A stretch of DNA of 64,000 nucleotides from Fimbriimonadaceae bacterium. GTDB lineage: Bacteria; Armatimonadota; Fimbriimonadia; Fimbriimonadales; Fimbriimonadaceae. Of this stretch, positions 1 to 64,000 are shown piece after piece (position 1 is the first letter of the stretch; the number at the start of each line of letters is the position of its first letter). A program made the translations under genes and the position numbers. Below the pieces are notes generated by a model, which did not search any database, was not told where the DNA came from, and saw nothing but the letters and a program-made list of their open reading frames with translations. The stretch is taken from contig CP075366.1 of assembly GCA_019454145.1 (NCBI GenBank), positions 1,157,564-1,221,563 on the forward strand, written 5' to 3'.

Positions 1-145
1 AACGCGCACATGAAAATTCCAGCAAGGATGAGGTTTTTCATAACTCAATTTACGTTACCTGAGCGTAGAATGGTTCCAAATTGAAAAGTTGGTTCTCGGC
101 CCAGCGACAACCCAGCGTGAACCGAGTATTATATGGGTCGCCTGT

Positions 146-232
146 GCCCAGGTGGCGGAATTGGTAGACGCGCTAGTTTCAGGTACTAGTTTTCGCAAGG
201 AAGTGAAGGTTCGAGTCCTTTCCTGGGCACCA
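146..232 (+). tRNA. tRNA-Leu (anticodon CAG)
   Basis: This is a full class II tRNA cloverleaf. The acceptor stem GCCCAGG at 146-152 pairs with CCTGGGC at 222-228, followed by discriminator A and an encoded CCA (229-232). The anticodon stem CTAGT/ACTAG (173-177/185-189) encloses the loop TTCAGGT, which puts CAG at 180-182 and so reads the codon CUG. A long variable arm (TTTTCGCAAGGAAG) is typical of leucine tRNAs. Positions 1-145 upstream hold no coding frame or promoter that I could support. Confidence 0.97.
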
Positions 233-255
233 AATAAACTGCAGTTCTAAAGACT

Positions 256-1227
256 TTAGTTTAATTGATGCCAAGCCTTCCCATTCCATTCCCAAGTGTC
301 GTTAGCATCATCTGGCCAGGAGTACCTTCCTCCAAACATAACAGTTCGATCTCGAACCGGATCGTATGCCATGTATCCCATACCACGGGCTTTCGGTCCG
401 CTTTGCGCAACGCGACGCCATGACTTGCCATTCCACTCCCAAGTGTCTCCGAGCACTCTATCAGAACCGAACCCACCGAAAAGAACAACGACTCCTCGTT
501 TGGAATCGTAAGCCGAGCCGGCTGCAAACCTTTTTTCTGGCCCATTTGAGTCCACTTTTGACCAAGCTTTTCCATCATATATCCAAGTGGTCATCAGCAA
601 ATCAGTATCGGTCGCCGCACCAACGAGAATGGTTTTCTGTGCCTTCTCGTCATAGATCATCACAAAATCGCCTCGTACGTCTGGGCTAGCAGAGCTTGAT
701 TTTTGCCATTTTTCGCCTGCCCATTCCCAGGTTGTTGTATTCACTTTCTCTCTTGAAGCTGATCCGCCATAAACTACAAATCTTTTTCTTGCAATGTCAT
801 ATACAAATCCTGGTTCTGCCGCAATCATCTCAGGTTCAGATGCAATCGTTCGCCATTTATCTCTTTCAAGAACTCGGAAATCCCCAATGACCTGCCCAGT
901 GGACGTATAACCGCCGTACGAAAATACTTTTTTCTTGTGGCTATCGTAGGCAAGCCGAAAACTACTGATAGGATCGCCCACCTTTCCGACTAAATTCCAA
1001 GTATTTCCGTTGAAACGCCAAAGCTCATTAAAAAATTTAAATGACTTTCCACCGTCAACTGGCGTACTACCGCCAAAGAGGAGAATGCCCTTACTGGCAG
1101 GGTCATAAATTAAGGCGTGATGTGCCCTCGCGGTTGGAACATCGGCTTGATTTGAGAGCAGCGCGGCCGCTACGAGGCAATAAATCATAAACGCAAATAC
1201 TTTATAGCAGTGATAAATCGTTCCCAA
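256..1227 (-). CDS. Exported Kelch-repeat protein
   Basis: A 323-residue protein with an N-terminal hydrophobic segment (about residues 10-26, a signal peptide or anchor), followed by tandem Kelch-type blades. The repeats carry FGG turns and the signature E-W-N-G-K-x-W, most clearly in the last two repeats (about residues 265-323). Such proteins fold into a beta-propeller that usually binds ligands or other proteins outside the cytoplasm; no enzymatic residue can be read here. The frame opens with TTG and an in-frame ATG lies 13 codons later at 1188, so the start is uncertain. It stands alone between tRNA-Leu and a convergently spaced stem-loop. The ligand cannot be inferred. Confidence 0.75.
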   Translation of the reverse strand: MGTIYHCYKVFAFMIYCLVAAALLSNQADVPTARAHHALIYDPASKGILLFGGSTPVDGGKSFKFFNELWRFNGNTWNLVGKVGDPISSFRLAYDSHKKKVFSYGGYTSTGQVIGDFRVLERDKWRTIASEPEMIAAEPGFVYDIARKRFVVYGGSASREKVNTTTWEWAGEKWQKSSSASPDVRGDFVMIYDEKAQKTILVGAATDTDLLMTTWIYDGKAWSKVDSNGPEKRFAAGSAYDSKRGVVVLFGGFGSDRVLGDTWEWNGKSWRRVAQSGPKARGMGYMAYDPVRDRTVMFGGRYSWPDDANDTWEWNGKAWHQLN

Positions 1228-1347
1228 GTTTGAAAAGGGATTCAGGAATTTACAAGTCGCTTACTTAGGCAGATTTATTCCGCCCTCATAGGCAACCTCA
1301 ACAAAAAAATGCCTAAAATAACCTGATTTAAACACTGGAAGGCAGTA

Positions 1348-1380
1348 GTTGGCTCATCCAAGATGCTCGCATGAGCCAAC
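1348..1380 (-). terminator. Stem-loop downstream of the four-helix protein
   Basis: A perfect 10-bp inverted repeat (GTTGGCTCAT at 1348-1357 with ATGAGCCAAC at 1371-1380) and a 13-nt loop lie 10 nt past the stop codon of the gene at 1391-1918. There is no U-run on either strand, so it may stabilise the 3' end rather than act as a classical intrinsic terminator. The rest of 1228-1390 shows nothing further. Confidence 0.5.
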
Positions 1381-1390
1381 AATACAATCT

Positions 1391-1918
1391 CTATTTGCCG
1401 TGAACATCGACGTAATCTTCAGGTTTAAGCTTAGCCTTAATATCTTCCATCGTATTTCGAAGATTCGCAGAGAATGCCATTTCACTTTCCAATGCAGAGC
1501 GCATATGAAGTGGCACATCACCTGACTTCAAGGCATCTTCAAGAGCCATTCTCATACTTTCTTCTTCACGAATTACTTCAGAAACGATAACGAAATCTGA
1601 ATCTGGTTCAACCGCCAGCCGAGCTTTAAGCCAACCACTGTGAACCCATCCAGCAAAGTTTTGTTCAGTTGCGGGATCTGCGCCAAGAGAAACAACCTCT
1701 CGCTGCAATGCCAGAATAAAGTCATCTCGACGATGCTTTAGCTTCATGCAAAGATCAAACAGTGCCGTTGAATCCGCTTTACCGGAGAAGGTCAAGAATT
1801 CTTTGCTAGAGTTTATGGATTTAGCGATCACTCTATTCAATACTTTTGACGCGTGCTCGTTGGCCTCGCTATGATCTTCCAAAACCGCCTGCTCTTGAAT
1901 CATTAAATCTTTGTCCAT
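1391..1918 (-). CDS. DUF2383 / PA2169-type four-helix-bundle protein
   Basis: 175 residues, almost entirely predicted helical and rich in charged residues, with the layout of the DUF2383 (PA2169) ferritin-like four-helix-bundle family: an N-terminal helix with ASKVLNRVIAKSINSSKEF, a region about residues 45-75 with H-R-R-D-D-F, then a G-W-V-H-S-G-W-L-K segment and a helix with R-E-E-E-S-M. Family members are small cytoplasmic proteins of unknown, often stress-linked, function. The ATG at 1918 follows AGGATAATCCT, a weak ribosome site. The gene is monocistronic and is followed by a stem-loop. The family call is from remembered pattern rather than a search. Confidence 0.65.
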   Translation of the reverse strand: MDKDLMIQEQAVLEDHSEANEHASKVLNRVIAKSINSSKEFLTFSGKADSTALFDLCMKLKHRRDDFILALQREVVSLGADPATEQNFAGWVHSGWLKARLAVEPDSDFVIVSEVIREEESMRMALEDALKSGDVPLHMRSALESEMAFSANLRNTMEDIKAKLKPEDYVDVHGK

Positions 1919-2057
1919 AGGATTATCCTAACGCAATAAAACTGACCTAACTTCCATCTTTATAGATTCTTCACAAGGATATAAAAGCGTATATGGTTCC
2001 TTGATATGATCTAAGGCTTTCAATATTCGAATCTAAGGCAAGGTAGGCTAAAGAGTG

Positions 2058-2522
2058 ATGGAGACCAAGACAATCGCCACCAACGCACTCAAAAGTGCCT
2101 GCCGTATATTTATGCAGGACTTGGAAGCCTTACCTGCCGAGGCCTTCACTAAAAAGTTTGGCCCGAAAGTCAGAACCGTGGCGGACATCGTTTTTGAAGT
2201 GAATATGGTCAACGACCACATCGGCATGGTGATTCGCGGAGAAAAACCATTCGATTGGCCAGAAGGCGGATGGATTACTGCGCCTGACGATTTCCAGAAT
2301 AAAGACGTAGTCATCGAAGCGTTCAAGAATTCATCTGAGCGAATCATTGCTACTGCAGAATCTTTTTCTGAAGAGGAATTCACAACTCCGTTCACAACTG
2401 AAGAAGGAGAAACCACACGGTTTGAACGGTGCCGATTCATGGGCCTTCACCTTTGGTATCACAGCGGTCAACTCAACTTTATCCAGACCCTCATCGGCGA
2501 TGACGAGTGGCATTGGAGCTAG
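2058..2522 (+). CDS. DinB-family protein
   Basis: 154 residues from the ATG at 2058; a GTG in the same frame sits immediately before it. The fold pattern is that of the DinB/YfiT four-helix superfamily, with three spaced histidines as possible metal ligands: H in V-N-D-H-I-G (about residue 55) and two in G-L-H-L-W-Y-H-S-G-Q near residue 135. DinB proteins are often metal-dependent thiol transferases or stress proteins, but the substrate here is unknown. A second DinB protein lies at 5087-5539, with low similarity to this one. The gene is transcribed away from the four-helix protein at 1391-1918, so 1919-2057 should hold both promoters; I could not assign them. Confidence 0.75.
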   Translation: METKTIATNALKSACRIFMQDLEALPAEAFTKKFGPKVRTVADIVFEVNMVNDHIGMVIRGEKPFDWPEGGWITAPDDFQNKDVVIEAFKNSSERIIATAESFSEEEFTTPFTTEEGETTRFERCRFMGLHLWYHSGQLNFIQTLIGDDEWHWS

Positions 2523-2638
2523 TTTTAAGCTCTTACTGGTACAGAACTAACATCCTTGTTGCACAAATCGCAACAAAATGAGTTATGAACGGTGCTCCGT
2601 ACTCCAATTATTATTCCGATTAGTCCCCGAGCAATAAA

Positions 2639-4081
2639 ATGAAGAGTGCAGAGCATCCCGCCGAAGCGGATCGATTGGCGTTTCTCAAACGCATCCAAAT
2701 TCTGGATACGGAACGTGAGCAAATCTATGATGATTTTGTGACGTTAGCCGCTGCGATTTGCGAAGTGCCGATCGCAATGATCAGCCTAGTTGATAAAGAA
2801 CGTCAATGGTTCAAATCAAAAATGGGAGTGGAAGATCAAGAAACTCCGAGAGATTGCTCATTCTGCACGCATACAATTTTAGGTTCGGAGCCAATGATTA
2901 TCGAGGATGCAACCCAAGATCCTCGCGTTTCCGATAGCATTCTGGTCACAGGTGAACTCCACTTTCGGTTTTATGCCGGGGTTCCGGTTACTATTCACGG
3001 TTATCCAATGGGTGCCTTGTGCGTAGTTGATACTGAACCACGTAATTTGACTAAAGCTCAAGAAACTAGCCTGGTTGTGCTCGCTCGTCAACTTTCTCAA
3101 TGCCTTGAATCTCGCCTTGAGCAAATGCGACTTGAGGAAGCTAAATCAAAGCAAGAGGATGAAGAATCAAATTTAGAATTAGCCCGCCGTCGGTTTGAGG
3201 ACTTGTTTCAAAACATGGCCGTCGCCTGCTACACCACGGATATAGAGGGCATCGTCTACGAATTCAACCAACAGGCAGAGGAACTCTTTGGATGCAAAGC
3301 ATGGGAAATTTTCGGCAAAGTGGACACAGATCACTTTGTTCTGGAAGAGGATAAATCGAAAGCGCTTGAGCTCAGAACAAAAGTTGTTCGCGGGCAATCT
3401 GTCCAAGGACAGGAACGCAAAGTCAGGGCGCTTAATCACGAGGAAATCTGGACACTCTTTAGTGCCCGGCCACTGCTAAACGATCAACGATCTGTCACTG
3501 GTGTCATCAATGTTTATCACGATATTGCCGCCAGAAAAAAAATGGAATCCGAACTTTCGGAAATGAATCGGGCCCTTGAATCCCTTGCCAGTACGGATGC
3601 ACTTACCGAGATTCCAAACCGCCGATGGATTAGCGATTACTTAGAAGCTCAGTTTGCAGATGAAAAGAACACGGTTAGTATTATCTTGCTGGACGTGGAC
3701 AACTTCAAAAGCTATAACGATGATTTTGGTCACCAGGCTGGAGACCAGGTTCTGAGGACTGTCGGGAAAATTATTGAGCGCAGTTGCCGAGGCGGCGACA
3801 GAGTCGGCAGATATGGTGGCGAAGAATTTATCGTCGTCCTCCCCAATACTGGACTTCGTGAAGCAAAAATCGTTGCCGAACGAATGCGGAGTGAAATCGA
3901 AAATGCATTATGGGAGGCTCGCAAAGTAACGGCAAGCTTTGGCGTTGCTAGCCGAGACCAAGCAACAGAAAGTTTGAGCCAGTTAGTTTCAGTTGCCGAT
4001 ATCCGCCTCTATTCAGCAAAAGATTTAGGAAGAAATCGGGTTGTTGCTTCGGCGACTAACCACGTGAGCCAAGTAGCCTAA
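2639..4081 (+). CDS. GAF-PAS-GGDEF diguanylate cyclase
   Basis: 480 residues without membrane segments. There is an N-terminal GAF domain (about 20-165, with the typical A-x-x-C-x-x-P-I-A-M-I-S-L-V-D start and F-Y-A-G-V-P-V), then a PAS domain (about 185-300), a short coiled linker, and a C-terminal GGDEF domain (about 320-475). The active-site signature is R-Y-G-G-E-E-F (about 390-396), preceded by R-G-G-D, which fits the RxxD product-inhibition site. It should therefore make cyclic di-GMP in the cytoplasm in response to a small ligand or redox cue, with feedback inhibition. It stands alone and is followed by a stem-loop. A short inverted repeat (TTGTTGC/GCAACAA, 2556-2576) lies upstream. 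Confidence 0.92.
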   Translation: MKSAEHPAEADRLAFLKRIQILDTEREQIYDDFVTLAAAICEVPIAMISLVDKERQWFKSKMGVEDQETPRDCSFCTHTILGSEPMIIEDATQDPRVSDSILVTGELHFRFYAGVPVTIHGYPMGALCVVDTEPRNLTKAQETSLVVLARQLSQCLESRLEQMRLEEAKSKQEDEESNLELARRRFEDLFQNMAVACYTTDIEGIVYEFNQQAEELFGCKAWEIFGKVDTDHFVLEEDKSKALELRTKVVRGQSVQGQERKVRALNHEEIWTLFSARPLLNDQRSVTGVINVYHDIAARKKMESELSEMNRALESLASTDALTEIPNRRWISDYLEAQFADEKNTVSIILLDVDNFKSYNDDFGHQAGDQVLRTVGKIIERSCRGGDRVGRYGGEEFIVVLPNTGLREAKIVAERMRSEIENALWEARKVTASFGVASRDQATESLSQLVSVADIRLYSAKDLGRNRVVASATNHVSQVA

Positions 4082-4090
4082 TTCGGGGAA

Positions 4091-4136
4091 CCGGGGCATT
4101 GCAATAAATGCCCCGGTCAGAGCTTTGTTTAATTTT
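4091..4136 (+). terminator. Terminator-like hairpin after the cyclase gene
   Basis: A perfect 10-bp stem, CCGGGGCATT (4091-4100) with AATGCCCCGG (4107-4116), and a 6-nt loop lie 10 nt after the cyclase stop. A T-rich stretch (TTTGTTTAATTTT) follows about 8 nt beyond the stem. Confidence 0.65.
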
Positions 4137-4282
4137 GGATCCAGAGATGACAAATACGCGGCCGATCAATACTAGCTATTACCAAAACTAAAACTCAGCA
4201 AGGCACTCCTCCTGCATTTGGGTTAGCTATCGTACTCCTTCTTATTGGATGTACACCAGTAAACCAAAGTTTTGATAGGGTG

Positions 4283-4450
4283 ATGGCTAGCACTAAGATA
4301 TTCTGCTGTCTTGAAATATGTGGACTATTCGCAACGCTCATCTTATTTAGTAACCAGAATGGTGACGGTCGTGGTAGGGGTCACCATCACTACGAATGTG
4401 CCACCGCAGGTTGCAGTTCCGGGTGCGGCGGAGGCTGCGGAGGCGGCTAA
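4283..4450 (+). CDS. Small membrane-anchored protein with a His/Cys/Gly tail
   Basis: A 55-residue frame starting at ATG 4283 and ending TAA 4450. It has an N-terminal hydrophobic helix (about 6-22, containing C8, C9 and C13), then a polar G-D-G-R-G-R-G stretch, a triple His, and a tail E-C-A-T-A-G-C-S-S-G-C with two C-G-G-G units at the very end. Alternating Gly and Cys with His strongly suggests a metal-binding or cross-linked exported tail. GATAGGG (4274-4280) lies only 2 nt from the ATG, so the start is not firmly fixed. The frame stays open upstream to 4151 and includes a lipobox-like segment but no standard start codon. The overlapping frame at 4311-4511 has Ala/Val-rich content and looks like a shadow. 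The next gene encodes a Cys-rich lipoprotein. Confidence 0.6.
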   Translation: MASTKIFCCLEICGLFATLILFSNQNGDGRGRGHHHYECATAGCSSGCGGGCGGG

Positions 4451-4513
4451 TATATTTATGGAACTAACCAAAGCCATAAACCATTCTTCTTGGAGCCCTC
4501 AAAGGAAATAAGC

Positions 4514-4750
4514 ATGAAATCAATTCTCGCAATTGCAGCTGCGCTAGCTGCACTCTTCATCATCGGATGCACTCCCGCCGAACCAGCCGCGACCAACGAA
4601 TCTACGCCTACAACAACTGAAAGCAGTTCAACAAATGCCAGCACATCCGCCGAAATGGAAAAGTGCGAAAAATGTGGAATGGAAGTCGCTAAAGGCGAAC
4701 TGGTGAGCGAAGACGGAAAAATGGTCTGCGATCACTGCAAAAAAATGTAA
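4514..4750 (+). CDS. Small lipoprotein with paired CxxC motifs
   Basis: 78 residues. The ATG at 4514 is preceded by AAAGGAAATAAGC, a good ribosome site, which rules out the longer frame starting at 4490. A lipoprotein signal ends in I-I-G-C with Cys19, followed by a Thr/Ser/Ala linker (20-50). A C-terminal knuckle has C-E-K-C-G-M and, 17 residues later, C-D-H-C, which resembles a zinc-ribbon or heavy-metal site exposed outside the inner membrane. It probably forms a unit with the Cys/Gly-tailed protein just upstream (63 nt apart). The metal and partner are not deducible. Confidence 0.8.
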   Translation: MKSILAIAAALAALFIIGCTPAEPAATNESTPTTTESSSTNASTSAEMEKCEKCGMEVAKGELVSEDGKMVCDHCKKM

Positions 4751-4778
4751 ATCTAAGTTCCCTAATCCAGTGTTTGTT

Positions 4779-4802
4779 CGGCGGAGCAAGTTTGTTCCGC
4801 CG
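4779..4802. terminator. Hairpin between convergent genes
   Basis: CGGCGGA (4779-4785) pairs with TCCGCCG (4796-4802) between the lipoprotein gene ending at 4750 and the convergent gene ending at 4806. No clear U-run is present on either side, so it is a candidate bidirectional terminator. Confidence 0.45.
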
Positions 4803-4805
4803 TTC

Positions 4806-5087
4806 TTATGTCTCTGATTCCTCTCGCCAATATGCAATTCCCTCTTGATCTCGTTTGATTAGGCCATGATCAACCAAATCTCTTCTGAGAAAAGCGTGAT
4901 CACCAAATGTGTGCCATTGGTTGAGCAGATGGTTGACCGCTTGTTCGTTGAGTGTAAATTGGGTTGAAATTTTGCTCGCCAAATATTCGCGTAATGCAAT
5001 TCTTGCGGCATTCTTTTTCTTCGCTGGCCAATGTGTAATACGTCCCTCGTCGTCCAAATACGGAGAAACATCAGCTTCGTCAGACAT
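4806..5087 (-). CDS. DUF2087 domain protein
   Basis: 93 residues from the ATG at 5087, which overlaps the TGA of the upstream DinB gene (TGATG), so translation is coupled. The whole protein matches the DUF2087 layout: Y-L-D-D-E-G-R-I-T-H-W-P-A-K-K-K-N near the start, a helix ending in F-T-L-N-E-Q-A-V-N, D-H-A-F-L-R-R-D-L-V-D, and a terminal D-Q-E-G-I-A-Y-W-R. This domain is a small winged-helix-like unit seen alone or fused to transcription regulators. The biochemical role is unknown. It is the last gene of a three-gene minus-strand operon (methyltransferase, DinB, DUF2087). Confidence 0.85.
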   Translation of the reverse strand: MSDEADVSPYLDDEGRITHWPAKKKNAARIALREYLASKISTQFTLNEQAVNHLLNQWHTFGDHAFLRRDLVDHGLIKRDQEGIAYWREESET

Positions 5088-5539
5088 CACGATCCCTCAT
5101 GTAACGAATGAGCTTGTAGGAAATAATTTAGCCCGGTTTCAGGGAAATCTTTGAATCCATAAGTTGATGCCATTTCACGCAACTGCCCCCGGTGGTAAGT
5201 GCCATGATCGGCGACGTGTCGAGCGATTGCCCAAAGGGTTCGCTGCTGCGCTTCCCCACCCAGCCTTCTGTACTGAACTACATGCTCCAAGTCAGATTTC
5301 AAAAGCAGTTCCTTCCAAGCTAAGTTCATTGCTTCCATGCGAGTAGCTAGGTTTCCTTCTGGAGGAGTGAAAAGTGGCTCCACCCTTTCGATCCAAACGA
5401 GTTGCGCCCAGATTATGTGATCTAAGACTTCAATCGCTCTTTCCGTTCCTGGCTGAGATTGATAAAAATCAAGCCATTGGCGATTCGCCCATAAATCGTA
5501 GTCAAAGTTTTCGACAAGAACGGAGCGGATTTCGATCAT
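5087..5539 (-). CDS. DinB-family protein
   Basis: 150 residues with a DinB-like four-helix layout. The motifs are N-F-D-Y-D-L-W-A-N near residue 12, L-D-H-I-I-W-A-Q (about 42) and R-H-V-A-D-H-G-T-Y-H-R-G-Q (about 107-119), giving three His as possible metal ligands. H-R-G-Q is the classic DinB C-terminal signature. The start codon overlaps the stop of the upstream methyltransferase by ATGA (5536-5539), and its own stop overlaps the next start. The catalytic activity is unknown. This copy matches DinB consensus better than the one at 2058. Confidence 0.85.
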   Translation of the reverse strand: MIEIRSVLVENFDYDLWANRQWLDFYQSQPGTERAIEVLDHIIWAQLVWIERVEPLFTPPEGNLATRMEAMNLAWKELLLKSDLEHVVQYRRLGGEAQQRTLWAIARHVADHGTYHRGQLREMASTYGFKDFPETGLNYFLQAHSLHEGS

Positions 5540-6297
5540 TTTCTTCGAGCGAGAGTTGCCTTGATTGCGTATGGCAACGACTTAATAATTTGCGCGATAC
5601 CCGCTTCTTCCGGCAAGTAGTAGCTGTTTTTCATTTCAAAAATCTTGGGGTGGATGACATCCAGCATTTCGATTCTTGTTTGGTCAGCCAGGTTTTTCAA
5701 ATTCTGGCTTTGTTCAAGTGATTCCACTGAAACGTATAGGATTCCGTTCTGCGCATAAACCACTCCCGCATCCAGATTCATCCAAATTCTTCTACGTATT
5801 TCGTCAATTGGTCGGTAGCTGTGAGCAGAAAAAAGACTCGCCCAAAAACTCTGGGGCCGCTCGTTGATGTGCCCTACTCCACCTTGACGAGGGACAGCTG
5901 CAGAAAAATAAACTGCAGGAGCAAGATTAACTAGGTCGGCGACAAAACTCTCGGCGCGTTCGGGAGGTAAATGCTCCGCTGTTTCCATCGAAATTGCTAG
6001 ATCAACTTTTTCGGTTGAATTCAGCGGTTGGCGGAGATCATAGGGAGTGAAAAATTCCGGACTGACGCAAAAATCAGTTTGGTTGATTTCCCCTCCATCA
6101 TAACCGCGCAGGTTGGCGACCCCCGCTTCTTGAAACGCCTTGAGCCAGCTTCCCCTGCCACATCCGAGATCAACAACCGAAGCAGGTTGGATAAGCTCCA
6201 TGAGGTGCGGCACAATCAGCCGAGCGGCCCTCAGAGATGCCTCAGTGATTTCATCAAAAAAAGCCTTGCCGTACTGCGCCTCTGCCATCACGAACAT
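5536..6297 (-). CDS. Class I SAM-dependent methyltransferase
   Basis: About 253 residues. Motif I is V-V-D-L-G-C-G-R-G-S-W, followed by R-G-Y-D-G-G (motif II acidic region) and D-L-A-I-S-M-E-T-A-E-H-L (motif IV-like), then R-A-E-S-F-V-A-D-L-V-N-L-A-P. This is the usual layout of a type 11/12-like small-molecule or glycan methyltransferase. The frame continues upstream to 6372, but that would overlap the divergent glycosyltransferase start at 6334, so I chose the ATG at 6297 (another ATG is at 6288). Neighbouring a family 2 glycosyltransferase, it may act on a surface sugar; that is inference. Confidence 0.85.
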   Translation of the reverse strand: MFVMAEAQYGKAFFDEITEASLRAARLIVPHLMELIQPASVVDLGCGRGSWLKAFQEAGVANLRGYDGGEINQTDFCVSPEFFTPYDLRQPLNSTEKVDLAISMETAEHLPPERAESFVADLVNLAPAVYFSAAVPRQGGVGHINERPQSFWASLFSAHSYRPIDEIRRRIWMNLDAGVVYAQNGILYVSVESLEQSQNLKNLADQTRIEMLDVIHPKIFEMKNSYYLPEEAGIAQIIKSLPYAIKATLARRK

Positions 6298-6333
6298 TGT
6301 GGCGCGAAAGGCCGGGGTAAAACCTGAAATGCG

Positions 6334-7329
6334 ATGCCCGAAGTCAGCGTGATTATTCCCAGCTACAACCACGCGGCTTATTTACGCGACTGCATTCAGT
6401 CTATCCTTGACCAGTCGTTTCAAGACTTTGAAATCATCTTGATAGACGACGGATCAACTGACAGTAGTGTGGAATTGGCCAAAGAAATCGCCAATTCTGA
6501 ACCCAGGTTAAGTGTTTTACAGAACGAAAACAATCTCGGCACTTATGGAACCCAGACTCGCGGGTTAGAACTTGCAAAATCGCCGTTTGTCGCGATCATG
6601 AATTCAGATGATTTGTGGGCACCAGAGAAACTTGAACAGCAAGTGAACTTGCTCAAACGGCATCCAGATCTGCCTCTTTGCTACGTGCTTGGCTGGATGG
6701 TGGACAAAGAAGGCAATCCGATTACAATCGACGATGTTCATGCTGATTGGCCGACTTCTGAGATTCAAGAACCACTGCCCTACTTGCTTTACGAAAACCG
6801 AATTCTCGCCTCAGGCGTTTTATGGCGCACGGAATGCGTTCGATTTGAAACAACTTGCCGCTACTCAGGCGACTGGCTCGCATTGCTTGAAGCATCTATC
6901 AAATCTCCTGTGCTTTGCATCAATCAGCGGCTCACTTTTTGGCGACAGCACGAGACCAACTCCTATTTGTTCAGCCACAAACAAGCGTTGGAAGAAATCA
7001 GGGTGCGACAGGCGATTCAAAATCAGTGGCAATCGTGGGATTTGTCTAGATTTGATCAAAGCATGGTTCGCAAAGGTTTAGCGCAGAATCTTATCAACCT
7101 CAGCGCGATGTACGCGTACTTTTACGACATTTCTCTGGTACGCAAATCGCTCCGGGAAAGCTGGAAAATCAACCCCAATCGCAAGCAGGTAGCAAAAAGA
7201 TATTTAGGTTCTTATCTGCCAATAGAGAAATTCAGAAAACACGTTTTCCCAACCTCACAGCCAGAGCAAGATCCTGATAGTTTTAAGAAGATGCTGAATG
7301 AAATTGCTCATCTAGCAATTAAAAAATAG
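6334..7329 (+). CDS. Family 2 glycosyltransferase
   Basis: 331 residues with a GT-A fold. The N-terminus reads V-S-V-I-I-P-S-Y-N-H, followed by I-L-I-D-D-G-S-T-D (about 35-43) and the DXD-equivalent M-N-S-D-D near residue 90. A later W-R-Q-H-E-T-N-S matches the H-x-x-N motif often seen in inverting GT2 enzymes. The C-terminal 60 residues are basic with no membrane helix. It should transfer a nucleotide-activated sugar to a surface glycan or glycoprotein; the donor is unknown. It is divergent from the methyltransferase gene. Its stop codon lies only 4 nt from the end of the convergent virion operon, leaving no room for an attachment site. Confidence 0.9.
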   Translation: MPEVSVIIPSYNHAAYLRDCIQSILDQSFQDFEIILIDDGSTDSSVELAKEIANSEPRLSVLQNENNLGTYGTQTRGLELAKSPFVAIMNSDDLWAPEKLEQQVNLLKRHPDLPLCYVLGWMVDKEGNPITIDDVHADWPTSEIQEPLPYLLYENRILASGVLWRTECVRFETTCRYSGDWLALLEASIKSPVLCINQRLTFWRQHETNSYLFSHKQALEEIRVRQAIQNQWQSWDLSRFDQSMVRKGLAQNLINLSAMYAYFYDISLVRKSLRESWKINPNRKQVAKRYLGSYLPIEKFRKHVFPTSQPEQDPDSFKKMLNEIAHLAIKK

Positions 7330-7333
7330 ATTT

Positions 7334-10195
7334 TTATCCGAATTCAACGCCATCGGAGCTTAGGCTGATTACGACTGAATCTCCTTCAATCGTAATCAGC
7401 TCAATCGCTAAATTGCCGCCTGTCTGATCTAACGTTCCTACCGCTAACCCTGACTCTTCAACGTCAATGCGTGCCTCAGTAACAGATTGAAGCACTGCCC
7501 CGCTCCGATCTCGGATAACTCCGTTTACTGCCCCATCTTCAATCCAATACACAAATCTCCTCCCATCTGGGTGGATCGTTAGTGCGGGATATCGCACGTT
7601 TCCAGTTGCTAATGTTTCTGCCATGCCCCAATTCTCTCCCAGGTCTAGGGAAGTTCTTTCTTTGATCTGACCCTCTTCCTCCGTGACCAAAATCAATTTC
7701 AATTCCCTGCCTAAATCCCACCGAATAGCTAACGAACTTGCCACGTACTCCAATAAGCGGTGACTATATTCCGCCGAGAATCCATTGTTCTTGATGGCCA
7801 GTTCTATTCCGCTGCCCGTAACACTCGCCCGGGCGGCGAGGCCAGCTAAGTGCCAATCGTAGCTCACCGATCCGGCAACCGAAAGCTCATGCAAAACCCA
7901 CCTGTGCCGCCACCGCGTGATGGGCGAGAAATCATCCGTCGAAGTCCCGGCTCGTTTTACAAAGTGATCAGAACCTTCTAAACCTCCTGGAAGGCCAGTA
8001 GTAAACCATCCCCGAGCGTTAGTTGTGTCCTCTCCGCGCAACTCATCATCTAGCAACAGTTGGACAAGCGCGCCACTACGGGGAGCCGACTCGCCCAAGA
8101 TCAATCCCCAAGATTGAGATCGCAAAATCTTCGCGGAAAAGAGTTCTGTTTCAGCACCGAACTCTCCACTTGAGAACCACACATCCCCTGCACCTGGATA
8201 AACCTCGACCGAATCCCACAGTGCCTGAGCGAAAATACCTTTCGCATCAGTACATAGCAAATCCACCCCATTGAGTAGTGAACCATCATCTGCAATCACT
8301 CCCGCTCCCCAAGCTAGTTCAGCTTCTAGCCCATTTGTATGGTAGCCATCTGAAGGCAAGGTGCCTGGCGTGATAATCCAGCCACCGAGTCCACTGAGTG
8401 ATTCTGTAAGGTCGGAAATCGAAACCCAAGAATAAGTTGCTCCCGTTTTCCGCATTGAAGGCAAATCAGCAATTCGGCCATCAACTTCGCTCCAAACCCC
8501 GACTTTGAGTTCGTCCGTTTCTTCCTGCTGTCTGAGCCGAAATTGCCTGAAAGCCGGTAGAAAACTAAGCTTTGCTTCGCCTTTGCGAACCAACGCGATC
8601 TTTCTAATTTCGTAGGTTTCCCCACCCAACAAGTTAGAAAACTCGATTTGCTTGATAAGACTCACTCCCCAATGCTCTGAATCAGTAACTTCCCCAAACT
8701 CATCAAGTGGGTAGCGACTCTCCTTCTCATCAATATCAACCCATGTGGTTCCCGGTTGGCATAAATCAATTGTCCAGGTCACCCAATCTTCCGCATCGCC
8801 CGTTTTTCGTATCCAACTTTTAGAACCGATTGTGATTGTCGCCGGTGCTTGCTCCGTTGTTAAGCTTCGGGCCTCGATTTCTAAATACCGATAGGCTTCG
8901 CTAGCAACGGGCGGTGTAAAGGTTCGTATTGCTATCCCACCTTCTTCCACCGCTATACGCACTGATTCATCCAAGGAAAGCTCAACGTTTTCTCCGCTCC
9001 ATCCGGCAAGTGAGTCACCGTCATCAAGCACTGTTTCCTCAGCATGCTCAACCGTAAACGCCGTCCATTTTCGCCCCCGAAACTGCATCCGCCAATCATC
9101 GACTTGATCTCGATTTTCCGCGAGCGATTCCCCCGTTAGCCAGTGGCGAATCGGCGTCCGATTGTCAAAACTAACCGAATCTTGAGATGAGCCGTCAAGC
9201 ACGCAAAAGGCTTCAAAAGCTTTTTGGCTCCACTCCTCAGTTGCGCTCCCAGATATATCAATTAAATCAGTTGAACCAAATCGACGTTCAAACTCAATCT
9301 GGAACGGTTCTTCAAGTTGGTCTGAGCCAGCAAAGATCGCGCCTTGCCACTTGAATTTGATATCCGGAACACCCCAACAAAATCCGTAACTCTCGCCCGA
9401 TTCGTTCAGCCCTTTTGTGAGTTCCAAATCAAATCCAGTTGTGGCATCAAACGATGCAGTTGAAGTACTTCGCATATAATTCGGCTCAACATCCAGTCCC
9501 GCAGCCGTGCCAGTTATCGAAAGGAGTGCAGTTGCGTTTTCCGCATGGATTGATCCCCGGCGGTCGAGGCTATGGTCAACTTCGCCAAATTCGGAAACAT
9601 CACCGGAAAGAATCGTTCGAGTAAGTGTAAGCGGTGCCAATCCAGTGACTGAAACACCCATTTCCCCGTCCATCTGCAAACGCTCAAAAAACCGAATCGA
9701 ACGTCCGCTAATTCCATCCTTGACCGCATCGCCGCCGCAGTTCGGAAATCCGTCAGCATCCGAATCCTCAATTGGATCAATAACTTCAAACCACTCTTCC
9801 ACGTCGGCCCAAAACGAGTAATCAGCTTGCGGATCGAAATCAAAGATTTCCTCATCGCCTACGGTGTAATTAGTCGTGTTGCTATCTGAATCGGTCGTCT
9901 CAAAACTCAAACCTTCACCTAAAGTGATTCGTTGGTTAACCGTGTACTGCCCAGTTAGTGTGACTGTGCAGGCATTATCTGCCGGAAAACTTCCGAAACC
10001 CGAACTAGGCCAGTATTCGACTTTCATGCCAAGAGCGCGAACCTCAATTGATTCGGGCCAGGCTTCGGAGAATGTGGCATATCGGTTGGGAGCAACTGGC
10101 CATTCGCGCGTGCACCGCCACTCCACTCTGATCGGAGATTGCCAACGCCCGGTCACAATGATGCGACGAGATCGCCCGCTGAGATACTCGGCCAA
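7334..10195 (-). CDS. Large putative tail fibre or receptor-binding protein of the virion operon
   Basis: 953 residues, with a TTG start preceded by GAGGAG at 9-nt spacing. No signal peptide or membrane helix is seen. The sequence is beta-rich with many W, Y and acidic residues. The middle (about 430-550) resembles carbohydrate-binding jelly-roll segments (W-S-G-E-N-V, Y-R-Y-L-E-I-E-A-R, D-L-C-Q-P-G-T-T-W). The last 150 residues carry BNR/propeller-like repeats (D-L-G-E-N-W-G, H-P-D-G-R-R-F-V-Y-W). As the last gene of a capsid-tail operon it fits a host-contact or adsorption protein. I recognise no specific family. An alternative is a domesticated adhesin made with the particle. Confidence 0.55.
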   Translation of the reverse strand: MAEYLSGRSRRIIVTGRWQSPIRVEWRCTREWPVAPNRYATFSEAWPESIEVRALGMKVEYWPSSGFGSFPADNACTVTLTGQYTVNQRITLGEGLSFETTDSDSNTTNYTVGDEEIFDFDPQADYSFWADVEEWFEVIDPIEDSDADGFPNCGGDAVKDGISGRSIRFFERLQMDGEMGVSVTGLAPLTLTRTILSGDVSEFGEVDHSLDRRGSIHAENATALLSITGTAAGLDVEPNYMRSTSTASFDATTGFDLELTKGLNESGESYGFCWGVPDIKFKWQGAIFAGSDQLEEPFQIEFERRFGSTDLIDISGSATEEWSQKAFEAFCVLDGSSQDSVSFDNRTPIRHWLTGESLAENRDQVDDWRMQFRGRKWTAFTVEHAEETVLDDGDSLAGWSGENVELSLDESVRIAVEEGGIAIRTFTPPVASEAYRYLEIEARSLTTEQAPATITIGSKSWIRKTGDAEDWVTWTIDLCQPGTTWVDIDEKESRYPLDEFGEVTDSEHWGVSLIKQIEFSNLLGGETYEIRKIALVRKGEAKLSFLPAFRQFRLRQQEETDELKVGVWSEVDGRIADLPSMRKTGATYSWVSISDLTESLSGLGGWIITPGTLPSDGYHTNGLEAELAWGAGVIADDGSLLNGVDLLCTDAKGIFAQALWDSVEVYPGAGDVWFSSGEFGAETELFSAKILRSQSWGLILGESAPRSGALVQLLLDDELRGEDTTNARGWFTTGLPGGLEGSDHFVKRAGTSTDDFSPITRWRHRWVLHELSVAGSVSYDWHLAGLAARASVTGSGIELAIKNNGFSAEYSHRLLEYVASSLAIRWDLGRELKLILVTEEEGQIKERTSLDLGENWGMAETLATGNVRYPALTIHPDGRRFVYWIEDGAVNGVIRDRSGAVLQSVTEARIDVEESGLAVGTLDQTGGNLAIELITIEGDSVVISLSSDGVEFG

Positions 10196-10198
10196 TCG

Positions 10199-10345
10199 CT
10201 AACTCTCCTCGTTGAGCCGCTTGACGTTCCGCACAAGCTTTTTCGCTAATTCGCCCGAGCCCCGTGTGACAACTGTCCGCGACCTGGCTAACCGCCGGGA
10301 AGCGAGAACGATACTTTTCAAACTGACTAAGGGACGAAACTGCAT
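10199..10345 (-). CDS. Small basic protein in the virion operon
   Basis: A 48-residue frame found by reading between the two large tail genes. The ATG at 10345 overlaps the TGA of the upstream gene (TGATG), and the stop TAG is at 10199-10201. The product is very basic, with about 11 Arg/Lys, and helical (R-R-L-A-R-S-R-T near residue 20, A-K-K-L-V-R-N-V-K-R-L near 35). The ribosome site of the next gene (GAGGAG) lies in its last codons, which fits real translational coupling. No family is recognised. It could be a small tail-assembly or nucleic-acid-binding factor, or simply a coupling peptide. Confidence 0.55.
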   Translation of the reverse strand: MQFRPLVSLKSIVLASRRLARSRTVVTRGSGELAKKLVRNVKRLNEES

Positions 10346-12510
10346 CAGAGAAGCTCACCCACATAAAGCGCCCGCCGGTAAGTGCCAAGCGACGATTCGA
10401 ATTCAAACCTTACGCCAAATGAGCGAATTCGCACATCGCCAAGGCCAAAAATACGGACGACATCACCTCGCCAGACTGGAACCCCTCCTGCTTTTTGAAG
10501 AAACTCTGCCTCAAACTCCACTAACTCCTTTCGGGCTGTGAGGTCATCAAATAACGCCAAGCAAGCTGAATCAATCGCCGCCTGTTCGGTAAGCCCAGCA
10601 TCAACCAAGGCAAATCGTCGTATGGAACCGCTCCATCCAGCAGAACGTGAGCCAACTGTCGCCGCGACTGTTTGAGCGGCGTAGTCGGTCTTTACACTCT
10701 GCAGTGGGCGTCCAGTACGAGGATCGATTCCCGTAACTCGAACCTCGTTCGCCGCTGGTTCCAAGGAAGCATGAGTGAGTGATCTGAAAGTTAATTTCGA
10801 CGCTTCCAATTCATCAATTCCATCCAAAATTGCTTCTTCGCGGGATGCGAAAAGGGTAACAGCAGGTTCAGAATCCAGTTCCGCAATGGGCAAAGCATAG
10901 AACTCTTCCCCGCTTCCATCGGGAGCCGGACGAAACCCGTAAAACCAGCTCGGAGCAAAAGTCTCCATTAAGCGCCGAAGCCAATCAGAGGCACGGTCGC
11001 CGGATTCGATTAACATCCCCCATTCCCCACTGATTTCTCCGGACGAAAATGGAAGTTTAAGGCCGGGCGAAAATACGTTGATCCGCTCTGGAGCAATGCC
11101 ACTTTTCTCAACCAGCAACCTGATCGCCTGTTCAAACGGAAGCCCATCAAGCGGGATTCGGTCAGCAAAAATAGCATCTTCTAAGGCAAGCCATCGGTCG
11201 CGGATTTCCAAGGTTCCACGCGCAATGTTTCCAGAAGAATGACTAGCATCCATCGCGCCACAGATGCCTTCCAAAATAGTTTCTTCGTCTATGCGTAGCT
11301 GAGCCGGCAACCGCCCAGCTGATAAACCTCCGCTTGCCAAGTCGTCAAGTTCAGATGCTCTCAATAGGTCAACATCAAACACAACCCCACTGGCCCGATC
11401 AGGGACAGATAGAACTGCTGATTCCACGTACTCTGCGCAATCAAAAGCACTTTCGCCATCCGTTAATCCGGCGATCGCCGCATAGCCTAACTGAGCACCC
11501 ATCACAAATGGAGTGAACAAATCATCCGTCGTTTCCAGATTAAATTTCACCCTGATTTCGTTAGCGGCTCCATCAGGCGAGAACTCAGTAACTCCATCCC
11601 ACTCCACCAACGAAGCAATTACGGTCTGATCTCCACTACTGAATCCCGGGAATCCGTAAATCTTGTAGGGGGCGGGAGAATTCAGCCAACTATCGTTCTC
11701 AAAGGCAACGAGTTCCTCGTCCGCCTGAGGTGCCTCTAAGAAACTGGTCTTCAATGAGGTCGCGAATCCGGCAGTTGCGTATCGAATTGGCGCAATCTGC
11801 GCCTGAGTTGCGCCACTTTGACACCTAAACCAAATCTTGCCTGCCGGAGTGATTTCCGGCTCGCTTTCAGTCAATTTAATATCATTGAAGACAACCGAAA
11901 ATCCATCCCCACTTTGCGAAACTATGAGAAGCTCTCGTTTCCGCATCGGAATAATTATCACTTCGAAAACTTGTAGCCGTCGGACTTCCCGCGATTTCGC
12001 CCCGCTGATCTTTCCCGACTGGATGAACTCGCCGTTTCGATAAACATCAACTCGACCGTCGCTCCAAAACTGAAGCGCAACTCCACCGCTTGTGGCGGCC
12101 TCGTTGTTCCAGCCCAGTTCGTACTGCAAAAAGGTATCGCCTGCCCCGTAGCTAAACCAGCTAAATGAAAGCCCCATGTTCTTGGGATAACTCGCAACGG
12201 AAAGAGCGGCGGGATTGGCTGACGCATTTTTGACTGCCAGCCAAGGCCCCGCCCAGTGCTGGTCTTGCCGTTCTTCCCACGCCGAATCAGTGTCGAAATC
12301 AGCAAGTCCAAGCTTGGCGTAGACACCACTCGATTCCGTGTACCACTCCGTATCCAAAGATCGAGGACGAAGCATCAGCGTGTGCGTGATCGGATCAATC
12401 CAGGTGCTTTCCCAAATCGCTCCGTTAAGTTCCAACCCGCCCGCTACCACGGTCAAGCGATCAGCCGCAAGCCGCCGCTGACTGTGGTTGATATTCAATA
12501 CAAAACTCAT
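10345..12510 (-). CDS. Putative tail-tip / baseplate hub protein
   Basis: 721 residues from the ATG at 12510, chosen because AAGGAGG lies 9 nt upstream; the open frame extends 17 codons further. The first half (about 1-300) is beta-rich with a lectin-like segment (S-F-S-W-F-S-Y-G-A-G, W-S-D-G-R-V-D-V-Y-R-N-G-E). The second half (about 370-721) has the feel of phage hub or late-control proteins, including I-D-P-R-T-G-R-P-L-Q and a C-terminal W-R-G-D-V-V-R-I-F-G-L-G-D-V-R-I-R-S. It starts 2 nt after the chaperone-like gene, where a tape-measure gene would normally be. The role is inferred from position and weak resemblance only. Confidence 0.5.
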   Translation of the reverse strand: MSFVLNINHSQRRLAADRLTVVAGGLELNGAIWESTWIDPITHTLMLRPRSLDTEWYTESSGVYAKLGLADFDTDSAWEERQDQHWAGPWLAVKNASANPAALSVASYPKNMGLSFSWFSYGAGDTFLQYELGWNNEAATSGGVALQFWSDGRVDVYRNGEFIQSGKISGAKSREVRRLQVFEVIIIPMRKRELLIVSQSGDGFSVVFNDIKLTESEPEITPAGKIWFRCQSGATQAQIAPIRYATAGFATSLKTSFLEAPQADEELVAFENDSWLNSPAPYKIYGFPGFSSGDQTVIASLVEWDGVTEFSPDGAANEIRVKFNLETTDDLFTPFVMGAQLGYAAIAGLTDGESAFDCAEYVESAVLSVPDRASGVVFDVDLLRASELDDLASGGLSAGRLPAQLRIDEETILEGICGAMDASHSSGNIARGTLEIRDRWLALEDAIFADRIPLDGLPFEQAIRLLVEKSGIAPERINVFSPGLKLPFSSGEISGEWGMLIESGDRASDWLRRLMETFAPSWFYGFRPAPDGSGEEFYALPIAELDSEPAVTLFASREEAILDGIDELEASKLTFRSLTHASLEPAANEVRVTGIDPRTGRPLQSVKTDYAAQTVAATVGSRSAGWSGSIRRFALVDAGLTEQAAIDSACLALFDDLTARKELVEFEAEFLQKAGGVPVWRGDVVRIFGLGDVRIRSFGVRFEFESSLGTYRRALYVGELL

Positions 12511-12512
12511 AA

Positions 12513-12749
12513 CTAAAACCTCCTTAATCGAAGTGCCTCTCCTAATGCTTCGTCCATCCAATCCAACACTGAAGAATCCGTATTGATTGCTTTTGGAGTT
12601 GATAAATTATATTCGGCTTCCGAATAATTAATGTCCGCTGATTTCTCTAACTCAGGTTCAAAGTTCAATGAAAACGCTGACTGTATGTTCACTGATCGGG
12701 CAACGAATCCGACCAACCCTTTCAAAGATTCAAAGCCGCCCGACTGCAT
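12513..12749 (-). CDS. Second tail-assembly-chaperone-like frame
   Basis: 78 residues from the ATG at 12749, preceded by AGAAGG. It overlaps the end of the 12730-13071 gene by 20 nt in the +1 frame. Gene order (tail tube, then two small overlapping frames) matches the gpG/gpGT chaperone pair of long-tailed phages, where the second frame is often reached by ribosomal frameshifting. The upstream frame ends CTT TGA, the same slippery codon pair used in prfB; a +1 slip there would continue at GAA, codon 7 of this frame. No domain is recognised. It ends 2 nt before the hub gene. Confidence 0.55.
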   Translation of the reverse strand: MQSGGFESLKGLVGFVARSVNIQSAFSLNFEPELEKSADINYSEAEYNLSTPKAINTDSSVLDWMDEALGEALRLRRF

Positions 12750-13071
12750 CTACCTTCTCCGCCAACTCGGCAAAGAGCAGGCCCGAAGTGCGGGCAATTT
12801 CCAATGCTTGATCTAGTGAAATGAGCGGGTTTATTATCAGTTCCGAAATCGCCACCGCGCTTGCAATGGCGTCGTCGGATAACTCGGCTGATTCAGCCCG
12901 AACTCCCTCCATACGGATTTCATTTAGAACACGCTTAGCCGTTTGAACAAGGTGCTGAACTTCGTCGTAGCCCACAGTTGTCCGAACCTGAAAAGCCCTA
13001 TCCTGGACAATCACTTGTTCGTAACACGGCTGAGCTTTGACCGCGCTCAGATAATCAGTAAACCAGCTCAA
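12730..13071 (-). CDS. Putative tail assembly chaperone
   Basis: 113 residues using a TTG start at 13071. That codon overlaps the tail-tube TGA (TTGA) and has AAGGAG at 7-nt spacing; the open frame extends 11 codons further but would overlap the upstream gene. The protein is helical and acidic (A-Q-P-C-Y-E-Q-V-I near residue 12; a long helix from about 50; I-I-N-P-L-I-S-L-D-Q-A-L-E-I-A-R near 80). Its position right after the tail tube and its overlap with a second small frame are the classical features of the tail chaperone. Sequence alone does not give the family. Confidence 0.55.
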   Translation of the reverse strand: MSWFTDYLSAVKAQPCYEQVIVQDRAFQVRTTVGYDEVQHLVQTAKRVLNEIRMEGVRAESAELSDDAIASAVAISELIINPLISLDQALEIARTSGLLFAELAEKVDAVGRL

Positions 13072-13838
13072 CTGACCGCTCCTTGGCTGGCAAAGTCGTA
13101 CCAACTCTCTACCGCTGATCCACTGGAAAAACGAAACCCAAAAGCCTTCACCAAAAAGTCGCCCGAATAGCCATTCGCTTCAATAGCAAGGGGCACTCCC
13201 GTAGAATTAAGTGAATATGCCAACAGCGTCGCGCTCCCGGTTGGCGATGCGGGATATGCCCCGAAAACGGGGGCCGAACCAATCAAAGAAACCTCCCACG
13301 TTTGCACTTGACCCGCCGTCATTTTATGCTCAAATTTGGCGAGAAGGAGAGTGAGGTTGATTGTAATTCCGTTAATGGCCATACTGATAGGCACTGTTTT
13401 CTCCGAGAGTGCTCCAAACGCTTTGCCGACCAAAACCGCAGAAGATTCAGTATCAACTGCCATCAAAAACTTAGCCCGGTAATCTTTCTGCACCGCGACC
13501 GGCCAAGCCCATTCATCACTGATGCCACTCGTTTCTTCGTGTTGGATCGTGCCCTCAAACAGAACTTCTCGCACAACTGGTCGGAAGTCCGAACCCGCCA
13601 ATAACAAGGCGGAAACATCCAAATGCGTAACTCTGATGCCTCCGCTCTTAGAACTGAGAAGCGCACCCTTGATTGCCACATTCTGCTTTACAGGTTCGCG
13701 GATCGCTCCTGCCGAAACAACAGGCGTCGCATTCATAAAGTTAGTCGTGGATATCACCTCTGCCGACTTCAAATCTGCCAGCAAATCTGCCTCACCCACA
13801 TTAAAAACTGATACATCTATTCCGGTTAATCGAGCCAT
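13068..13838 (-). CDS. Putative tail tube protein
   Basis: 256 residues, with an ATG preceded by AAGGGGATAGG. The N-terminus reads A-R-L-T-G-I-D-V-S-V-F; the middle holds H-E-E-T-S-G-I-S-D-E-W and K-M-T-A-G-Q-V-Q-T-W-E-V-S-L-I-G. The latter phrase is typical of beta-sandwich tail-tube proteins that treat an extra domain of about 80 residues as decoration. There is no signal peptide. The position between the neck genes and the chaperone pair supports the tube role. It would polymerise on a tail tip at a length set by a tape-measure protein, which is missing here. An alternative is a minor tail or capsid-decoration protein. Confidence 0.6.
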   Translation of the reverse strand: MARLTGIDVSVFNVGEADLLADLKSAEVISTTNFMNATPVVSAGAIREPVKQNVAIKGALLSSKSGGIRVTHLDVSALLLAGSDFRPVVREVLFEGTIQHEETSGISDEWAWPVAVQKDYRAKFLMAVDTESSAVLVGKAFGALSEKTVPISMAINGITINLTLLLAKFEHKMTAGQVQTWEVSLIGSAPVFGAYPASPTGSATLLAYSLNSTGVPLAIEANGYSGDFLVKAFGFRFSSGSAVESWYDFASQGAVS

Positions 13839-13844
13839 AACAAC

Positions 13845-14258
13845 CTATCCCCTTGCCGCACTCATCCAGCAACTAAAATTCACTAACAAATCGAACTCAT
13901 GGTCGCCGGGCGTTTCCTGTTCTATCTGCACGCTGGTTACAAGTGGTGAATCAGCAACGCCGGCCGGATTCGCTGAACCCAAAAGCTCTGACCTTAAACT
14001 CTCAGCATCCGCGATCAACTGATTGCCCACAATCCCCGCAGTAACTTCGCGCCGCACCCTAATCTCAAAGTGAGTCTGCAAGCGATCAAATTTTACGGTT
14101 TCCGAATGAAATTCCAGATACTTGGTTACTACCCTTGCGAACGGAACTCCAAAGTCACGTTCAGGTTTTTCCGTAGCAACAAGCATTCCTGGCCAAACCT
14201 CATTGATTGCTTCAACTAGCCAGTCACGCACAGCAATAACGTCGCTTCCCCAACTCAC
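13845..14258 (-). CDS. Putative tail terminator / neck protein
   Basis: 137 residues starting at GTG 14258, which overlaps the preceding stop (GTGA). The pattern matches small tail-completion proteins: an N-terminal helix with V-R-D-W-L-V-E-A-I-N-E-V-W-P-G, then P-F-A-R-V-V-T-K, then beta strands with E-I-R-V-R-R-E-V. This resembles the phage minor tail protein U or HK97 gp10 group, which caps the tail tube and joins it to the head. The family call is from pattern and gene order. Confidence 0.55.
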   Translation of the reverse strand: MSWGSDVIAVRDWLVEAINEVWPGMLVATEKPERDFGVPFARVVTKYLEFHSETVKFDRLQTHFEIRVRREVTAGIVGNQLIADAESLRSELLGSANPAGVADSPLVTSVQIEQETPGDHEFDLLVNFSCWMSAARG

Positions 14259-14590
14259 GAATCCAACCTCTCGACAACAACTTTTGCGTGGTCAGTTGGC
14301 AGGCCCATACTGAACCGCATTGGGTCAACTAGCACTCGGTATTTCCACACATCCAAAACAATCTGGTCTCCCAGTTCAACTGCTTCCGAATCCTCCAATT
14401 CCATTAACACAACCGCTAAGTTTTGACTTTCGACATCAATTAAGTCGCGAACTTCATGCGCCGCCTTTTCAACCAACAATCCGCTGAAGGTGTTGCTCCA
14501 AACCCATTCGCTTTTCACGACTCTTCCTTCAACCACTTCCGGCACTAATTTCCATAATTGAAATTCGTGAGGTTTCCAAACAAGTGCCAA
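14255..14590 (-). CDS. Putative head-closure / head-tail adaptor
   Basis: 111 residues, with a TTG start at 14590 two nt after the upstream stop and GGGAG just upstream. It is a compact beta-rich protein (W-V-W-S-N-T-F-S-G-L-L-V-E near residue 28; L-G-D-Q-I-V-L-D-V-W-K-Y-R-V-L-V-D-P near 75). The last strand pattern (D-x-V-x-x-x-x-x-Y-R-V) is common in SPP1 gp16-type stopper proteins. Its position between the connector and tail terminator fits a head-closure protein. No conserved catalytic residues are present. Confidence 0.5.
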   Translation of the reverse strand: MALVWKPHEFQLWKLVPEVVEGRVVKSEWVWSNTFSGLLVEKAAHEVRDLIDVESQNLAVVLMELEDSEAVELGDQIVLDVWKYRVLVDPMRFSMGLPTDHAKVVVERLDS

Positions 14591-14592
14591 AT

Positions 14593-15171
14593 CTAGGCTC
14601 CCATTCCTGATGCCCAGTAACGAGCAAAAACCAGTCGCGCCCGATCAGCAAGTAGCGAAGCCATCCGAGTAGAAAGTGCATCCGCTCGGTACTTCACTGT
14701 GACCGAATCTTGTTTAACTGACTCAATATCCGAAGTGCTGTTTTGGGCAATCATCTCAATCACCCAACTCGCCGCCAAATCACGAACTGCATACCAAACA
14801 TCACCAGGGACAGTCAGTCCATATCCAGCCCGTCCGGCCACCGAAACCGCTCCAGATATTCCTTCAGCCAGCCGAACAACCCGAATCGGAATAATCCCGA
14901 CTGGGCATGCTGTCCATTCAATTTCCTCTTCATTTAGTTTCACCCACTCAATGCTCGCAAACGGCTGAGGCAAAGCCACCGATCCATCTGCCGCTAACTC
15001 AATCTCGGCAACCCCTTCTGCCAAAAAAGGAGAAAAACCGACCAACGATTCCAACTCGGCAACTGCCCTTGCCACCAGCTCCTCAATATCGGCAGAAGGC
15101 AGCGAACTATAACCGCAATCTTGCAAAAATTCACCGACCTGCGTTTCGGTCGGCCACGTATCAAAAGACAT
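14593..15171 (-). CDS. Putative head-tail connector (gp6-like)
   Basis: 192 residues from the ATG at 15171, chosen for the GGGAGGATTATTA ribosome site. The sequence begins W-P-T-E-T-Q-V-G-E-F-L-Q-D-C-G-Y, then a helix (A-R-A-V-A-E-L-E-S-L-V-G-F-S-P-F), a beta hairpin region, and a long C-terminal helical half (V-R-D-L-A-A-S-W-V-I-E-M). This helical shape with a central beta insertion is that of HK97 gp6 or gp15-type connector rings below the portal. There is no portal gene in the window. The role rests on order and general resemblance. Confidence 0.55.
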   Translation of the reverse strand: MSFDTWPTETQVGEFLQDCGYSSLPSADIEELVARAVAELESLVGFSPFLAEGVAEIELAADGSVALPQPFASIEWVKLNEEEIEWTACPVGIIPIRVVRLAEGISGAVSVAGRAGYGLTVPGDVWYAVRDLAASWVIEMIAQNSTSDIESVKQDSVTVKYRADALSTRMASLLADRARLVFARYWASGMGA

Positions 15172-15191
15172 TAATAATCCTCCCTCACACA

Positions 15192-15217
15192 AGGGCGACC
15201 TATTGTTAGGTCACCCT
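15192..15217 (-). terminator. Stem-loop between the capsid and connector genes
   Basis: AGGGCGACCT (15192-15201) pairs with AGGTCACCCT (15208-15217) with one C-A mismatch. It sits 10 nt after the capsid gene stop on the transcribed strand. The U-run is absent, so it may be a partial terminator or RNA-stabilising hairpin that keeps the capsid message more abundant than the downstream genes. Confidence 0.5.
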
Positions 15218-15227
15218 ATATTCATAT

Positions 15228-16457
15228 TTAGCTCAGCCCGGTCAGCTTACAGATCGACTGATCGCGTAGCACTTGAAGCCCTGCCCGAACAACCGCACGG
15301 ATCGCCACTTGGTTGGAGGTGAAATAATCTTCATGTGAATTGCTACTTGCCACTGTCAGTTCGCCGCGGATTTTGATTCTGGAAAAGTCTGTATCAAGCA
15401 CCATTCCTGTACCCGCGGTGAGAGCTTCGCTCGCCACGATTTGCACGCCCCATACTCGGTTCAGCGGTGCATCCCCGGGATGTCCAAACACATATAAACC
15501 ATCAGAGGTTTTGGTCAGCGCTAGCGATTGATAATTATCGCTATGGAGCACCACCAAGTTTGGCTTAGCCCGACCCGACGTTCGCACTTTCGTCATTGCT
15601 TTCATGATCTGATCGAAGGGCGAATCTGTTCCCGCCGCTTGGGAAAGAACCGCCGACTGGTTGTACAAACCCAAGATATTGGAGCCAGTGCCATCCCCAA
15701 CTGTAATCTGCTCATCCAATTTCTGCCGAACCATCAGTTTGAGGTCTTCATCAATGAGTGCACGAACTCCCGGCTCGTCGTCCAGTTGCTCTTCGGTAAT
15801 CGGCAAAAACACACCAATCTTACGGATGTTGACCGTTGCCTCCGAATAAGCGATTGTCGCTTCTTCCAGGCCTACCGTCTCACCTTTTGCTCCAGCCGTA
15901 TTTGTTCTTGTTGACTGCTTCATAAACTTAATCGCGTTTTGATCGGTTTGATCAATGCGGATCAGGTCAAGCAGTTGCGGAGGTCGGGAAATAATCGGTA
16001 CAACCGTTCCATCACGAAGCACATTTGGAGCAAATCCAGAACCGGTGGTCATCGTGTTCTTTACACCGATAAAGGTTAAAGCCGCACGATCAAGTTCAAC
16101 ATCGCTGAACTTTCCGCCCACTCGACCGTTCCAAGCTGAACTCTTCAGAAATTGTTCGGATACCGAATGGGTATCGACCACCGCCGCAACCCGATTGAGC
16201 GGCCGAGAATTCTCAATCTGCTTCGACTCAATAGCTTGAGCATTTTCAAATGCCGATAAAGCAATCTCGTGTTTGGATGCAACTTCGTTGATGTCGTCCA
16301 TCATTCGGCGCAACCCTTCCAGGTCATTAGCAGGGATATCTTTAACCTGCTTGCCGTCAACTAACGATTTTGTTGGGTAGCCATCCCACTTTTGTTTATA
16401 TGCCGCCCGCTTTGATTCAAGCTCACGACCTAATTCAATATGATTAACACTATTCAT
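15228..16457 (-). CDS. HK97-fold major capsid protein
   Basis: 409 residues. Residues 1-100 are a charged helical delta/scaffold region with many E, K and R, expected to be removed by the protease encoded just upstream. The rest matches the phage capsid family: G-S-G-F-A-P-N-V-L-R near 140, P-P-Q-L-L-D-L-I-R-I near 160, an E-loop region with G-A-K-G-E-T-V-G-L-E-E-A, then I-G-V-F-L-P-I-T-E-E-Q-L-D-D, a D-E-Q-I-T-V-G-D-G-T-G segment, and a C-terminal W-G-V-Q-I-V-A-S-E. It should form an icosahedral shell. The frame is fully intact. It could also form a domesticated compartment. Confidence 0.92.
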   Translation of the reverse strand: MNSVNHIELGRELESKRAAYKQKWDGYPTKSLVDGKQVKDIPANDLEGLRRMMDDINEVASKHEIALSAFENAQAIESKQIENSRPLNRVAAVVDTHSVSEQFLKSSAWNGRVGGKFSDVELDRAALTFIGVKNTMTTGSGFAPNVLRDGTVVPIISRPPQLLDLIRIDQTDQNAIKFMKQSTRTNTAGAKGETVGLEEATIAYSEATVNIRKIGVFLPITEEQLDDEPGVRALIDEDLKLMVRQKLDEQITVGDGTGSNILGLYNQSAVLSQAAGTDSPFDQIMKAMTKVRTSGRAKPNLVVLHSDNYQSLALTKTSDGLYVFGHPGDAPLNRVWGVQIVASEALTAGTGMVLDTDFSRIKIRGELTVASSNSHEDYFTSNQVAIRAVVRAGLQVLRDQSICKLTGLS

Positions 16458-16480
16458 TTCTATCTCTCTCTTTCAAAAAT

Positions 16481-17038
16481 CTAATTGGTTGAACCGCTCA
16501 AGTGCTGGTTCCATTCAGTGCTGAGCTGTTCAATAGCCACTAAATCCAGCTCCGTTGCGGACTCCTTCAAATAAGTAACTTCAGCATTTGCCACCGCTGG
16601 CAAAGTTACTAAACTGAACTCTTTGAGTTCAATTTTTTTCAGCAACCGAACCCGCTTTCCATTACGAGTTTCAAACCCCCACTCAAGCGGCAGGTAGCCA
16701 ATACTAAGGCCGACCCGCTTGCCCGCCTGCAGACGTTCCTTCGTCACAGTTTGGGCAGACTGAGCCGCCTCAGTAGAGTGGAATTCCATTCCAACAAACA
16801 ACCCTTTTGCATCTTCTACCGCTTGAGAGATGTAACCAATCGGAATTCCCGAATGGTCGTGACCCACCGCAACGAATCCGCTACGAACGAATTCAGCTAA
16901 GTCACCGTATGCTCCATCCAAAATTACGTCGCCATACGCATCAACAACGTGCTTAATGGAGGCGTATCCTTCCAGAGCCGATCCTAGTTCACACGCAGAG
17001 CCAATCTGCACATCTAGCAAACAAATCTTCCGCTCCAT
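16481..17038 (-). CDS. HK97-family prohead protease
   Basis: 185 residues with the family layout: an N-terminal beta core with G-Y-A-S-I-K-H-V-V-D-A-Y-G-D, the active-site histidine region V-A-V-G-H-D-H-S-G (His60/His62), and the nucleophile region K-R-V-G-L-S-I-G-Y (Ser112), followed by the L-K-E-F-S-L-V-T-L-P-A-V-A-N-A-E strand that closes the fold. It cleaves the scaffold arm of the capsid protein during head maturation. It is the first gene of the minus-strand operon, only about 60 nt after a cellular gene. The portal and terminase genes normally found upstream are absent. Confidence 0.92.
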   Translation of the reverse strand: MERKICLLDVQIGSACELGSALEGYASIKHVVDAYGDVILDGAYGDLAEFVRSGFVAVGHDHSGIPIGYISQAVEDAKGLFVGMEFHSTEAAQSAQTVTKERLQAGKRVGLSIGYLPLEWGFETRNGKRVRLLKKIELKEFSLVTLPAVANAEVTYLKESATELDLVAIEQLSTEWNQHLSGSTN

Positions 17039-17041
17039 AAA

Positions 17042-17070
17042 AACCTAACCAACAAATAAATACTGGTCAA
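17042..17070 (-). promoter_or_regulatory. Candidate promoter of the virion operon
   Basis: On the minus strand TTGACC (17065-17070) and TAGGTT (17042-17047) are separated by 17 nt, just before the protease ATG. The -35 match is good but the -10 match is poor, and transcription would begin nearly at the start codon, giving a leaderless message. Co-transcription from the gene at 17100-17894 is the alternative. Confidence 0.25.
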
Positions 17071-17099
17071 CCCTCACTTATGTAACTTCGGCCCACAAA

Positions 17100-17894
17100 T
17101 TAATTCTTACTAAATTTGGCTGATCCAAAAATAGAAAGCTTGTCATCAGCGGGCTTCCAGCCTGGAATGTTCTTCCAGAATGTGTCGCCCATCGAGCTAT
17201 CAAATTCGCTAAGTCGCTTCTTAAGCATCTGAATTTTTTTCTCTAGCACCGGATCAACCTTCGCCCGATTCGCAACAAATTCTCCATCAACAATCATGTG
17301 AGCAAACAGTTCAGCCTTGTCTTCCTCAACTCCAGAAGTGCCGTAAAGTGTCAAAAATCCTGGAATCTTATCTGTCAGTGATCCTGCGCCGCTTGTTCGC
17401 ATTTGCGCTCCGCCTGAGCCATATTTAAAATCTGGTGGATTCAAAGCCGCCCATTCAGGGTCAGTGTATAGCCGTTTTTCTCGTTGATCCACCATGTGAA
17501 AATACTCATGGTGAACAACGTTCCGCTGATAGTTAGAATTGTAAGCACCTGCAGCTGTGTCATAGAACATCCGATCGGCATCATAAGAAGGCACCGCCGC
17601 CCGGAACTGATTATTGAGCGACAACGAAATGCAGAAAGTGATCTTAGAAACTTTGGTTTTTTTGACAAATGAAACTGGGTACAACTTCCATTCCTTCGCA
17701 AATAGCTGAGCGTATTTGTCAAGGGCATCTTGCGGTGCTGGCTCACCTCTTACTGTGTATCCCTGGCCTTGCCACGAAACAGTCGATGTCGGAACCTCAA
17801 CTTGAAAGCCATATTGCGCTCCCAATTCCGATAATGGAGAAGGTGGTGTTTGTCCAATCCCGGTGGCAACCAAAACTGCTAATGTGCCTAACAT
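17100..17894 (-). CDS. Exported HExxH putative metallopeptidase
   Basis: 264 residues with an N-terminal hydrophobic segment (about 1-15, a signal peptide). A zincin signature H-H-E-Y-F-H-M-V-D-Q places H129, E130 and H133. About 70 residues later V-E-E-D-K-A-E-L-F-A-H supplies a plausible third ligand (Glu) in the E-x-x-A-E pattern of gluzincin-like families. It should be a periplasmic or secreted zinc protease or zincin-like binding protein with an unknown substrate. A second HExxH exported protein occurs at 36917. It lies upstream of the virion operon on the same strand. Confidence 0.65.
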   Translation of the reverse strand: MLGTLAVLVATGIGQTPPSPLSELGAQYGFQVEVPTSTVSWQGQGYTVRGEPAPQDALDKYAQLFAKEWKLYPVSFVKKTKVSKITFCISLSLNNQFRAAVPSYDADRMFYDTAAGAYNSNYQRNVVHHEYFHMVDQREKRLYTDPEWAALNPPDFKYGSGGAQMRTSGAGSLTDKIPGFLTLYGTSGVEEDKAELFAHMIVDGEFVANRAKVDPVLEKKIQMLKKRLSEFDSSMGDTFWKNIPGWKPADDKLSIFGSAKFSKN

Positions 17895-17992
17895 ACAAAC
17901 TCAATTTACTTGGTAATCCCAATTTCAGGTTCCTTTACTTGCTGAAAACAAATTCCTAATATATCGTTAGCGACCGCAGTAGAATCATCCCC

Positions 17993-19165
17993 ATGCCCCT
18001 CAATAAAAAGACTGTACGCGACATTGACCTTTCCGGCAAAAAGATCTTAATCCGATGCGATTTCAATGTTCCGATGGAAAACGGGCAGATTACCGACGAC
18101 ATCCGCATAACGTCGTCACTTCCTACTATTCAGTACTGTTTGGATCAAGGGGCGGCACTCATTCTTGCTTCTCACATGGGCAGACCGAAAGGCAAACCCG
18201 ATCCAGAATTCTCGCTTGCACCTGTCGCGCAAAGGCTCACTGAACTGCTAGGGCAACCAGTAGTCCTCACCTCCGATTGTATCGGCCCCGCAGCCCAAGC
18301 CGCGGCCCAGGCCGTTCAGTCAGGACAAGTGATTCTCCTTCAAAACGTTCGGTACCACAACGAAGAAGAAGCCAACGATCCGGCTTTTGCCAAAGAACTC
18401 GCCAGCCTGGCTGACATCTATGTGAACGATGCGTTCGGTACCGCTCACCGCGCCCATGCCTCCACCGAAGGCATTGCCCACCACCTCCCCGCCGTCGCCG
18501 GATTCCTCATCGAAAAAGAAATCAACTTCCTTGGCAATGCTGTGGAAGACCCCAAACGACCGTTCGTCGCAATCATGGGCGGCGCAAAAGTCAAAGACAA
18601 AATTCAGGTCATCGAATCACTGTTACCAAAAGTTGATCAACTCATCATCGGCGGAGGGATGGCATACACATTTCTCAAAGCGCAGGGTCACGTGATAGGT
18701 AAATCGTTGCTAGACGAAGAATCCCTTGACTACTGCAAAACCTTGCTGACGAATCCTAAAATCGTGTTGCCGACTGATACTGTCGTAGCTCCCGAATTCA
18801 AAGCCGATGCTCCATCCCAAGTGGTGCCTTCCAATGCTATTCCCGCTGATCAAATGGGATTAGATATCGGGCCGGAATCGGCAAAACGGTTCCGAGAAAT
18901 TGCCGCGAACGCCCAAACCGTTTTGTGGAACGGCCCAATGGGAGTTTTTGAATTTGATGCGTTTGCCAACGGCACCAAGCAAGTCGCGCTAGGATTGACT
19001 GAGTGCAAAGGCACGAGCATTGTCGGCGGCGGTGATTCTGCGGCCGCAATCGAAAAGTTTGGGTTTGCAGATAAAGTCACCCATGTCTCCACCGGAGGCG
19101 GTGCATCGCTAGAATTCCTGGAGGGTCAAGTGCTTCCTGGGATTGCCGCATTGCTTGATAAATAA
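17993..19165 (+). CDS. pgk: Phosphoglycerate kinase
   Basis: 390 residues, the usual bacterial length. It catalyses 1,3-bisphosphoglycerate + ADP to 3-phosphoglycerate + ATP in cytosolic glycolysis. The N-domain has I-R-C-D-F-N-V-P and I-T-S-S-L-P-T-I, then [22 protein letters not shown], and E-K-E-I in the hinge. The nucleotide domain has [26 protein letters not shown] and the closing G-G-G-D-S-A-A-A and [13 protein letters not shown]. The gene is monocistronic by spacing; the frame with the internal UGA follows 90 nt later. Confidence 0.98.
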
Positions 19166-19254
19166 TTTTGGGTGGCACTGATTTTAACCAGTGAAATAAG
19201 ATGACAGTCCCAAACGCGGAACGAATGCCCCTTTATCCGCACTCTGAATAAACA

Positions 19255-19425
19255 ATGCTCATCAAAGCAATCTCATCGGCAGTCATCGGAGGTGCGGCCG
19301 GGTTCGGCTACCATCTTTTAATGAAAGCCTCCAACTCCGGATGAATCTCGTGTCATCAACCGGCGGCGCCGGTGATTGCGGGAATCGTGTTAGGACTGAT
19401 CGCGGCCTTGGCATCGCGCGACTGA
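19255..19425 (+). CDS. Candidate selenocysteine-containing two-helix membrane protein (internal UGA)
   Basis: A 56-codon frame, ATG 19255 to TGA 19423-19425, with an in-frame TGA at 19342-19344 (codon 30). Before it are a hydrophobic helix (about 5-24, A-V-I-G-G-A-A-G-F-G-Y) and a short N-S-G loop. After it, in the same frame, come I-S-C-H-Q-P-A-A-P and a second helix (P-V-I-A-G-I-V-L-G-L-I-A-A-L). This is the two-helix hairpin of the small DUF6132-type proteins, whose loop (as I remember it) reads G-x-C-P-I-T-x-N-P. With no gaps, the UGA falls on that Cys, and the later Pro and two Gly also align. A hairpin with a G-led loop lies 10 nt after the UGA. Selenocysteine insertion is the best reading; a recent Cys-to-stop mutation is the alternative. 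No ribosome site is obvious. Confidence 0.55.
19355..19376 (+). promoter_or_regulatory. Bacterial SECIS-like hairpin
   Basis: A 4-bp lower stem (ATCA/TGAT), a bulged A on the 5' side, a 5-bp upper stem (CCGGC/GCCGG) and the apical loop GGC. The hairpin starts 10 nt after the in-frame UGA at 19342, and the loop starts about 20 nt after it. Bacterial SECIS elements bound by SelB lie in this spacing window, carry a 5'-side bulge and have a G among the first loop bases. It is seen by eye; folding was not computed. Confidence 0.5.
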
Positions 19426-19449
19426 GCCACAACCCACCATAATTAACCC

Positions 19450-20586
19450 ATAGAACCGATCAATCACGATCCCGTTGCCGTTTATATCCACACTCCCTTT
19501 TGCCCTTCCAAGTGTGGGTACTGCGATTTTAATTCTTATGCCATGCAGGGCGACATCATGGCGCGGACTACTGCCGCTACGATTACTGAGATCAAAAACT
19601 CTCCGCACCGAGGGCGCCCGGCAAAGACCATCTTTATCGGTGGCGGCACCCCAACATATCTCCCAACCGAACAGCTCGTCGCAATTTTAGAAGCAATCAT
19701 AGAAGCCCATCCCCCAACTGCCGATTGCGAGATCACTTCCGAAGCGAACCCCGGCACCATTGATTTCCCGAAATTTGAGGCAATGCGAAAAGCAGGTTTT
19801 AACCGCTTATCCTTAGGCGCACAAAGTTTCCAAGCTGATGATCTCGTTCGCCTTGGCAGAGTCCATGCCCCGACTCATATCGCGCAAGCCGTCGCCAAAG
19901 CCAAGGCCGCAGGGTTCACAAGTATTAATATTGATCTTATGTTCGCCTTGCCCGGACAATCACCGCGAGCCTGGCAAAACAATCTCGAAACCGCCCTCTC
20001 ACTCGGCACCCAACACCTCAGCCTCTACTGCTTGACCATCGAGCCAAACACTCGGTTTTATCGCCATCACACAAAAGGCATGCTCAACTTGCCGGACGAT
20101 GAAGCCCAAACGCACATGTACTCGCAAGCGATTGAAACAACAAAATCCGCTGGATTGAGTCAGTACGAAATCTCAAACTTCGCACTTCCGGGACACGAAT
20201 CCCGGCACAACCTCGCTTATTGGCGCAACGAAGAATATCTTGCTTATGGCCCTGGCGCGGTTGGTTGCTACTACACGGCTCAAGGTAAATACCGCTACAC
20301 GAATCTCAAGCACCCAGAAGGATATTCGGCGGCAATAGAGGACAACAAACCACTCCACTGTGAGAGTGAAGTTCTCACCGAGCAAGACCAAAACTTTGAA
20401 AAACTCATGCTTGGCCTCAGATTAAATGAAGGGTTGCCAACCATTAATCTAAATCTAGACCTACAGGGGTTACAAAAAGCGATTTCACGAATTTGGATTG
20501 AGATCGAAAACGACCGACTCTTTCTCACGCAGACTGGTCAGCACTTTTGCAGTGAAGTCACACTTTTGTTAGCTCCAACCGATTAA
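19450..20586 (+). CDS. hemW: HemW-like radical SAM protein lacking a standard start codon
   Basis: The product matches HemW, the radical-SAM heme chaperone long annotated as coproporphyrinogen III oxidase-like. It has V-A-V-Y-I-H-T-P-F-C followed by the cluster motif C-P-S-K-C-G-Y-C (Cys at C-x3-C-x2-C), then I-F-I-G-G-G-T-P-T-Y, E-A-N-P-G-T, R-L-S-L-G-A-Q-S-F and Y-E-I-S-N-F-A. The cluster motif lies upstream of the first ATG (19543), so that ATG cannot be the true start. Between the upstream TAA (19444) and the motif there is no ATG, GTG or TTG; ATA at 19450 or ATC at 19459 are the best candidates. I give 19450 provisionally. A point mutation or sequence error at the start is possible. The C-terminal half is typical of HemW. 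Confidence 0.8.
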   Translation: MEPINHDPVAVYIHTPFCPSKCGYCDFNSYAMQGDIMARTTAATITEIKNSPHRGRPAKTIFIGGGTPTYLPTEQLVAILEAIIEAHPPTADCEITSEANPGTIDFPKFEAMRKAGFNRLSLGAQSFQADDLVRLGRVHAPTHIAQAVAKAKAAGFTSINIDLMFALPGQSPRAWQNNLETALSLGTQHLSLYCLTIEPNTRFYRHHTKGMLNLPDDEAQTHMYSQAIETTKSAGLSQYEISNFALPGHESRHNLAYWRNEEYLAYGPGAVGCYYTAQGKYRYTNLKHPEGYSAAIEDNKPLHCESEVLTEQDQNFEKLMLGLRLNEGLPTINLNLDLQGLQKAISRIWIEIENDRLFLTQTGQHFCSEVTLLLAPTD

Positions 20587-20641
20587 ATATTGAGTTAAAC
20601 AGTACATTTTCACCTTGCTTATTTGTTATCATGGCAACATC

Positions 20642-22495
20642 ATGTTGGCTGCAATTCTTGTATTCGCGACAACTACCAAAGTTGAGACAACCATCCCAGT
20701 ATCTGTAGTTGATGTTGGTCAAATCGAACAGCTCAATTCAACCACCAATGTCAAAGATATTGTGAACCTCAGAGTTCAAACCAATTTACAACTCACTCCA
20801 ACAGGAATGCCTATACGAGGCATCTCAGTCAACACCCGGCCCGACCAACTTGCTAGCCCTTTTAATCTGCGGGGCCGAGTAGACCTGAACACGATTCCTA
20901 CCGCGGCCGTAGATCGAGTTGAAGTTTTGCGCGACTTATCTACCGCAGTTTATGGATCAGATGCGGTCGCCGGTGTCGTCAACATCATGACGAAAGCGGA
21001 TGATATATTTAATTCTCTTCCCACCGATACTCGCATTAACCCTTCGGCTAGTTTAAGACCAAACGGCTGGACGAAACTTGATTACGGATACCAGCCTTAC
21101 AATGTTGACCTCAGTCTTTCTTACCGAAAAGAATGGACAACTTCAGCAGGTCTTCAATTTGAGACAATTGGAGAGTGGAAATACCCGATTGGCACCTACT
21201 ACGATCCACTTGATAAGCCGATCGCTAGCCAATACTTCGCCGACGGACAACCGAATAAAGAACTCCAGCAAGCACTTGGGGGTGTTACAGTAACTAATAA
21301 AGAAGGGGAAAGCACTCAAATTCTATTCCCCACCACCAAAGCCAACCAGTACGAAGGATTTACATACGCAGGCAAGCTTGACTATCTAGTACCAAACGTG
21401 AGCCTAGCAACGTTCTACTCGGATATCAAGAGGTCTAACCCACCAAGCGTAATTGATAAATTCATTGAGTCAGGGAAATATACGCCAGCCGAACTCCTTG
21501 CGATTATTGGGATGTACGCTCCGGAAGGCGAAGATATGAACCACCTCTTCTTCCCATTGGTAGAGCAACAACAGAACCCATGCAACATGGATTTAGATGC
21601 CCCGGTCGGAACCATGTGGATTCCAACGAATCCCGCATTCCAAACAATGACCACTGGCGTTTCATTCAGTCGGATGACCTTCAACAACCTCGACGTCTTT
21701 GCGTCGCTCAACAACGATCCGGTGCAATCTCCCGCCCAAATGCGCGTGCTCTGCATGAACATGGAAAAGAAGGAGCCAGCCGCTGGCGTCAAGTATCTTC
21801 CGTACCGCTGTCAAGACCCTGTCCTCCGAGAAATAACTGGACGGATGAATAACTCCAACTTCCGCGGAGTTTGGGATCAAGCTCGTTTATGGATTTACAC
21901 CGACAAAGCAACGATGAAGCAGATTAACGCAAAACTCGTCAGCCCAATGACTGAATCTGCTTTTGCGATGGCACTCGCCGATGTGGGAATCGCTGGAGGG
22001 CTAGAAGCAAAGCAATTCTTAGACAAAGACCTCTTCACTCCAAGTTTGCTTTCTGGCTCAGCCGCACCTGATTATGCCGTCGCTTGGATTAGCCAGAACC
22101 TGCTTAAGAATTTGCCAAAAGAAGTCGCAAAATGGCTCGACACATCTCCAGAAGCATTAACTAGACTCTCAGCTAGCGATGCGGAAGATTACGAACAAGA
22201 ACATTTGGTCAAGGTTCTGGAATGGTGCCTGAGATCAGCATCACCAGACGTGCGAAAAGCCGCCCTAGGATTCGTTAAAAAGAACGTAGCCAAAATTCCA
22301 GTGGCGAAAGGCAAAGTCGGCGACCTTTGTATGAGTCTCTATTCAAAAAATGAAGCCGAAGTCAAGCTCGCCCTGGAAATAATGGCGACCGATATGCCAA
22401 GTGCGAAATCAAAAGTTGCCTTGGAATATGTTGTCAAAAACGGCCCAGGCGACGCGAACAAAGCCGCGGCTAAAGCCCTGCTTGCCGGGCTATAA
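20642..22495 (+). CDS. TonB-plug-domain protein with a non-barrel C-terminus
   Basis: About 617 residues with a signal-like start (M-L-A-A-I-L-V-F-A). Residues about 20-125 are a TonB-dependent receptor plug: F-N-L-R-G-R-V-D-L-N, I-P-T-A-A-V-D-R-V-E-V-L-R-D, and A-V-Y-G-S-D-A-V-A-G-V-V-N-I-M. The next about 150 residues hold a few barrel-like strands with aromatic residues (Y-S-D-I-K-R). After that the protein turns acidic and helical, ending in HEAT-like helices (E-W-C-L-R-S-A-S-P-D-V-R-K-A-A-L). A normal receptor barrel of about 500 residues and a C-terminal aromatic are missing. It may be a plug-derived outer-membrane adaptor, or a receptor fused to another gene by deletion. No frameshift is visible. 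Confidence 0.6.
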   Translation: MLAAILVFATTTKVETTIPVSVVDVGQIEQLNSTTNVKDIVNLRVQTNLQLTPTGMPIRGISVNTRPDQLASPFNLRGRVDLNTIPTAAVDRVEVLRDLSTAVYGSDAVAGVVNIMTKADDIFNSLPTDTRINPSASLRPNGWTKLDYGYQPYNVDLSLSYRKEWTTSAGLQFETIGEWKYPIGTYYDPLDKPIASQYFADGQPNKELQQALGGVTVTNKEGESTQILFPTTKANQYEGFTYAGKLDYLVPNVSLATFYSDIKRSNPPSVIDKFIESGKYTPAELLAIIGMYAPEGEDMNHLFFPLVEQQQNPCNMDLDAPVGTMWIPTNPAFQTMTTGVSFSRMTFNNLDVFASLNNDPVQSPAQMRVLCMNMEKKEPAAGVKYLPYRCQDPVLREITGRMNNSNFRGVWDQARLWIYTDKATMKQINAKLVSPMTESAFAMALADVGIAGGLEAKQFLDKDLFTPSLLSGSAAPDYAVAWISQNLLKNLPKEVAKWLDTSPEALTRLSASDAEDYEQEHLVKVLEWCLRSASPDVRKAALGFVKKNVAKIPVAKGKVGDLCMSLYSKNEAEVKLALEIMATDMPSAKSKVALEYVVKNGPGDANKAAAKALLAGL

Positions 22496-22501
22496 ACATT
22501 C

Positions 22502-22536
22502 GATTGGTCAGCTTCAAAATTAGAGGCTGACCAATC
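22502..22536 (+). terminator. Strong stem-loop after the TonB-plug gene
   Basis: GATTGGTCAGC (22502-22512) pairs perfectly with GCTGACCAATC (22526-22536) around a 13-nt loop, 7 nt after the stop codon. The trailing sequence ATACATTTCATT is T-rich but not a clean U-run. Confidence 0.6.
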
Positions 22537-22572
22537 ATACATTTCATTCCGTAAACCAGGCAAAATACGCTC

Positions 22573-23868
22573 ATGGTCAGCGGAGAACGAATACTTAATC
22601 GTCACTGGCCCGCCCTGCTGATCCTTGTTGTCGGCGCCATTGCGAGAATCTGGTGGCTCAGCGAAGTCAATACCCAACCCCAAACGGACTTTGCCTGGTA
22701 TCTCCAGCGAGCAACCGATATTTCTCATTTCATGGGTTACCGCACAGAGCGCGGCCCCACCGCATATTGGCCAGTCGGCTATCCGCTCATTCTTGCAATC
22801 GTTTTCAAAATTTTTGGTTCTGGGCTGTGGATCGCCAAGATTTTTAATTGCCTCCTGACCCTGTTCGCTGCGTATCTCACGGGCGCGATCACCCATCGGC
22901 TAACCGGAAGCAAAAAGCTATCGAGTTTTACTGGTCTCATCGTTGCCCTATCACCCGGGATGATTGCTTACTCAGGAATCATCGCTTCCGAGCCTCTCTA
23001 CACTGCTCTTACGCTCCTTGCTGTTCATCTCGCCCTTTGGTCGCAGAGCTATGTGCGTTGGGGATTCACCGGATTTTGGATCGGTTTGGCAACCCTTGTT
23101 CGTCCGCAAGCGATCCTGATTCCATTTGCTTTAGCGGCGGTTCCCCGCCCCGAGGCTGAATACCGACGCCCCAAACTCCCGTTCGCGATTGCTATTTGTT
23201 TGGGAGCCGCTTTGCTCACTGTCACCCCCTGGATTATCCGAAACGCACGAACCCACGGGCACTTCGTATTCATATCCGCCAACGGTGGCGACAACCTGTG
23301 GATTGGCCACAATCCGAACGCGACAGGAGCCTATCAAACTCCGCCTGGAAAGCCTGATACTCCTGCGAACGAGGTCGCCAACGACCAATCAACCAAATCT
23401 CAGGCTACAACAGAAATCAAATCGAACTTGGGCAGATCGCTTTCGTTAGTGCCAGCCAAGATTAAAGCCACATTCGCGACCCCAACAGACATCACTTATT
23501 GGGCGTTTCAAACGAATTCTGAAAAGCTCATATCCCCAGGAATGGATAAACAAAGGGAGTTATTCCTCACCTTTCGCACTTACACAAATATCTTCACTGG
23601 TACTTTACTGTTTGCCATGTTTTTAGGGCTAGCGGTTGGATCGCTCACTCCTTCTGGCCGGAGGTTGATTTTCATCGCCTTGCCTCAAATTTTACTTACC
23701 GCATTTGTCGTCAGCGTCTTCTTCGGCAACGGGCGATTTGCTCTCCCCACGATTCCGTTTCAAGCCATGATAGCTGCGGCAACGCTTGCGACATTAAGAG
23801 ACTGGGTCGGACGAGAAAACTCGCCCGACCCAGATCGTTACGGATACCCGCCAGAGATTGAACTCTAA
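22573..23868 (+). CDS. GT-C family membrane glycosyltransferase (GT39-like)
   Basis: 431 residues with about nine to ten hydrophobic helices. The first periplasmic loop carries T-D-F-A-W-Y-L near residue 37, the acidic motif expected for polyprenyl-phosphate-sugar dependent GT-C enzymes, followed by G-Y-P-L-I-L-A. Further features are L-V-R-P-Q-A-I-L-I-P-F near 175 and a large soluble loop (about 240-300) with N-G-G-D-N-L-W-I-G. It should move a lipid-linked sugar onto lipid A, glycan or protein at the outer face of the inner membrane; acceptor unknown. It is convergent with fliL and the stops are adjacent. Confidence 0.85.
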   Translation: MVSGERILNRHWPALLILVVGAIARIWWLSEVNTQPQTDFAWYLQRATDISHFMGYRTERGPTAYWPVGYPLILAIVFKIFGSGLWIAKIFNCLLTLFAAYLTGAITHRLTGSKKLSSFTGLIVALSPGMIAYSGIIASEPLYTALTLLAVHLALWSQSYVRWGFTGFWIGLATLVRPQAILIPFALAAVPRPEAEYRRPKLPFAIAICLGAALLTVTPWIIRNARTHGHFVFISANGGDNLWIGHNPNATGAYQTPPGKPDTPANEVANDQSTKSQATTEIKSNLGRSLSLVPAKIKATFATPTDITYWAFQTNSEKLISPGMDKQRELFLTFRTYTNIFTGTLLFAMFLGLAVGSLTPSGRRLIFIALPQILLTAFVVSVFFGNGRFALPTIPFQAMIAAATLATLRDWVGRENSPDPDRYGYPPEIEL

Positions 23869-24501
23869 TTAGCGTTTGTGATAAGTGAATGTGTCGAAGT
23901 AGACTTTGAGAACCGGCCCTTTTTCCGCATCAAACCCAAGCTCGTCCAGCCACTCATTATCAATTTCTTCGTGATGCTCAGTGGCCGAGCCGCCATGCCC
24001 TTCCCTGGCTTTCTTAAATTCTTCCTTCGGATCGGTTGCTTCTTCCCCATCTTTCGCCGGATGAGCCGCATGGATCGCATGGTTGATTGCCGCTGCGATC
24101 TCGCGCTTGAGGTACTTTAATCCATCTTTCTTGGTGATTTCACTCAGATCTTTTCCTGAAAGAACCATATTTACTGCATCACGGGCTATTGAAAAAGTCA
24201 TTTCTGCTCCGCCACCATGACCGCCTTCTCCTTCTGCGGCTGCCGCTGGATCATTGACATGTCCCTTCTTATCAAGTTGGACTGAAACGTTGCAGACCAA
24301 AAACGTGCGCCCGTCGGAAAGGTTGACCAAAAATTGATCGCCTAAGCTTTGAACTGCACCAAGTTCAACTGGCGGCTCTTTCGGCTTTTCGCCCTTATCT
24401 TTTTTGCCGCTCATTGCAAAAAAGCCACCGCCTGCCACAACAAGCACTGCCACCAATATGATCGGCAACTTGCCGCCTTTCTTCTTCGCCTTTTCCGCCA
24501 T
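23869..24501 (-). CDS. fliL: Flagellar basal-body protein FliL
   Basis: 210 residues from the ATG at 24501; the frame extends upstream without a better start. A short basic N-terminus (A-E-K-A-K-K-K-G-G-K) precedes one membrane helix (L-P-I-I-L-V-A-V-L-V-V-A). The periplasmic domain has P-V-E-L-G, L-V-N-L-S-D-G-R-T-F-L, an alpha region with I-R-x-A-V-N-M-V-L-S-G-K and D-G-L-K-Y-L-K-R-E-I-A-A-A-I-N-H. FliL supports stator function at the motor. There is an unusual His/Gly/Glu-rich insertion (about 95-105) and an acidic stretch (about 150-185). The gene is isolated from the flagellar operon at 38.2 kb. Confidence 0.85.
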   Translation of the reverse strand: MAEKAKKKGGKLPIILVAVLVVAGGGFFAMSGKKDKGEKPKEPPVELGAVQSLGDQFLVNLSDGRTFLVCNVSVQLDKKGHVNDPAAAAEGEGGHGGGAEMTFSIARDAVNMVLSGKDLSEITKKDGLKYLKREIAAAINHAIHAAHPAKDGEEATDPKEEFKKAREGHGGSATEHHEEIDNEWLDELGFDAEKGPVLKVYFDTFTYHKR

Positions 24502-24623
24502 CCTAGCTACCCGTAAATATCCTGTTCCACATCTCCCTGGTAATTTCACATGACAATTACAGAAATCAGCCGCCCTACCTATGGGGGTTCACAAGAGGGC
24601 CTCCAAACCTTCACAATGACTCC

Positions 24624-25904
24624 ATGGCCAGCACACAAGAACTCACTTTATGGCAAAAAATCGCGCAGGGCGGATTCCGTGACCTCGTTGATTCGATGAC
24701 CGATGAAGAGTCTATTGCGGTCAATTATCAGTACGGAACCCATAACTATAAACCCCTCCCCGTCAACCTAGTGCGAGCAGAAAATGCCCGGGTTTGGGAT
24801 CACGCTGGAAACGAATATGTTGACTGCATCGGTTCGTATTCTGCGACCGCCCACGGTCACCTCAATCCACAGGTCATTACTGCGCTCAAAGAACAGCTTG
24901 ACCACGTTGCCGTTGTTTCACGAGCATTTAATAACACCGAAGTCGGCTTATTCTTACAAGGAATCTGCGAATTCTGCGAACTCGACCGCGCTTGCCCGAT
25001 GAACACAGGTGCGGAAGCAGTTGAAACCGCCATCAAACTCACTCGCAAATGGGGATACACCGTGAAAGGCGTCCCTATGGACAAAGCCGAAATCATCTGC
25101 TTTGAAGATAACTTCCACGGGCGAACCACTACCATCATCGGATTCAGCACGGAGCACGCCTATACTAAATATTTCGGGCCTTATACTCCTGGGTTCAAAA
25201 TCGTGCCATTCGGGGATATCGAAGCTCTGAAGGCGGCGATCACACCCAACACAGTTGGAATCCTTTGCGAACCGATCCAAGCTGAAGGCGGAATCCTGAT
25301 GCCGCCCGATGGATGGATGACTCAAGTTCGCGAGCTTTGCGACGAAAACAATGTTTTGCTGATCTGGGATGAAATTCAAGTTGGCTTCTATCGCACCGGC
25401 GATAAGTTCACATGGATGCACGAACGAGCCGCTAAACCGGACATCATCACGGTCGGTAAGCCTCTCGGCGGAGGGATTCTCCCCGTCAGTGCCGCCGTTG
25501 GAAAAAACCATGTTATGGAGGTTTTTGAACCTGGCGATCATGGTTCAACATTCGGCGGAAACCCACTCGCCGCCGCGGTTGCCTTAGCCGCACTTGCAGA
25601 ATTTGAAACGAGCGATATCCCGCACCGAGTGAAATCCCTCGGCGAAAAAGCCTTTACCTTCCTACGCGGCATTGATCATCCAGCGATCAAAGAGGTCCGC
25701 GGTCGTGGCTTCCTGATCGGAATTGAAGTTAACGATTCCGTTGATAGCAAAGCCCTGAGCGCTGAACTCACGAAGAACGGAATTCTCACTAAAGAAACTC
25801 GGCACCGCACCTTCCGCCTGACCCCTCCACTGACAATCGAAGAAGATTTGCTGATGGACGCACTAGAGCGGGTGAAAAAATCAATCCTGGCGGTTGCTGG
25901 TTAA
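24624..25904 (+). CDS. rocD: Ornithine aminotransferase
   Basis: 426 residues, class III PLP-dependent aminotransferase. It has V-D-C-I-G-S-Y-S-A, N-T-G-A-E-A-V-E-T-A (phosphate-binding), F-H-G-R-T (aromatic/His stacking), E-P-I-Q-A-E-G-G-I, L-I-W-D-E-I-Q-V-G and the Schiff-base lysine in I-T-V-G-K-P-L-G-G-G. The phrases Y-S-A-T-A-H-G-H and H-G-S-T-F-G-G-N-P-L favour ornithine over acetylornithine aminotransferase. It converts ornithine and 2-oxoglutarate to glutamate semialdehyde and glutamate. The last base of its stop codon starts pheS (TAATG), so the two are coupled. The divergent fliL shares the 24502-24623 promoter region. Confidence 0.92.
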   Translation: MASTQELTLWQKIAQGGFRDLVDSMTDEESIAVNYQYGTHNYKPLPVNLVRAENARVWDHAGNEYVDCIGSYSATAHGHLNPQVITALKEQLDHVAVVSRAFNNTEVGLFLQGICEFCELDRACPMNTGAEAVETAIKLTRKWGYTVKGVPMDKAEIICFEDNFHGRTTTIIGFSTEHAYTKYFGPYTPGFKIVPFGDIEALKAAITPNTVGILCEPIQAEGGILMPPDGWMTQVRELCDENNVLLIWDEIQVGFYRTGDKFTWMHERAAKPDIITVGKPLGGGILPVSAAVGKNHVMEVFEPGDHGSTFGGNPLAAAVALAALAEFETSDIPHRVKSLGEKAFTFLRGIDHPAIKEVRGRGFLIGIEVNDSVDSKALSAELTKNGILTKETRHRTFRLTPPLTIEEDLLMDALERVKKSILAVAG

Positions 25905-26899
25905 TGGAGCAGATCACCCACGTTCAAAATGACGCTATCGCTGCGATTCAAGCGGCGAAAAATACCGAAGAACTGCGCGCCGTTGAACTTGATTTCCTCG
26001 GGAAAAACGGAAAGCTGAGCGCGTTGATGAAAGGGATCGGTGCCTTGCCGAACGACCAAAAACCGCTTTTTGGAGCAAAGATCAATGAGGCAAAAAACGC
26101 TGTGCAATCCATGCTCGATGCCCGGGTTCAAGACCTCAAGGTTGGTGAGTTAAGCAAGCAGTTCGAAGCCGAACGAATAGACATCACCATGCCTGGTCGC
26201 GCCCCACGCTACGGCCGCGAACACGTTCTCCAGCAAACCACAAATAAAATAAAACGTGTTCTTGGTTCGATGGGATTTGTTTATAAAGAATCCCCAGAAC
26301 TTGAAGATTTCAAATACAACTTTGATGCCCTCAACTATCCACCTGACCACCCAGCGATGGATGAACAGGATACATTTTATGTGACTGATGACAAGGTTTT
26401 GCGAACTCAATGCACTGCGCTTCAGGGCCGCGTGTTCGAATCAACGGAGCCTCCTCTTAGAGTATTCACTGTTGGCCGCACCTTCCGTAACGAAGCAGTT
26501 GACCGAACCCACAGCCACACGTTCCACCAAGTGGACTGCTTTATGATCGACCGAGGAATTTCAATGGCTCACCTAAAAGGAACTCTCGGAGTCTTTGCCA
26601 AAGCGATGTTCGGCGACGAGGTGAAAGTACGGTTCCGACCCGATTTCTTCCCATTCGTAGAACCTGGCGTTGACTACGCCATCTCAAGCCCAAAGCTGTT
26701 TAATGGTCGCTGGGTTGAACTCGGCGGTGCCGGGCTGATCCACCCAAATATTCTAGAAAAGTACAACATTGATTCGCGAGAGTTCTCTGGATTTGCTTTC
26801 GGCCTCGGTGTAGAACGAATTCCAATGATGGCGTATGGAGTTGATGATCTCCGCAATTTCTTAGAAAACGATCAGCGTTTTCTTGCTCAGTTTGCTTAG
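25904..26899 (+). CDS. pheS: Phenylalanine-tRNA ligase alpha subunit
   Basis: 331 residues, typical of bacterial PheS. The N-terminal coiled-coil arm (about 1-85) is followed by G-R-A-P-R-Y-G-R-E-H-V-L-Q-Q, a catalytic core with D-Q-D-equivalent M-D-E-Q-D-T-F-Y-V, class II motif 2 in T-F-R-N-E-A-V-D-R-T-H-S-H-T-F-H-Q and motif 3 in G-F-A-F-G-L-G-V-E-R. With PheT it charges tRNA-Phe. The start overlaps the rocD stop; pheT follows after 12 nt. Confidence 0.97.
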   Translation: MEQITHVQNDAIAAIQAAKNTEELRAVELDFLGKNGKLSALMKGIGALPNDQKPLFGAKINEAKNAVQSMLDARVQDLKVGELSKQFEAERIDITMPGRAPRYGREHVLQQTTNKIKRVLGSMGFVYKESPELEDFKYNFDALNYPPDHPAMDEQDTFYVTDDKVLRTQCTALQGRVFESTEPPLRVFTVGRTFRNEAVDRTHSHTFHQVDCFMIDRGISMAHLKGTLGVFAKAMFGDEVKVRFRPDFFPFVEPGVDYAISSPKLFNGRWVELGGAGLIHPNILEKYNIDSREFSGFAFGLGVERIPMMAYGVDDLRNFLENDQRFLAQFA

Positions 26900-26911
26900 T
26901 TAATAATCCGC

Positions 26912-28945
26912 ATGAAACTCACCTACTCCATGCTCCGCGAATACGTTGATACTTCGTTCAACGCCGAACAAATCGCCGATAAGCTCACGATGACCGGCTT
27001 TGAGCTCGAAGAAATCACCGAAGTTGAAGGCGACAAAGTTCTTGATATCAACATCATGGCCAACCGCGGCGATGGAGCCTCGGTGATTCAACTCGCGCGC
27101 GAGTTTCTTGCCAAGGTTCCGAACGCTACCCCCACCGAATTGTTCTTGCGGGCAGAAAAGCGTTTCCCTGCAAACGATACTGGTAACCGAGACATTTGGT
27201 CGAAAACCTCTGCCGAAATCCAAACCCAGACCTGTACACGTTTTTCCTGCCGTATCTTTGAAAATATTCAAAACGGCCCGTCCCCCGAATGGCTTCAACA
27301 GCGATTGCGCCAAATCGGTCAGCGTCCCATTTCCCTTCTCGTCGATCTCACTAACTACGTGATGATGGAGACAGGACAACCCCTGCACTCATTTGATTTA
27401 GATAAGTTAGCGGGCGAAAGAATCATAGTTCGCAATGCATTAGATGGAGAAAAACTGCGAACCTTAGATGGTACTGATCACGAATTGCACCCCCACCATA
27501 TGGTCATCGCGGACGCCGAGCGAGCCGTCGCTCTTGCCGGGATCATGGGCGGCGAAGACACAGAAGTCTCAGCCTCGACCACTCGATGCCTCCTCGAATC
27601 TGCCCACTTCGTCAACACCTCGATCCGCCGAACTCGGAAAGAACTGGGGCTGTTCACAGAAGCTTCTTACCGATTCGAACGCCATGTTGACCCAGAAGGC
27701 ACCACCGCCGCACTCAACCGATTTGCTGAACTTTACTTAGAAATCAACAACAATTCCCCAGTCGGCGGAATCGTAGATGTTATTGCCGCAAAACCCCCAC
27801 TTGTCCAACTTACAGTCTTCATAAAGAGAGCTTCGCGACTGTTAGGCATGGAGATATCGCTCGACCAAGCTGAGTCGTATTTGCGCCGATTAGGATTTGC
27901 CATTGTTGGCAAATCGCCGGATTCGCTCGAAGTAATTGCTCCAACCTGGCGATCCGACATCTTGCGAGAAGAAGACCTGATCGAAGAACTTGGGCGCGTT
28001 CACGGTTACGAACTCATCCCTGAAGAACTTCCCATCGGTTCAACTCCTATCGGTGGCCCTCAAGGTTTTGAACTCCTCACCGACGACATCCGCGAAGCCG
28101 CGCTCCGTTGCGGCCTCGACCAGTGCATTTCACATTCGCTCAGAGATATTCACCCGTTAGATGCCGAGGGCACACGCACACAAGTCCGAACCCCGCATAG
28201 CCCTGAAATGGCTTATCTGCGAAACAGCATCCTCCCCTCCCTTTGTGATGCGGTTCGAAAAAACAACGCCGAAAACATCCATATATTCGAAATCGGGCGA
28301 ATTCATAACGACGAAACTGAATCAACTCAACTCGGGGTGATCAGCTCCGGATCTTTTGAGAATCCAACATGGCGAGAATCTGACCCAACAAGTGCCGATT
28401 TCTTCACGCTCAAAGGCACCATCGAGCAAATCGCTCATGCAATTCAGCTCCCCGTTTCGTATCGCCGTACAACCACCGATCCCCGATTCCACCCAACCCG
28501 CCAAGCGCGAATCATTTTCGGCAAAAGCGAAGTCGGAATCTTCGGTCAAATTCACCCACTGATCGCGGTAAAAACCGATCTTTCGCCCACTGCTGTAATG
28601 GCAGAAATCACCCTTGACCCACTCAAAACTGAACAAACCGGAGTGCCAACGAGCAAGGCGATTTCACGAAACCCCGCCGCGCGTCGAGATATTGCCATTC
28701 TCATCAAAAAGGAAGTTCCCTACGCAGAAATTGATCAGGCAATCGTGAAATCTGGCGGCGAAACTCTCGAAAATCACTGGCTGTTTGATGTGTACGAAGG
28801 CAAAGGTGTGCCAGATGGTCAACATTCGCTGGCAATTGCACTGCAATTCCGTAAGCTTGGTGAAAACTTCACCGATGAAGAGGCAAACGGTCTCCGCGAT
28901 AAAATCGTAGCAGCCCTCGAATTACTCGGTGCAACTCTGCGCTAA
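26912..28945 (+). CDS. pheT: Phenylalanine-tRNA ligase beta subunit, short form without the OB-fold
   Basis: 677 residues against about 790-800 in most bacteria. After the first about 40 residues (M-T-G-F-E-L-E-E-I-T-E-V-E-G-D) the sequence runs directly into K-V-L-D-I-N-I-M-A-N-R-G-D, the region that normally follows the EMAP-II-like OB-fold insertion. The B3/B4 editing domain (R-F-S-C-R-I-F-E-N, D-L-T-N-Y-V-M-M-E-T-G-Q-P-L-H-S-F-D), the B5 domain and the C-terminal FDX-ACB domain (R-N-P-A-A-R-R-D-I-A-I-L) are present. The insertion helps tRNA binding in other species and is clearly absent here rather than split, since the frame is continuous. Confidence 0.95.
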   Translation: MKLTYSMLREYVDTSFNAEQIADKLTMTGFELEEITEVEGDKVLDINIMANRGDGASVIQLAREFLAKVPNATPTELFLRAEKRFPANDTGNRDIWSKTSAEIQTQTCTRFSCRIFENIQNGPSPEWLQQRLRQIGQRPISLLVDLTNYVMMETGQPLHSFDLDKLAGERIIVRNALDGEKLRTLDGTDHELHPHHMVIADAERAVALAGIMGGEDTEVSASTTRCLLESAHFVNTSIRRTRKELGLFTEASYRFERHVDPEGTTAALNRFAELYLEINNNSPVGGIVDVIAAKPPLVQLTVFIKRASRLLGMEISLDQAESYLRRLGFAIVGKSPDSLEVIAPTWRSDILREEDLIEELGRVHGYELIPEELPIGSTPIGGPQGFELLTDDIREAALRCGLDQCISHSLRDIHPLDAEGTRTQVRTPHSPEMAYLRNSILPSLCDAVRKNNAENIHIFEIGRIHNDETESTQLGVISSGSFENPTWRESDPTSADFFTLKGTIEQIAHAIQLPVSYRRTTTDPRFHPTRQARIIFGKSEVGIFGQIHPLIAVKTDLSPTAVMAEITLDPLKTEQTGVPTSKAISRNPAARRDIAILIKKEVPYAEIDQAIVKSGGETLENHWLFDVYEGKGVPDGQHSLAIALQFRKLGENFTDEEANGLRDKIVAALELLGATLR

Positions 28946-28948
28946 GTG

Positions 28949-29599
28949 CTACTGTACTTCGTCAATACGGTGGGGGCTATTCTCATCTTTTGACCAAAAG
29001 TAACGGAGCAAAGGCAATCCCTTATCATCTACCCACCAAGTTTCGTTGCGAATACCTAATTTCTTAACAAGTTTGTGCGAATTATAATTTTTTCCTTTCA
29101 CTGCAATTTGCACATCTTTCACATACTCAACTTCAAACTTATTTAATCCGTTCAATGGTATAAACAAAGAACCACTAGCTTTCATCCCAATGGTCGGACG
29201 CTCCGATCCCATCCACCAAAGCAAAGATGGATCACCTAAAAGGATTTCTTTGCCATAGTTTTCTACTAAGTTTTGTGAATCGCCTCGGTATTTCAGCGTC
29301 TTTGCTTTTCCGCCTTCTTCGTTTGTCTCAACAACCCAAGAACTAACACCTTGGCCCTCTAAATCCCAGTTGATGTTCTGAGAGACCAGACTCCCAGCAC
29401 TGCTAAACTCTCGCCGATCCAGCCAAGTGCTTTTTTTATCTTGAGTTGTTTTTTCTTCCCAGACCACATTCCCGTTTTCCAAAACCGTTCTTGTAATAAC
29501 CAGTTTGTTCTCAAGCACGCCGAGAGACACCTGGCTCATGGTTCTAACTTCAGGCTCAGTGGCAAGCAATTTCGCAAGTAGCAGAGCAGTTGTAATCAT
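28949..29599 (-). CDS. Exported protein of unknown function
   Basis: 216 residues with an N-terminal hydrophobic segment (I-T-T-A-L-L-L-A-K-L-L-A) that looks like a short signal peptide. The remainder is beta-rich with repeated polar/aromatic strands (T-W-L-D-R-R-E-F, L-L-W-W-M-G-S-E-R, E-T-W-W-V-D-D-K-G-L-P-L-L-R-Y), reminiscent of LolA/LppX-like half-barrels that bind lipids. The W-W-V-D-x-x-G-L-P-L phrase in particular is common in that fold. I do not recognise the family and give no function. It ends 4 nt after pheT on the opposite strand. Confidence 0.6.
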   Translation of the reverse strand: MITTALLLAKLLATEPEVRTMSQVSLGVLENKLVITRTVLENGNVVWEEKTTQDKKSTWLDRREFSSAGSLVSQNINWDLEGQGVSSWVVETNEEGGKAKTLKYRGDSQNLVENYGKEILLGDPSLLWWMGSERPTIGMKASGSLFIPLNGLNKFEVEYVKDVQIAVKGKNYNSHKLVKKLGIRNETWWVDDKGLPLLRYFWSKDENSPHRIDEVQ

Positions 29600-29686
29600 T
29601 TTTGTCCGCTTAAATCAATCGAAATTCTGACGAATGACAATCGCCCCCGCAGAGCATAGTCCCAGCCGAGTATCATCAAACTCGGC

Positions 29687-31297
29687 ATGGAAGTCATCCC
29701 CTCCAGCATCAACTTCAACGACGAAGAGCATAAGGCCAATCGCGCGGCAATGGATCAAACCATGGCGACCTACCGTGAGCGACTTGCCGAAACCATGCTC
29801 GGAGGCGGCGAAGCGAATATCGAAAAGCATAAATCCCGCGGAAAGCTCCTCGCCCGCGAACGGATTGATGCTCTGCTTGATCCTGGTGCTCCATTCCTAG
29901 AGTTCTCCACCTTCGCCGGATTCAATATGTATGGCAATGCCGCACCCTGTGCCGGCGTGGTCACCGGGATTGGTCGAATCCATAACCGGGAATGCGTCAT
30001 TGTCGCCAACGATGCGACAGTCAAGGGAGGAACCTACTTCCCGATCACGGTTAAAAAGCACTTGCGCGCGCAAGAAATCGCGTTAGAAAACAACCTGCCT
30101 TGCATTTATCTAGTTGATAGCGGCGGAGCCTTCCTCCCTTTGCAAAGCGAAGTTTTCCCTGATAAAGACCACTTTGGGCGCATTTTCTATAACCAAGCCA
30201 CCATGTCGGCACGGAAGATTCCCCAAATTGCAAGCGTGATGGGAAGTTGCACTGCGGGAGGCGCATACGTCCCCGCCATGTCGGATGAAACCGTCATGGT
30301 CAAAGATCAAGCCACCATCTTTCTCGGTGGACCTCCTCTCGTCAAAGCCGCAACTGGCGAGGAAGTCTCAGCCGAAGATTTAGGCGGGGCCGACGTTCAC
30401 ACTCGGCTTTCCGGAGTCGCCGACCACTACGCCGAAGACGACCACCACGCATTAGAAATCGTCCGCAACATCGTAGAAAATCTGGGACACAAACCTACAC
30501 CTTCTCTCACCGACCCTGTTGCACCCGAAGACCCGATCTACGATCCAAGCGAACTGTATTCACTTGTCCCGGCGGATACCAAGAAGCCGATGAACATGCG
30601 CGGCGTAATCGCTCGCATTACCGATGGCTCCCGATTCCAAGAGTTCAAGGCCCGGTACGGAACAACCCTTATCTGCGGATTCGCCCGGATGCACGGCCAC
30701 CTTGTTGGCATCCTGGCAAACGATGGCATCCTGTTTTCCGAGTCTGCTCTCAAAGGCGCGCATTTCATCGAACTGTGCACCCAGCGCCAGATTCCCCTGT
30801 TATTCCTCCAGAACATCACGGGTTTCATGGTCGGCCGCAAGTACGAAAACGAAGGCATCGCCAAAAACGGAGCCAAACTTGTAACTGCGGTGAGCACGGC
30901 AAACGTTCCTAAGTTCACCGTCATCGTCGGCGGAAGCTACGGTGCTGGCAACTACGGAATGTGCGGACGCGCCTACGGCCCACGACAGATGTGGATGTGG
31001 CCCAACGCCAGCATCAGCGTGATGGGCGGCGAACAAGCGGCTAACGTGTTGCTCACTGTCAAAATGGATCAACTCGCCGCTAGTGGGCAATCCATGAGCG
31101 AAGCCGAGCAGCAAGAATTCAAGGCTCCAACCCTGGCTAAATACGCGGAAGAATCAAGTGCGTACTACGCCACCGCCCGCCTGTGGGACGATGGCATCAT
31201 TGATCCAGTTGATACACGCCGAGTCGTCGCTCTTGGTATTGAAGCCGCCCGCAACGCCAAGGTACAAGAACAAGGATTCAGTTTGTTCAGGATGTAG
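29687..31297 (+). CDS. Acyl-CoA carboxylase beta subunit (methylcrotonyl-CoA type)
   Basis: 536 residues with two crotonase-fold carboxyltransferase halves: [52 protein letters not shown] and, in the second half, [17 protein letters not shown]-like (A-Y-G-P-R). The phrase A-F-L-P-L-Q-x-E-V-F-P-D and the N-Y-G-M-C-G-R motif are those of 3-methylcrotonyl-CoA carboxylase beta. It transfers CO2 from carboxybiotin to 3-methylcrotonyl-CoA in leucine breakdown. A biotin carboxylase lies 30 kb away (61303-62814) and a hydratase next to that. Geranyl- or propionyl-CoA specificity cannot be excluded. Confidence 0.85.
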
Positions 31298-31313
31298 GCA
31301 AGGAGTATTCTTC

Positions 31314-31682
31314 TTGAAGATGGATGCCCCGCATCGTTCAGACAGTCATAAGCTCTTTGCGATCCGAGCGTTTCATACCTTGATCTACATCATTCTCGCC
31401 TGTTCGGTTCTCTTCATTTTGTATTGCGGGGTGACGGGATTGTCTGGCGCAATATTAGGAATTGCTCTCGGATTAACTCTTGCCGAATGCGCCATATTTG
31501 TCGGATTTGGATTCAAATGTCCACTTAGTGCCATTGCATTGAAATACGGAGCAGAAGAGCAGAACTTCTCAGACCTTTTCTTACCTCGATGGCTCGCTCA
31601 TTACACCCCAGCTATATTCGGCACCCTTTTAGTGGTCGGCCTCGCCTTGATCGCATTAAGATTTCTCCAGACCCTGGGCTAG
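31314..31682 (+). CDS. Four-helix integral membrane protein
   Basis: 122 residues starting at TTG 31314, chosen because AGGAG lies 8 nt upstream; an ATG two codons on is the alternative. There are about three to four hydrophobic helices (A-F-H-T-L-I-Y-I-I-L-A-C-S-V-L-F-I; a glycine-rich G-A-I-L-G-I-A-L-G-L; F-G-T-L-L-V-V-G-L-A-L). Between them K-C-P-L-S-A-I-A, Y-G-A and L-P-R-W-L-A recall the DUF2784 family, an assignment I hold loosely. It follows the carboxylase gene by 16 nt and may be co-transcribed. The function is unknown. Confidence 0.65.
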   Translation: MKMDAPHRSDSHKLFAIRAFHTLIYIILACSVLFILYCGVTGLSGAILGIALGLTLAECAIFVGFGFKCPLSAIALKYGAEEQNFSDLFLPRWLAHYTPAIFGTLLVVGLALIALRFLQTLG

Positions 31683-31743
31683 CACCGTCACTACCACCTA
31701 ATCACCGCACATAAGCGGCGATTACCGACTCGAATCGCTGCAA

Positions 31744-32796
31744 CTACTCTAGCGACCAGCCATATTCGCCCTTGTGCGCGTCTTCGATGTACCGCGCCAG
31801 CAAATCAATCGAAGCCTGAACATCGTCCTTGTGAACAGTCTCATTCACTGTGTGGATGTATCGAGTTGGAATAGAGAGCGTAAAGCTCGGAATTCCGCCG
31901 TTTTGCCGTTGAACGCCGCCCGCATCGGTTCCACCCGCAGTGAGTAGCTCCAGCTGATACTTGATCTTATGCTTCTTCGCCAGCGATTCAAAGTGATCAA
32001 CCATCTTAGGGTTACAGATCAGCGATGAATCCATCACTTTAATCGCAGTTCCTTCACCGAGAGTTGTCACGCAGTATTCAGCTGGAATGCCTGGAAAATC
32101 GTTTGCCAGAGTTACGTCAAGCGCTACACAAATATCCGGAAGAATTCCAGAGCCAGCCGCAGTAGCGCCGCGAAGTCCGATTTCTTCTTGAACCGTCGCA
32201 ACTGCGTAAACATCAACATCGTGCGACTTCGCCGCTTTGACCGCTTCGATCATTACGAACAGCGCACATCGGTCATCCATGCTTTTGCAGGTAAACAAAT
32301 CGCCCATCGTTTGGAACGTACGGTTCATGGTGACCATGTCGCCAATGCGAATCTGCTTCTTGGCTTCTTCCCCGCTTAATCCAGTGTCTACAAAATAATC
32401 GTCGTGTTTTGGGGCTTGTCCTGCCTCAGCGGCGCTCAAAAGATGCTTTGGTTTTGTGCCTGCCATCATCAAACCATTGCGGACTTCGGTCTTGGTATGG
32501 ACAAAAACTCGCTGCGCCGACATCATTCGCGGATCCCACCCACCAACCGGATGCACTCGCAAGAATCCCTTGTCATCAATGTATTTAACAACGAATCCAA
32601 TTTCATCCATGTGTGCGGCTAACATCAACTTTTTGTCGCCTTTCTTGCCCTTTTTCAAGCAGATAACGTTGCCCATTGGGTCAACGGAAACATCACAAAT
32701 ACTTTTGAGTTCTCGATTGACGATCGCCCGGATTTTATCTTCTTGGCCCGGCACCCCGTGCGCTTCGGTCAACTCTTTTAACAACTCAACGTTCAT
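31744..32796 (-). CDS. M42-family metallo-aminopeptidase
   Basis: 350 residues from the ATG at 32796; the frame opens 10 codons earlier without a better site. Two-zinc M42/M20-clan features are the ligand region L-A-A-H-M-D-E-I-G-F, the D-D-R-C-A bridging region, catalytic Q-E-E-I-G-L-R-G-A, A-L-D-V-T-L-A-N-D and the final R-Y-I-H-T-V-N-E-T-V-H. The PDZ-like insertion (about 75-160) is present. This family forms tetrahedral dodecamers that trim peptides in the cytoplasm, and is also annotated as FrvX or glucanase-like. It follows a terminator and is monocistronic. Confidence 0.92.
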   Translation of the reverse strand: MNVELLKELTEAHGVPGQEDKIRAIVNRELKSICDVSVDPMGNVICLKKGKKGDKKLMLAAHMDEIGFVVKYIDDKGFLRVHPVGGWDPRMMSAQRVFVHTKTEVRNGLMMAGTKPKHLLSAAEAGQAPKHDDYFVDTGLSGEEAKKQIRIGDMVTMNRTFQTMGDLFTCKSMDDRCALFVMIEAVKAAKSHDVDVYAVATVQEEIGLRGATAAGSGILPDICVALDVTLANDFPGIPAEYCVTTLGEGTAIKVMDSSLICNPKMVDHFESLAKKHKIKYQLELLTAGGTDAGGVQRQNGGIPSFTLSIPTRYIHTVNETVHKDDVQASIDLLARYIEDAHKGEYGWSLE

Positions 32797-32824
32797 GTTT
32801 AATGTTTTACCGTAGCCAGAACGC

Positions 32825-32857
32825 AAAAAGTGCCCAGAGAATTCTCAGGGCACTTTT
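32825..32857 (-). terminator. Intrinsic terminator of the multi-PAS cyclase gene
   Basis: AAAAGTGCCC (32826-32835) pairs with GGGCACTTTT (32848-32857) and encloses the palindrome GAGAATTCTC. On the minus strand it ends in a T-run (TTTTT), 16 nt after the cyclase stop. It can also work on the other strand because of its symmetry. Confidence 0.9.
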
Positions 32858-32872
32858 ACACCGTCTATCGGA

Positions 32873-35830
32873 CTAAGCAGCGCGCTTGCTTTCGCTCATT
32901 TCAGAGTACCGGGTGACTCTATTCCGACCACCTTCTTTGGAAGCATAAAGTGCTTCGTCAGCCTGTTGAATAATCTCGGCCCGATCTTTAACCGCCGGAC
33001 TCCACATAGAAAGCCCAAAGCTCGCGGTCACATCGCGATGCTTCCATTCTTGTTCTTCAATGCATGCTCGGCATTCCTCTGCAAGTTCGAATAGTTCGTC
33101 CTCGGTAATTCCCACGCCGACAATGACGAATTCTTCACCGCCGTACCGAGCAACGAGATGCGGTTCTTTTACGCAGCGCTGTAATGTCTTCGCGACTTTC
33201 TTCAGAACTTCGTCGCCAGCAAGGTGACCAAATCCATCATTAAACAACTTGAACTTGTCCACGTCCATCAGAATCACCCCGACACCAATTCCCGCAAGCT
33301 CGGCCGCCGTAACCTTGTCTGCAAGAAATTCTTGGAACGTTTTGTGGTTTTTTAAGCCAGTCAAGCCATCAGTAGAAGCCAAATTCATCAGCTTTTCGTT
33401 TGCTTCCCGGAGTTGCTCCTGTTGCATTTCTAGTTGCAGATGGGCTTCATTGATCTCAGCAAGGTTGCTTTCAATTTGCTGTTTGCTCTCAACACGGAGA
33501 GTGATATCTTGGTAGAAAACGCTGATTCCGCCGTCTGCGTTCGGATACACCCTGAACTCGAACCAAGTGTGGGTCGGTTCATGGAGAAACTCAATATTTC
33601 CAGGTTCTCCGCTCGTTTGAACCTGATGGAAAAGAGTTCTGATTGGTTGCCAGAAGTCTTCAACGTGCATATCCCAAATATGCACTCCGACCAGATCAGC
33701 GTTGAATGACTTTGAGTTCTTTAGCGCTGAGCTGTTAATGTAAGTGAATCTTCCTTCACTATCCAATGAATAGAAGCTGTCGTTGATACTTTCCAGAATT
33801 CGTTGAATTCTCACGTTAGCCGCCGCAAGTGCTTCTTGAGCGTTTTGTTGCTCCGTGATATCAAGGCCAGTTCCGCGGAATCCCTGCAACTCGCCATGCT
33901 CATCAAAAAATGGAATTGCATTGAATTTCTGCCACACGGTTGACCCATCTTTACCGATTGACTTAAGAGTCAAGTTCGTGACTGGAGAGCCATCAATTAC
34001 CGAAGCAGAAACGAGGTTCTGCACACGTCGCACTTCAGGCTTCTCAAGGAAATCAAGCGGACTATGGCCGATGACTTCATCTGGCTCGTAACCCAGCACC
34101 ACTTTGATTTTTGGGCTGGCATAAGTAAACCTAAAGTTAGCGTCAACTTCCCAGATGTATTCCCCGGCCGCATCAACAACGTCACGGAATCGCTGCTCAC
34201 TTTCAATAACCTGCAAATGAGCGTTCTTTTGGTCGGTGATGTCCTCTTCAATAATGACGATGTTGGTGCAGAAGCCACTTTCAACGGTGACAGGAGAAAT
34301 AGAGAACCGCGACCAATATTCCGTTCCATCTGTACGGCAAAGGAGCAAGTCACACTTAGCCGTTTCTTTTCTGCGAATAGCATCAGTCAGCCGAGTTGCA
34401 TCATCCTGATTTGTTCGATCTCCGATTCGGAAGGCAATCGGCGTTTGCCCAACGACTTGCGCCAATTCGAATCCTGAAGTCCGTTCAAACATAGGATTAG
34501 CAAACAAAATATGACCAGAAGAGTCAAGGATTAGAACGCTAGACATGGACTTTTCTGCAACCATGCTGAGGAGTTCTAATCTTTCGGCAATTGCTTTTTC
34601 TTCCGTGATATCTTTAGCAATAGTTAAGTACCCGCGAATTTCACCATCCTCATCGCGCAGGCAACTCACGCTCAGGTTCACATCAATTGTCGCATCATAA
34701 GCGTTGAGGTATTGCCACTCGCTTTCTTCTGTTTCTTCAAGTTTTGCCCAGTATGTAATTGCTTCTGCTGGATCTTCTATCACAACGCCAGTTTTAGCTT
34801 CAATTTCTGCTTGCCGGAGAGCAAGCTCGGTAGGCAAATGGAAATCCGAAAGGGACATATTGCCAACTATTTGTTCGGATGTGTATCCCAGCATTTCACA
34901 GGCCGAGCTGTTAACGCCTATAATTTTTCGATCTTTATCAGTCCAAACAATACTGTACTCAGCCGCGTTCAAAACGGCAGATTGCAAGCCTGCCATATCA
35001 GCGATCAACTTCTGATTCGCAATATCCTGCGTAACATCAATCGCGCAACCAATTCCACCCAAAATATCACCCTGGTGGTTTCTTAGTGGGAAGAACAAGA
35101 AACTTACGGTTCGTTCTTCTCCATTAACTTCAAAAGCCCAGTCAAACTCGGTCGGTTCGCCAAGCTCGAAAGTTCTATTCATAACCTCGGAAACCCGGCT
35201 GGGATCATGCTCTGCCCTCATTCCGTTTGCGACGTTATGTAAAACAGCAAAATGAGATTCGATGTCCATAATTTCAGACATCCGCTTATTCCACTCATAA
35301 ATTGTGCCTTCTTGATCAAAGGTCATACATCCTACGGGAAGACCATCGAACAAACTCTGGAAACGCCGCGATGCGTGCTCTTGCATCGATTTTTGAAGTT
35401 CCGCGTAATCTAAGGCATCCGTCAGCTCATCGTGTTTAAGTTTGAGTTCCTCTAAAACCTGAGCAAGTTTCGCTTCACGTTCAACAATGGTTTCTTTTTC
35501 GGCTTCAATAGTTGCGATGTCCGAGGCAAATTGTCGATTACGTAATATCGTGGCTGTCAAAACAATCCCACACGCCGCTAGGGTGATTCCTAACAAACTA
35601 TATGCTTCAACCGCCATCAAACTAACTAAACGTTCTAGCCGGCTGAGAAAATCAACTTCCTCACCCTCAAATAGTCCCCTGGCTTTGGCGTCCAAAAGCA
35701 AACTGCGTGCCTGCCCTAGAGTAGCCAGAGACTGAACCCGGACAGCTAAAAATGCCAAGAAGAGCGCGGATAAAATAATTTTGAAGGCGACAAAATGCCA
35801 CCTACGCTTGAATTGCTCTCCCCGCACCAT
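32873..35830 (-). CDS. Membrane-bound multi-PAS diguanylate cyclase
   Basis: 985 residues from the ATG at 35830; a TTG six codons earlier is possible. Two membrane helices (about 13-35 and 70-95) enclose a short periplasmic stretch, then a coiled coil (to about 140), about five PAS domains (150-820, several ending D-I-T-E-Q/D-V-T-Q-type phrases) and a GGDEF domain with R-Y-G-G-E-E-F. The position of the inhibitory RxxD motif reads K-E-P-H, so product inhibition is probably absent, unlike the cyclase at 2639. It should make cyclic di-GMP after integrating several signals. The gene is divergent from trxB and ends at a clear terminator. Confidence 0.92.
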   Translation of the reverse strand: MVRGEQFKRRWHFVAFKIILSALFLAFLAVRVQSLATLGQARSLLLDAKARGLFEGEEVDFLSRLERLVSLMAVEAYSLLGITLAACGIVLTATILRNRQFASDIATIEAEKETIVEREAKLAQVLEELKLKHDELTDALDYAELQKSMQEHASRRFQSLFDGLPVGCMTFDQEGTIYEWNKRMSEIMDIESHFAVLHNVANGMRAEHDPSRVSEVMNRTFELGEPTEFDWAFEVNGEERTVSFLFFPLRNHQGDILGGIGCAIDVTQDIANQKLIADMAGLQSAVLNAAEYSIVWTDKDRKIIGVNSSACEMLGYTSEQIVGNMSLSDFHLPTELALRQAEIEAKTGVVIEDPAEAITYWAKLEETEESEWQYLNAYDATIDVNLSVSCLRDEDGEIRGYLTIAKDITEEKAIAERLELLSMVAEKSMSSVLILDSSGHILFANPMFERTSGFELAQVVGQTPIAFRIGDRTNQDDATRLTDAIRRKETAKCDLLLCRTDGTEYWSRFSISPVTVESGFCTNIVIIEEDITDQKNAHLQVIESEQRFRDVVDAAGEYIWEVDANFRFTYASPKIKVVLGYEPDEVIGHSPLDFLEKPEVRRVQNLVSASVIDGSPVTNLTLKSIGKDGSTVWQKFNAIPFFDEHGELQGFRGTGLDITEQQNAQEALAAANVRIQRILESINDSFYSLDSEGRFTYINSSALKNSKSFNADLVGVHIWDMHVEDFWQPIRTLFHQVQTSGEPGNIEFLHEPTHTWFEFRVYPNADGGISVFYQDITLRVESKQQIESNLAEINEAHLQLEMQQEQLREANEKLMNLASTDGLTGLKNHKTFQEFLADKVTAAELAGIGVGVILMDVDKFKLFNDGFGHLAGDEVLKKVAKTLQRCVKEPHLVARYGGEEFVIVGVGITEDELFELAEECRACIEEQEWKHRDVTASFGLSMWSPAVKDRAEIIQQADEALYASKEGGRNRVTRYSEMSESKRAA

Positions 35831-35932
35831 CTTTGATATTGTTGGCAAACGAAATCAGAAAACTCAGCTTTTGTTATGGGCCACAAGATTCTAAGCCGGA
35901 ACTCGGTGATAGGTAACCTGCTTACTAAGATC

Positions 35933-36868
35933 ATGAATCATCGAGTTGCCATCATTGGCTCTGGCCCCGCGGGATACACTGCCGCTCTTTACGCCGCACG
36001 CGCTGACCTCGCTCCAATCGTCTTTGCCGGGCCAGAACCAGGCGGTCAACTCATGATTACGACTGACGTAGAAAACTACCCAGGATTTCCGGACGGAATT
36101 ATGGGGCCAGACATGATGGCACTCTTCCAAAAACAGGCTGAACGGTTCGGAGCAACCGTTCAGCAAAAGATCGTCACCAAGGTTGACTTAGAAGCCAGAC
36201 CATTCCGAATCTGGGTCGGCGAGGAAGAGCACACAGCGGAAACAATCATTATTTCAACCGGTGCAAGTGCAAAGTGGCTTGGATTAGAAGGAGAAGTCAC
36301 CTGGGGAGGCTATGGCGTTTCAGCCTGCGCGACCTGCGACGGATTCTTTTTCCGAGGAAAGCAAGTCATCGTAGTAGGCGGCGGTGATACCGCGATGGAA
36401 GAAGCAAACTATCTCACTCGCCATGCAGAAAAAGTTTATCTTGTCCATCGGCGTGATACTTTCCGCGCCAGCAAGGTCATGCAACAACGGGTTATTGATA
36501 ACCCCAAAATCGAGATAATCTATAACTCAGCTCTGGCGGAAATCCATGGCGATTTAGAACCGAAAAAGAAAGTCACCGGAGTCACTCTTGAAGACACAGT
36601 CACCGGCGAAAAAACGCAAATGCCGATAGATGGAATCTTCATTGCAATTGGTCATAAACCCAATTCCGATTTATTCGTGGATAAACTTAAGCACGATGAA
36701 ACTGGCTATCTCATTCCCGAGCCAGGTTCTACAAAAACAGTTGTTCCCGGCGTGTTTGTTTGCGGTGACGTTGCCGACAGCATTTACCGCCAAGCGGTCA
36801 GCGCGGCCGGAACTGGATGCATGGCCGCGATTGATGCCGAGCGTTATCTCGAATCGCTCGGACATTAA
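35933..36868 (+). CDS. trxB: Thioredoxin reductase
   Basis: 311 residues. The FAD-binding motif is I-I-G-S-G-P-A-G-Y-T-A-A, with G-G-Q-L and E-N-Y-P-G-F typical of the low-molecular-weight enzyme. The redox-active pair is in C-A-T-C (Cys132/Cys135). The NADPH site is V-V-G-G-G-D-T-A-M-E-E and H-R-R-D, and the FAD C-terminal motif is G-V-F-V-C-G-D-V. It reduces thioredoxin (trxA at 55831) with NADPH in the cytoplasm, and may also supply the many thioredoxin-like proteins in this window. The upstream open frame to 35876 lacks support as a start. Confidence 0.97.
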   Translation: MNHRVAIIGSGPAGYTAALYAARADLAPIVFAGPEPGGQLMITTDVENYPGFPDGIMGPDMMALFQKQAERFGATVQQKIVTKVDLEARPFRIWVGEEEHTAETIIISTGASAKWLGLEGEVTWGGYGVSACATCDGFFFRGKQVIVVGGGDTAMEEANYLTRHAEKVYLVHRRDTFRASKVMQQRVIDNPKIEIIYNSALAEIHGDLEPKKKVTGVTLEDTVTGEKTQMPIDGIFIAIGHKPNSDLFVDKLKHDETGYLIPEPGSTKTVVPGVFVCGDVADSIYRQAVSAAGTGCMAAIDAERYLESLGH

Positions 36869-36916
36869 TCAAAACGATCATCCAGTTCAAACCGTCGTAA
36901 CACAAGAGCCACAGCA

Positions 36917-38059
36917 ATGATTAGTCTGATCCTCGCCACCCACCTTCTGAGTTTGCCCAGCCAGCCAACTCAAGATAAAGGTCAGATTGATCCTAATTCG
37001 GCTCGCCTATTTTTTGAATACACAATGCCAGCGCAAGACAATGAAAAATCTCAGCTGCATCTCATTCACTACGTTACACCTCTACAAGAACCAAAGACAT
37101 CTCCTAAAAAGGAGTGGAAGTTCCCCTACAACAGCCTTGGCTTCGTACAGCCGCCCACGTCGGATAACTTAACCGTAAGGTTCAGAGTTTTCGCGCAAAC
37201 TCGAAACGAAGGCCCGGAAGACGTTGCCCACTGGACAACCCGCCTGTTTCTTAGGTTGTGGAATTACGCTTACTTCCGAGCCAGCTTGGATCACAACCAG
37301 CTTTTCCGCCGATGGGTGGATGTATATCTCTGTCAGGAAGGCGACCCAGGCGGGGAGCAACTGTTTGACATAGACACCTATGAATTGGATGAATATGATC
37401 GGCCAACCAGAGTCAATACGATTTACATCTATCAAGTCCAAAAAATTCCAAATAATTTTGAGCTTTGCCGTGAAATATCTCACGAATATGGCCATGCAAT
37501 CCTACCAACCGTCGGAGGCTACGATAAGTCGGCCCCGGAAAGTTATGCTAACGGTGATGTGGGCGAGCGCATCTTCATGACCTGGCTACGAGATGATCTG
37601 AAGTCGGGAAAAATCCTGCCCGACGACGCAGTCTTCACTCCAATCCCTGCCTTAGATAAATATATCTCCGAAAAAGTTGAACCCCTTGTCACAGAAATAG
37701 CCACGAGAGGAGTTGACGAAAATCTTCTCGTAGACAAAACCGTTAAGGGATACAACGAATACGTCGCCCTCAGCGTGTATGCAAGCCAAATCTTGCCGAA
37801 AGAAATCTTCGGAAGGTCTCAAGGCTTAACCGCTCGAGAAGCCAAAGATCTTGAAAAAGGCATCCTTGATGCGGCGGAAGAACGAGAAAACTGGACGGTT
37901 AATATTCCCGCGTATCTTAAAGAAAAGCCGATTTATATTCCCCTCTGCAATGGCAAAGTCTCCAATGCCAAGGTTTTAAGCCGAAAAGGAAAATGGGCGA
38001 AAATTCAGCCGACCGCTGAACCAGTGACCATCAAGAATCCGCCCTTGCCTCCACAGTAA
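36917..38059 (+). CDS. Exported HExxH protein of unknown function
   Basis: 380 residues with a short signal-like N-terminus (I-S-L-I-L-A-T-H-L-L-S). The centre has E-I-S-H-E-Y-G-H-A-I-L-P (His189, Glu190, His193), the HExxH signature of zinc peptidases; G-D-V-G-E-R-I-F about 20 residues on could provide a third ligand. The C-terminal 60 residues are beta-rich, with a small SH3-like phrase (G-K-W-A-K-I-Q-P). It looks like a secreted zincin whose substrate is not indicated. It follows trxB after 48 nt. The only link with the protein at 17100 is the shared H-E-Y-x-H. Confidence 0.6.
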   Translation: MISLILATHLLSLPSQPTQDKGQIDPNSARLFFEYTMPAQDNEKSQLHLIHYVTPLQEPKTSPKKEWKFPYNSLGFVQPPTSDNLTVRFRVFAQTRNEGPEDVAHWTTRLFLRLWNYAYFRASLDHNQLFRRWVDVYLCQEGDPGGEQLFDIDTYELDEYDRPTRVNTIYIYQVQKIPNNFELCREISHEYGHAILPTVGGYDKSAPESYANGDVGERIFMTWLRDDLKSGKILPDDAVFTPIPALDKYISEKVEPLVTEIATRGVDENLLVDKTVKGYNEYVALSVYASQILPKEIFGRSQGLTAREAKDLEKGILDAAEERENWTVNIPAYLKEKPIYIPLCNGKVSNAKVLSRKGKWAKIQPTAEPVTIKNPPLPPQ

Positions 38060-38142
38060 ATTACTGGCTAATAAAAATATCTAAAAAAGTTCCTGGTTCA
38101 CCCTAAGGAGCTAACGACAGAAAGCCGACAACTGAACTGAAA

Positions 38143-38173
38143 GCCCAAGGCAGGCCTCGTAAATCTGCCTGGC
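38143..38173 (+). promoter_or_regulatory. Leader hairpin just before the fliM ribosome site
   Basis: AGGCAG (38148-38153) pairs with CTGCCT (38165-38170), extended by GCC/GGC (38143-38145/38171-38173) across a two-base bulge, with an 11-nt loop. It ends 3 nt before the AAGG ribosome site of fliM. The 129-nt leader also repeats AAAGCC twice. I cannot match it to a known riboswitch. Confidence 0.4.
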
Positions 38174-38188
38174 AACAAGGAATCAACA

Positions 38189-39223
38189 GTGTCGGACATC
38201 CTCTCGCAAGACGAGATCGAATCTCTACTGAACTCTCTCTCCGATGGAGGGGGGGAAGGTAGCGAAGCTGCGGCTGCAGGAAAGAAGGATGGAAACGCTG
38301 GTGGTCAAATTTCCGGATTCAGCAAGCGCGCCTCACGATCTGCGGTTGCTTACGAAGTTTACGATTTCCGACGACCAGACAAATTCAGCAAGGAGCAACT
38401 CCGCACTTTGCAAATGCTCCACGAAACATTTGGTCGCCTTGCCGGAACTAACCTCTCTGCTCTGCTTCGCACTAACGTCAGTATTGACCTGATTTCACTT
38501 GAGCAAGTGCCTTACGAAGAATATCTTCGCAGTATCAGTAGCAGCGTTTTCACGATTTTCTCAATTCCACCTCTCAGCGGCCAAGCCGCTATTGAAATGG
38601 AATTCGATCTTATCTTTACGATGATCGATCGCTTGCTTGGCGGCCCTGGCCGACCATTCAAGCGCAATAACCTCACCGATATCGAAGTGCCGCTCTTCCA
38701 CCAAATTGCCGGTCGGATGTTTGCCGCTTTGAAGTCAGCATGGGAAGGCGTTGTTATCGTCAATCCCAGCATTGAAGAAATCGAAACGAGTTCGCAGTTT
38801 GTTCAAATCGCACCGCCAAGCGACATCGTCGTCAGCATTTTGTTTGAAGTTCGCGTAGGCGAAGCTCACGGCGCACTCAGCCTTTGTATTCCCTACATGG
38901 TGCTCAAGCCGATCACCGCAAAACTCAGCGCGCAAAAGTGGTTCGCGGCAACCAGTAACCGCAAGCAAACCAAAGCCCACCGCAACGCACTAGTAGGACA
39001 GCTCAATTCTGCCCCTGTTGACCTTGCAATCCGCATGGGCAAATCACGAATTTCCGTACAAGAGTTCTTGTCGCTCCGTAAGGACGATGTCATTCGCCTT
39101 GATCAAAAGGTCAAGCAAGACATGGTTCTGACCGTTTCAAATCAAGACAAATTCCGTGGGATTCCATCACTGAACGGAAACACAATCGCTTTTCACGTCA
39201 ACAGCACGATCCAAGAGGACTAA
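38189..39223 (+). CDS. fliM: Flagellar motor switch protein FliM
   Basis: 344 residues from a GTG with AAGGAATCAACA upstream. The N-terminal CheY-P-binding motif is I-L-S-Q-D-E-I-E-S-L-L, then a Gly/Ala linker, the middle CheC-like domain (about 60-250: Y-D-F-R-R-P-D-K-F, R-L-A-G-T-N-L-S-A-L-L-R, M-I-D-R-L-L-G-G-P-G) and the SpoA/FliN-like C-terminal domain (about 265-335). It forms the C-ring that sets rotation direction and binds phosphorylated CheY. It is the first gene of fliM-fliN-fliO-fliP-fliQ-fliR-flhB. Confidence 0.97.
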   Translation: MSDILSQDEIESLLNSLSDGGGEGSEAAAAGKKDGNAGGQISGFSKRASRSAVAYEVYDFRRPDKFSKEQLRTLQMLHETFGRLAGTNLSALLRTNVSIDLISLEQVPYEEYLRSISSSVFTIFSIPPLSGQAAIEMEFDLIFTMIDRLLGGPGRPFKRNNLTDIEVPLFHQIAGRMFAALKSAWEGVVIVNPSIEEIETSSQFVQIAPPSDIVVSILFEVRVGEAHGALSLCIPYMVLKPITAKLSAQKWFAATSNRKQTKAHRNALVGQLNSAPVDLAIRMGKSRISVQEFLSLRKDDVIRLDQKVKQDMVLTVSNQDKFRGIPSLNGNTIAFHVNSTIQED

Positions 39224-39232
39224 CACTCGCAC

Positions 39233-40132
39233 ATGGCAAACATCTCAGAAGAAATCGTCAGTAGGTTCAGCAACTTGCAGTCCAATATCTGGCAAAACGT
39301 CTCGCTCGCAGTCAGCGAAGCCGCCGGCATGGCGATCAACTTTAATGATCCCCTCACCATGTCAACGGAAATCAGCGACCTGTACAGCGAAATGTCCAGC
39401 CCCAAGCTGATTCTTCAGTTTGCGTTTGCTAACAATCCAGATAACGCTCAAATCGTATTGATCCCAACCGAAACACTGGTTGACCTTTACAACACGATCA
39501 CTGGCAAAGAAGCGGAGAGCATTGACGAAAACACCCTTTCCGAAATCCGTGAAGCGGTAGAAGCAATTGTTCAGGGCCTGTGCGTTGCCGCCGGAAATAT
39601 CCGGAATGAAGCAATTGTCGCCAGCGGAATGTCGGTGCGACTCCAAATTTTCAGCCTTCCTTCCAATATGCAATCCGCCGACGCAGTTCTCCGAACCAAC
39701 CTGCGCATTTCCACCGACGATGTTAACGGCAACCTTATCTGGCTATGTGATGAGGAAACCGCCAAACTCATGGCGGGGATTGACGAATCAAATGCCGCCG
39801 GAATGGCAGCGGGCGCACAAAACGCATCGCCAAACAATCTCGGTGCAAGCGGCAATTTTGAAGATAGCGGCCTTGAACTGATTCTCGATATTCCCCTCGA
39901 AGTCAGCGTTGAACTTGGCCGCGTGAAAATGGTTGTCAAAGACGTTATCGAACTCGGTTCTGGCTCCATTGTCGAAATTGATAAAGCCGCTGGTGAACCG
40001 GTTGACATCATGGTCAACGGTCGCCTAGTTGCCCACGGCGAAGTTGTTGTAATTGAAGACAACTTTGGTGTTCGTATCACCGAAATTCTCAGCCCAGCAG
40101 ACCGCCTTGCTCGCCTCAACGACGTCGCTTAA
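39233..40132 (+). CDS. fliN: Flagellar motor switch protein FliN/FliY
   Basis: 299 residues. This is longer than E. coli FliN (137 aa) because an N-terminal domain (about 1-195) resembles the CheC-like region of FliY. Residues about 215-299 form the SpoA domain (I-L-D-I-P-L-E-V-S-V-E-L-G-R, I-E-L-G-S-G-S-I-V-E-I-D-K, G-E-P-V-D-I-M-V-N-G-R-L-V-A-H-G-E). It belongs to the C-ring beside FliM. Whether the CheC-like part still dephosphorylates CheY is doubtful: I could not identify a clear E-x-x-N pair. It lies 9 nt after fliM. Confidence 0.92.
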   Translation: MANISEEIVSRFSNLQSNIWQNVSLAVSEAAGMAINFNDPLTMSTEISDLYSEMSSPKLILQFAFANNPDNAQIVLIPTETLVDLYNTITGKEAESIDENTLSEIREAVEAIVQGLCVAAGNIRNEAIVASGMSVRLQIFSLPSNMQSADAVLRTNLRISTDDVNGNLIWLCDEETAKLMAGIDESNAAGMAAGAQNASPNNLGASGNFEDSGLELILDIPLEVSVELGRVKMVVKDVIELGSGSIVEIDKAAGEPVDIMVNGRLVAHGEVVVIEDNFGVRITEILSPADRLARLNDVA

Positions 40133-40151
40133 AGCGAGGTCTTCCACGATC

Positions 40152-40766
40152 ATGTTTCGATTGACCCTTACCCTCATTGCACCTCTTGCTAGCGCATTTG
40201 CGTTCGCGCAAGAACTTTCCCAAGACATTGGTGCGAAAAAAGATTTGGTGGTGCAACACACCACGCAACCATCCGGATCAGGAGTGAACATCTGGCAGTT
40301 TGCGCCAATGATGGTCGCACTCGGAATCATTTTCTTTCTGCTCAAATTTGCTCTCCCAAAAGTGATGGGCAAATTCAACAAGACTTTAACTACTCCGTTC
40401 GATAGCCCGATCCTTCTTCAAGAATCGGCTTCATTCGCGACCGGCTCATTGCAAGTCGTCACGGTTCGAGGAAAGTCACTCTTGCTCGCAGTAACTCCGC
40501 AAGGCGTTAGTTGCCTAGCAGAACTCGACGCTAAAGTTGAAGACAATTCCCCGCCGGCATTTTTTGAAATCCTTGATCAAGAGTCCGAGCAGCCAAAAGA
40601 ACAAAAGCTGGTGACTCATGCGGTTATTGAAGAGGAAACCAAACCGGTGACTAAAGCACATCCCGCAGCAAAAGCATACAAATCTCAAACAACCAAGAAG
40701 TCTGACACTCCTTCCCGAGAAGAATTGATCGCCCGACTTGAGCAACTGCAAAAGCTCGCAAAGTAA
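40152..40766 (+). CDS. fliO: FliO-like flagellar export accessory protein
   Basis: 204 residues from the ATG at 40152. It has a signal-peptide-like start (L-T-L-I-A-P-L-A-S-A-F-A-F-A-Q), one membrane helix (about 55-72, M-V-A-L-G-I-I-F-F-L-L-K-F), a small beta domain with L-L-A-V-T-P-Q-G-V-S-C-L (residues 100-125), and a Lys/Thr-rich tail. FliO is poorly conserved, and the call relies on this layout plus its place between fliN and fliP. It helps FliP assemble. The stop overlaps the fliP start (TAATG). Confidence 0.8.
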   Translation: MFRLTLTLIAPLASAFAFAQELSQDIGAKKDLVVQHTTQPSGSGVNIWQFAPMMVALGIIFFLLKFALPKVMGKFNKTLTTPFDSPILLQESASFATGSLQVVTVRGKSLLLAVTPQGVSCLAELDAKVEDNSPPAFFEILDQESEQPKEQKLVTHAVIEEETKPVTKAHPAAKAYKSQTTKKSDTPSREELIARLEQLQKLAK

Positions 40767-41569
40767 TGAAGCTCCCAGTCAAAGCAATCAATAATCTGCT
40801 CAACCGGGGCAATCTCAGAATCTTCTTCGTGATTCTGTTCACCTTGCTTGGAGTTTTCGCGCTCGCTCAATCGGCTGGCAACGGATCAGTTAGCGTTCCT
40901 AGCATCAATTTGGGAATTGGTAGCGGAACAGATAAGGAGCAACTTTCAAGCTCGCTCCGTATCCTCGCCTTGCTCACTGTTTTGAGTATTGCGCCCGCGA
41001 TTCTCATCCTCACCACTGCGTTCACTCGGATCGTTATTATCCTAAGCTTTACCCGCACGGCTCTCGGCGCGCAGAACATTCCACCGAACCAAGTCATTAT
41101 TGGACTTAGCTTGTTCCTGACCATGTTTATCATGGCCCCGACTTACCAAAAGATCAACAACGAAGCGATTGCTCCCTACATGCGGGAAACCAATCCAATC
41201 AGCTTTGAAACGGCGGTTCAAAAAGCAGAAGCTCCGATCAAAGAGTTCATGCTTAAGAACACCTACGAGAGTGACTTGCTCATGTTCATGGAGTTCAAGA
41301 ACCAGAAGGCGGCGACCCGAGCGGACGTGGACATCATGACTCTGATTCCCGCATTCGTGATCAGCGAACTCAAGACCTCGTTCATCATCGGCTTCTACAT
41401 TTTTGTGCCGTTCATCATCATTGACCTCATCGTTGCCAGCATCTTGATGGGCATGGGGATGATGATGATGCCTCCGGTCGTTGTGTCACTCCCTGCCAAG
41501 ATTCTTGTCTTTGTCCTTGCCGATGGATGGTCGGTGCTCGTTCGCGCGATTCTCAGCGGATACATGTAG
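40766..41569 (+). CDS. fliP: Flagellar export gate protein FliP
   Basis: 267 residues with a cleavable signal peptide (V-I-L-F-T-L-L-G-V-F-A-L-A-Q-S) and four membrane helices. Family signatures are A-F-T-R-I-V-I-I-L-S-F-T-R-T-A-L-G, P-P-N-Q-V-I-I-G-L-S-L-F-L-T, I-P-A-F-V-I-S-E-L-K-T-S-F and M-G-M-M-M-M-P-P. With FliQ and FliR it forms the export gate of the type III secretion apparatus. It overlaps the fliO stop by one base and is followed by fliQ after 7 nt. Confidence 0.97.
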   Translation: MKLPVKAINNLLNRGNLRIFFVILFTLLGVFALAQSAGNGSVSVPSINLGIGSGTDKEQLSSSLRILALLTVLSIAPAILILTTAFTRIVIILSFTRTALGAQNIPPNQVIIGLSLFLTMFIMAPTYQKINNEAIAPYMRETNPISFETAVQKAEAPIKEFMLKNTYESDLLMFMEFKNQKAATRADVDIMTLIPAFVISELKTSFIIGFYIFVPFIIIDLIVASILMGMGMMMMPPVVVSLPAKILVFVLADGWSVLVRAILSGYM

Positions 41570-41576
41570 GAGAGCT

Positions 41577-41846
41577 ATGGATCAGTCAGTCGTCATGGAA
41601 CTCGCCCGCCAGGGCATCATGGTTACCCTCATGGTCACCATGCCAATCTTGGCGGTGGCATTGTTCACTGGTCTGATCGTCTCCGTTTTTCAGGCGGTCA
41701 CACAAATCCAGGAAATGACCCTGACCTACCTCCCCAAAATCATTGGCGCTGGTTTGATCGTGGTTTTCATGGGTGGGTGGATGCTCCAAACCCTCGTTAA
41801 TTTTATGCACCTGTGTTTGAACATGGCAACGAAAGTCGGAGGATAA
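41577..41846 (+). CDS. fliQ: Flagellar export gate protein FliQ
   Basis: 89 residues from an ATG preceded by AGGAGAGCT. Two membrane helices (about 16-40 and 52-75) and the family phrases L-A-V-A-L-F-T-G-L-I-V-S-V-F-Q-A-V-T-Q-I-Q-E and L-T-Y-L-P-K-I are present. It packs around FliP and FliR in the export gate. The length is normal. Confidence 0.97.
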   Translation: MDQSVVMELARQGIMVTLMVTMPILAVALFTGLIVSVFQAVTQIQEMTLTYLPKIIGAGLIVVFMGGWMLQTLVNFMHLCLNMATKVGG

Positions 41847-41849
41847 CTA

Positions 41850-42608
41850 GTGGTTCTCGAAACTTCATTCATCCTCGCCTTTTTTGCTATTTTCATCCGG
41901 TGCAGCGCAATGATGCTTTCATCGCCTTTGTACGGTGGAGCAACCCCAGTGAACATCCGAGTAATGGCGGCGGCGGTGATCTCTCTGAGCCTTACCCCAG
42001 TGTTGCAATCCCAGCTAGTTTTCGCCCCGAACAACCTCATCGAACTCGCGATGATTATGGGCCGTGAGGCAATTTTCGGATTGCTCATCGGGATGTGCAT
42101 GCAGTTTCTCGTAGCGGCGATTCAGATGGCGGGCGCAGTTTCCGACATGCAGATCGGTATCGGTTCAGCGCAGTTATTTAACCCCGCTCTGGGTGGGCAA
42201 ACTTCCCCGATTGGCCAGTTTAAGTTCTGGCTGGGAGTTGTTTTGCTGTTCCTTCTGAACGCTCATCAACTGATGTTCAAAGCGTTCATGAGTAGCTTTT
42301 CACTCACCGGCGCGCCTATCGGCAGTTCGTCAGATGTGATCGCCCACGGAGCAAATCTTCTTGCTCAGTTATTGATTCTGAGCGTTCAAATCGCCGCGCC
42401 GATTGTCGCCGTGACAGTTGTGATTGACGTGGCATCTGGTTTGATCAACCGGGCCGTGCCGCAAACCCAGCCGTTCTTGATTTCGCTCCCGGCAAAGCTT
42501 GCCCTTGGATTGGTAGCCCTTAGTCTGGGGTTACCTGCTCTGACAATTACGGTACAGCGTGGAGTTGAAGTGACGTTTGCTGGCATGGGCCACATGATGG
42601 GAGGTTAA
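41850..42608 (+). CDS. fliR: Flagellar export gate protein FliR
   Basis: 252 residues, with a GTG start at 41850 and GGAGG in the end of fliQ. Six hydrophobic helices are present; family cues are F-I-R-C-S-A-M-M (usual F-x-R-x-x-x), P-V-N-I-R-V-M-A-A-A, G-R-E-A-I-F-G-L-L-I-G and G-L-I-N-R-A-V-P-Q. It forms the export gate with FliP and FliQ. flhB follows after 3 nt. Confidence 0.96.
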   Translation: MVLETSFILAFFAIFIRCSAMMLSSPLYGGATPVNIRVMAAAVISLSLTPVLQSQLVFAPNNLIELAMIMGREAIFGLLIGMCMQFLVAAIQMAGAVSDMQIGIGSAQLFNPALGGQTSPIGQFKFWLGVVLLFLLNAHQLMFKAFMSSFSLTGAPIGSSSDVIAHGANLLAQLLILSVQIAAPIVAVTVVIDVASGLINRAVPQTQPFLISLPAKLALGLVALSLGLPALTITVQRGVEVTFAGMGHMMGG

Positions 42609-42611
42609 AGG

Positions 42612-43688
42612 ATGGCAGAACAACCAGCCGGCGAAAAGACTGAAGACGCAACCCCCAAACGCAGGCAAGAAGCCCGCAAAAAAGGAACCGTCGCCAAATC
42701 AACTGACCTCACAGGTGCCATCACCTTGCTCGCGGCGGCCCTTGCCTTGCCACCATTTGTCCAATCCATTTCGAGCGGAGCCGTAACCACTTTTTCAAAT
42801 ACACTTTCTCAGGCACCGCGAACGCTTGATCCCGCCTCCATCATGGGGTTCACCAACGCCCTGGCATCTCCTTGGATTATTGCCACGCTCGTGCTGTTTG
42901 GAACTCTGACCACCGTAGGGGTCGTCACCAATTTTGGTCAAGTGGGATTCGTTCTTAGCACCGAACCAATGGCGCCCAAACTGGAGAAAATCAATCCCGG
43001 TGCTGGATTCAAACGAATCTTCTCCCGCCGTGGTTTGATGGAAGGTGCCAAGGCACTCGCTAAACTCGGAATCTTTGCCAACCTCGCCTACACCGCCATT
43101 GCCACCGACTGGAATAAACTCATCGGTTTGGTCTGGCTTCACCCTTCCCAAGCCGCGACTGAACTCGGGGCATTGCTCCACGGACTGCTTGTGAAAGTGG
43201 CATTTGTGTGGTTCATCATCGCTTGTCTCGACTACTTCTTCCAACGCAAAGAAGTCGAAAAGCAACTCAAAATGACCAAGCAAGAACTCAAGCAGGAGAT
43301 GAAAGAACAAGAAGGTTCGCCAGAAGTCAAATCGGCGATGTTCCAAAAACGCCGCCAGCTCCTGAAAGGCGGGATGGCGAAAAAGCTCGCCGAGGCTGAC
43401 GTTCTCATCACTAACCCAACCCACTTTGCGGTTGCCGTCAAATACACGCGCAATTCCATGCACGCGCCGATCGTGCTCGCTAAAGGTCAAGACCACTTGG
43501 CTCTCAAAATGCGGGAAATCGCAGGTTCTCTAGACCTGCCGATTGTCGAGAATAAACCCCTTGCCCGTGCGCTTTACAAGCAGTGCGAACCCGGCGACTT
43601 CGTTCCTCGCGACCTCTTCGGCCCCGTCGCCGAAGTCTTGGCGTACGTTTACAAAACAGTCAAAGGCAAGCGCAAGAAAGCGGCATAA
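42612..43688 (+). CDS. flhB: Flagellar export switch protein FlhB
   Basis: 358 residues. The N-terminus is the standard G-E-K-T-E-D-A-T-P-K-R-R-Q-E-A-R-K-K-G, then four membrane helices (about 30-215). The cytoplasmic domain has the autocleavage motif N-P-T-H (about 267-270) in L-I-T-N-P-T-H-F-A-V-A. FlhB switches export from rod/hook to filament substrates. It is the last flagellar gene here; flhA and flhF are not in the window. Confidence 0.97.
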   Translation: MAEQPAGEKTEDATPKRRQEARKKGTVAKSTDLTGAITLLAAALALPPFVQSISSGAVTTFSNTLSQAPRTLDPASIMGFTNALASPWIIATLVLFGTLTTVGVVTNFGQVGFVLSTEPMAPKLEKINPGAGFKRIFSRRGLMEGAKALAKLGIFANLAYTAIATDWNKLIGLVWLHPSQAATELGALLHGLLVKVAFVWFIIACLDYFFQRKEVEKQLKMTKQELKQEMKEQEGSPEVKSAMFQKRRQLLKGGMAKKLAEADVLITNPTHFAVAVKYTRNSMHAPIVLAKGQDHLALKMREIAGSLDLPIVENKPLARALYKQCEPGDFVPRDLFGPVAEVLAYVYKTVKGKRKKAA

Positions 43689-43721
43689 GCAGCGCGAGCA
43701 TTCCAGCCATAATCTAGCCAG

Positions 43722-44738
43722 ATGCCAGAACCCTCGTCCGAATCTTGGAAAAAGATGGTTCTCCGATCCATGCCCGCGCCAGCGTGGCTTTCGCCGGATG
43801 CGCCCGATTCGGATATCGTCATCTCTTCGCGGTTCCGAACCGCCCGCAATCTGCGCCTGCACCGATATCCCGACCGTGCCGATTCGCAAGAACTCATCGA
43901 AATCCAAAATAAAATCAAGTCTGCTACAAAAGATTTACCTATTTCACCGCTCACCACAATTTCCGAAGCCGAACGTGATTACCTTCTCGGCGCGCGATTG
44001 ATCTCCCCAGAATTCAAGCATTCTTCTCCTGGGCGGATGGTTTTGCTGGATGAAGACCGCCTCGTCAGCGTGATGGTGAACGAAGAAGACCACCTGCGAA
44101 TCCAGGCCGTCAGCGCGGGATGGTCAATCCGAACCGCGGTCACCGCCGGTCAAGCCATCACCAAATCCCTGTCGCAGTCTCTCGATTTCCAAACTTGCAA
44201 AACCCACGGCCCTCTTACTGCAAGCCCCTCTAACCTAGGTGGCGGCACGCGCAGGTCAGCCCTGTTCCACATGGCTGGCCTTTCATCTCAAGGCCGTCTG
44301 AACCGACTCATCAAATCCTTGCATCACACTGGAATCACCACTCGCGGGCTGTTCGGCGAATCGTCCCGAGGCATCGCCTCATTTGTCCAGGTCAGCGGAA
44401 CTACTGTATCCGAAGTCGAATTCATCGGCGCCTGCAACCACCTTATCCAAGAAGAGCGCATTGCGCGCAAAGAATCTTTGCGGCAGACCACGCTCGAAAA
44501 AGCCCAAACCGCGGTTGACTTTGCGGTTGCGAGCAAAGAAGTCTCCCTACGCGATGCCCTGCTAGTTCTCGGATATGTTCGTTGGTCGGCGGCGATTGAA
44601 CTCCCCGAATTCCCGATCCCAGTGAGAGACGTTGACACCTGGATTACCGAAATGGAAGTTTTCGGCACTCAAAATCCCCGAACCGCCGCCCGCCAACGAG
44701 CGGACTACCTGCGATCAAAATTAGAAAACCTCTCGTGA
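43722..44738 (+). CDS. McsB-like protein-arginine kinase with Ser at the conserved Cys
   Basis: 338 residues aligning along its length with McsB. It has D-I-V-I-S-S-R-F-R-T-A-R-N-L (ATP-phosphate Arg), M-V-N-E-E-D-H-L-R-I-Q (catalytic Glu), L-T-A-S-P-S-N-L-G-G-G-T-R-R-S, and G-L-F-G-E-S-S. In known McsB and in creatine/arginine kinases the loop reads C-P-T-N; here it is S168-P-S-N. The C-terminal R-x-x-x-R-A helix is kept, but the Asp of the phosphoarginine pocket seems to be Ala. It may therefore phosphorylate arginine poorly or differently. No mcsA, ctsR or clpC is near. It starts a run with an unknown gene, nadC and birA. Confidence 0.85.
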   Translation: MPEPSSESWKKMVLRSMPAPAWLSPDAPDSDIVISSRFRTARNLRLHRYPDRADSQELIEIQNKIKSATKDLPISPLTTISEAERDYLLGARLISPEFKHSSPGRMVLLDEDRLVSVMVNEEDHLRIQAVSAGWSIRTAVTAGQAITKSLSQSLDFQTCKTHGPLTASPSNLGGGTRRSALFHMAGLSSQGRLNRLIKSLHHTGITTRGLFGESSRGIASFVQVSGTTVSEVEFIGACNHLIQEERIARKESLRQTTLEKAQTAVDFAVASKEVSLRDALLVLGYVRWSAAIELPEFPIPVRDVDTWITEMEVFGTQNPRTAARQRADYLRSKLENLS

Positions 44739-44766
44739 CTAACCGACGTAATGAATCTGGAACGTA

Positions 44767-45258
44767 ATGGCAAATGTAGTCTACAAGCCCGCTGAAGTGA
44801 TGCACTGGTTCGATACTGAATCCAAACGAACCAACGCGATCGCCCGTGCTCAAACCAAAGATATTGCCAAAACTACAAACGAAGAAGGCTTTCTCCCCGG
44901 GCTAAAACAGGCGGCAGGTGCGGCCCTGAGCATCGGCAAAGGTGCATACGGAACAGTTATTCAAAAGCAGGCGACAGAAACACGAATTGACCTTTACGAA
45001 ACCGGATTTGAAGTGAACGAACTCACCCGCCGCGTGAAAATTGGCTACGATCAAGTGCGCCAAATTGTGAGCAAAGCCAACGACCGATACCAAGTTTTAT
45101 ATAACGGTGGGAATATCACCATAAAACCCGTAGCCCATTTGGTTGCCGGAAGATATCGAGTTCCGGTAGGCTGGCTCCGCAACGGAACCGAGGTTCCCTT
45201 CATCGTTCTGATTGAAGAAATCTCGGCAAGAAGCGGAGTGGAAATCATCGCCGAATGA
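44767..45258 (+). CDS. Conserved-looking cytoplasmic protein of unknown function
   Basis: 163 residues. There is no signal peptide; a weakly hydrophobic glycine-rich stretch (A-A-G-A-A-L-S-I-G-K-G-A-Y) lies in the middle. The second half is beta-rich with Y-D-Q-V-R-Q-I-V, Y-Q-V-L-Y-N-G-G-N-I-T-I and G-R-Y-R-V-P-V-G-W, which looks like a bacterial PH-type domain; this is a resemblance only. The final ATGA overlaps the start of nadC, so it is translationally coupled to it. No role can be named. Confidence 0.6.
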   Translation: MANVVYKPAEVMHWFDTESKRTNAIARAQTKDIAKTTNEEGFLPGLKQAAGAALSIGKGAYGTVIQKQATETRIDLYETGFEVNELTRRVKIGYDQVRQIVSKANDRYQVLYNGGNITIKPVAHLVAGRYRVPVGWLRNGTEVPFIVLIEEISARSGVEIIAE

Positions 45259-46112
45259 ACTCAGGATGGAAAAAACCAGCCCCCGAAGGATGGGTGGAAC
45301 AGCTCTGGACGGCTATGTCCGAAGATGTCGGAGCAGGCGACCCCACCAGTGCCCTTTTTAGCGACGAAGCTACTGTTTCTTGGTATATCGAATCGCAAGC
45401 CGAAGGCATCATTTGCGGATTAGGAATCGCACACTACCTTCTTCAGCCAGAGCCTGATGAACCAGAACATTGCCACTGCGATCTGAGTGCGCAAGATGGA
45501 GACTTTGTAACGCCGGGAACCACCGTTCTATCTGGAGTCAGCAATCCCGGCCGCCTACTGACTAAAGAACGCACCGCCTTGAACTTCATCATGCACCTGA
45601 GCGGCATTGCAACTCTCACACATCAATTCGTCCGTAAAGTAGAAGAATTTGATACTAAAATTGTTGATACGCGCAAAACTACACCAGGTTTGAGAGCACT
45701 CCAAAAGTATGCCGTCAGATGTGGAGGCGGCACGAATCACCGCATGGGCTTGTACGACGGAATCATGCTCAAAGACAACCACATCAAAGCTCAAGGCTCA
45801 ATTACCCAGGCGGTTCAACGCGCCAAGCAAGTTGCCGGACACATGACCTTGATCGAAGTCGAATGTGAATCGATCGAAATGGTGAGAGAGGCTTACAAAG
45901 CCGGGGCAAATATCATCATGCTCGACAACATGGATCCTTTCCAAATGAGCGACGTTGTACGAGAATTCAAAGGCAAAGTCATTTTAGAAGCCAGTGGGGG
46001 CATATCTCTCGAAACGGTTCGCGGAGTCGCACAGACCGGAGTTGATGCCATTTCCGTTGGTGCCCTGACTCACAGTGCTAAGTCACTGGCCTTCCACCTC
46101 GAAGTCGAATGA
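45255..46112 (+). CDS. nadC: Nicotinate-nucleotide pyrophosphorylase (carboxylating)
   Basis: 285 residues. It turns quinolinate and PRPP into nicotinate mononucleotide, CO2 and PPi in NAD synthesis. Signatures are E-D-V-G-A-G-D-P-T, K-E-R-T-A-L-N-F-I-M-H-L-S-G-I-A-T, D-T-R-K-T-T-P-G-L-R, K-Y-A-V-R-C-G-G-G-T-N-H-R, L-K-D-N-H, E-V-E-C and I-M-L-D-N-M. The start overlaps the previous stop and its own stop overlaps birA (ATGA at both ends). nadA and nadB are not in the window. Confidence 0.97.
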   Translation: MNSGWKKPAPEGWVEQLWTAMSEDVGAGDPTSALFSDEATVSWYIESQAEGIICGLGIAHYLLQPEPDEPEHCHCDLSAQDGDFVTPGTTVLSGVSNPGRLLTKERTALNFIMHLSGIATLTHQFVRKVEEFDTKIVDTRKTTPGLRALQKYAVRCGGGTNHRMGLYDGIMLKDNHIKAQGSITQAVQRAKQVAGHMTLIEVECESIEMVREAYKAGANIIMLDNMDPFQMSDVVREFKGKVILEASGGISLETVRGVAQTGVDAISVGALTHSAKSLAFHLEVE

Positions 46113-46807
46113 AACCACCTACCGGTGAATTTTTGGACTACCCAGTGGTGGAATCCACCCAAGATGTTGCCAAAGAATCCCTGCTCACCTCTACGCCTGC
46201 GGGAGTAATTTTCGCCCACCATCAAGCCGCTGGTCGTGGTCGGTTCAAACGAACGTGGGAAAGCGATTTTGGCGATTCGCTGACTATGTCGCTGATTCTG
46301 GATCAATACGCCGATCACAAAGAGCCGTGGCTGGTGGGGATGTCGGTTGCAGTTGCGGTTGCCGGAGTGCTCCATGCCCAACTCCAATGGCCGAACGATG
46401 TGATTCTGGGTGGCAAAAAAGTTGCTGGCATCTTGACCGAAATACACCCGAATGCTCATGGTGCGCGAATCCCAGTGGTCGGAATTGGCATCAATCTGAA
46501 CCAAGAACAATTCCCTGAATCAATCGCCCACCGCGCGACCAGCCTCAAAATCCAGACTGGGAAGACGTTCGATTCGGAATCTCTGGCAAAACGCATTATT
46601 TCAAGTATCGAAAATGCCCCCGAGCCGGACAGTTGGGAATATATTGCTCCGGCCTGGATGATTTTCGACAAAACTCCTGGCAAGCAGTATCAATTGCCGA
46701 ACGGTGAAATCGGCGCGGCAATCGGGCTTGGCCCGAATGGTCAACTCATTTGCAGTATCGACGGCGAAACAACATCGGTGCTCGCCGCCGACGCAATTTT
46801 TGGCTAA
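46109..46807 (+). CDS. birA: Biotin-protein ligase, catalytic domain only
   Basis: 232 residues. It activates biotin to biotinyl-AMP and attaches it to carboxyl-carrier proteins. The biotin/ATP loop is A-A-G-R-G-R-F-K-R-T-W, followed by L-Q-W-P-N-D-V (with the lysine-bearing G-K-K-V-A-G-I-L-T-E) and V-V-G-I-G-I-N-L-N. It has the C-terminal SH3-like region but no N-terminal helix-turn-helix, so unlike E. coli BirA it should not act as a repressor. It would serve the carboxylase whose subunits lie at 29687 and 61303. Confidence 0.95.
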   Translation: MKPPTGEFLDYPVVESTQDVAKESLLTSTPAGVIFAHHQAAGRGRFKRTWESDFGDSLTMSLILDQYADHKEPWLVGMSVAVAVAGVLHAQLQWPNDVILGGKKVAGILTEIHPNAHGARIPVVGIGINLNQEQFPESIAHRATSLKIQTGKTFDSESLAKRIISSIENAPEPDSWEYIAPAWMIFDKTPGKQYQLPNGEIGAAIGLGPNGQLICSIDGETTSVLAADAIFG

Positions 46808-46810
46808 AGA

Positions 46811-47770
46811 TTAAGTTCCTAAGTTAAAGCTAATACCAATAAATGGAGAACTCTTCCACCTTTTTCTCACAGGAATATCTCCCGAAAAGATATCACCCTC
46901 ACTTAATCCAAACAGCAAGTCTTGCCTTTGTCTAAATATCCATCCGACAGAAATAACCATCTTGGCCTCTCTATCCAACGACCACATATAGCCGATTTGA
47001 TAACTCGGATCGTCGGCACCATTTGTTGCAATGCCCGCCATGAGCCCAAGCCGATGATGTTCGCGGTTGAACATTCCAAGCGTCATGATTTTTGCCAGAG
47101 TAAGCCCAAACCCACCGAAGAACGCTTCGTCATCGAAGGGCGCATAAATCTGTCCACTGATATTAGCAGTGAAAGATCGTGAATCTGAACGTACAATTCT
47201 TGTATTCGGCGTTGAGCCTATGTTAGGGTCAACTTCAAGTCTGTAGCTCTCCGGTTCCCTCGGAGCAAACGTCGCCCCCATTCCGACCGTAGTCAATATT
47301 TCTAGCTTCTTCGCCGCCATCAGTTCAACTAGAATTGAATTCACGACCTCGTTATCATCATTCTTGATTTGGATTTGAATGACTTGATCCGATGCACTAA
47401 TTGATCGCTCTCCGTTCTTTGCGATTTGCTGAGCCGACGCCCCTTCATCTCCGAACTTCTCAGTAACTTCAAGTGTGTATCCGTTGAGCCTGTTCTCAAT
47501 CGTAAATTTACGGTCTCGCGGTAGCAGAAACCTAAACTTAATGAGCTTTTCCTCTTTGTCCTGCTTGGGGTTTATATATTTGAATTGAGGCTTACCGCTC
47601 TCAACGGTGGCTCTAATCGTGACACCTTCAAAACCTAGATTATCGGCAGATTTTTCTTGAATGAGTTCAGTCTCGGGGGATTCCAAACCAATAGTGGCAG
47701 AGCAATTACCTATTACAGGCAAAATCCCAGTAACGGCAATAGCGATTGTTTGAATGAGGAATTTATTCAT
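46811..47770 (-). CDS. Exported, probably outer-membrane, protein of unknown function
   Basis: 319 residues with a signal peptide (F-L-I-Q-T-I-A-I-A-V-T-G-I-L-P-V-I-G). The middle (about 90-170) contains a helical/beta region with repeated K and E, and the C-terminal 110 residues are a barrel-like repeat of amphipathic strands (F-G-G-F-G-L-T-L-A-K, Y-Q-I-G-Y-M-W-S-L, M-V-I-S-V-G-W-I-F) ending in I-G-I-S-F-N-L, an aromatic/hydrophobic terminus typical of outer-membrane strands. I do not recognise the family. An AT-rich region (47771-47859) lies upstream and should hold the promoter. Confidence 0.55.
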   Translation of the reverse strand: MNKFLIQTIAIAVTGILPVIGNCSATIGLESPETELIQEKSADNLGFEGVTIRATVESGKPQFKYINPKQDKEEKLIKFRFLLPRDRKFTIENRLNGYTLEVTEKFGDEGASAQQIAKNGERSISASDQVIQIQIKNDDNEVVNSILVELMAAKKLEILTTVGMGATFAPREPESYRLEVDPNIGSTPNTRIVRSDSRSFTANISGQIYAPFDDEAFFGGFGLTLAKIMTLGMFNREHHRLGLMAGIATNGADDPSYQIGYMWSLDREAKMVISVGWIFRQRQDLLFGLSEGDIFSGDIPVRKRWKSSPFIGISFNLGT

Positions 47771-47845
47771 AGCACTTGACTATAAAACATTCAATAAATT
47801 ATTTTAATTAAAGTGAAACAAATATCAAATTCATCTAAATTAATG

Positions 47846-47885
47846 AAAAGAAAACAAAACGGCGGAATGACTATTCAAACCGCCG
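47846..47885 (-). terminator. Intrinsic terminator of the small anchored protein gene
   Basis: On the minus strand CGGCGG (revcomp of 47880-47885) pairs with CCGCCG (revcomp of 47860-47865) across a 14-nt loop, followed by TTTTGTTTTC (47850-47859). It lies 34 nt after the stop codon at 47920. Confidence 0.8.
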
Positions 47886-47919
47886 CTTCGCGTTGTACCA
47901 AAGGAGGGTGCAAAAGCTA

Positions 47920-48117
47920 TCAGCTTAAATCTGGGTCTTGCCGACCAAGATGCGCCGAGTTAAAGGAACGATAAGCCCCATAACCCACAGTGGCAACTGT
48001 GCCCACAACCGCCGCAATCGCCGCCGCTCTCTTCCATTTAATTTGTCGTGATTGTTCAGGTCGAGCTTTGCTCACCATGTCTTCTACAAAATCGAGAATG
48101 CGTTCTTTTGTCCTCAT
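47920..48117 (-). CDS. Small single-helix protein of unknown function
   Basis: 65 residues. A basic/acidic amphipathic N-terminus (E-R-I-L-D-F-V-E-D-M-V) is followed by a positively charged stretch (R-Q-I-K-W-K-R) and one hydrophobic helix (A-A-I-A-A-V-V-G-T-V-A-T-V-G-Y-G). The helix follows K/R residues, so the N-terminus should be cytoplasmic. It has its own terminator. No family is recognised. Confidence 0.55.
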   Translation of the reverse strand: MRTKERILDFVEDMVSKARPEQSRQIKWKRAAAIAAVVGTVATVGYGAYRSFNSAHLGRQDPDLS

Positions 48118-48256
48118 AACACTTAAGAGGACTCCAATCTTGAGTTCGTTCCTGTCTTTATAGAACCTATATGTGAACCACTCTCAGCCTTACGTGATCC
48201 TCTATACCCAGACCCCAAACGAACTAAGACCAACGGAAATCCGTTATGATAAGAAA

Positions 48257-48628
48257 GTGGTGAGCAAATCACGCATTCTCCGCCTAATTTTGGCGACTGT
48301 GATTGTCCTTGGCTTAATTCCAGCCCAGGCAATCAGTGATGTATGCGAATCATTTACCAATCCTCATTCCTGTTGCGCGACTAAAACCTCCTGCCATAAA
48401 AAACCGGATTCTTGCCCTTGCTTTAAGCCTATTAGCCAGCCAGATTCCCCAGTTATTCTCTCCGCAAGTCAGCCTGCTCCAATTATTGCGGTGCTATCTA
48501 TTCCTCCTATATCAATTTCTCAAGAATGCGCTAAGCCAATAGAACCCAGTTTCCCAGAACCAAAAGCGAATGCTCCACCCGGGCATCCGCCTGATCTGTG
48601 TATTCCTCGTGCGCCACCTGTGCTCTAA
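48257..48628 (+). CDS. Exported Cys-rich small protein
   Basis: About 123 residues from GTG 48257 (GTG 48260 is equally possible; ATG 48173 would add 28 residues before the signal peptide). A signal peptide (R-I-L-R-L-I-L-A-T-V-I-V-L-G-L-I-P-A-Q-A) is followed by V-C-E-S-F and clustered cysteines S-C-C-A-T-K-T-S-C-H-K-K and S-C-P-C-F. The rest is Pro-rich. This suggests a metal-binding or disulfide-linked periplasmic peptide preceding the YHS-domain gene, from which a hairpin separates it. A similar Cys-containing exported protein precedes redoxins at 57901. The function is not known. Confidence 0.6.
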   Translation: MVSKSRILRLILATVIVLGLIPAQAISDVCESFTNPHSCCATKTSCHKKPDSCPCFKPISQPDSPVILSASQPAPIIAVLSIPPISISQECAKPIEPSFPEPKANAPPGHPPDLCIPRAPPVL

Positions 48629-48647
48629 ACGACCAAATTCCGTCGTC

Positions 48648-48667
48648 GCTCAGAATGCTGAGCTTTT
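48648..48667 (+). terminator. Short terminator-like hairpin
   Basis: GCTCAG (48648-48653) pairs with CTGAGC (48658-48663) around AATG, followed by TTTT. It lies 20 nt after the Cys-rich protein gene and 15 nt before the next ATG, so it may attenuate rather than stop transcription. Confidence 0.6.
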
Positions 48668-48682
48668 ATAGATCACACAAAC

Positions 48683-49903
48683 ATGAGAATCAAAAAATCA
48701 CTAATCATCATTGGAGCACTATTAAGTGCGTGTGCAAACGCACAACTCCCAGATCCCGTTTGCCCTGTTTTGGGCAAACCCATCACCTCGGAATCATTGT
48801 CAGTTGAATACGCAGGGCTGAAAGTCAGCTTCTGCTGTGCTGGCTGCGACCAAGAATTCCTTGCTTCACCTACAAAGTTTCTTAAGCAGGCAGAAGCCGA
48901 GCATAAAGTCGTCGCCCTATCATTATTCGATCCCGTCAGCAAACTAAGAATCACGCCTGAGCAAACAAAAGCAGTAGTAGACGTTGCTGGAATTCGCTAT
49001 TCATTTGCATCTCAAGAAAGTGCAGATGAGTTTGCCGAGTTTCCGGGGCTCTACACAACCGCCCCAACTCGGGAATCACTTCGATGCCCAGTGATGATGA
49101 ACGATATTCCAACTTACTCAGCCGCCGCAGGATACGAGGATTTTCAAGGCGTTCGATACTACTTCTGCTGCAGTGGATGTGACAAATCGTTTAGTGAAAG
49201 CCCGGAAAAATATGCCGCACAGGTAAAAGATCAAGTCCGAGACGTGAGTTCTCGTAAGTCATCTGCACCAACTCACACAATGGCTCCAACTTGCGCCGGG
49301 TGCGCTGGCGAAGCCCGTTTGCTGAGTAACGGAGAGTTCCCGGCTAAGTTCATGTTGAACTACCGGTTCATTGCGATCAACGATCCCAAATCACGGCACC
49401 GTTTCAGTCTGGATTACGCTGTGTCGCCTCGGCTAACCATCGGATTAGAACGCAGTGGCACCGATGACAATCCGAACCCGACGGGAGAATTTTCCGACAA
49501 CCCAACCGACTGGCTCCGCTTCTCAGATGGCGACGCTCTCATCCTCCCACGGTTTAGCTGGTTTGCGACTCCAGAAGGAAAAGATCACCCCAGTGTGATG
49601 GTAGGCATGGCGAGTGACCGATTGAGTACGCCCACGGGCCAGGCATTCTTCGCAACGTTTAGCAAATCGATTCCCGGTAGTCAGTTCACTCCTTTTGTCA
49701 GCGTGAAGACGAACACCACCGATGGTCGAACCGTATTTCCGTATGGCGTGAATTTCGCCCTCAAAAACGATATGGTTCTGCAAGCCATCAACGATGGCGA
49801 TTACACACATTTGCTCTTTACCAAAATGACTAATCGAGCCGCCTACAGCTTGATCCTTGCCCGAACACGCTATGTCGGATTTAGCGTCACCGTAGGATTC
49901 TAA
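48683..49903 (+). CDS. Exported protein with two YHS/TRASH-like metal domains and a barrel-like C-terminus
   Basis: 406 residues with a signal peptide (S-L-I-I-I-G-A-L-L-S-A-C-A-N-A). Two similar Cys-rich domains follow, each with C-P-V then F-C-C-A/S-G-C-D: first C-P-V-L-G-K-P-I to F-C-C-A-G-C (about 26-55), second R-C-P-V-M-M-N-D to F-C-C-S-G-C-D (about 135-172). Such YHS/TRASH units bind copper or other soft metals. A further C-A-G-C near residue 208 precedes a beta-strand-rich part (about 215-406) with outer-membrane character, ending in R-Y-V-G-F-S-V-T-V-G-F. A metal-handling envelope protein is likely. The adjacent thioredoxin-like gene starts 5 nt later. Confidence 0.75.
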   Translation: MRIKKSLIIIGALLSACANAQLPDPVCPVLGKPITSESLSVEYAGLKVSFCCAGCDQEFLASPTKFLKQAEAEHKVVALSLFDPVSKLRITPEQTKAVVDVAGIRYSFASQESADEFAEFPGLYTTAPTRESLRCPVMMNDIPTYSAAAGYEDFQGVRYYFCCSGCDKSFSESPEKYAAQVKDQVRDVSSRKSSAPTHTMAPTCAGCAGEARLLSNGEFPAKFMLNYRFIAINDPKSRHRFSLDYAVSPRLTIGLERSGTDDNPNPTGEFSDNPTDWLRFSDGDALILPRFSWFATPEGKDHPSVMVGMASDRLSTPTGQAFFATFSKSIPGSQFTPFVSVKTNTTDGRTVFPYGVNFALKNDMVLQAINDGDYTHLLFTKMTNRAAYSLILARTRYVGFSVTVGF

Positions 49904-49907
49904 GATC

Positions 49908-50369
49908 ATGATTACCACCACATTGTTAGCTATAACGCTCGTCACTCAGCCGATCAACACCGTGCCCCTGTTCAGCCTGAAGGATACTAAAGGAAAAACT
50001 TGGACAATAGAATCGCTCGAAAAAGATCGGGTTTATCTCGTCGAATTTTGGGCGACTTGGTGCGCGACTTGCAAAGAAATCGCTCCGATGGTTGATGAGT
50101 TTGTCAAAGCCCATCGCGGGCCGAAATTCGAATACCTCGCGATCAGCACCGATGAAGATATGACCCCGCTCAAATCTTGGCTAAAGGAACACAAACCGGC
50201 TTACCCAGTGCTCCTGGATCCTAACTTTGAAGCAATGGAAAAGTTCAAGGTCAAGGCTTTGCCCACGATGTTCTTAGTGAAAAACCGAACCGTACTTTGG
50301 CAGAAAACTGGCAAGATCGAACGCTCTGAGTTAGATGACTTAGCGACCAAATTCAAATTTGGACGATAA
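49908..50369 (+). CDS. Exported TlpA/thioredoxin-like protein
   Basis: 153 residues with a short signal-like start (I-T-T-T-L-L-A-I-T-L-V-T-Q). The active site is W-A-T-W-C-A-T-C (Cys52/Cys55), and the cis-Pro region is K-A-L-P-T-M-F-L-V. It should reduce disulfides or act in metallocentre maturation outside the cytoplasm, plausibly on the Cys-rich YHS protein encoded just upstream. A strong terminator follows. Confidence 0.85.
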   Translation: MITTTLLAITLVTQPINTVPLFSLKDTKGKTWTIESLEKDRVYLVEFWATWCATCKEIAPMVDEFVKAHRGPKFEYLAISTDEDMTPLKSWLKEHKPAYPVLLDPNFEAMEKFKVKALPTMFLVKNRTVLWQKTGKIERSELDDLATKFKFGR

Positions 50370-50379
50370 CCTCCAAAGG

Positions 50380-50415
50380 GAGCTACCGATCTGGTAGCTC
50401 TCTTTCTTCTCTTTT
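50380..50415. terminator. Strong hairpin between convergent genes
   Basis: GAGCTACC (50380-50387) pairs with GGTAGCTC (50393-50400) and is followed by TCTTTCTTCTCTTTTT on the plus strand. The stop codon of the convergent gene (50383) lies inside the stem, so the hairpin serves the thioredoxin-like gene and perhaps both. Confidence 0.85.
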
Positions 50416-51099
50416 TAAAATCCGACCAGATTCCTTATCCATCCAATAACTAATCGCTCTCACAGGGCTAGCTGACCAAGTATTACCGGCCTTTGAAGGA
50501 GGTATCAAAAAATCAACTTTGACTGAATTTCCTACGTCGTTTACTTCGACAACACAGTTTTCCAGTAAATAATCGCGATCTTGCTGAAAGTTAGAAAGGT
50601 GTTTCCATGCTGTATCAACCGCCCGAATAGTAGCTCCCGAAGTTCTGTATTGGTCAATAACTACAGATTCCGCTCGTGCAACCCCATAGGTAAACATTGT
50701 ATGAGAGGGCAGCCGTTCATCTATGTACCACTTCAGGTCATAGACTCCTCGCTTTGAGAGACTCTTATTTCCAGTTGAGCTAGATACGCAGCCACTCTGA
50801 TCCATCAGGAATTTCTTGTCTCCACTTATGACTTTTAATCTCACGTCGTAAGGAGCGAAAGTGCAAGGCTCCTCTGCTTTCTCCAGAATAGAAACTAAGT
50901 GAGATTCTCCTTTTCTCGGTTTGAAGATGCTTGTTAAGTCATGCCACAGTTCTATTTCAGTCTCTGTGTAGCTCGCCATGCAATTTGAGAGAGAGAGTGG
51001 AATGTAGTAAACCGCGAAATTCTCTTTTTTGCCCTGTGAACCAGTCACAGCAAAGCCAAGCGCGATACCGATAACAGCCTTTACAACTAAATCTTTCAT
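50383..51099 (-). CDS. Protein of unknown function with hydrophobic N-terminus
   Basis: 238 residues with a hydrophobic N-terminus (V-V-K-A-V-I-G-I-A-L-G-F-A-V-T-G-S) that may be a signal peptide. The body has three or four Cys (S-N-C-M, E-P-C-T-F, S-G-C-V-S, E-N-C-V-V), consistent with disulfides. A C-terminal W-M-D-K-E-S-G-R-I-L-K recalls secreted beta-rich lipoprotein-transport folds, but I recognise no family. A TATATT box just before the ATG could give a leaderless message. The tRNA-Gly gene and its terminator precede it. Confidence 0.55.
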   Translation of the reverse strand: MKDLVVKAVIGIALGFAVTGSQGKKENFAVYYIPLSLSNCMASYTETEIELWHDLTSIFKPRKGESHLVSILEKAEEPCTFAPYDVRLKVISGDKKFLMDQSGCVSSSTGNKSLSKRGVYDLKWYIDERLPSHTMFTYGVARAESVVIDQYRTSGATIRAVDTAWKHLSNFQQDRDYLLENCVVEVNDVGNSVKVDFLIPPSKAGNTWSASPVRAISYWMDKESGRILKREERELPDR

Positions 51100-51122
51100 T
51101 GCGAATATAGTACATCCCCAAC

Positions 51123-51156
51123 AAAAAATCAGCGAAGGAGTTTTCCTTTCGCTGAT
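51123..51156 (-). terminator. Intrinsic terminator of tRNA-Gly
   Basis: A 12-bp stem with one bulge (ATCAGCGAA/TTCGCTGAT extended through GGA/TCC, 51128-51156) is followed on the minus strand by TTTTTTG. It lies 7 nt past the tRNA 3' end. Confidence 0.9.
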
Positions 51157-51163
51157 AAATCTT

Positions 51164-51238
<75 letters not shown>

Positions 51239-51319
51239 TCGTGGGATAAAAATATACCCTAACTCACCTACTATCGCAACCAGACCCACTTGCCAGACCC
51301 AAAAAGGCATAATCAAACA

Positions 51320-52078
51320 GTGGGTGATTGGCAAAAACTAAACCAGGCAACCGAACAGCTACTCAAGCAAGCTGCCATTATCGCCCAAGAACAACGCAAG
51401 CACCTCAAAATTGACCAGAAAAAAGACCGAACCCTGGTCACTAATGTGGATAGAGATATAGAAGTATTTCTGCGAGAGCAACTCGATAAGCTCACTCCCG
51501 GAGCCGGAGTCTACGGCGAAGAATATGGTCATTCACCCGCGACCGAAGCCGGATACTGGGTCATTGACCCGATTGACGGCACTTCAAACTTCGCATACGG
51601 ACAGCCCCTTTGGGGAATCACTGCCGCTTATCTGTATGGAGGGCGCATCGTCTCCGGAGTCATCCACTTACCGGAAGTCGGCGAAACCTACACCGCCGTT
51701 GACGGCTTTGGGGCCTATAAGAATGCGGAGCCAATTCCCATTGTCGCCCCTGGAATTATCGAATCCACTGAACTCGTTGCCCACGCAGATAGTCAAGTGA
51801 AATACCGGAAACAAACACCCGGCAAAATGCGGCACATCGGAGCATTCGTCGTGGAATCAAGCTTCGTTGCCACTCAGCGATACCGCGCTCTCATTACCGG
51901 AACAATCAAGCTCTACGATTGCGCCGCCGGAATTATTATTTGCCGCGAATCAGGATGCGAAGCTCGCTATCTCACCGGAGAACCATTTGATGAGTCGCGC
52001 CACCAAGGGCCCGATTACTGCGACCCCTTTTATCTCGGCCCTAAAGGATCAAACTTCCCGTTTGGAAGCGTTTTCTAA
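51320..52078 (+). CDS. Inositol monophosphatase family protein
   Basis: About 252 residues from GTG 51320; a TTG ten codons earlier (51290) is the alternative. It has the lithium-sensitive phosphatase fold: V-T-N-V-D (metal-site region), Y-G-E-E-Y-G, the metal motif D-P-I-D-G-T-S-N-F (about 85-93) and a later K-L-Y-D-C-A-A-G (the usual W-D-x-A-A motif with Y in place of W). It could act on inositol phosphate, histidinol phosphate or a 3'-phosphonucleotide; the substrate cannot be decided. It stands alone and is convergent with the sigma-factor gene. Confidence 0.85.
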   Translation: MGDWQKLNQATEQLLKQAAIIAQEQRKHLKIDQKKDRTLVTNVDRDIEVFLREQLDKLTPGAGVYGEEYGHSPATEAGYWVIDPIDGTSNFAYGQPLWGITAAYLYGGRIVSGVIHLPEVGETYTAVDGFGAYKNAEPIPIVAPGIIESTELVAHADSQVKYRKQTPGKMRHIGAFVVESSFVATQRYRALITGTIKLYDCAAGIIICRESGCEARYLTGEPFDESRHQGPDYCDPFYLGPKGSNFPFGSVF

Positions 52079-52079
52079 C

Positions 52080-53012
52080 CTAGGCGATATACATTCCAGA
52101 ATCAATGCGCTTGAGCTTTTTTAAGCCGCGCTGTTCGATTTGCCTTACTCGCTCGCGGGTGATGTGCATGTGAAGTGCCACGTCTTCAAGCGTTCTTTGA
52201 AGTCCGTCCGCGAACCCAAATCTCAGAATGAGAACCTCTCTTTCGCGCTCATCTAAGATCTTCATCGCCTCTAGAACAGATTCTCGAATGTGTGCACGTT
52301 CCACTTCAAGTTGCGCTCCGCCTGCATCAGAGATGACATCCTGCAAAGTTGAATCATCATTGTCACCAATTGGAGATTCAAGTGAGAGTGCGTCCGGAAC
52401 TGTCTGCAAAATTTGCTCAACCTTTTCTGGTTCAATTTGAACCCTAGAAGCAATTTCTTGGAGAGTTGCTTCTCTTCCAAGTTCGGCTTGTAACTGGTTT
52501 GCCGCCTTGTAAACTCTCATTGCGTTTTCGGCGACATGGACAGGAACCCGGATCATGCGAGCCTGATCACATATTGCTCGGCTGATAGCTTGACGAATCC
52601 ACCATGTCGCATAAGTGCTGAACCGATAACCTTTGCGATCATCAAATTTTTCAACAGCTTTGATTAAGCCAATGTTGCCTTCTTGAATCAGGTCGGGGAG
52701 GGACATTCCACGACCCGCATAACGTTTGGCGAGATTTACAACAAGTCGGTAGTTGGCTTCTACTAATCGCTTACGGCTTTGTTCGCACCCGGCTCGAGCC
52801 GATTCAGCGATTTGAGATTCTTGTTCAGGGGTTAGGAGTGGAGTACGACCAACAGTAGTCAACCACAGCCTGAGGCTGTCGTCAACTACCGAATACTTTA
52901 ACTGTCCCGCATTTGCCTCCCCTGGCTCTTGCGACTTCCCCTCCTTGAACGACAGTTCACTTTCCTTAGGGTGAACTAACGCCAATTTAAGCACCTGCGA
53001 CCTATGTCGCAA
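52080..53012 (-). CDS. rpoD: Sigma-70 family (group 1/2) RNA polymerase sigma factor
   Basis: 310 residues. Regions: 1.2 ([12 protein letters not shown]), 2.1-2.4 ([43 protein letters not shown]), 3 (R-V-P-V-H-V-A-E), and 4 with the helix-turn-helix [20 protein letters not shown]. It is short with no long region 1.1. The position downstream of dnaG, as in many macromolecular-synthesis operons, supports the housekeeping factor, but an alternative sigma of group 2 is possible. The start may be TTG 53012 or GTG 52994. It lies 66 nt after dnaG. Confidence 0.9.
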
Positions 53013-53078
53013 TAAGTTTATACATCAAACCTTGCTTTTTACAAAGAGTTTCTGTAAATTACTTCAGAATTTCTGAGT

Positions 53079-54827
53079 TCAGTAATCTTTACTTCCTTTA
53101 TTCGTTTCTTTTCGTTTGTTGAGAAACGCCCTAAGTGACTCATCCCCATGATCAACAAGATTCTCACGTGCCTCTCTCCTGACTTTTTCTTTAGTCAGCC
53201 AATCCACGGCTTCCTCAAGGTTTCTTATTCCGATAGGTTCTCGACTTTCAAGTGCCAGTTCGAACAAATAATCTTTGACCTCACCGTCCTCAAGCAAATT
53301 AAGCCAATTTTCGGCCTCTGGCAACTCGCCAACTTCTGCCAACACTTGTGCAACTGATTGAGCTTTATCAGTCTGCATTAGCGGAGAAAATTTTGCAAAC
53401 TGCCAAGCATGTTGCCTTAATCCTGGTTCAAATATGCTCCTAAACAAAACTCTTTCCGAACCTACTAACTTACTTGCAATCGACTCAACCTTTTCGAGTG
53501 ATTCTTCTGGCTCCGTGTAGGATCTGCGTCCAACTACGGTTTTTAGCCGTTTTCGTTCGGCCTGAACCATGCGTTCAAGAGCCTTTGCCGCCGCCTGACG
53601 GTCGCTGATACCCGGATACTGAGCGGATACGGGAATGAGATACTTTTGCAGTTCCAGAGGGGTCTCGGCCGTGGCTAATACCTGAACCACCTCCGTCCAG
53701 TAGGAGTCGTCGTCCGCAGAAAGTTTTTCATTGAGCATCGCCATTCGGAAATCCATCGGCGATATTCCTTGATCTACCGCAACCTTCACGGCTCCCGCAC
53801 CTTTAGTTTTCAGCAAGGTATCAGGGTCTTCGCCCGGGGCGAGTAAGGAAATCTTTGCCACCAATCCTGCTTCGCTAATCATTGCCGCCGCTCGATCTGC
53901 CGCCTTCTTCCCTGCATCGTCACTATCGTAAAGCACCACGACTTTTGAGCACCAGCGCTTCAGTAATCGAACATGATCCTCAGCAAGCGCGGTACCAAGG
54001 CTCGCAACCGCCTGAGTAACGCCCGCCCGGTGGCAGGCGATTACATCCATGTACCCTTCGACCAATACGGCTTGATCTTCTTTCGATATGGACTCTTTTG
54101 CTTTGTCCATTCCATAAAGCACGCGACTCTTGCTGTAAAGGGGAGTATCACTACTGTTGATGTATTTGGGATTCCCCGCACCGATAATCCGACCGCCAAA
54201 AGCAACTAATCTGCCCCGCTCATCGCGGATCGGAAACATAAGTCGGCTTCGGAACCGGTCATAATATCCGCCTCGCTGATCCTCTTCCACCAAAAATAAT
54301 TTCTGGCAGGTGGCCAGCGCAAATCCTTTCTTTTTGAGTCGAACCGCAAGTGCTTCGCCTTGATGCGGAGCGTAGCCGATCTCCCAGTGATCAATCACCG
54401 ATTGGTCTAATCCCCGTTCCTCAATGTAATGAAGCGCCGTCTTCTCGGATCGGAGCTGCTCTCTAAAAAAGCTCTGGGCTTCTGCCATCGCGAGTTCCAT
54501 TTCTTCGGAATCGCTTTTTTCACCTTGGTTGAATTGTGGAAGCTCTACTCCCGTCTCACGGGCGAGAATTCTAAGGGCTTCAATAAAATCAACGCGCTGG
54601 GTTTCCATCACCCAATTAAAAACATCACCCTTTGCTCCGCAACTCCAGCAACGATAGTGCCCGTATTCGGGCGAAACAATAAAACTCGGGTTCTTATCAT
54701 CATGAAACGGGCATAGACCTTTCCAAGTCTTGCCCGCCTTCTTAAGAGAAACACGATGACCGACGAGCTCTACTAAATCGGAACGCCTCCGAATCTCTTC
54801 TTTTACGCGTTCAAGCTCGCCGGCCAC
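53079..54827 (-). CDS. dnaG: DNA primase
   Basis: 582 residues from a GTG start. The N-terminal CHC2 zinc ribbon has C-P-F-H-D-D-K-N-P-S-F and Y-R-C-W-S-C-G-A-K-G-D. The catalytic core has F-G-G-R-I, a TOPRIM domain with A-V-L-V-E-G-Y-M-D-V (metal Glu) and L-Y-D-S-D-D-A-G (metal Asp), and a poorly conserved C-terminal helicase-binding domain (about 430-582). It makes RNA primers for replication. It is upstream of and probably co-transcribed with the sigma factor. Confidence 0.96.
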   Translation of the reverse strand: MAGELERVKEEIRRRSDLVELVGHRVSLKKAGKTWKGLCPFHDDKNPSFIVSPEYGHYRCWSCGAKGDVFNWVMETQRVDFIEALRILARETGVELPQFNQGEKSDSEEMELAMAEAQSFFREQLRSEKTALHYIEERGLDQSVIDHWEIGYAPHQGEALAVRLKKKGFALATCQKLFLVEEDQRGGYYDRFRSRLMFPIRDERGRLVAFGGRIIGAGNPKYINSSDTPLYSKSRVLYGMDKAKESISKEDQAVLVEGYMDVIACHRAGVTQAVASLGTALAEDHVRLLKRWCSKVVVLYDSDDAGKKAADRAAAMISEAGLVAKISLLAPGEDPDTLLKTKGAGAVKVAVDQGISPMDFRMAMLNEKLSADDDSYWTEVVQVLATAETPLELQKYLIPVSAQYPGISDRQAAAKALERMVQAERKRLKTVVGRRSYTEPEESLEKVESIASKLVGSERVLFRSIFEPGLRQHAWQFAKFSPLMQTDKAQSVAQVLAEVGELPEAENWLNLLEDGEVKDYLFELALESREPIGIRNLEEAVDWLTKEKVRREARENLVDHGDESLRAFLNKRKETNKGSKDY

Positions 54828-54858
54828 AGTGTGATTCTGACCAGTTATTTAGTTGTGT

Positions 54859-55653
54859 TTAGGTCTTACCTGCAGCAACAACAACACCAGTGACCACATG
54901 AGGCTTATCTGCCTTAATGCGACTGAGTCGGAATGCTACGCGGTCTCGAACTAGGAATCGGACAACGATGTTGTCACCGTTGATTTCATATCCATCCGGA
55001 GCGTTGTAAGCCTTGATGACGCTACCGAACGATGAACCAAAAGTGATGCCTCGTCGAGTTTTTACTTTGCTGTTGCTCAGGCCAACTGCTTCGATTTGCA
55101 CGCATCGGTTGAACTTATCGAAAACGAATGCGTACCGTGAGTTATTGCGTTTGTAAACCCATCGGGTGTAGATGACCTTTTGGCCAGTGCCTGCATTAGC
55201 AGTACCGCCGCCACCGCCTGCACCGCGACCACCGCCACCAGCATTTCCACCGCCGCCAGCTGGAGGTCCTGATGAACCGCCACCGCCAGCACTTGATGCT
55301 CCTTCTGGTGTAAGTTGTCGCCATTCGTCACCTGCACCAAATGGATCGCCGATAAATCGCGCATCTGGGCCAGTTTGAGGGGTTCCCGCACCACCGCCAC
55401 CTGGAGGGCCACCTCGACCGCCTCCTTCGCCACCACCGCCAGTAGCACCTGCGGTGCCTACGTTGAGAGCTTGGATTTCGTCTGGCGAACCATAGATGCT
55501 AATCACCTTGGCACCAGTATCATAAAGTGATACGCTGATCAGCCGGCTTTCCGCCGTTCCTTTACGGGGCTGAGGAGCGCTTTGACCGATGACTAGCCCG
55601 GTCATCCCGAGCGCCACCATTGCGACTGTTGTTCCTAAAATTGCTTTTTTCAC
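54859..55653 (-). CDS. Exported glycine-rich protein
   Basis: 264 residues from GTG 55653, with AAGGA upstream. A signal peptide (I-L-G-T-T-V-A-M-V-A-L-G-M-T-G-L-V-I-G) is followed by a conserved-looking strand region (A-E-S-R-L-I-S-V-S-L-Y-D-T-G-A-K-V-I), then a long Gly-rich, Pro-containing linker (about 70-160, with runs of G), and a C-terminal domain (about 165-264) with V-I-Y-T-R-W-V-Y-K-R-N-N-S-R-Y-A-F-V-F-D-K-F. The split domain plus flexible linker looks like a bi-lobed envelope protein. I recognise no family. It faces away from trxA. Confidence 0.6.
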   Translation of the reverse strand: MKKAILGTTVAMVALGMTGLVIGQSAPQPRKGTAESRLISVSLYDTGAKVISIYGSPDEIQALNVGTAGATGGGGEGGGRGGPPGGGGAGTPQTGPDARFIGDPFGAGDEWRQLTPEGASSAGGGGSSGPPAGGGGNAGGGGRGAGGGGGTANAGTGQKVIYTRWVYKRNNSRYAFVFDKFNRCVQIEAVGLSNSKVKTRRGITFGSSFGSVIKAYNAPDGYEINGDNIVVRFLVRDRVAFRLSRIKADKPHVVTGVVVAAGKT

Positions 55654-55830
55654 TGGCCTAATTCCTTCACCTGAGGGTCAGTACGCTTATTCGGACGCAG
55701 GCGACGTTGTAAATGGTTACAAAGTTCTCCCCAAATTCAAGTGAGGCAAGGACCTCGGGAACCAAAATTAGCCCCGCCTGCTTTCAGGGTATACATCACT
55801 GTCAATAACCAGACGTAGAAAGGAACAATT

Positions 55831-56154
55831 ATGGGAGCAAACCTCGCAATCGAAGCCAGCCAATTTGAAGAACAAGTACTCAAGTCAGATCAGCCAGTCC
55901 TCGTTGACTTTTGGGCGACCTGGTGCCGACCATGCATTGCGATCACCCCGTTTGTGGAAGAAATTGCTTCTGAAATGGATGGTCAAGCAAAAGTATTCAA
56001 AGTGGATGTTGACGCCAATCAAGACCTTGCTATGCAACACGACATCATGAGCATTCCTGCTCTACTCGTTTTCAAAGGTGGAAAGGAAGTTGATCGAATG
56101 GTGGGTGCAGGTTCCAAAGAAGACATTAAAGCCCTGATCAGCAAGCACGTTTAA
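55831..56154 (+). CDS. trxA: Thioredoxin
   Basis: 107 residues, the standard size. The active site is F-W-A-T-W-C-R-P-C (Cys32/Cys35; the usual G-P is R-P), and the cis-Pro region is S-I-P-A-L-L-V-F-K-G-G. GAAAGGAACAATT precedes the ATG. It reduces cytosolic disulfides and is recharged by the trxB product at 35933. A candidate -10 TATACA lies at about 55790. It is followed by a clear terminator. Confidence 0.96.
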   Translation: MGANLAIEASQFEEQVLKSDQPVLVDFWATWCRPCIAITPFVEEIASEMDGQAKVFKVDVDANQDLAMQHDIMSIPALLVFKGGKEVDRMVGAGSKEDIKALISKHV

Positions 56155-56173
56155 CTTGCTGCTAGAAATTAGT

Positions 56174-56203
56174 GCCGGGAAGCCTCTGCTTCCCGGCTTT
56201 TTG
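56174..56203 (+). terminator. Intrinsic terminator of trxA
   Basis: A perfect 10-bp stem (GCCGGGAAGC, 56174-56183, with GCTTCCCGGC, 56188-56197), a 4-nt loop and a T-run (TTTTTG), 19 nt after the stop. Confidence 0.95.
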
Positions 56204-56234
56204 TTTACCGTCCCGCCATAATCAATCAAAACTC

Positions 56235-57881
56235 GTGGCTAAACCTTCTGCCCCTCAATCCCTCACCCCTAATATCGCTAAGGCTGGTGGAATCATGGCC
56301 GCCAGTATTTTCCTCTCTCGTATTCTTGGGATTGTCCGGGAAATCATCATCGCTAACCGATTCGGTCAAAGCGATTTCACCGACGCATACAACTACGCAT
56401 TTCAAATTCCAGACTTACTCTTTTATCTCATCGCCGGTGGCGCATTATCAAGTGCGTTCATCCCTGTTTTTTCTGAATATCTCCACACAGATCGCGAAGA
56501 CGACGCTTGGCACATCTTTTCATCGGTAACCAACATCATGGCGATTGTTGTGACGGTGTTCATTGTGCTCGCGATGATCTTCGCTCCTGTTTTGGCGGGG
56601 GTGGTTGCACCTGGCCTCTCACCAGAAAAAGCCGAAACAATCTTGCCAATGATCTCGTACATGGCAAGGATTGTTTTGCCGGCGCAATTTGCCTTCTTTA
56701 TCGGGGGAATCCTTTTCGGCACTCTTTACAGCAAGCAGATTTTCACAGTGCCCGGGCTTGGGCCAAACATCTATAACATCGGCATCATCATCGGTGCGCT
56801 TGTGCTGAGTAACTTCCTCACGCTTCCCATTTCAGGGCTGAGTTGGGGCGCAACCATCGGGGCGTTCTTAGGGAATATCGTCGTTCCGGTAATTGCTATG
56901 CGTCAATTGAATGCGCGATATAGCTTTGTGATTGACTTCAAGCATCCGGGAGTAAAAAAGGTTTTCAAACTGATGGCTCCGGTGGTTTTTGGCCTCTCAT
57001 TGCCCGGCGTATTTGCATTATTCTTAGTCAGTATTAGCTCTTATTTTGGTGGAGATGGTCTTGCCAGCGCATTCAAAAATGCGAACCAATTAATGCAAGC
57101 TCCATTAGGAATATTTGGACAAAGCATGGCGATTGCGGCCTTCCCTGCCCTTGCTCAATTCTTCGCCCAAGGCCGGATGGATTTGTATCGCGAACAGTTG
57201 GTGAAAACCCTCAAAACGATCGTTTATCTTACAATTCCAATCGCCCTGATTTTGCTTACCAGTAGCCATCAGATCATCCAAACCATCTTCCAGCACAACC
57301 AATTCACCGCCGAGGATACTGCCCGTACTGCACCTCTGCTTGCCGCCTTTGCAATAGGAGTTCCCTTCTGGTGTTTACAACCAGTGTTGATGCGCGCTTA
57401 TTTCGCAATCCAAAACACAAAAAGGCCGATCATTTTGGGAACAGTTACTACGGGAATATTCCTGATCCTTGCTGTTTCCGCGATCTTTGCGAAACTTCCA
57501 CCTTTTGCCCTCGCTGCAGCTGGCTCTATCTCCGCGATCATCTTGGTTTCTCTTCTCACAACAACGATCACAAAGGAAATTCCTGAGCTCAGCTTTGCGC
57601 CTCTCCTTGAGACAGCCGGGAAATCATTGATCGCCTCAATCGGTTCGACAATCGTTTTCTGGGGAATTTTCCAAGTTGTCAGTTACATCGGCCTTGGAAA
57701 CAATAAGTGGGCGAATGTGGCGGTGATGTTCTTCTTTGGCATCATCAGCCTATGGGTTTACTACTTTATTACGAAAGCTCTCAAAATGCCGGAAGTGGCT
57801 TACTTCCAACGAGTCGCCAAACGCATCAACGTAGCCAAGCCAGAAGAAGATAAACCGTCCGGCCCCAATGACCAAGCCTGA
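56235..57881 (+). CDS. murJ: Lipid II flippase MurJ
   Basis: About 548 residues from GTG 56235; the longer open frame would begin inside the trxA terminator. Fourteen hydrophobic helices are visible. Family cues are F-L-S-R-I-L-G-I-V-R-E, F-G-Q-S-D-F-T-D-A-Y-N-Y-A-F-Q-I-P-D-L (split by an A/T/D motif), G-G-A-L-S-S-A-F-I-P-V-F and N-Q-L-M-Q-A-P-L-G-I-F-G-Q-S-M-A. It moves lipid II across the inner membrane in peptidoglycan synthesis. The C-terminal 30 residues are basic and Pro-rich. Confidence 0.95.
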   Translation: MAKPSAPQSLTPNIAKAGGIMAASIFLSRILGIVREIIIANRFGQSDFTDAYNYAFQIPDLLFYLIAGGALSSAFIPVFSEYLHTDREDDAWHIFSSVTNIMAIVVTVFIVLAMIFAPVLAGVVAPGLSPEKAETILPMISYMARIVLPAQFAFFIGGILFGTLYSKQIFTVPGLGPNIYNIGIIIGALVLSNFLTLPISGLSWGATIGAFLGNIVVPVIAMRQLNARYSFVIDFKHPGVKKVFKLMAPVVFGLSLPGVFALFLVSISSYFGGDGLASAFKNANQLMQAPLGIFGQSMAIAAFPALAQFFAQGRMDLYREQLVKTLKTIVYLTIPIALILLTSSHQIIQTIFQHNQFTAEDTARTAPLLAAFAIGVPFWCLQPVLMRAYFAIQNTKRPIILGTVTTGIFLILAVSAIFAKLPPFALAAAGSISAIILVSLLTTTITKEIPELSFAPLLETAGKSLIASIGSTIVFWGIFQVVSYIGLGNNKWANVAVMFFFGIISLWVYYFITKALKMPEVAYFQRVAKRINVAKPEEDKPSGPNDQA

Positions 57882-57900
57882 TTTCAGATAACCTCCCTCT

Positions 57901-58320
57901 GTGCTCCCCAAAAGCACCTTCCGAATAATCACCCAAATCGCGAGAAATTCTCTCGCCGTAATCCTTTTGCTATCTGTTACTTTGAACTACACAGTTTTTA
58001 TCACAACACCAAAAGGAGTTCATTGTCCCACTGCGGCGGTTCAGTATATTCAGGATTTTTCGACCCACGCACTCCGTGCTCCCCAACTAGGTGAAAAAGA
58101 GTTCAAACAGTGCCAATGCGCGGAAAGCTCCAGCCTTAAAAAGCAGTCTAGCCAAGAACAAACGACTTTCTCCGCTCTACCAACGCTTAACCTACCAACC
58201 TATCTCAGTTCCGAATTTTTGACTCCTCTCTTTCCCAACATAGTTTTATCAAATCACCAAAAACAGTTCCCAGTTGAACCAGTGTCTCAACCATCCACTC
58301 CCCCTCCAAATTTCATCTGA
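57901..58320 (+). CDS. Exported Cys-containing protein of unknown function
   Basis: 139 residues from GTG 57901. A signal anchor (N-S-L-A-V-I-L-L-L-S-V-T-L-N-Y-T-V-F-I) precedes H-C-P-T-A-A-V-Q-Y-I-Q and, about 35 residues later, Q-C-Q-C-A-E-S-S-S. The rest is Ser/Pro/Thr-rich, ending in P-P-P-N-F. Three cysteines in two clusters in an exported protein suggest metal or haem-like binding or a thiol relay. It opens a cluster with two redoxin genes. It resembles the small protein at 48257 only in arrangement. Confidence 0.55.
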   Translation: MLPKSTFRIITQIARNSLAVILLLSVTLNYTVFITTPKGVHCPTAAVQYIQDFSTHALRAPQLGEKEFKQCQCAESSSLKKQSSQEQTTFSALPTLNLPTYLSSEFLTPLFPNIVLSNHQKQFPVEPVSQPSTPPPNFI

Positions 58321-58367
58321 TCTGCTCGATACGTCCCTGCGAGTTAATCTCAATTCGCCCGACCTAG

Positions 58368-59150
58368 ATGCAATCACAGATGAAAATTAAAGACCCTCGT
58401 CCTAAACAAAAAAGGCCGCCTGACCGATCGACAAAGATTTTGTACGGTGTTCTCGCAGTCTGCTCGCTCATCACAATCGGCAGTTTTCTTTGGCCTGAAA
58501 AACCAAAAAACGCCCTTGACCCAAATCTTGGCATCACCGATCCTGAAGCATCAAGAAATCTCTTTCTCAGGCAACAAGAAGATCATCCGGTTACCGACGA
58601 AATGCTCGACACAGCTGAAAAGCTTGGGGCGAAAAAAGCTCCCGACTTCACGCTGATTGACACAGAGGGGAAACCTCATTCCCTTAAATCGCTCGCCGAA
58701 GGCAAGCCTTTATTGATCTTCTTTGTCGAAAAAGAATGTCCCTGCTGCTTGGGTGCCAAACACTTTGTTGATTCGCTTGCGATGATGTACAAAGACAGCG
58801 CCAACGTGATCGGCATTATTAATGCTACGGGTGAGGTTGCCCAGACCTGGATCAAAACAACAACTCCGCATTTTCTTGTCCTGCAAGACCCGGAACAGAA
58901 GGTGATTCGAGCCTATCAAGCCGAGCGCGGGGTTTACACAACCATCGTTGCGCCGGATGGAACCATCAATAAAGCCTATGCTGGCTATTCGCTAGAAATG
59001 CTTCAAGATGCCTCGTCACGCCTTGCCAAGCTCGCTGGGGTCAAAGACCAAGGATTTGAATCTCCCGCCGCTCCGACCAAACTCACTTCCGGCTGTTTGT
59101 TCCCAGAAGTACCGACCAAAACCACTAACAGTTCAGAAAAAACACTATGA
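58368..59150 (+). CDS. Membrane-anchored redoxin (AhpC/TSA-like)
   Basis: 260 residues. A basic N-terminus and one helix (I-L-Y-G-V-L-A-V-C-S-L-I-T-I-G-S-F-L) anchor a domain of thioredoxin fold: A-P-D-F-T-L-I-D-T-E-G-K-P-H-S-L-K-S-L, then L-L-I-F-F-V-E-K-E-C-P-C-C. The active-site region has C-P-C-C in place of the usual W-C-x-x-C, and the cis-Pro region appears replaced by V-Y-T-T-I-V. It ends T-S-G-C-L-F with another Cys. It probably works with the following exported redoxin, whose start overlaps its stop (ATGA). Confidence 0.75.
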   Translation: MQSQMKIKDPRPKQKRPPDRSTKILYGVLAVCSLITIGSFLWPEKPKNALDPNLGITDPEASRNLFLRQQEDHPVTDEMLDTAEKLGAKKAPDFTLIDTEGKPHSLKSLAEGKPLLIFFVEKECPCCLGAKHFVDSLAMMYKDSANVIGIINATGEVAQTWIKTTTPHFLVLQDPEQKVIRAYQAERGVYTTIVAPDGTINKAYAGYSLEMLQDASSRLAKLAGVKDQGFESPAAPTKLTSGCLFPEVPTKTTNSSEKTL

Positions 59151-59689
59151 CAACCCTTCTTGCATCCGCAATTCTCGCCACTGCATCGCTCTCTCCTCAG
59201 GAAGATCCTTGCCTTTGTTCGCCCCTGCCATCGTTCAGCCTCAAAGCCAGCGACGGAAAAACTTACACCCAAGAATCCGTGGTCAAAAAGAACACGGTCG
59301 TTGTGTTCCTGGCCGCCGGATGCCCACACAACCCAAAAGCTGCAAAAGACCTCAACCATCTCAAAAGCTTGCTCGGTGACAAGGTTGCTATGGTTGGGAT
59401 GACCAACATGGCTGGTGATAAAGTAAAGGCTTATGCAGAAGAACTTGGACTTAAATTCCCGTTAATAAGCGACAGCAAAGGAACAGTCATCGAAAAGTTT
59501 GGAGCCACCCACAGCCTTGATTTAGCACTCGTTTGCAAAGAAGATAGAAAGATCGGCAAGACTTGGAGCGGCTACAACCAAACCATCTTGACCGAATTGT
59601 TTAAGGAACTTCCAAAACATGGCGGCCCAGCAATGAAGGTTGACCTCAGTTCGTTCCCGACAGCTCGGCAATCCGGCTGCGGATTCTAA
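59147..59689 (+). CDS. Exported redoxin-like protein with a single-Cys active site
   Basis: 180 residues with a short signal-like start (T-T-L-L-A-S-A-I-L-A-T-A-S-L-S). The thioredoxin-fold features are L-P-S-F-S-L-K-A-S-D-G-K-T-Y and V-V-V-F-L-A-A-G-C-P-H-N-P-K, where only one Cys is present before H-N-P. Other Cys pairs lie at the N-terminus (D-P-C-L-C-S) and at the C-terminus (Q-S-G-C-G-F), which may substitute for a resolving Cys. Peroxiredoxin-like chemistry or a thiol relay with the preceding gene is plausible. Confidence 0.7.
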   Translation: MTTLLASAILATASLSPQEDPCLCSPLPSFSLKASDGKTYTQESVVKKNTVVVFLAAGCPHNPKAAKDLNHLKSLLGDKVAMVGMTNMAGDKVKAYAEELGLKFPLISDSKGTVIEKFGATHSLDLALVCKEDRKIGKTWSGYNQTILTELFKELPKHGGPAMKVDLSSFPTARQSGCGF

Positions 59690-59692
59690 AAA

Positions 59693-60475
59693 CTATTCGC
59701 GCAAGTGCTCGCGGAGTTCTTCATCCTCCGCAAGCGATTTATCGGATGTTTCACCTAACCGATCTCTCATGAGATCGGTTTCTTCTTGCACACGCTCGGC
59801 AATTGCATCCGTCATTTCCCGCATTTTGTTTTGACCAGATCGAGCTAGCAAAACAAATGCGACCAACCCTACAATCAACGAAGCTATTGCAAGCGGAATA
59901 TTTATAGCTGGGTTAGCAAACGCCTTAGTATCACGATCCGTAAGGAATGCTAGAGCAAGCACGGCCCCCATTAGTCCGGGGTAAAGCCCGGCCATAAAGG
60001 GCAAAAACATTCCCTGCCTCGTTGAAATCCTTGTCCGACCGTTCCGACTCGTTACTCGAAGAGTTCCAAAGGCACTGCCTTTAGCAAGCTGCATTTGCAT
60101 ACTCCGTCCAACTTGAACCCCCACGTTGTGCATTCGGGGGCCGCGCGGGCCATGACCTGCGAACTTCGCCGGAAAAATATCTGTGATCACATCAAAGTTC
60201 TCTGGCGGAAGCTCACCATCAACAATCCGCTCAAATTCGGTACTGAGCGGGATGCCTAAAAAGGCAACTGGACTTTCGTTCTTTTCCGGCGCACTTTCTA
60301 ACGCTTTCTGCAAAAAGCTCGGGTCAACTCCTGCTTCTGCCGCCATCCTTGCGAGTTCATCGTAACTGATTCCCGGCGCATAACTTGAAGAACCTTCGTT
60401 ACTCTGCTCCTGAAGTTTTGCTGCTTTCAGAACAAGCTCGGCGGCTTCTTTTTCGTTAAAAAATCGCTTGCTCAT
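59693..60475 (-). CDS. Membrane protein of unknown function, intact paralogue
   Basis: 260 residues. The N-terminal half is soluble and charged, with E-K-E-A-A-E-L-V-L-K-A-A-K-L-Q-E and G-V-D-P-S-F-L-Q-K, then E-F-E-R-I-V-D-G-E-L-P-P-E-N-F-D-V-I near 82 and S-R-N-G-R-T-R-I near 140. Two hydrophobic helices (about 155-180 and 190-215) follow, then a long charged coiled coil (to 260). It is a close relative of the frameshifted copy just upstream, so these are tandem duplicates. The function is unknown. Confidence 0.7.
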   Translation of the reverse strand: MSKRFFNEKEAAELVLKAAKLQEQSNEGSSSYAPGISYDELARMAAEAGVDPSFLQKALESAPEKNESPVAFLGIPLSTEFERIVDGELPPENFDVITDIFPAKFAGHGPRGPRMHNVGVQVGRSMQMQLAKGSAFGTLRVTSRNGRTRISTRQGMFLPFMAGLYPGLMGAVLALAFLTDRDTKAFANPAINIPLAIASLIVGLVAFVLLARSGQNKMREMTDAIAERVQEETDLMRDRLGETSDKSLAEDEELREHLRE

Positions 60476-60484
60476 TTGTTTATC

Positions 60485-61260
60485 CTAATCGCGCCCGAGC
60501 GTTTCGCGTAGTTCATTGGATTCAGATACTTTGCCTGCTGAGGCAGATGCGACATTCGCCCTTAAAGCCTCCGCTTCATCAATCACGGCATCTGACATTC
60601 GTTCTAGCTTTTGCTCAATTTTAGAACGGTCTTTGCGAAGGCTGTATCCCAGTGTCGCCCATAGACCGGCAGAAAATGCGCCCCAAATGGAAATTGCTGC
60701 AGGCAGGCGATCTGGACTTTCCTTTGCGATAATGAGAACTCCAATCATAAAACTAAGTAGTACGATTGGCATCCAAATCGCCATAGTTGCGATCGCGTTG
60801 CTCGTCCTCGCTTTGATGCGTGTCCGTCCGTGTCTGGAGCTGACCTCCAATGCCCCATACCAAAGCCCTTCGTAGAATGAACCTTAATCATTCGGCCAAT
60901 TACGGAGGGGCCACCATATCCGGTTTGAGCTGTACCACCGCCAGTCGAATAAAATTCGCCGGCAACTACATCAAAGTTGTTTGGTGGGAGTTCTGCGTCC
61001 ACTACCCGCTCAAACTCTTCGCTAAGCGGCATTCCCAAAAAACTTCGGGGTTTGCTCGCCTTTTTTGCGCCAGGGGTCTGAGTTGCAATTACTTTTCGCA
61101 GATAGTCAGGGTCAACCCCAACATCACCGGCCATCCGCTGAAGTTCTGCCCAAGTTACGCCAGGCGTGTAGTCGTGCTGACCGTCCGATTCCTGCAGTTT
61201 TGCTGCTTCTACAATGAGCTGCGCCGCTTCTTGTTCACTGAATACTTTTTTAGGCTCCAT
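60485..61260 (-). pseudogene. Frameshifted tandem paralogue of the membrane protein
   Basis: The N-terminal part (61260 to about 60857) gives F-E-R-V-V-D-A-E-L-P-P-N-N-F-D-V-V and K-G-F-G-M-G, matching the intact copy. The matching continuation S-S-R-H-G-R-T-R-I-K, the two helices and the coiled coil lie in another frame (about 60853 down to 60485). Adding one C to the CCCC run at 60853-60856 (GGGG on the coding strand) restores one continuous protein of about 258 residues, F-G-M-G-A-L-E-V-S-S. It is either a one-base deletion in the genome or a homopolymer sequence error. The stop at 60485 is 9 nt before the intact copy. Confidence 0.8.
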
Positions 61261-61302
61261 ATCGGCTCATCCCAGGTTCGCCGCATAGAAAGTTACCAAA
61301 TT

Positions 61303-62814
61303 TCATGGTCTTGCGTTGCGAAAACCGTCGTTCACTCCCCAAGCTGTGCTAACCGAACCAGCTACAGCAACTTGGCCAACCGCAGAAGTTTCTCGCCCCT
61401 GCTGAACCAAATCGGCCAAATACGCCGGAACTTCCTCGTTAGGAGCCCAGTCACCAATCTCCCGAGCCAGAAATCCAGTATCCATATTCCCGGCTTGGAA
61501 TTCCTTATTGTCAATCACCGAGAGCAAGTAGTTCAAATTGGTATGAACCCCAATGATGTGGGTATCAAGCATAGCGGTGCGAAGCCGATCTACTGCCTCG
61601 GCCCGCGTCGCCCCGTGAACAATCAGTTTGCCCAGAAGTGAATCGTAATATTGGCTGACGGTATCTCCGGTTCTGTATCCAACATCGAACCGCACGCCTG
61701 GAGAAGTCGGAGCGACTACTCTGAGCAACTTGCCCGTACTTGGCAGGAATCCTTTCGCTGGATCTTCCGCAATCAGCCGGACTTCTATTGAGTGACCACC
61801 GATCACCGATCTGTCCCCGGTCATCAAACCAGCGGGCAGATCAAGTTTTGCTCCTTCAGCTATTCTAATTTGCCAGCGTACTAAGTCAAGGCCGGTAATA
61901 AGCTCCGTGACTGGATGTTCAACTTGAAGGCGAGCGTTGACTTCGAGGAAGTAGTATTCGCCACTTGCTTCATCGTACATGAACTCAACCGTCCCTGCTC
62001 CGACGTAGCCTGCGGCAAGGATCAGCTTTCGGCAGGAAGCCTGCATTTCCGCCCACAACTGCTCGGTCATGATTGGGCTGGGAGCTTCTTCTAATACCTT
62101 TTGATGACGCCGCTGCAAACTGCATTCGCGTTCGAATAAGCACGCAACGTTCCCGTGCCGATCGGCAAGGATTTGGACTTCTATATGGCGCGGCTTTTCG
62201 ACTAGCTTTTCGACCATCATCGCCGAGTTACCGAACGACTTTTGTGCTTCGTCCATCGCCATGCGGCATTCACGGTCAAATTGATCTGGATCGCGGACAA
62301 TGCGCATTCCCCGTCCGCCGCCGCCTGCACTTGCTTTGAGCATGATTGGGTAACCGATGCGATCTGCTTCCTTTTTAAGTTGATCTGGCTCGGCTCCCGG
62401 TTCAAAGAATCCCGGCGTGATTGGCACTCCCGAGGCAACCGCTAACTGCTTGGCATCAATTTTTTCGCCAAGCTTTCGCATCGCGCTAGCAGGCGGCCCG
62501 ATGAAAATAACTCCCGCCGATTCACAAGCTTCGGCGAATTCTGGGCGTTCGCTCAAAAAGCCGTAGCCGGGATGGATTGCATCCGCGCCCGTTTCCCGAG
62601 CCGCATCTAAAACACGTTGAATATCAAGATAACTCTTTGCCGCTTCAGGTTCACCGATGCAAACTGCCTCGTCGGCGAATGCAACATGCATCGCGTGTTC
62701 ATCCGCCTCCGAAAAAACCGCTACGGTAGCGATGCCCATTTCACGGCAAGCGGCAAAAACACGGACAGCGATTTCTCCGCGGTTTGCAACCAGAACTTTC
62801 TTGATTTGCGCCAT
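61303..62814 (-). CDS. Biotin carboxylase subunit of an acyl-CoA carboxylase (MccA-like, truncated)
   Basis: 503 residues from the ATG at 62814. The ATP-grasp biotin carboxylase core is complete: V-A-N-R-G-E-I-A-V-R-V, I-H-P-G-Y-G-F-L-S-E, K-A-S-A-G-G-G-G-R-G-M, M-V-E-K, E-R-E-C-S-L-Q-R-R-H-Q-K, E-V-N-A-R-L-Q-V-E-H-P-V-T-E. After the core (about 450) it continues with W-A-P-N-E-E-V-P-A-Y-L-A-D-L and stops at W-G-V-N-D-G-F-R-N-A-R-P, where MccA proteins enter their beta-domain and biotin carrier. The carrier domain with the biotin-lysine (M-K-M) is absent. It charges biotin with CO2; a separate carrier is needed. It works with the beta subunit at 29687 by inference. Confidence 0.88.
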   Translation of the reverse strand: MAQIKKVLVANRGEIAVRVFAACREMGIATVAVFSEADEHAMHVAFADEAVCIGEPEAAKSYLDIQRVLDAARETGADAIHPGYGFLSERPEFAEACESAGVIFIGPPASAMRKLGEKIDAKQLAVASGVPITPGFFEPGAEPDQLKKEADRIGYPIMLKASAGGGGRGMRIVRDPDQFDRECRMAMDEAQKSFGNSAMMVEKLVEKPRHIEVQILADRHGNVACLFERECSLQRRHQKVLEEAPSPIMTEQLWAEMQASCRKLILAAGYVGAGTVEFMYDEASGEYYFLEVNARLQVEHPVTELITGLDLVRWQIRIAEGAKLDLPAGLMTGDRSVIGGHSIEVRLIAEDPAKGFLPSTGKLLRVVAPTSPGVRFDVGYRTGDTVSQYYDSLLGKLIVHGATRAEAVDRLRTAMLDTHIIGVHTNLNYLLSVIDNKEFQAGNMDTGFLAREIGDWAPNEEVPAYLADLVQQGRETSAVGQVAVAGSVSTAWGVNDGFRNARP

Positions 62815-62818
62815 CAAA

Positions 62819-63580
62819 TTACTCTTCGATCGTACTCACAAAACTCGCCGGTCGCTTATCCAAAAACGCGGCGACGCCTTCTTTGCCTTCGGCTCCAGCC
62901 CTAGCTTTGGCGAGCAGCTTGCTCGAATCTTCTTTGCTCAATGGCGGTTGATTTGAAAGCCACTTACTGGTTGCAACCGATTCTGGCCCGTTGCGCAGAA
63001 CATCTGCCACTTTCGCCATCACTATGGAATGGCACTCGCCTGGAGCGGCTACATCATGAACTAAACCTATGCGCAATGCCTTTTCAGTCTCAAACACTTC
63101 ACCAGTAGTAAACAGTGCTCGGGCATGACCGCTGCCGATCTTGCTGATTACAAACGGAGAAATTGTTGCCGGAACCAAGCCAAGGCGAACTTCACTAAAT
63201 GAAAACTTTGTGCCTTCTTCTGCCACAGCAACATCTGCCGCCGCAACTAGGCCGCACCCGCCACCGAATGCCGCCCCATGCACTTCGGCGATGACAACAG
63301 CTGGGCAGTTCACGATTGCCTCAAAAAGGGTAGCTAATTTGAATGCATCCGCCGCGTTTTGCTCTTCTGTGTAATTTGCGGCCTGCCTCATCCAGTTCAG
63401 ATCGCCACCGGCGGAAAATACTTTTCCTTGCCCACGCAATCGCACAGCGCGAACATTGGAATTCAACTCCGTGAAAACCTTAGTCAAAGCGGCGATCAGT
63501 TCGTCGTTAAAAGCGTTACGGACATCAGGGCGATCCAGAGTCACACTTAACCACTCACCGTGGTTATCTATTTGAAGCAT
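62819..63580 (-). CDS. Enoyl-CoA hydratase/isomerase family protein
   Basis: 253 residues with the crotonase fold: V-T-L-D-R-P-D-V-R-N-A-F-N, the oxyanion region F-S-A-G-G-D-L-N-W-M and V-H-G-A-A-F-G-G-G-C-G-L-V-A-A-A-D, F-S-F-S-E-V-R-L-G-L-V-P-A-T-I-S-P-F-V. A catalytic Glu fits S-E-V-R-L-G-L. Placed 4 nt upstream of the biotin carboxylase gene in the same operon, it is a likely methylglutaconyl-CoA hydratase of leucine catabolism; a generic enoyl-CoA hydratase is the alternative. Confidence 0.88.
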   Translation of the reverse strand: MLQIDNHGEWLSVTLDRPDVRNAFNDELIAALTKVFTELNSNVRAVRLRGQGKVFSAGGDLNWMRQAANYTEEQNAADAFKLATLFEAIVNCPAVVIAEVHGAAFGGGCGLVAAADVAVAEEGTKFSFSEVRLGLVPATISPFVISKIGSGHARALFTTGEVFETEKALRIGLVHDVAAPGECHSIVMAKVADVLRNGPESVATSKWLSNQPPLSKEDSSKLLAKARAGAEGKEGVAAFLDKRPASFVSTIEE

Positions 63581-63618
63581 GGGTGAATTATGTCACCCAG
63601 CCAGTTCAAAAACTCGGG

Positions 63619-64000
63619 TTAGTCTTTCAACCCGGCCTTATACCGAACTGAAGCCATGACCTTATCAATACCGGTCAGCGAATTTGGCTCGGATGGATAG
63701 CCAACGGCGAGAACTGCATAAACATTGTTCGCATCGCCCAGCAAGAGACTTTTGAAAACGATCTTGTTTTTATCCTTGCCCATTTCATGAGCTTGAGTGA
63801 TTACCGATTTACCATCGATTTTTATCGTTTTCTTGCTTAATTCTTTAACAGATTCCTCACTCTCGGAAATACCAAGCACAAGGTCTTTAGCAACTTTTTC
63901 CAGGTGAGCGGCGTTCGCTACCGTGCCTTTTTTGCCGACGAAAACCGTGACCTGGACGTAATAGTCATCGGTTTCAAAAACATGATCGGTGGTTCGCTCA
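63619..64000 (-). CDS. Partial gene, C-terminal part of an unknown protein
   Basis: The frame runs off the right end of the window, so only the last 126 or so residues are seen. It has beta strands with Y-Y-V-Q-V-T-V-F-V-G, a central K-E-L-S-K-K-T-I-K-I-D-G-K-S-V-I-T-Q-A-H-E-M, and a C-terminal Y-A-V-L-A-V-G-Y-P-S-E-P-N-S-L-T-G-I-D-K-V-M-A-S-V-R-Y. This resembles PsbP/DUF1795-type envelope lipoproteins, a loose resemblance only. It is upstream of the hydratase on the same strand. Confidence 0.6.
   Translation of the reverse strand, partial: ERTTDHVFETDDYYVQVTVFVGKKGTVANAAHLEKVAKDLVLGISESEESVKELSKKTIKIDGKSVITQAHEMGKDKNKIVFKSLLLGDANNVYAVLAVGYPSEPNSLTGIDKVMASVRYKAGLKD

Follow-up and report, generated by a model that had tools for sequence, protein, structure and literature searches.

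Experimentally shown gene transfer agents (GTAs) are few and mostly alphaproteobacterial, and none has been reported from the Armatimonadota in the literature searched. According to a review, GTA genes tend to be spread over several loci, separated by as much as hundreds of kb, and GTAs seem to have originated on several occasions. Kogay et al. 2022 (PMC9662315) defined GTAs by six features, including proteins derived from Caudoviricetes that form caudovirion-like particles, full endogenization, often at multiple loci, an element that is not fully packageable in its own particles, mostly vertical inheritance with co-diversification of element and host, and the delivery of encapsidated DNA to other cells. 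Significant similarity to phage families is regarded as one of two accepted proofs of a caudoviricete origin (PMC9662315). Of the published systems, FpGTA of Faecalibacterium comes closest to the locus described here with regard to layout and short tail. This locus was found in the window, i.e. the whole stretch of 64,000 nucleotides that was analysed from the genome of a Fimbriimonadaceae bacterium (G000; 2.76 Mb, single contig). Judged from its genes, it probably encodes the head and tail of a domesticated GTA-like phage element, the other half of which is situated 1.55 Mb away, while the packaging of random host DNA and its delivery to other cells are predicted activities.

The head-tail locus consists of 10 substantial frames on the minus strand, running from 17038 down to 7334, and none of them is broken according to the ORF reading. 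The frames overlap or sit close to each other, the exception being a 149-nt gap ahead of the last gene. On one side, a cellular glycosyltransferase gene (6334..7329, plus strand; PF00535 at 1e-33), which is a flank of the ancestral cluster discussed below, ends 4 nt away. On the other side, a cellular metallopeptidase-like gene (17100..17894, minus strand; PF15890 at 1e-4, below the cut-off) starts at a distance of 61 nt and is followed by pgk, a pair that is syntenic in the congener G081; both flanking genes are regarded as lying outside the element. Integrase genes were not present among the flanking genes read, and the longest direct repeat at the locus ends comprised 10 bp compared to a shuffle average of 9.7, i.e. 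no repeat beyond chance and no att-like repeat. Neither a terminase nor a portal nor a long tape-measure frame exists within 7334-17038, and the search for RNA elements returned tRNAs only. The G+C content resembles that of the host; the codon usage departs somewhat from that of the neighbouring genes, which was counted against the GTA-like reading.

The operon starts with the gene for an S78 family prohead protease of 185 aa (16481..17038; PF04586, Peptidase_S78, 9e-13; phrog_80 1.5e-21; dN/dS 0.056 versus G081, as for all following values). It keeps the histidine and serine motifs in the inspected translation and is fused to the capsid in the genus g16. Next is the HK97-fold major capsid protein of 409 aa (15228..16457; PF05065, Phage_capsid, 3e-36; phrog_10 1e-41; dN/dS 0.031), the profile of which matched HK97 gp5 (2fs3) in the PDB at 5e-44; many capsid relatives exist in IMG/VR, but they are set in other modules. 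The head-tail adaptor or connector (14593..15192, 199 aa) was recognised by phrog_442 at 4e-7 and has a dN/dS of 0.11. Genes other than those for protease, capsid and adaptor gave no significant family match, and their names were derived from position and from collinear counterparts. They encode a stopper-like neck protein of 111 aa (14255..14590, dN/dS 0.12), named by position, genus-conserved and collinear with prophages, a likewise positionally named and genus-conserved tail-terminator or neck-like protein of 137 aa (13845..14258, dN/dS 0.09), and a tail tube protein of 256 aa (13068..13838, dN/dS 0.12), for which the position is accompanied by a weak PF06199 match (0.11, below the cut-off) and by 33-36% identity to g16 homologues. 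A tail-assembly-chaperone-like protein of 124 aa (12730..13104, dN/dS 0.17) precedes the tape-measure slot; it has a weak match in G046 (E 0.002) and was not detected in G078, G079 and G084. The slot itself is occupied by a 78-aa protein (12513..12749, g08, dN/dS 0.28). It is followed by the tail hub or tip protein (10345..12561, dN/dS 0.07), whose likely start is the ATG at 12510, resulting in 721 aa. The hub shares 31% identity over its length with a homologue in G012 and 30% with that of Synechococcus phage Sc-Yong805-2, but has no close viral relatives in IMG/VR, and its profile found nothing significant among PDB sequences. The last gene of the tail operon (7334..10195) encodes a putative tail tip or receptor-binding-like protein of 953 aa, which is 52-88% identical across the genus and belongs to the faster-evolving large genes (88% identity, dN/dS 0.10 versus G081); Pfam and PHROG-type family searches returned no match for it.

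The initial annotation had described about eleven frames on one strand, all intact and overlapping or within a few bases, with a recognisable protease and capsid and with connector, neck, tube and chaperone genes in canonical order. The single strand and the intact, dense arrangement hold apart from the 149-nt gap, as do the identities of protease and capsid, while the number of frames has to be corrected to 10 substantial ones; the canonical order recurs in the G012 and G001 prophages as well as in Synechococcus phage Sc-Yong805-2, which supports the assignment of connector, neck, tube, chaperone and hub. Its further statements, namely that packaging genes and a long tape-measure frame are absent, that both ends abut cellular genes at 4 and about 60 nt, and that integrase and repeats are lacking, agree with the observations reported above, and the missing tape measure was also not found elsewhere in the genome with a family-specific profile.

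The tail appears strongly reduced. In the prophage relatives, a tape measure of 501-593 aa is placed between chaperone and hub, the hub homologue coming directly after it, whereas the same slot in the window's genus holds proteins of 73-86 aa that share a C-terminal LDWxDE motif (noticed by eye). A profile built from three tape measures found no match in G000, G079, G084 and G083, while it recovered the tape measures encoded by the prophages in G012, G001 and G078. A tape measure setting the tail length, which characterises siphovirus-type tails, is thus lacking. Together with the chaperone that went undetected in three congeners (G078, G079 and G084), the small slot proteins suggest a very short tail, and the lack of the tape measure, which makes it doubtful whether a working tail is formed, was counted against the GTA-like reading. 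The idea that the slot protein represents a truncated tape measure was rejected, since the 78-aa protein of the window is without similarity to tape measures. In the genus g16, the slot is filled by proline-rich proteins of 173-187 aa that weakly resemble the C-termini of tape measures; among the many pairs tried, two of the four tape measures gave shuffle p values of 0.003-0.008.

The only PF04860 portal of the genome (3e-36) is encoded at C1:2727633-2728856, about 1.55 Mb away from the head-tail locus; on a circular chromosome, the distance would shrink to about 1.19 Mb. It is part of a packaging, lysis and regulation half outside the window (C1:2726365-2731433) with genes for a CHAP endolysin, a holin-like 65-aa protein, an 82-aa protein, the small terminase TerS (PF20901 at 2.5e-28), the large terminase TerL (phrog_2 at 2e-38), the portal, a convergent sigma-like protein and an S24/HTH repressor, after which DusB follows. 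TerL was missed by the terminase family PF03354 and was located through its adjacency to the portal. Its inspected translation retains Walker A (GRRWGKT), Walker B (LDE) and candidate nuclease aspartates; these residues, like those of the protease, we take to be the motif residues from general knowledge of these families. The best phage relatives of TerL belong to Thermus, Halorubrum and Tunturiibacter phages. Similar to the head-tail locus, the packaging locus is bounded by cellular genes, and an integrase was recognised on neither side. Since TerS keeps its terminase family match, sequence-specific packaging might still occur, which was counted against the GTA-like reading. The repressor and the sigma-like gene are divergent, and the intergenic palindrome core TAGTAGAC-N5-TATACTAT (in G000) overlaps the sigma promoter; this palindrome is conserved with some changes in five species. 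The S24 type of the repressor suggests a release upon DNA damage. A late promoter motif common to both loci was not found above the level of shuffles.

The comparison within the genus indicates how the two halves may have become separated. The congener G081, whose capsid is 95% identical, shows the same division into two parts as G000. The head-tail operon of G078 and G079 is oriented divergently to a neighbouring endolysin-holin-82aa-TerS-TerL group, and portal, sigma and repressor genes are found about 6 kb further beside DusB in an orientation opposite to that in G000; a homologue of the glycosyltransferase touching the window's locus is located near the same operon end. In G080, all that separates the glycosyltransferase from DusB is the C-terminal half of the repressor. 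Because the halves are adjacent or rearranged in congeners, and because the joined flanks in G080 enclose a repressor remnant, a single ancestral cluster was most likely located between the glycosyltransferase and DusB, and a rearrangement in G000 and G081 most likely cut it between two divergent late operons. A single exchange at purB was sought as cause of the split, but the second breakpoint was not resolved. No capsid was found in G083, where the portal frame continues into an SGNH hydrolase, the gene type ending the tail operon in relatives, while G082 retains the repressor and a sigma-like match. The element was thus undetected or only partial in three of the eight genus genomes (G080, G082 and G083), which again was counted against the GTA-like reading. 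Split frames occur in the protease, tube and tip genes of G078; they are possibly sequencing errors, because proline dehydrogenase is split in this genome, too. The trees of TerL, portal, capsid, hub and repressor yield the pairs (G000,G081) and (G078,G079), as do those of the host genes purB and dusB, and no supported conflict between element and host trees was observed, although the host trees are poorly resolved beyond these two pairs. The element is therefore vertically inherited, rearranged and sometimes lost within the genus, and within the resolution of the trees its descent follows that of the host.

Both halves are intact and kept under purifying selection in these sequences. Between them, they encode the main components for assembling, filling and liberating a virus-like particle that is unable to replicate itself, as is typical of domesticated phages that ship host DNA. 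Compared to G081, the head-tail genes have dN/dS values of 0.03-0.17, apart from the 78-aa slot protein with 0.28, and the packaging, lysis and regulation genes have values of 0.00-0.15, with no amino-acid change in the holin and 0.04-0.15 for TerS, TerL and portal. The dS values of both loci (0.33-1.08) bracket those of pgk (0.71) and dusB (0.86), and all frames are open in G000 and G081 at both separated loci. Five genes of the related operon in the genus g16 gave similar dN/dS values of 0.02-0.16. Among the options raised in the initial annotation, a GTA-like locus split across the chromosome is favoured, since a solitary portal/terminase cluster was found elsewhere in the genome, since G081 shares the split, by which the locus is not confined to one strain, and since dN/dS is low (0.03-0.17 for almost every gene at the two loci) and not near 1.

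This selection has to be weighed against other explanations. A defective prophage of the PBSX type, retained as a killing particle that packages host DNA and acts against relatives without it instead of serving as a DNA carrier, is unlikely: the lysis genes and the S24 repressor would fit an inducible killing prophage, the tip protein evolves comparatively fast among the large genes, and PBSX itself has been reported to package random host DNA (PMC12946183), but a tape measure or long tail is missing, no immunity gene was recognised, the genes do not form one continuous prophage, and portal, TerL and capsid are strongly selected. A simple decaying prophage was rejected on the basis of dN/dS and of the same split being conserved in two species. 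In a slower version of decay, the loci would be leftovers whose genes are yet to break, which seems improbable; the element was lost in G080 and partially in G083 and G082, the tape measure is missing, as is the chaperone in three species, and frames are split in G078, but dN/dS values of 0.03-0.17 at dS up to 1.08, frames all open in G000 and G081, two separate loci and congruent trees speak against it. A pure protein compartment or protein-delivery particle, also considered initially and perhaps compatible with a reduced tail and tip proteins without assigned function, is very improbable, because TerS, TerL, portal (dN/dS 0.04-0.15) and endolysin are kept under purifying selection and TerL preserves its ATPase and nuclease motifs on inspection, whereas a compartment requires no packaging motor.

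For the preferred GTA-like element, the following course of events can be proposed. Stress, probably DNA damage, would inactivate the S24 repressor and thereby release the divergent sigma-like gene, the promoter of which overlaps the conserved palindrome, and the sigma factor would then switch on the late operons. Capsids would assemble and be filled with host DNA through the portal by TerS and TerL, and a very short tail would be added to the filled head, the tape measure being absent. Finally, endolysin and holin would lyse the cell, and the freed particles might deliver host DNA to kin. With regard to the features of Kogay et al., phage-derived proteins are evident from the similarity of protease, capsid, adaptor, portal, TerS, TerL and endolysin. 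Endogenization is reflected by two loci 1.55 Mb apart amid cellular genes, with no integrase in the regions read and no att-like repeat, and as the halves are more than 1 Mb apart (1.55 or about 1.19 Mb), no particle could carry the whole set. Vertical inheritance is indicated by congruent pairs without supported conflict, a common ancestral site with its flanks and dS values like those of host genes, given that the host trees are poorly resolved. In sequence-level form, four of the six features are thus recognisable, the remaining two being experimental. A contiguous genome, integrase or replication genes and att sites, as expected for a functional temperate prophage, were not seen in the regions read. 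The label GTA-like was chosen because the element resembles a GTA with respect to anatomy and evolution; full membership would require data on packaged DNA and transfer.

A different system prevails elsewhere in the family. In most other Fimbriimonadaceae a TerL, usually one, adjoins a Mu-like portal (PF06074) at nearly all loci examined. The Mu-like capsid PF10124 occurs in 47 out of 85 genomes, representing 21 of the 32 genera, and it was also matched in the control genome of Synechococcus elongatus. In the complete genomes examined, the Mu-type capsid operon is situated elsewhere on the chromosome, about 1.03 Mb off in G062 and 20 kb in G053. Between G062 and G063, TerL, portal, protease and capsid of the Mu-type have dN/dS values of 0.03-0.11, and a connector-like gene 0.55. 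According to our own count, the PF10124 capsid accompanies such a TerL in 43 of 46 genomes, and it is missing from all ten genomes that carry the HK97-type system. The apparent exclusion is suggestive only, because these ten genomes cluster in two genera plus one prophage. A more detailed scenario can be put forward tentatively: a siphovirus-derived GTA with a nearly deleted tail, in which the tape measure was lost and the chaperone followed in part of the genus, which is controlled by a switch of S24 repressor and private sigma factor and was shuffled by host rearrangements; family-wide, two unrelated domesticated systems (HK97-type and Mu-type) would not co-occur, as if one GTA could take the place of another in an identical role for the host. 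An element traceable as intact, rearranged, partly deleted and lost within one genus offers a stepwise view of phage domestication, and the contrast to the Mu-type system raises the question whether GTAs are interchangeable and selected for DNA packaging rather than for the source phage. For phage-like loci without packaging genes, it is advisable to search the whole chromosome before dismissing them.

Compared to known systems, Synechococcus phage Sc-Yong805-2 and the prophages of G012 and G001 have the same collinear order of portal, protease, capsid, connector, tube, chaperone and hub, including a homologous hub. However, they carry a tape measure of 501-593 aa, and the phage has an annotated integrase, whereas the window's element is without both and is split. 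RcGTA of Rhodobacter capsulatus, a type I alphaproteobacterial GTA, is alike in its domesticated HK97-type head, siphovirus-derived tail, vertical inheritance and loci spread over the chromosome, but differs by its 49-nm tail (PMC9662315). The capsid profile found HK97 gp5 and no RcGTA chain in the PDB (E 0.001); because of this, and because the relatives of TerL belong to Thermus, Halorubrum and Tunturiibacter phages, the phage ancestry of the window's element is likely independent of RcGTA. For FpGTA, particles, packaged DNA and the proteome have been shown (PMC12946183), whereas the window's element is known from its genes and likened to it by layout. Both occur outside the Alphaproteobacteria with two distant operons (about 10.5 and 5.5 kb and about 125 kb apart in FpGTA), lysis genes away from the capsid operon and a tail that is not visible or very short in FpGTA (PMC12946183) and predicted to be very short in the window's element. 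The division of labour differs, however: in FpGTA the packaging genes accompany the capsid and the lysis genes the tail-fibre genes (PMC12946183), whereas the window's element combines capsid with tail at one locus and packaging with lysis and regulation at the other.

The 82-aa protein of the packaging and lysis locus is encoded between the holin-like gene and the gene for TerS (positions 441-689 of L062; L numbers denote stretches around loci in Fimbriimonadaceae genomes). It shares 71-96% identity in four further species of the genus and 56% in G083, and the comparison of the window's genome (G000) with its congener G081 gave a dN/dS of 0.036. In the same locus, about 180 bp between the endolysin gene and purB (L062 1434-1614) are almost the same in these two genomes; judged by eye, this stretch is more conserved than the adjacent coding sequence, and an Rfam search with it returned no match.

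At the other locus, relatives carry genes for GDSL/SGNH hydrolases at that end of the tail operon where the tip gene lies (L067 1436-2377, L064 2442-3551 and L063 18698-19540), the assignment of the G081 copy being made from its sequence only. Such a gene is absent from this position in the window's genome, where 4 nt lie between the end of the tip gene and the glycosyltransferase gene. In G083, portal and SGNH hydrolase are joined in one frame of 816 aa (L075 6859-9309), apparently a scar left where a deletion removed the head-tail operon.

Two congeners contain further phage-related sequences. In G078, a prophage-like region apart from the element (C1:600237-614320) encodes a portal, a capsid and a tape measure, and a piece of a tape measure interrupted by a stop is found in G081 (C1:1732615-1732845). 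Moreover, the frames of protease, tube and tip gene are split in G078 (L065/L091, CP021423), as is that of proline dehydrogenase; these split frames likely represent sequencing indels.

A second packaging and capsid system, of Mu type and mostly in one copy, was observed in other Fimbriimonadaceae, in 21 of 32 genera as judged by the capsid, and was not found in genomes carrying the HK97-type system of the window. It mostly occupies two separate chromosomal places, surrounded by cellular genes: one encodes TerL and a Mu-like portal (L079 8237-10586, L081 9260-11638, L084 7789-10205), the other the protease, a 145-aa virion protein, the PF10124 capsid and connector-like proteins (L251 8262-11731, L255 8380-10828). 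No tail genes were recognized beside these loci. It is possible that the Mu-type system represents a gene transfer agent across the whole family. In its capsids (L251 9731-10717 and other PF10124 matches) the segments of the gpT profile run 5-140, 215-289 and 150-216, hence the second and third blocks appear to be exchanged compared to that profile.

Follow-up and report, generated by a model that had tools for sequence, protein, structure and literature searches.

A 56-residue two-helix membrane protein with a probable selenocysteine in the Armatimonadota

The stretch of DNA analysed here, referred to throughout as the window, comprises 64,000 nucleotides from the genome of a Fimbriimonadaceae bacterium, available as a single contig of 2,758,789 bases. 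A very short gene on its forward strand lies between a phosphoglycerate kinase gene and a radical SAM gene resembling hemW. The features with which this account is concerned, and the evidence behind each, are as follows.

17993..19165, + strand: pgk (phosphoglycerate kinase), the upstream neighbour (Pfam PF00162, 539 bits)
19255..19425, + strand: predicted selenoprotein gene (translation; conservation; synonymous bias before and after the UGA; AlphaFold2 model)
19342..19344, + strand: in-frame TGA, predicted to be read as selenocysteine (Sec), residue 30 (aligned codons; tracks selB)
19346..19383, + strand: SECIS-like hairpin (folds; comparison of TGA and Cys homologues; few compensatory changes)
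19351..19353, + strand: TGT codon of the partner residue Cys33, motif UxxC (Cys positions across 70 homologues)
19450..20586, + strand: hemW-like radical SAM gene, the downstream neighbour (Radical_SAM and HemN_C above cut-off; the same homologue downstream in many relatives)

The frame at 19255-19425 of the forward strand consists of 56 codons, including that for Sec, plus a stop; its translation reads MLIKAISSAVIGGAAGFGYHLLMKASNSG up to an internal TGA and ISCHQPAAPVIAGIVLGLIAALASRD from there to the terminal one. The claim of an earlier, sequence-only reading of this DNA that the frame is broken by the TGA at 19342 alone was borne out, since 19342-19344 is the sole internal TGA and 19423-19425 the terminal TGA. 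In the AlphaFold2 model (mean pLDDT 71.7), helices span residues 2-26 and 37-54 and the Sec loop lies between them. Net charge gave no decision between orientations in the membrane.

Two observations may be made on the flanking DNA. Between the in-frame stop at 19444-19446 and the N-terminal motif YIHTPFCPSKCGYC, which is conserved, the hemW-like gene contains no ATG, GTG or TTG. The first ATG (19543) comes after YIHTPFCPSKCGYC, inside the conserved N-terminus, so that the true start is uncertain; translation may begin at ATA, ATC or another rare codon. A close relative (G004) gives the same N-terminal reading. On the other side, the minus strand at 14593-17038 carries phage head genes (head-tail adaptor, major head protein and head maturation protease; PHROGs), and a prophage or its remnant therefore ends upstream of pgk, at a distance of under 1 kb.

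The internal TGA is a lasting feature of the gene. All eight genomes of the genus carry the gene with exactly one TGA. A profile built from these eight sequences and run on 85 genomes of the host's taxonomic family revealed homologues in 55 of them, where the aligned codon is TGA (38 cases), TGC (15) or TGT (2) and nothing else. Genomes with TGA have selB above cut-off in 37 of 38 cases, as against one of the 17 genomes with Cys (Fisher P 9.5e-12, kinship ignored). Four genera contain both forms, and in each the one selB carrier is also the one TGA carrier (chance 0.004). The two exceptions are a genome with the TGA gene (G084, locus L067) in which selD is present and no selB was detected, and a genome, 77% complete, with the Cys gene (G059, locus L074) in which selB is nevertheless present.

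A search across the phylum gave matches in 70 of 291 genomes, of which 51 are TGA forms and 19 Cys forms. The TGA forms extend to a second family of the same order and to several families farther removed; selB presence was scored within the host family. Named genomes, scanned with the window protein as query, gave no match. Relatives across the phylum keep Sec or Cys largely according to their possession of the selenocysteine machinery, and species without SelB would carry Cys in place of Sec.

This distribution bears directly on the possibility that the TGA is a point mutation of a Cys codon or a sequencing error, leaving a pseudogene or a 29-residue peptide alone. TGA is indeed one base from both TGC and TGT, and a 29-codon product might be made under scarce selenium. 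Nevertheless, the same site holds TGA in 51 genomes, the TGA co-occurs with selB and, as described below, it is tied to a hairpin and followed by codons under purifying selection. The one-base Cys-to-stop mutation, which the sequence-only reading had named as its main alternative, is excluded by the TGA in the homologous loop of these 51 genomes of the phylum, and we regard mutation or error in any form as vanishingly improbable.

The means of inserting selenocysteine are encoded in the host genome, which contains SelA (435 bits), SelB (301 bits, or 334 including the C-terminal part), SelD (338 bits) and a tRNA-Sec with anticodon UCA (72 bits). A search of the genome for selA, selB, selC and selD had been proposed on the strength of the sequence-only reading, and all four are present. 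The selD gene (L018, C1:1998921-1999835) has an in-frame TGA of its own, at the motif NCAG-U-ASK, and so represents a second selenoprotein of this genome; its TGA is followed by a 7-bp hairpin with the loop GUU at 33 nt.

UGA also retains its ordinary meaning. It is the terminal stop in 23 of the 50 readable TGA homologues, as well as in the window gene itself, and is therefore not generally reassigned, in agreement with what had been claimed at the outset from other genes. Were UGA read as some other amino acid, through general recoding or leaky readthrough and with no Sec insertion, the frame would likewise go on past it into a conserved downstream part. Such a reading is very improbable, however, when UGA terminates these same genes, when the only alternative codons at the site are those of Cys and UGA there is tracked by selB, and when a complete Sec machinery is accompanied by a hairpin confined to the UGA genes.

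The hairpin itself consists of an outer stem (19346-19351 with 19378-19383), a middle stem (19355-19358 with 19373-19376) and an upper, apical stem of CCGGC/GCCGG (19360-19364 with 19368-19372), beneath which A 19359 is bulged. The apical loop, GGC at 19365-19367, lies 20 nt past the UGA. A SECIS-like hairpin with a bulged 5' base and a G-led loop, as first described from the letters of the sequence, is thus confirmed. The 48 nt starting at the UGA fold with -20.2 kcal/mol (z -2.1 against dinucleotide shuffles), and the hairpin fits the published bacterial SECIS model, which calls for a loop of 3-9 nt with G in loop positions 1-2, a spacing of 16-37 nt and an MFE <= -7.5 (PMC13188914). A search of Rfam with 19255-19425 gave nothing relevant.

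Comparison between homologues was made with a position-specific criterion, namely a stem of at least 5 bp, a G within the first two loop positions and a loop starting 19-21 nt after the UGA. Such a hairpin is present in 38 of 38 TGA genes of the family, where 4.5 would be expected from synonymous-codon shuffles with local codon usage, and in none of the 17 Cys genes. This test is much sharper than one on the folding energy of the whole region, for which TGA and Cys genes are only modestly separated (median z against synonymous shuffles -1.3 and -0.3, respectively). In one genome (G006) a codon has been inserted and the hairpin shifted relative to the protein, with the 20-nt spacing kept; in two genomes a U-A pair replaces C-G in the stem. 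By a strict count, covariation in the 5-bp stem is weak, with few compensatory changes, because the stem is nearly invariant. In the alignment of orthologues, likewise suggested beforehand, UGA comes with the hairpin, whereas genes with UGC/UGU lack it. Stems of 5-8 bp with the loop at 20 nt occur in four sister-family genomes, while in the distant families of the phylum (L144, L145, L146, L147, L151 and L153) the shared 20-nt hairpin is absent or different; SECIS elements of these distant TGA relatives, if present, look different. Judged by its confinement to TGA genes at a fixed spacing, the hairpin is selected as RNA, and SelB and tRNA-Sec would insert selenocysteine at the UGA at 19342 under its direction.

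The codons beyond the UGA were compared in eight pairs of closely related TGA genes, and were found to differ synonymously in 26 cases and non-synonymously in 11 (P 5e-7, with 30% synonymous assumed under neutrality). The synonymous bias is present on both sides of the UGA. On this substitution pattern, the downstream codons are under purifying selection, and a protein is predicted to be made past the UGA. Taken with the machinery, the orthologue codons and the hairpin, which support the original proposal of Sec in place of Cys, the gene almost certainly encodes a 56-amino-acid two-helix membrane protein with selenocysteine at the UGA at 19342.

The relationship of this protein to known families emerges only through profiles. 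Alone, it scored above cut-off against no model in Pfam or NCBIfam. PF19628 (DUF6132) is absent from its matches at E<=1, and the gathering score of that family, 23.2 bits, was not reached; matches to Myrrcad, XapX/DUF1427 and Ldr_toxin were rejected as sub-threshold and covering about one helix. Distant TGA homologues, on the other hand, exceed the DUF6132 gathering score, with 31.7 and 24.8 bits against 23.2, one example reading ...ACAGGGUPMTSNPVV.... Aligned with hhalign, the profile of the window family and that of Cys-form DUF6132 loci match without gaps and with Sec on the conserved Cys (96.6%, E 4.8e-10); six of the Cys-form loci of the latter profile were scanned, and five lie above the DUF6132 cut-off. 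Profile comparison by way of intermediates links both sides, at 98.4% and 99.5%. The gapless alignment to DUF6132 with UGA on the Cys, which had been put forward at the outset, is in this way upheld by profile comparison and by the Pfam scores of distant TGA homologues, which exceed the threshold.

With the Cys form of PF19628 (consensus GCxSGTCPITSNPY) the window protein shares two short hydrophobic helices, the Gly positions and a conserved Cys at the Sec site; in an alignment of 64 sequences, Gly12, Gly16 and the Sec/Cys position are the only invariant ones. It differs in having Sec in place of Cys, its partner Cys at +3 instead of -5, and ISCHQPAAP where DUF6132 has PITSNPY. Since UISCHQP, with its second Cys at +3, stands where the Cys-form loci have a CPITSNPY-type motif and their second Cys at -5, we consider the protein a relative of DUF6132 and not a member. 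From the profile comparisons, it is a divergent relative at the level of the superfamily.

Two groups of known selenoproteins invite comparison. Catalogued UxxC selenoproteins such as Sec-thioredoxin and Sec-glutaredoxin (PMC13188914) share with the window protein the UxxC motif, a UGA with a downstream hairpin and Cys homologues in species without Sec machinery. However, the window protein, with 56 residues and two membrane helices, is without the thioredoxin fold, and no listed family matches it. The YeeE/YedE thiosulfate transporter selenoprotein (PMC13188914) is, similarly, a membrane protein with Sec and is tied to sulfur handling, but its motif is GUxSG (PMC13188914) and PF04143, its Pfam family, was absent from the hits of the window protein.

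A 2026 catalogue lists 119 prokaryotic selenoprotein families and subfamilies (PMC13188914). Neither DUF6132 nor a comparable two-helix protein is found in it, or among the new families of a second study (PMC12013277). A literature search found no report of this selenoprotein family, which is an absence of report in the sources consulted and not proof of novelty, and no paper on selenoproteins of Fimbriimonas or Armatimonadota. The family is thus apparently undescribed and adds to the 119 families and subfamilies catalogued. It is very small, membrane-bound and spread across the phylum, and gene callers that terminate at UGA would cut the gene to 29 codons, making it easily overlooked.

Sec at a position where Cys is usual provides a strong chemical handle on DUF6132, a family of undescribed function found in many phyla, and points to redox or persulfide chemistry. 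A single Cys lies near the Sec or Cys in 67 of the 70 homologues, at +3/+4 or at -3 to -7 and never on both sides; the remaining three (G017, G066 and G155) have no nearby partner Cys. The usual motif is UxxC, while in the Cys-form DUF6132 proteins the partner is at -5. A resolving cysteine would be expected to show such a pattern. A loop Sec near one Cys, here as UxxC, suggests a reversible selenenylsulfide bond, through which the protein could carry out thiol/disulfide or persulfide redox chemistry at the membrane before being reduced again by a thioredoxin-type partner. Because of the UxxC/partner-Cys motif and the gene neighbours described below, we put the chances of this membrane redox role with thioredoxin-type re-reduction at a little under even. 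Somewhat more tentative is the notion of a minimal membrane Sec relay, in which the loop Sec would pass on electrons or sulfane sulfur and the resolving Cys would have swapped sides while the Sec stayed fixed. The protein may accordingly be described as a putative Sec/Cys redox protein anchored in the membrane, whose substrates might be sulfane sulfur or hydroperoxides.

The genes around the homologues bear on the same question. In 25 genomes a hemW homologue follows the gene downstream, often at a distance of some tens of bases; these counts come from BLAST clusters, a strict regular-expression search with the HemW N-terminus having matched 9 genomes only. This arrangement speaks for a different role for the selenoprotein, in which Sec would serve heme or metal handling together with the HemW-like protein, and not thiol/persulfide redox. 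We consider that role unlikely. The hemW neighbour is limited to part of one family, relatives elsewhere adjoin OsmC, thioredoxin, rhodanese and DsrE genes, and a single partner Cys that may lie on either side is more in keeping with a resolving Cys than with a fixed metal site.

In five genomes from other families of the phylum, the homologue is adjoined by an OsmC-like gene, confirmed by Pfam in two. Cys-form DUF6132 loci of other phyla, found by a pattern demanding a Cys codon in named genomes, have as neighbours genes for thioredoxin, rhodanese, a metallo-beta-lactamase/rhodanese fusion, a pyridine-nucleotide disulfide oxidoreductase, OsmC, DUF302 and DsrE. The neighbourhood pattern, taken descriptively, points to thiol and persulfide handling. 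Of the 'redox or metal-binding' protein originally envisaged, redox is hence the better guess, drawn from motif and context, while no support was found for metal binding. The sequence-only reading had missed the second Cys at +3 in the UxxC motif, the switching of the partner Cys from one side to the other, and the genomic context. Finally, a small gene for an FmdB-like zinc ribbon adjoins the DUF6132-type gene in two distant phyla, at L145 (G222) and L174.
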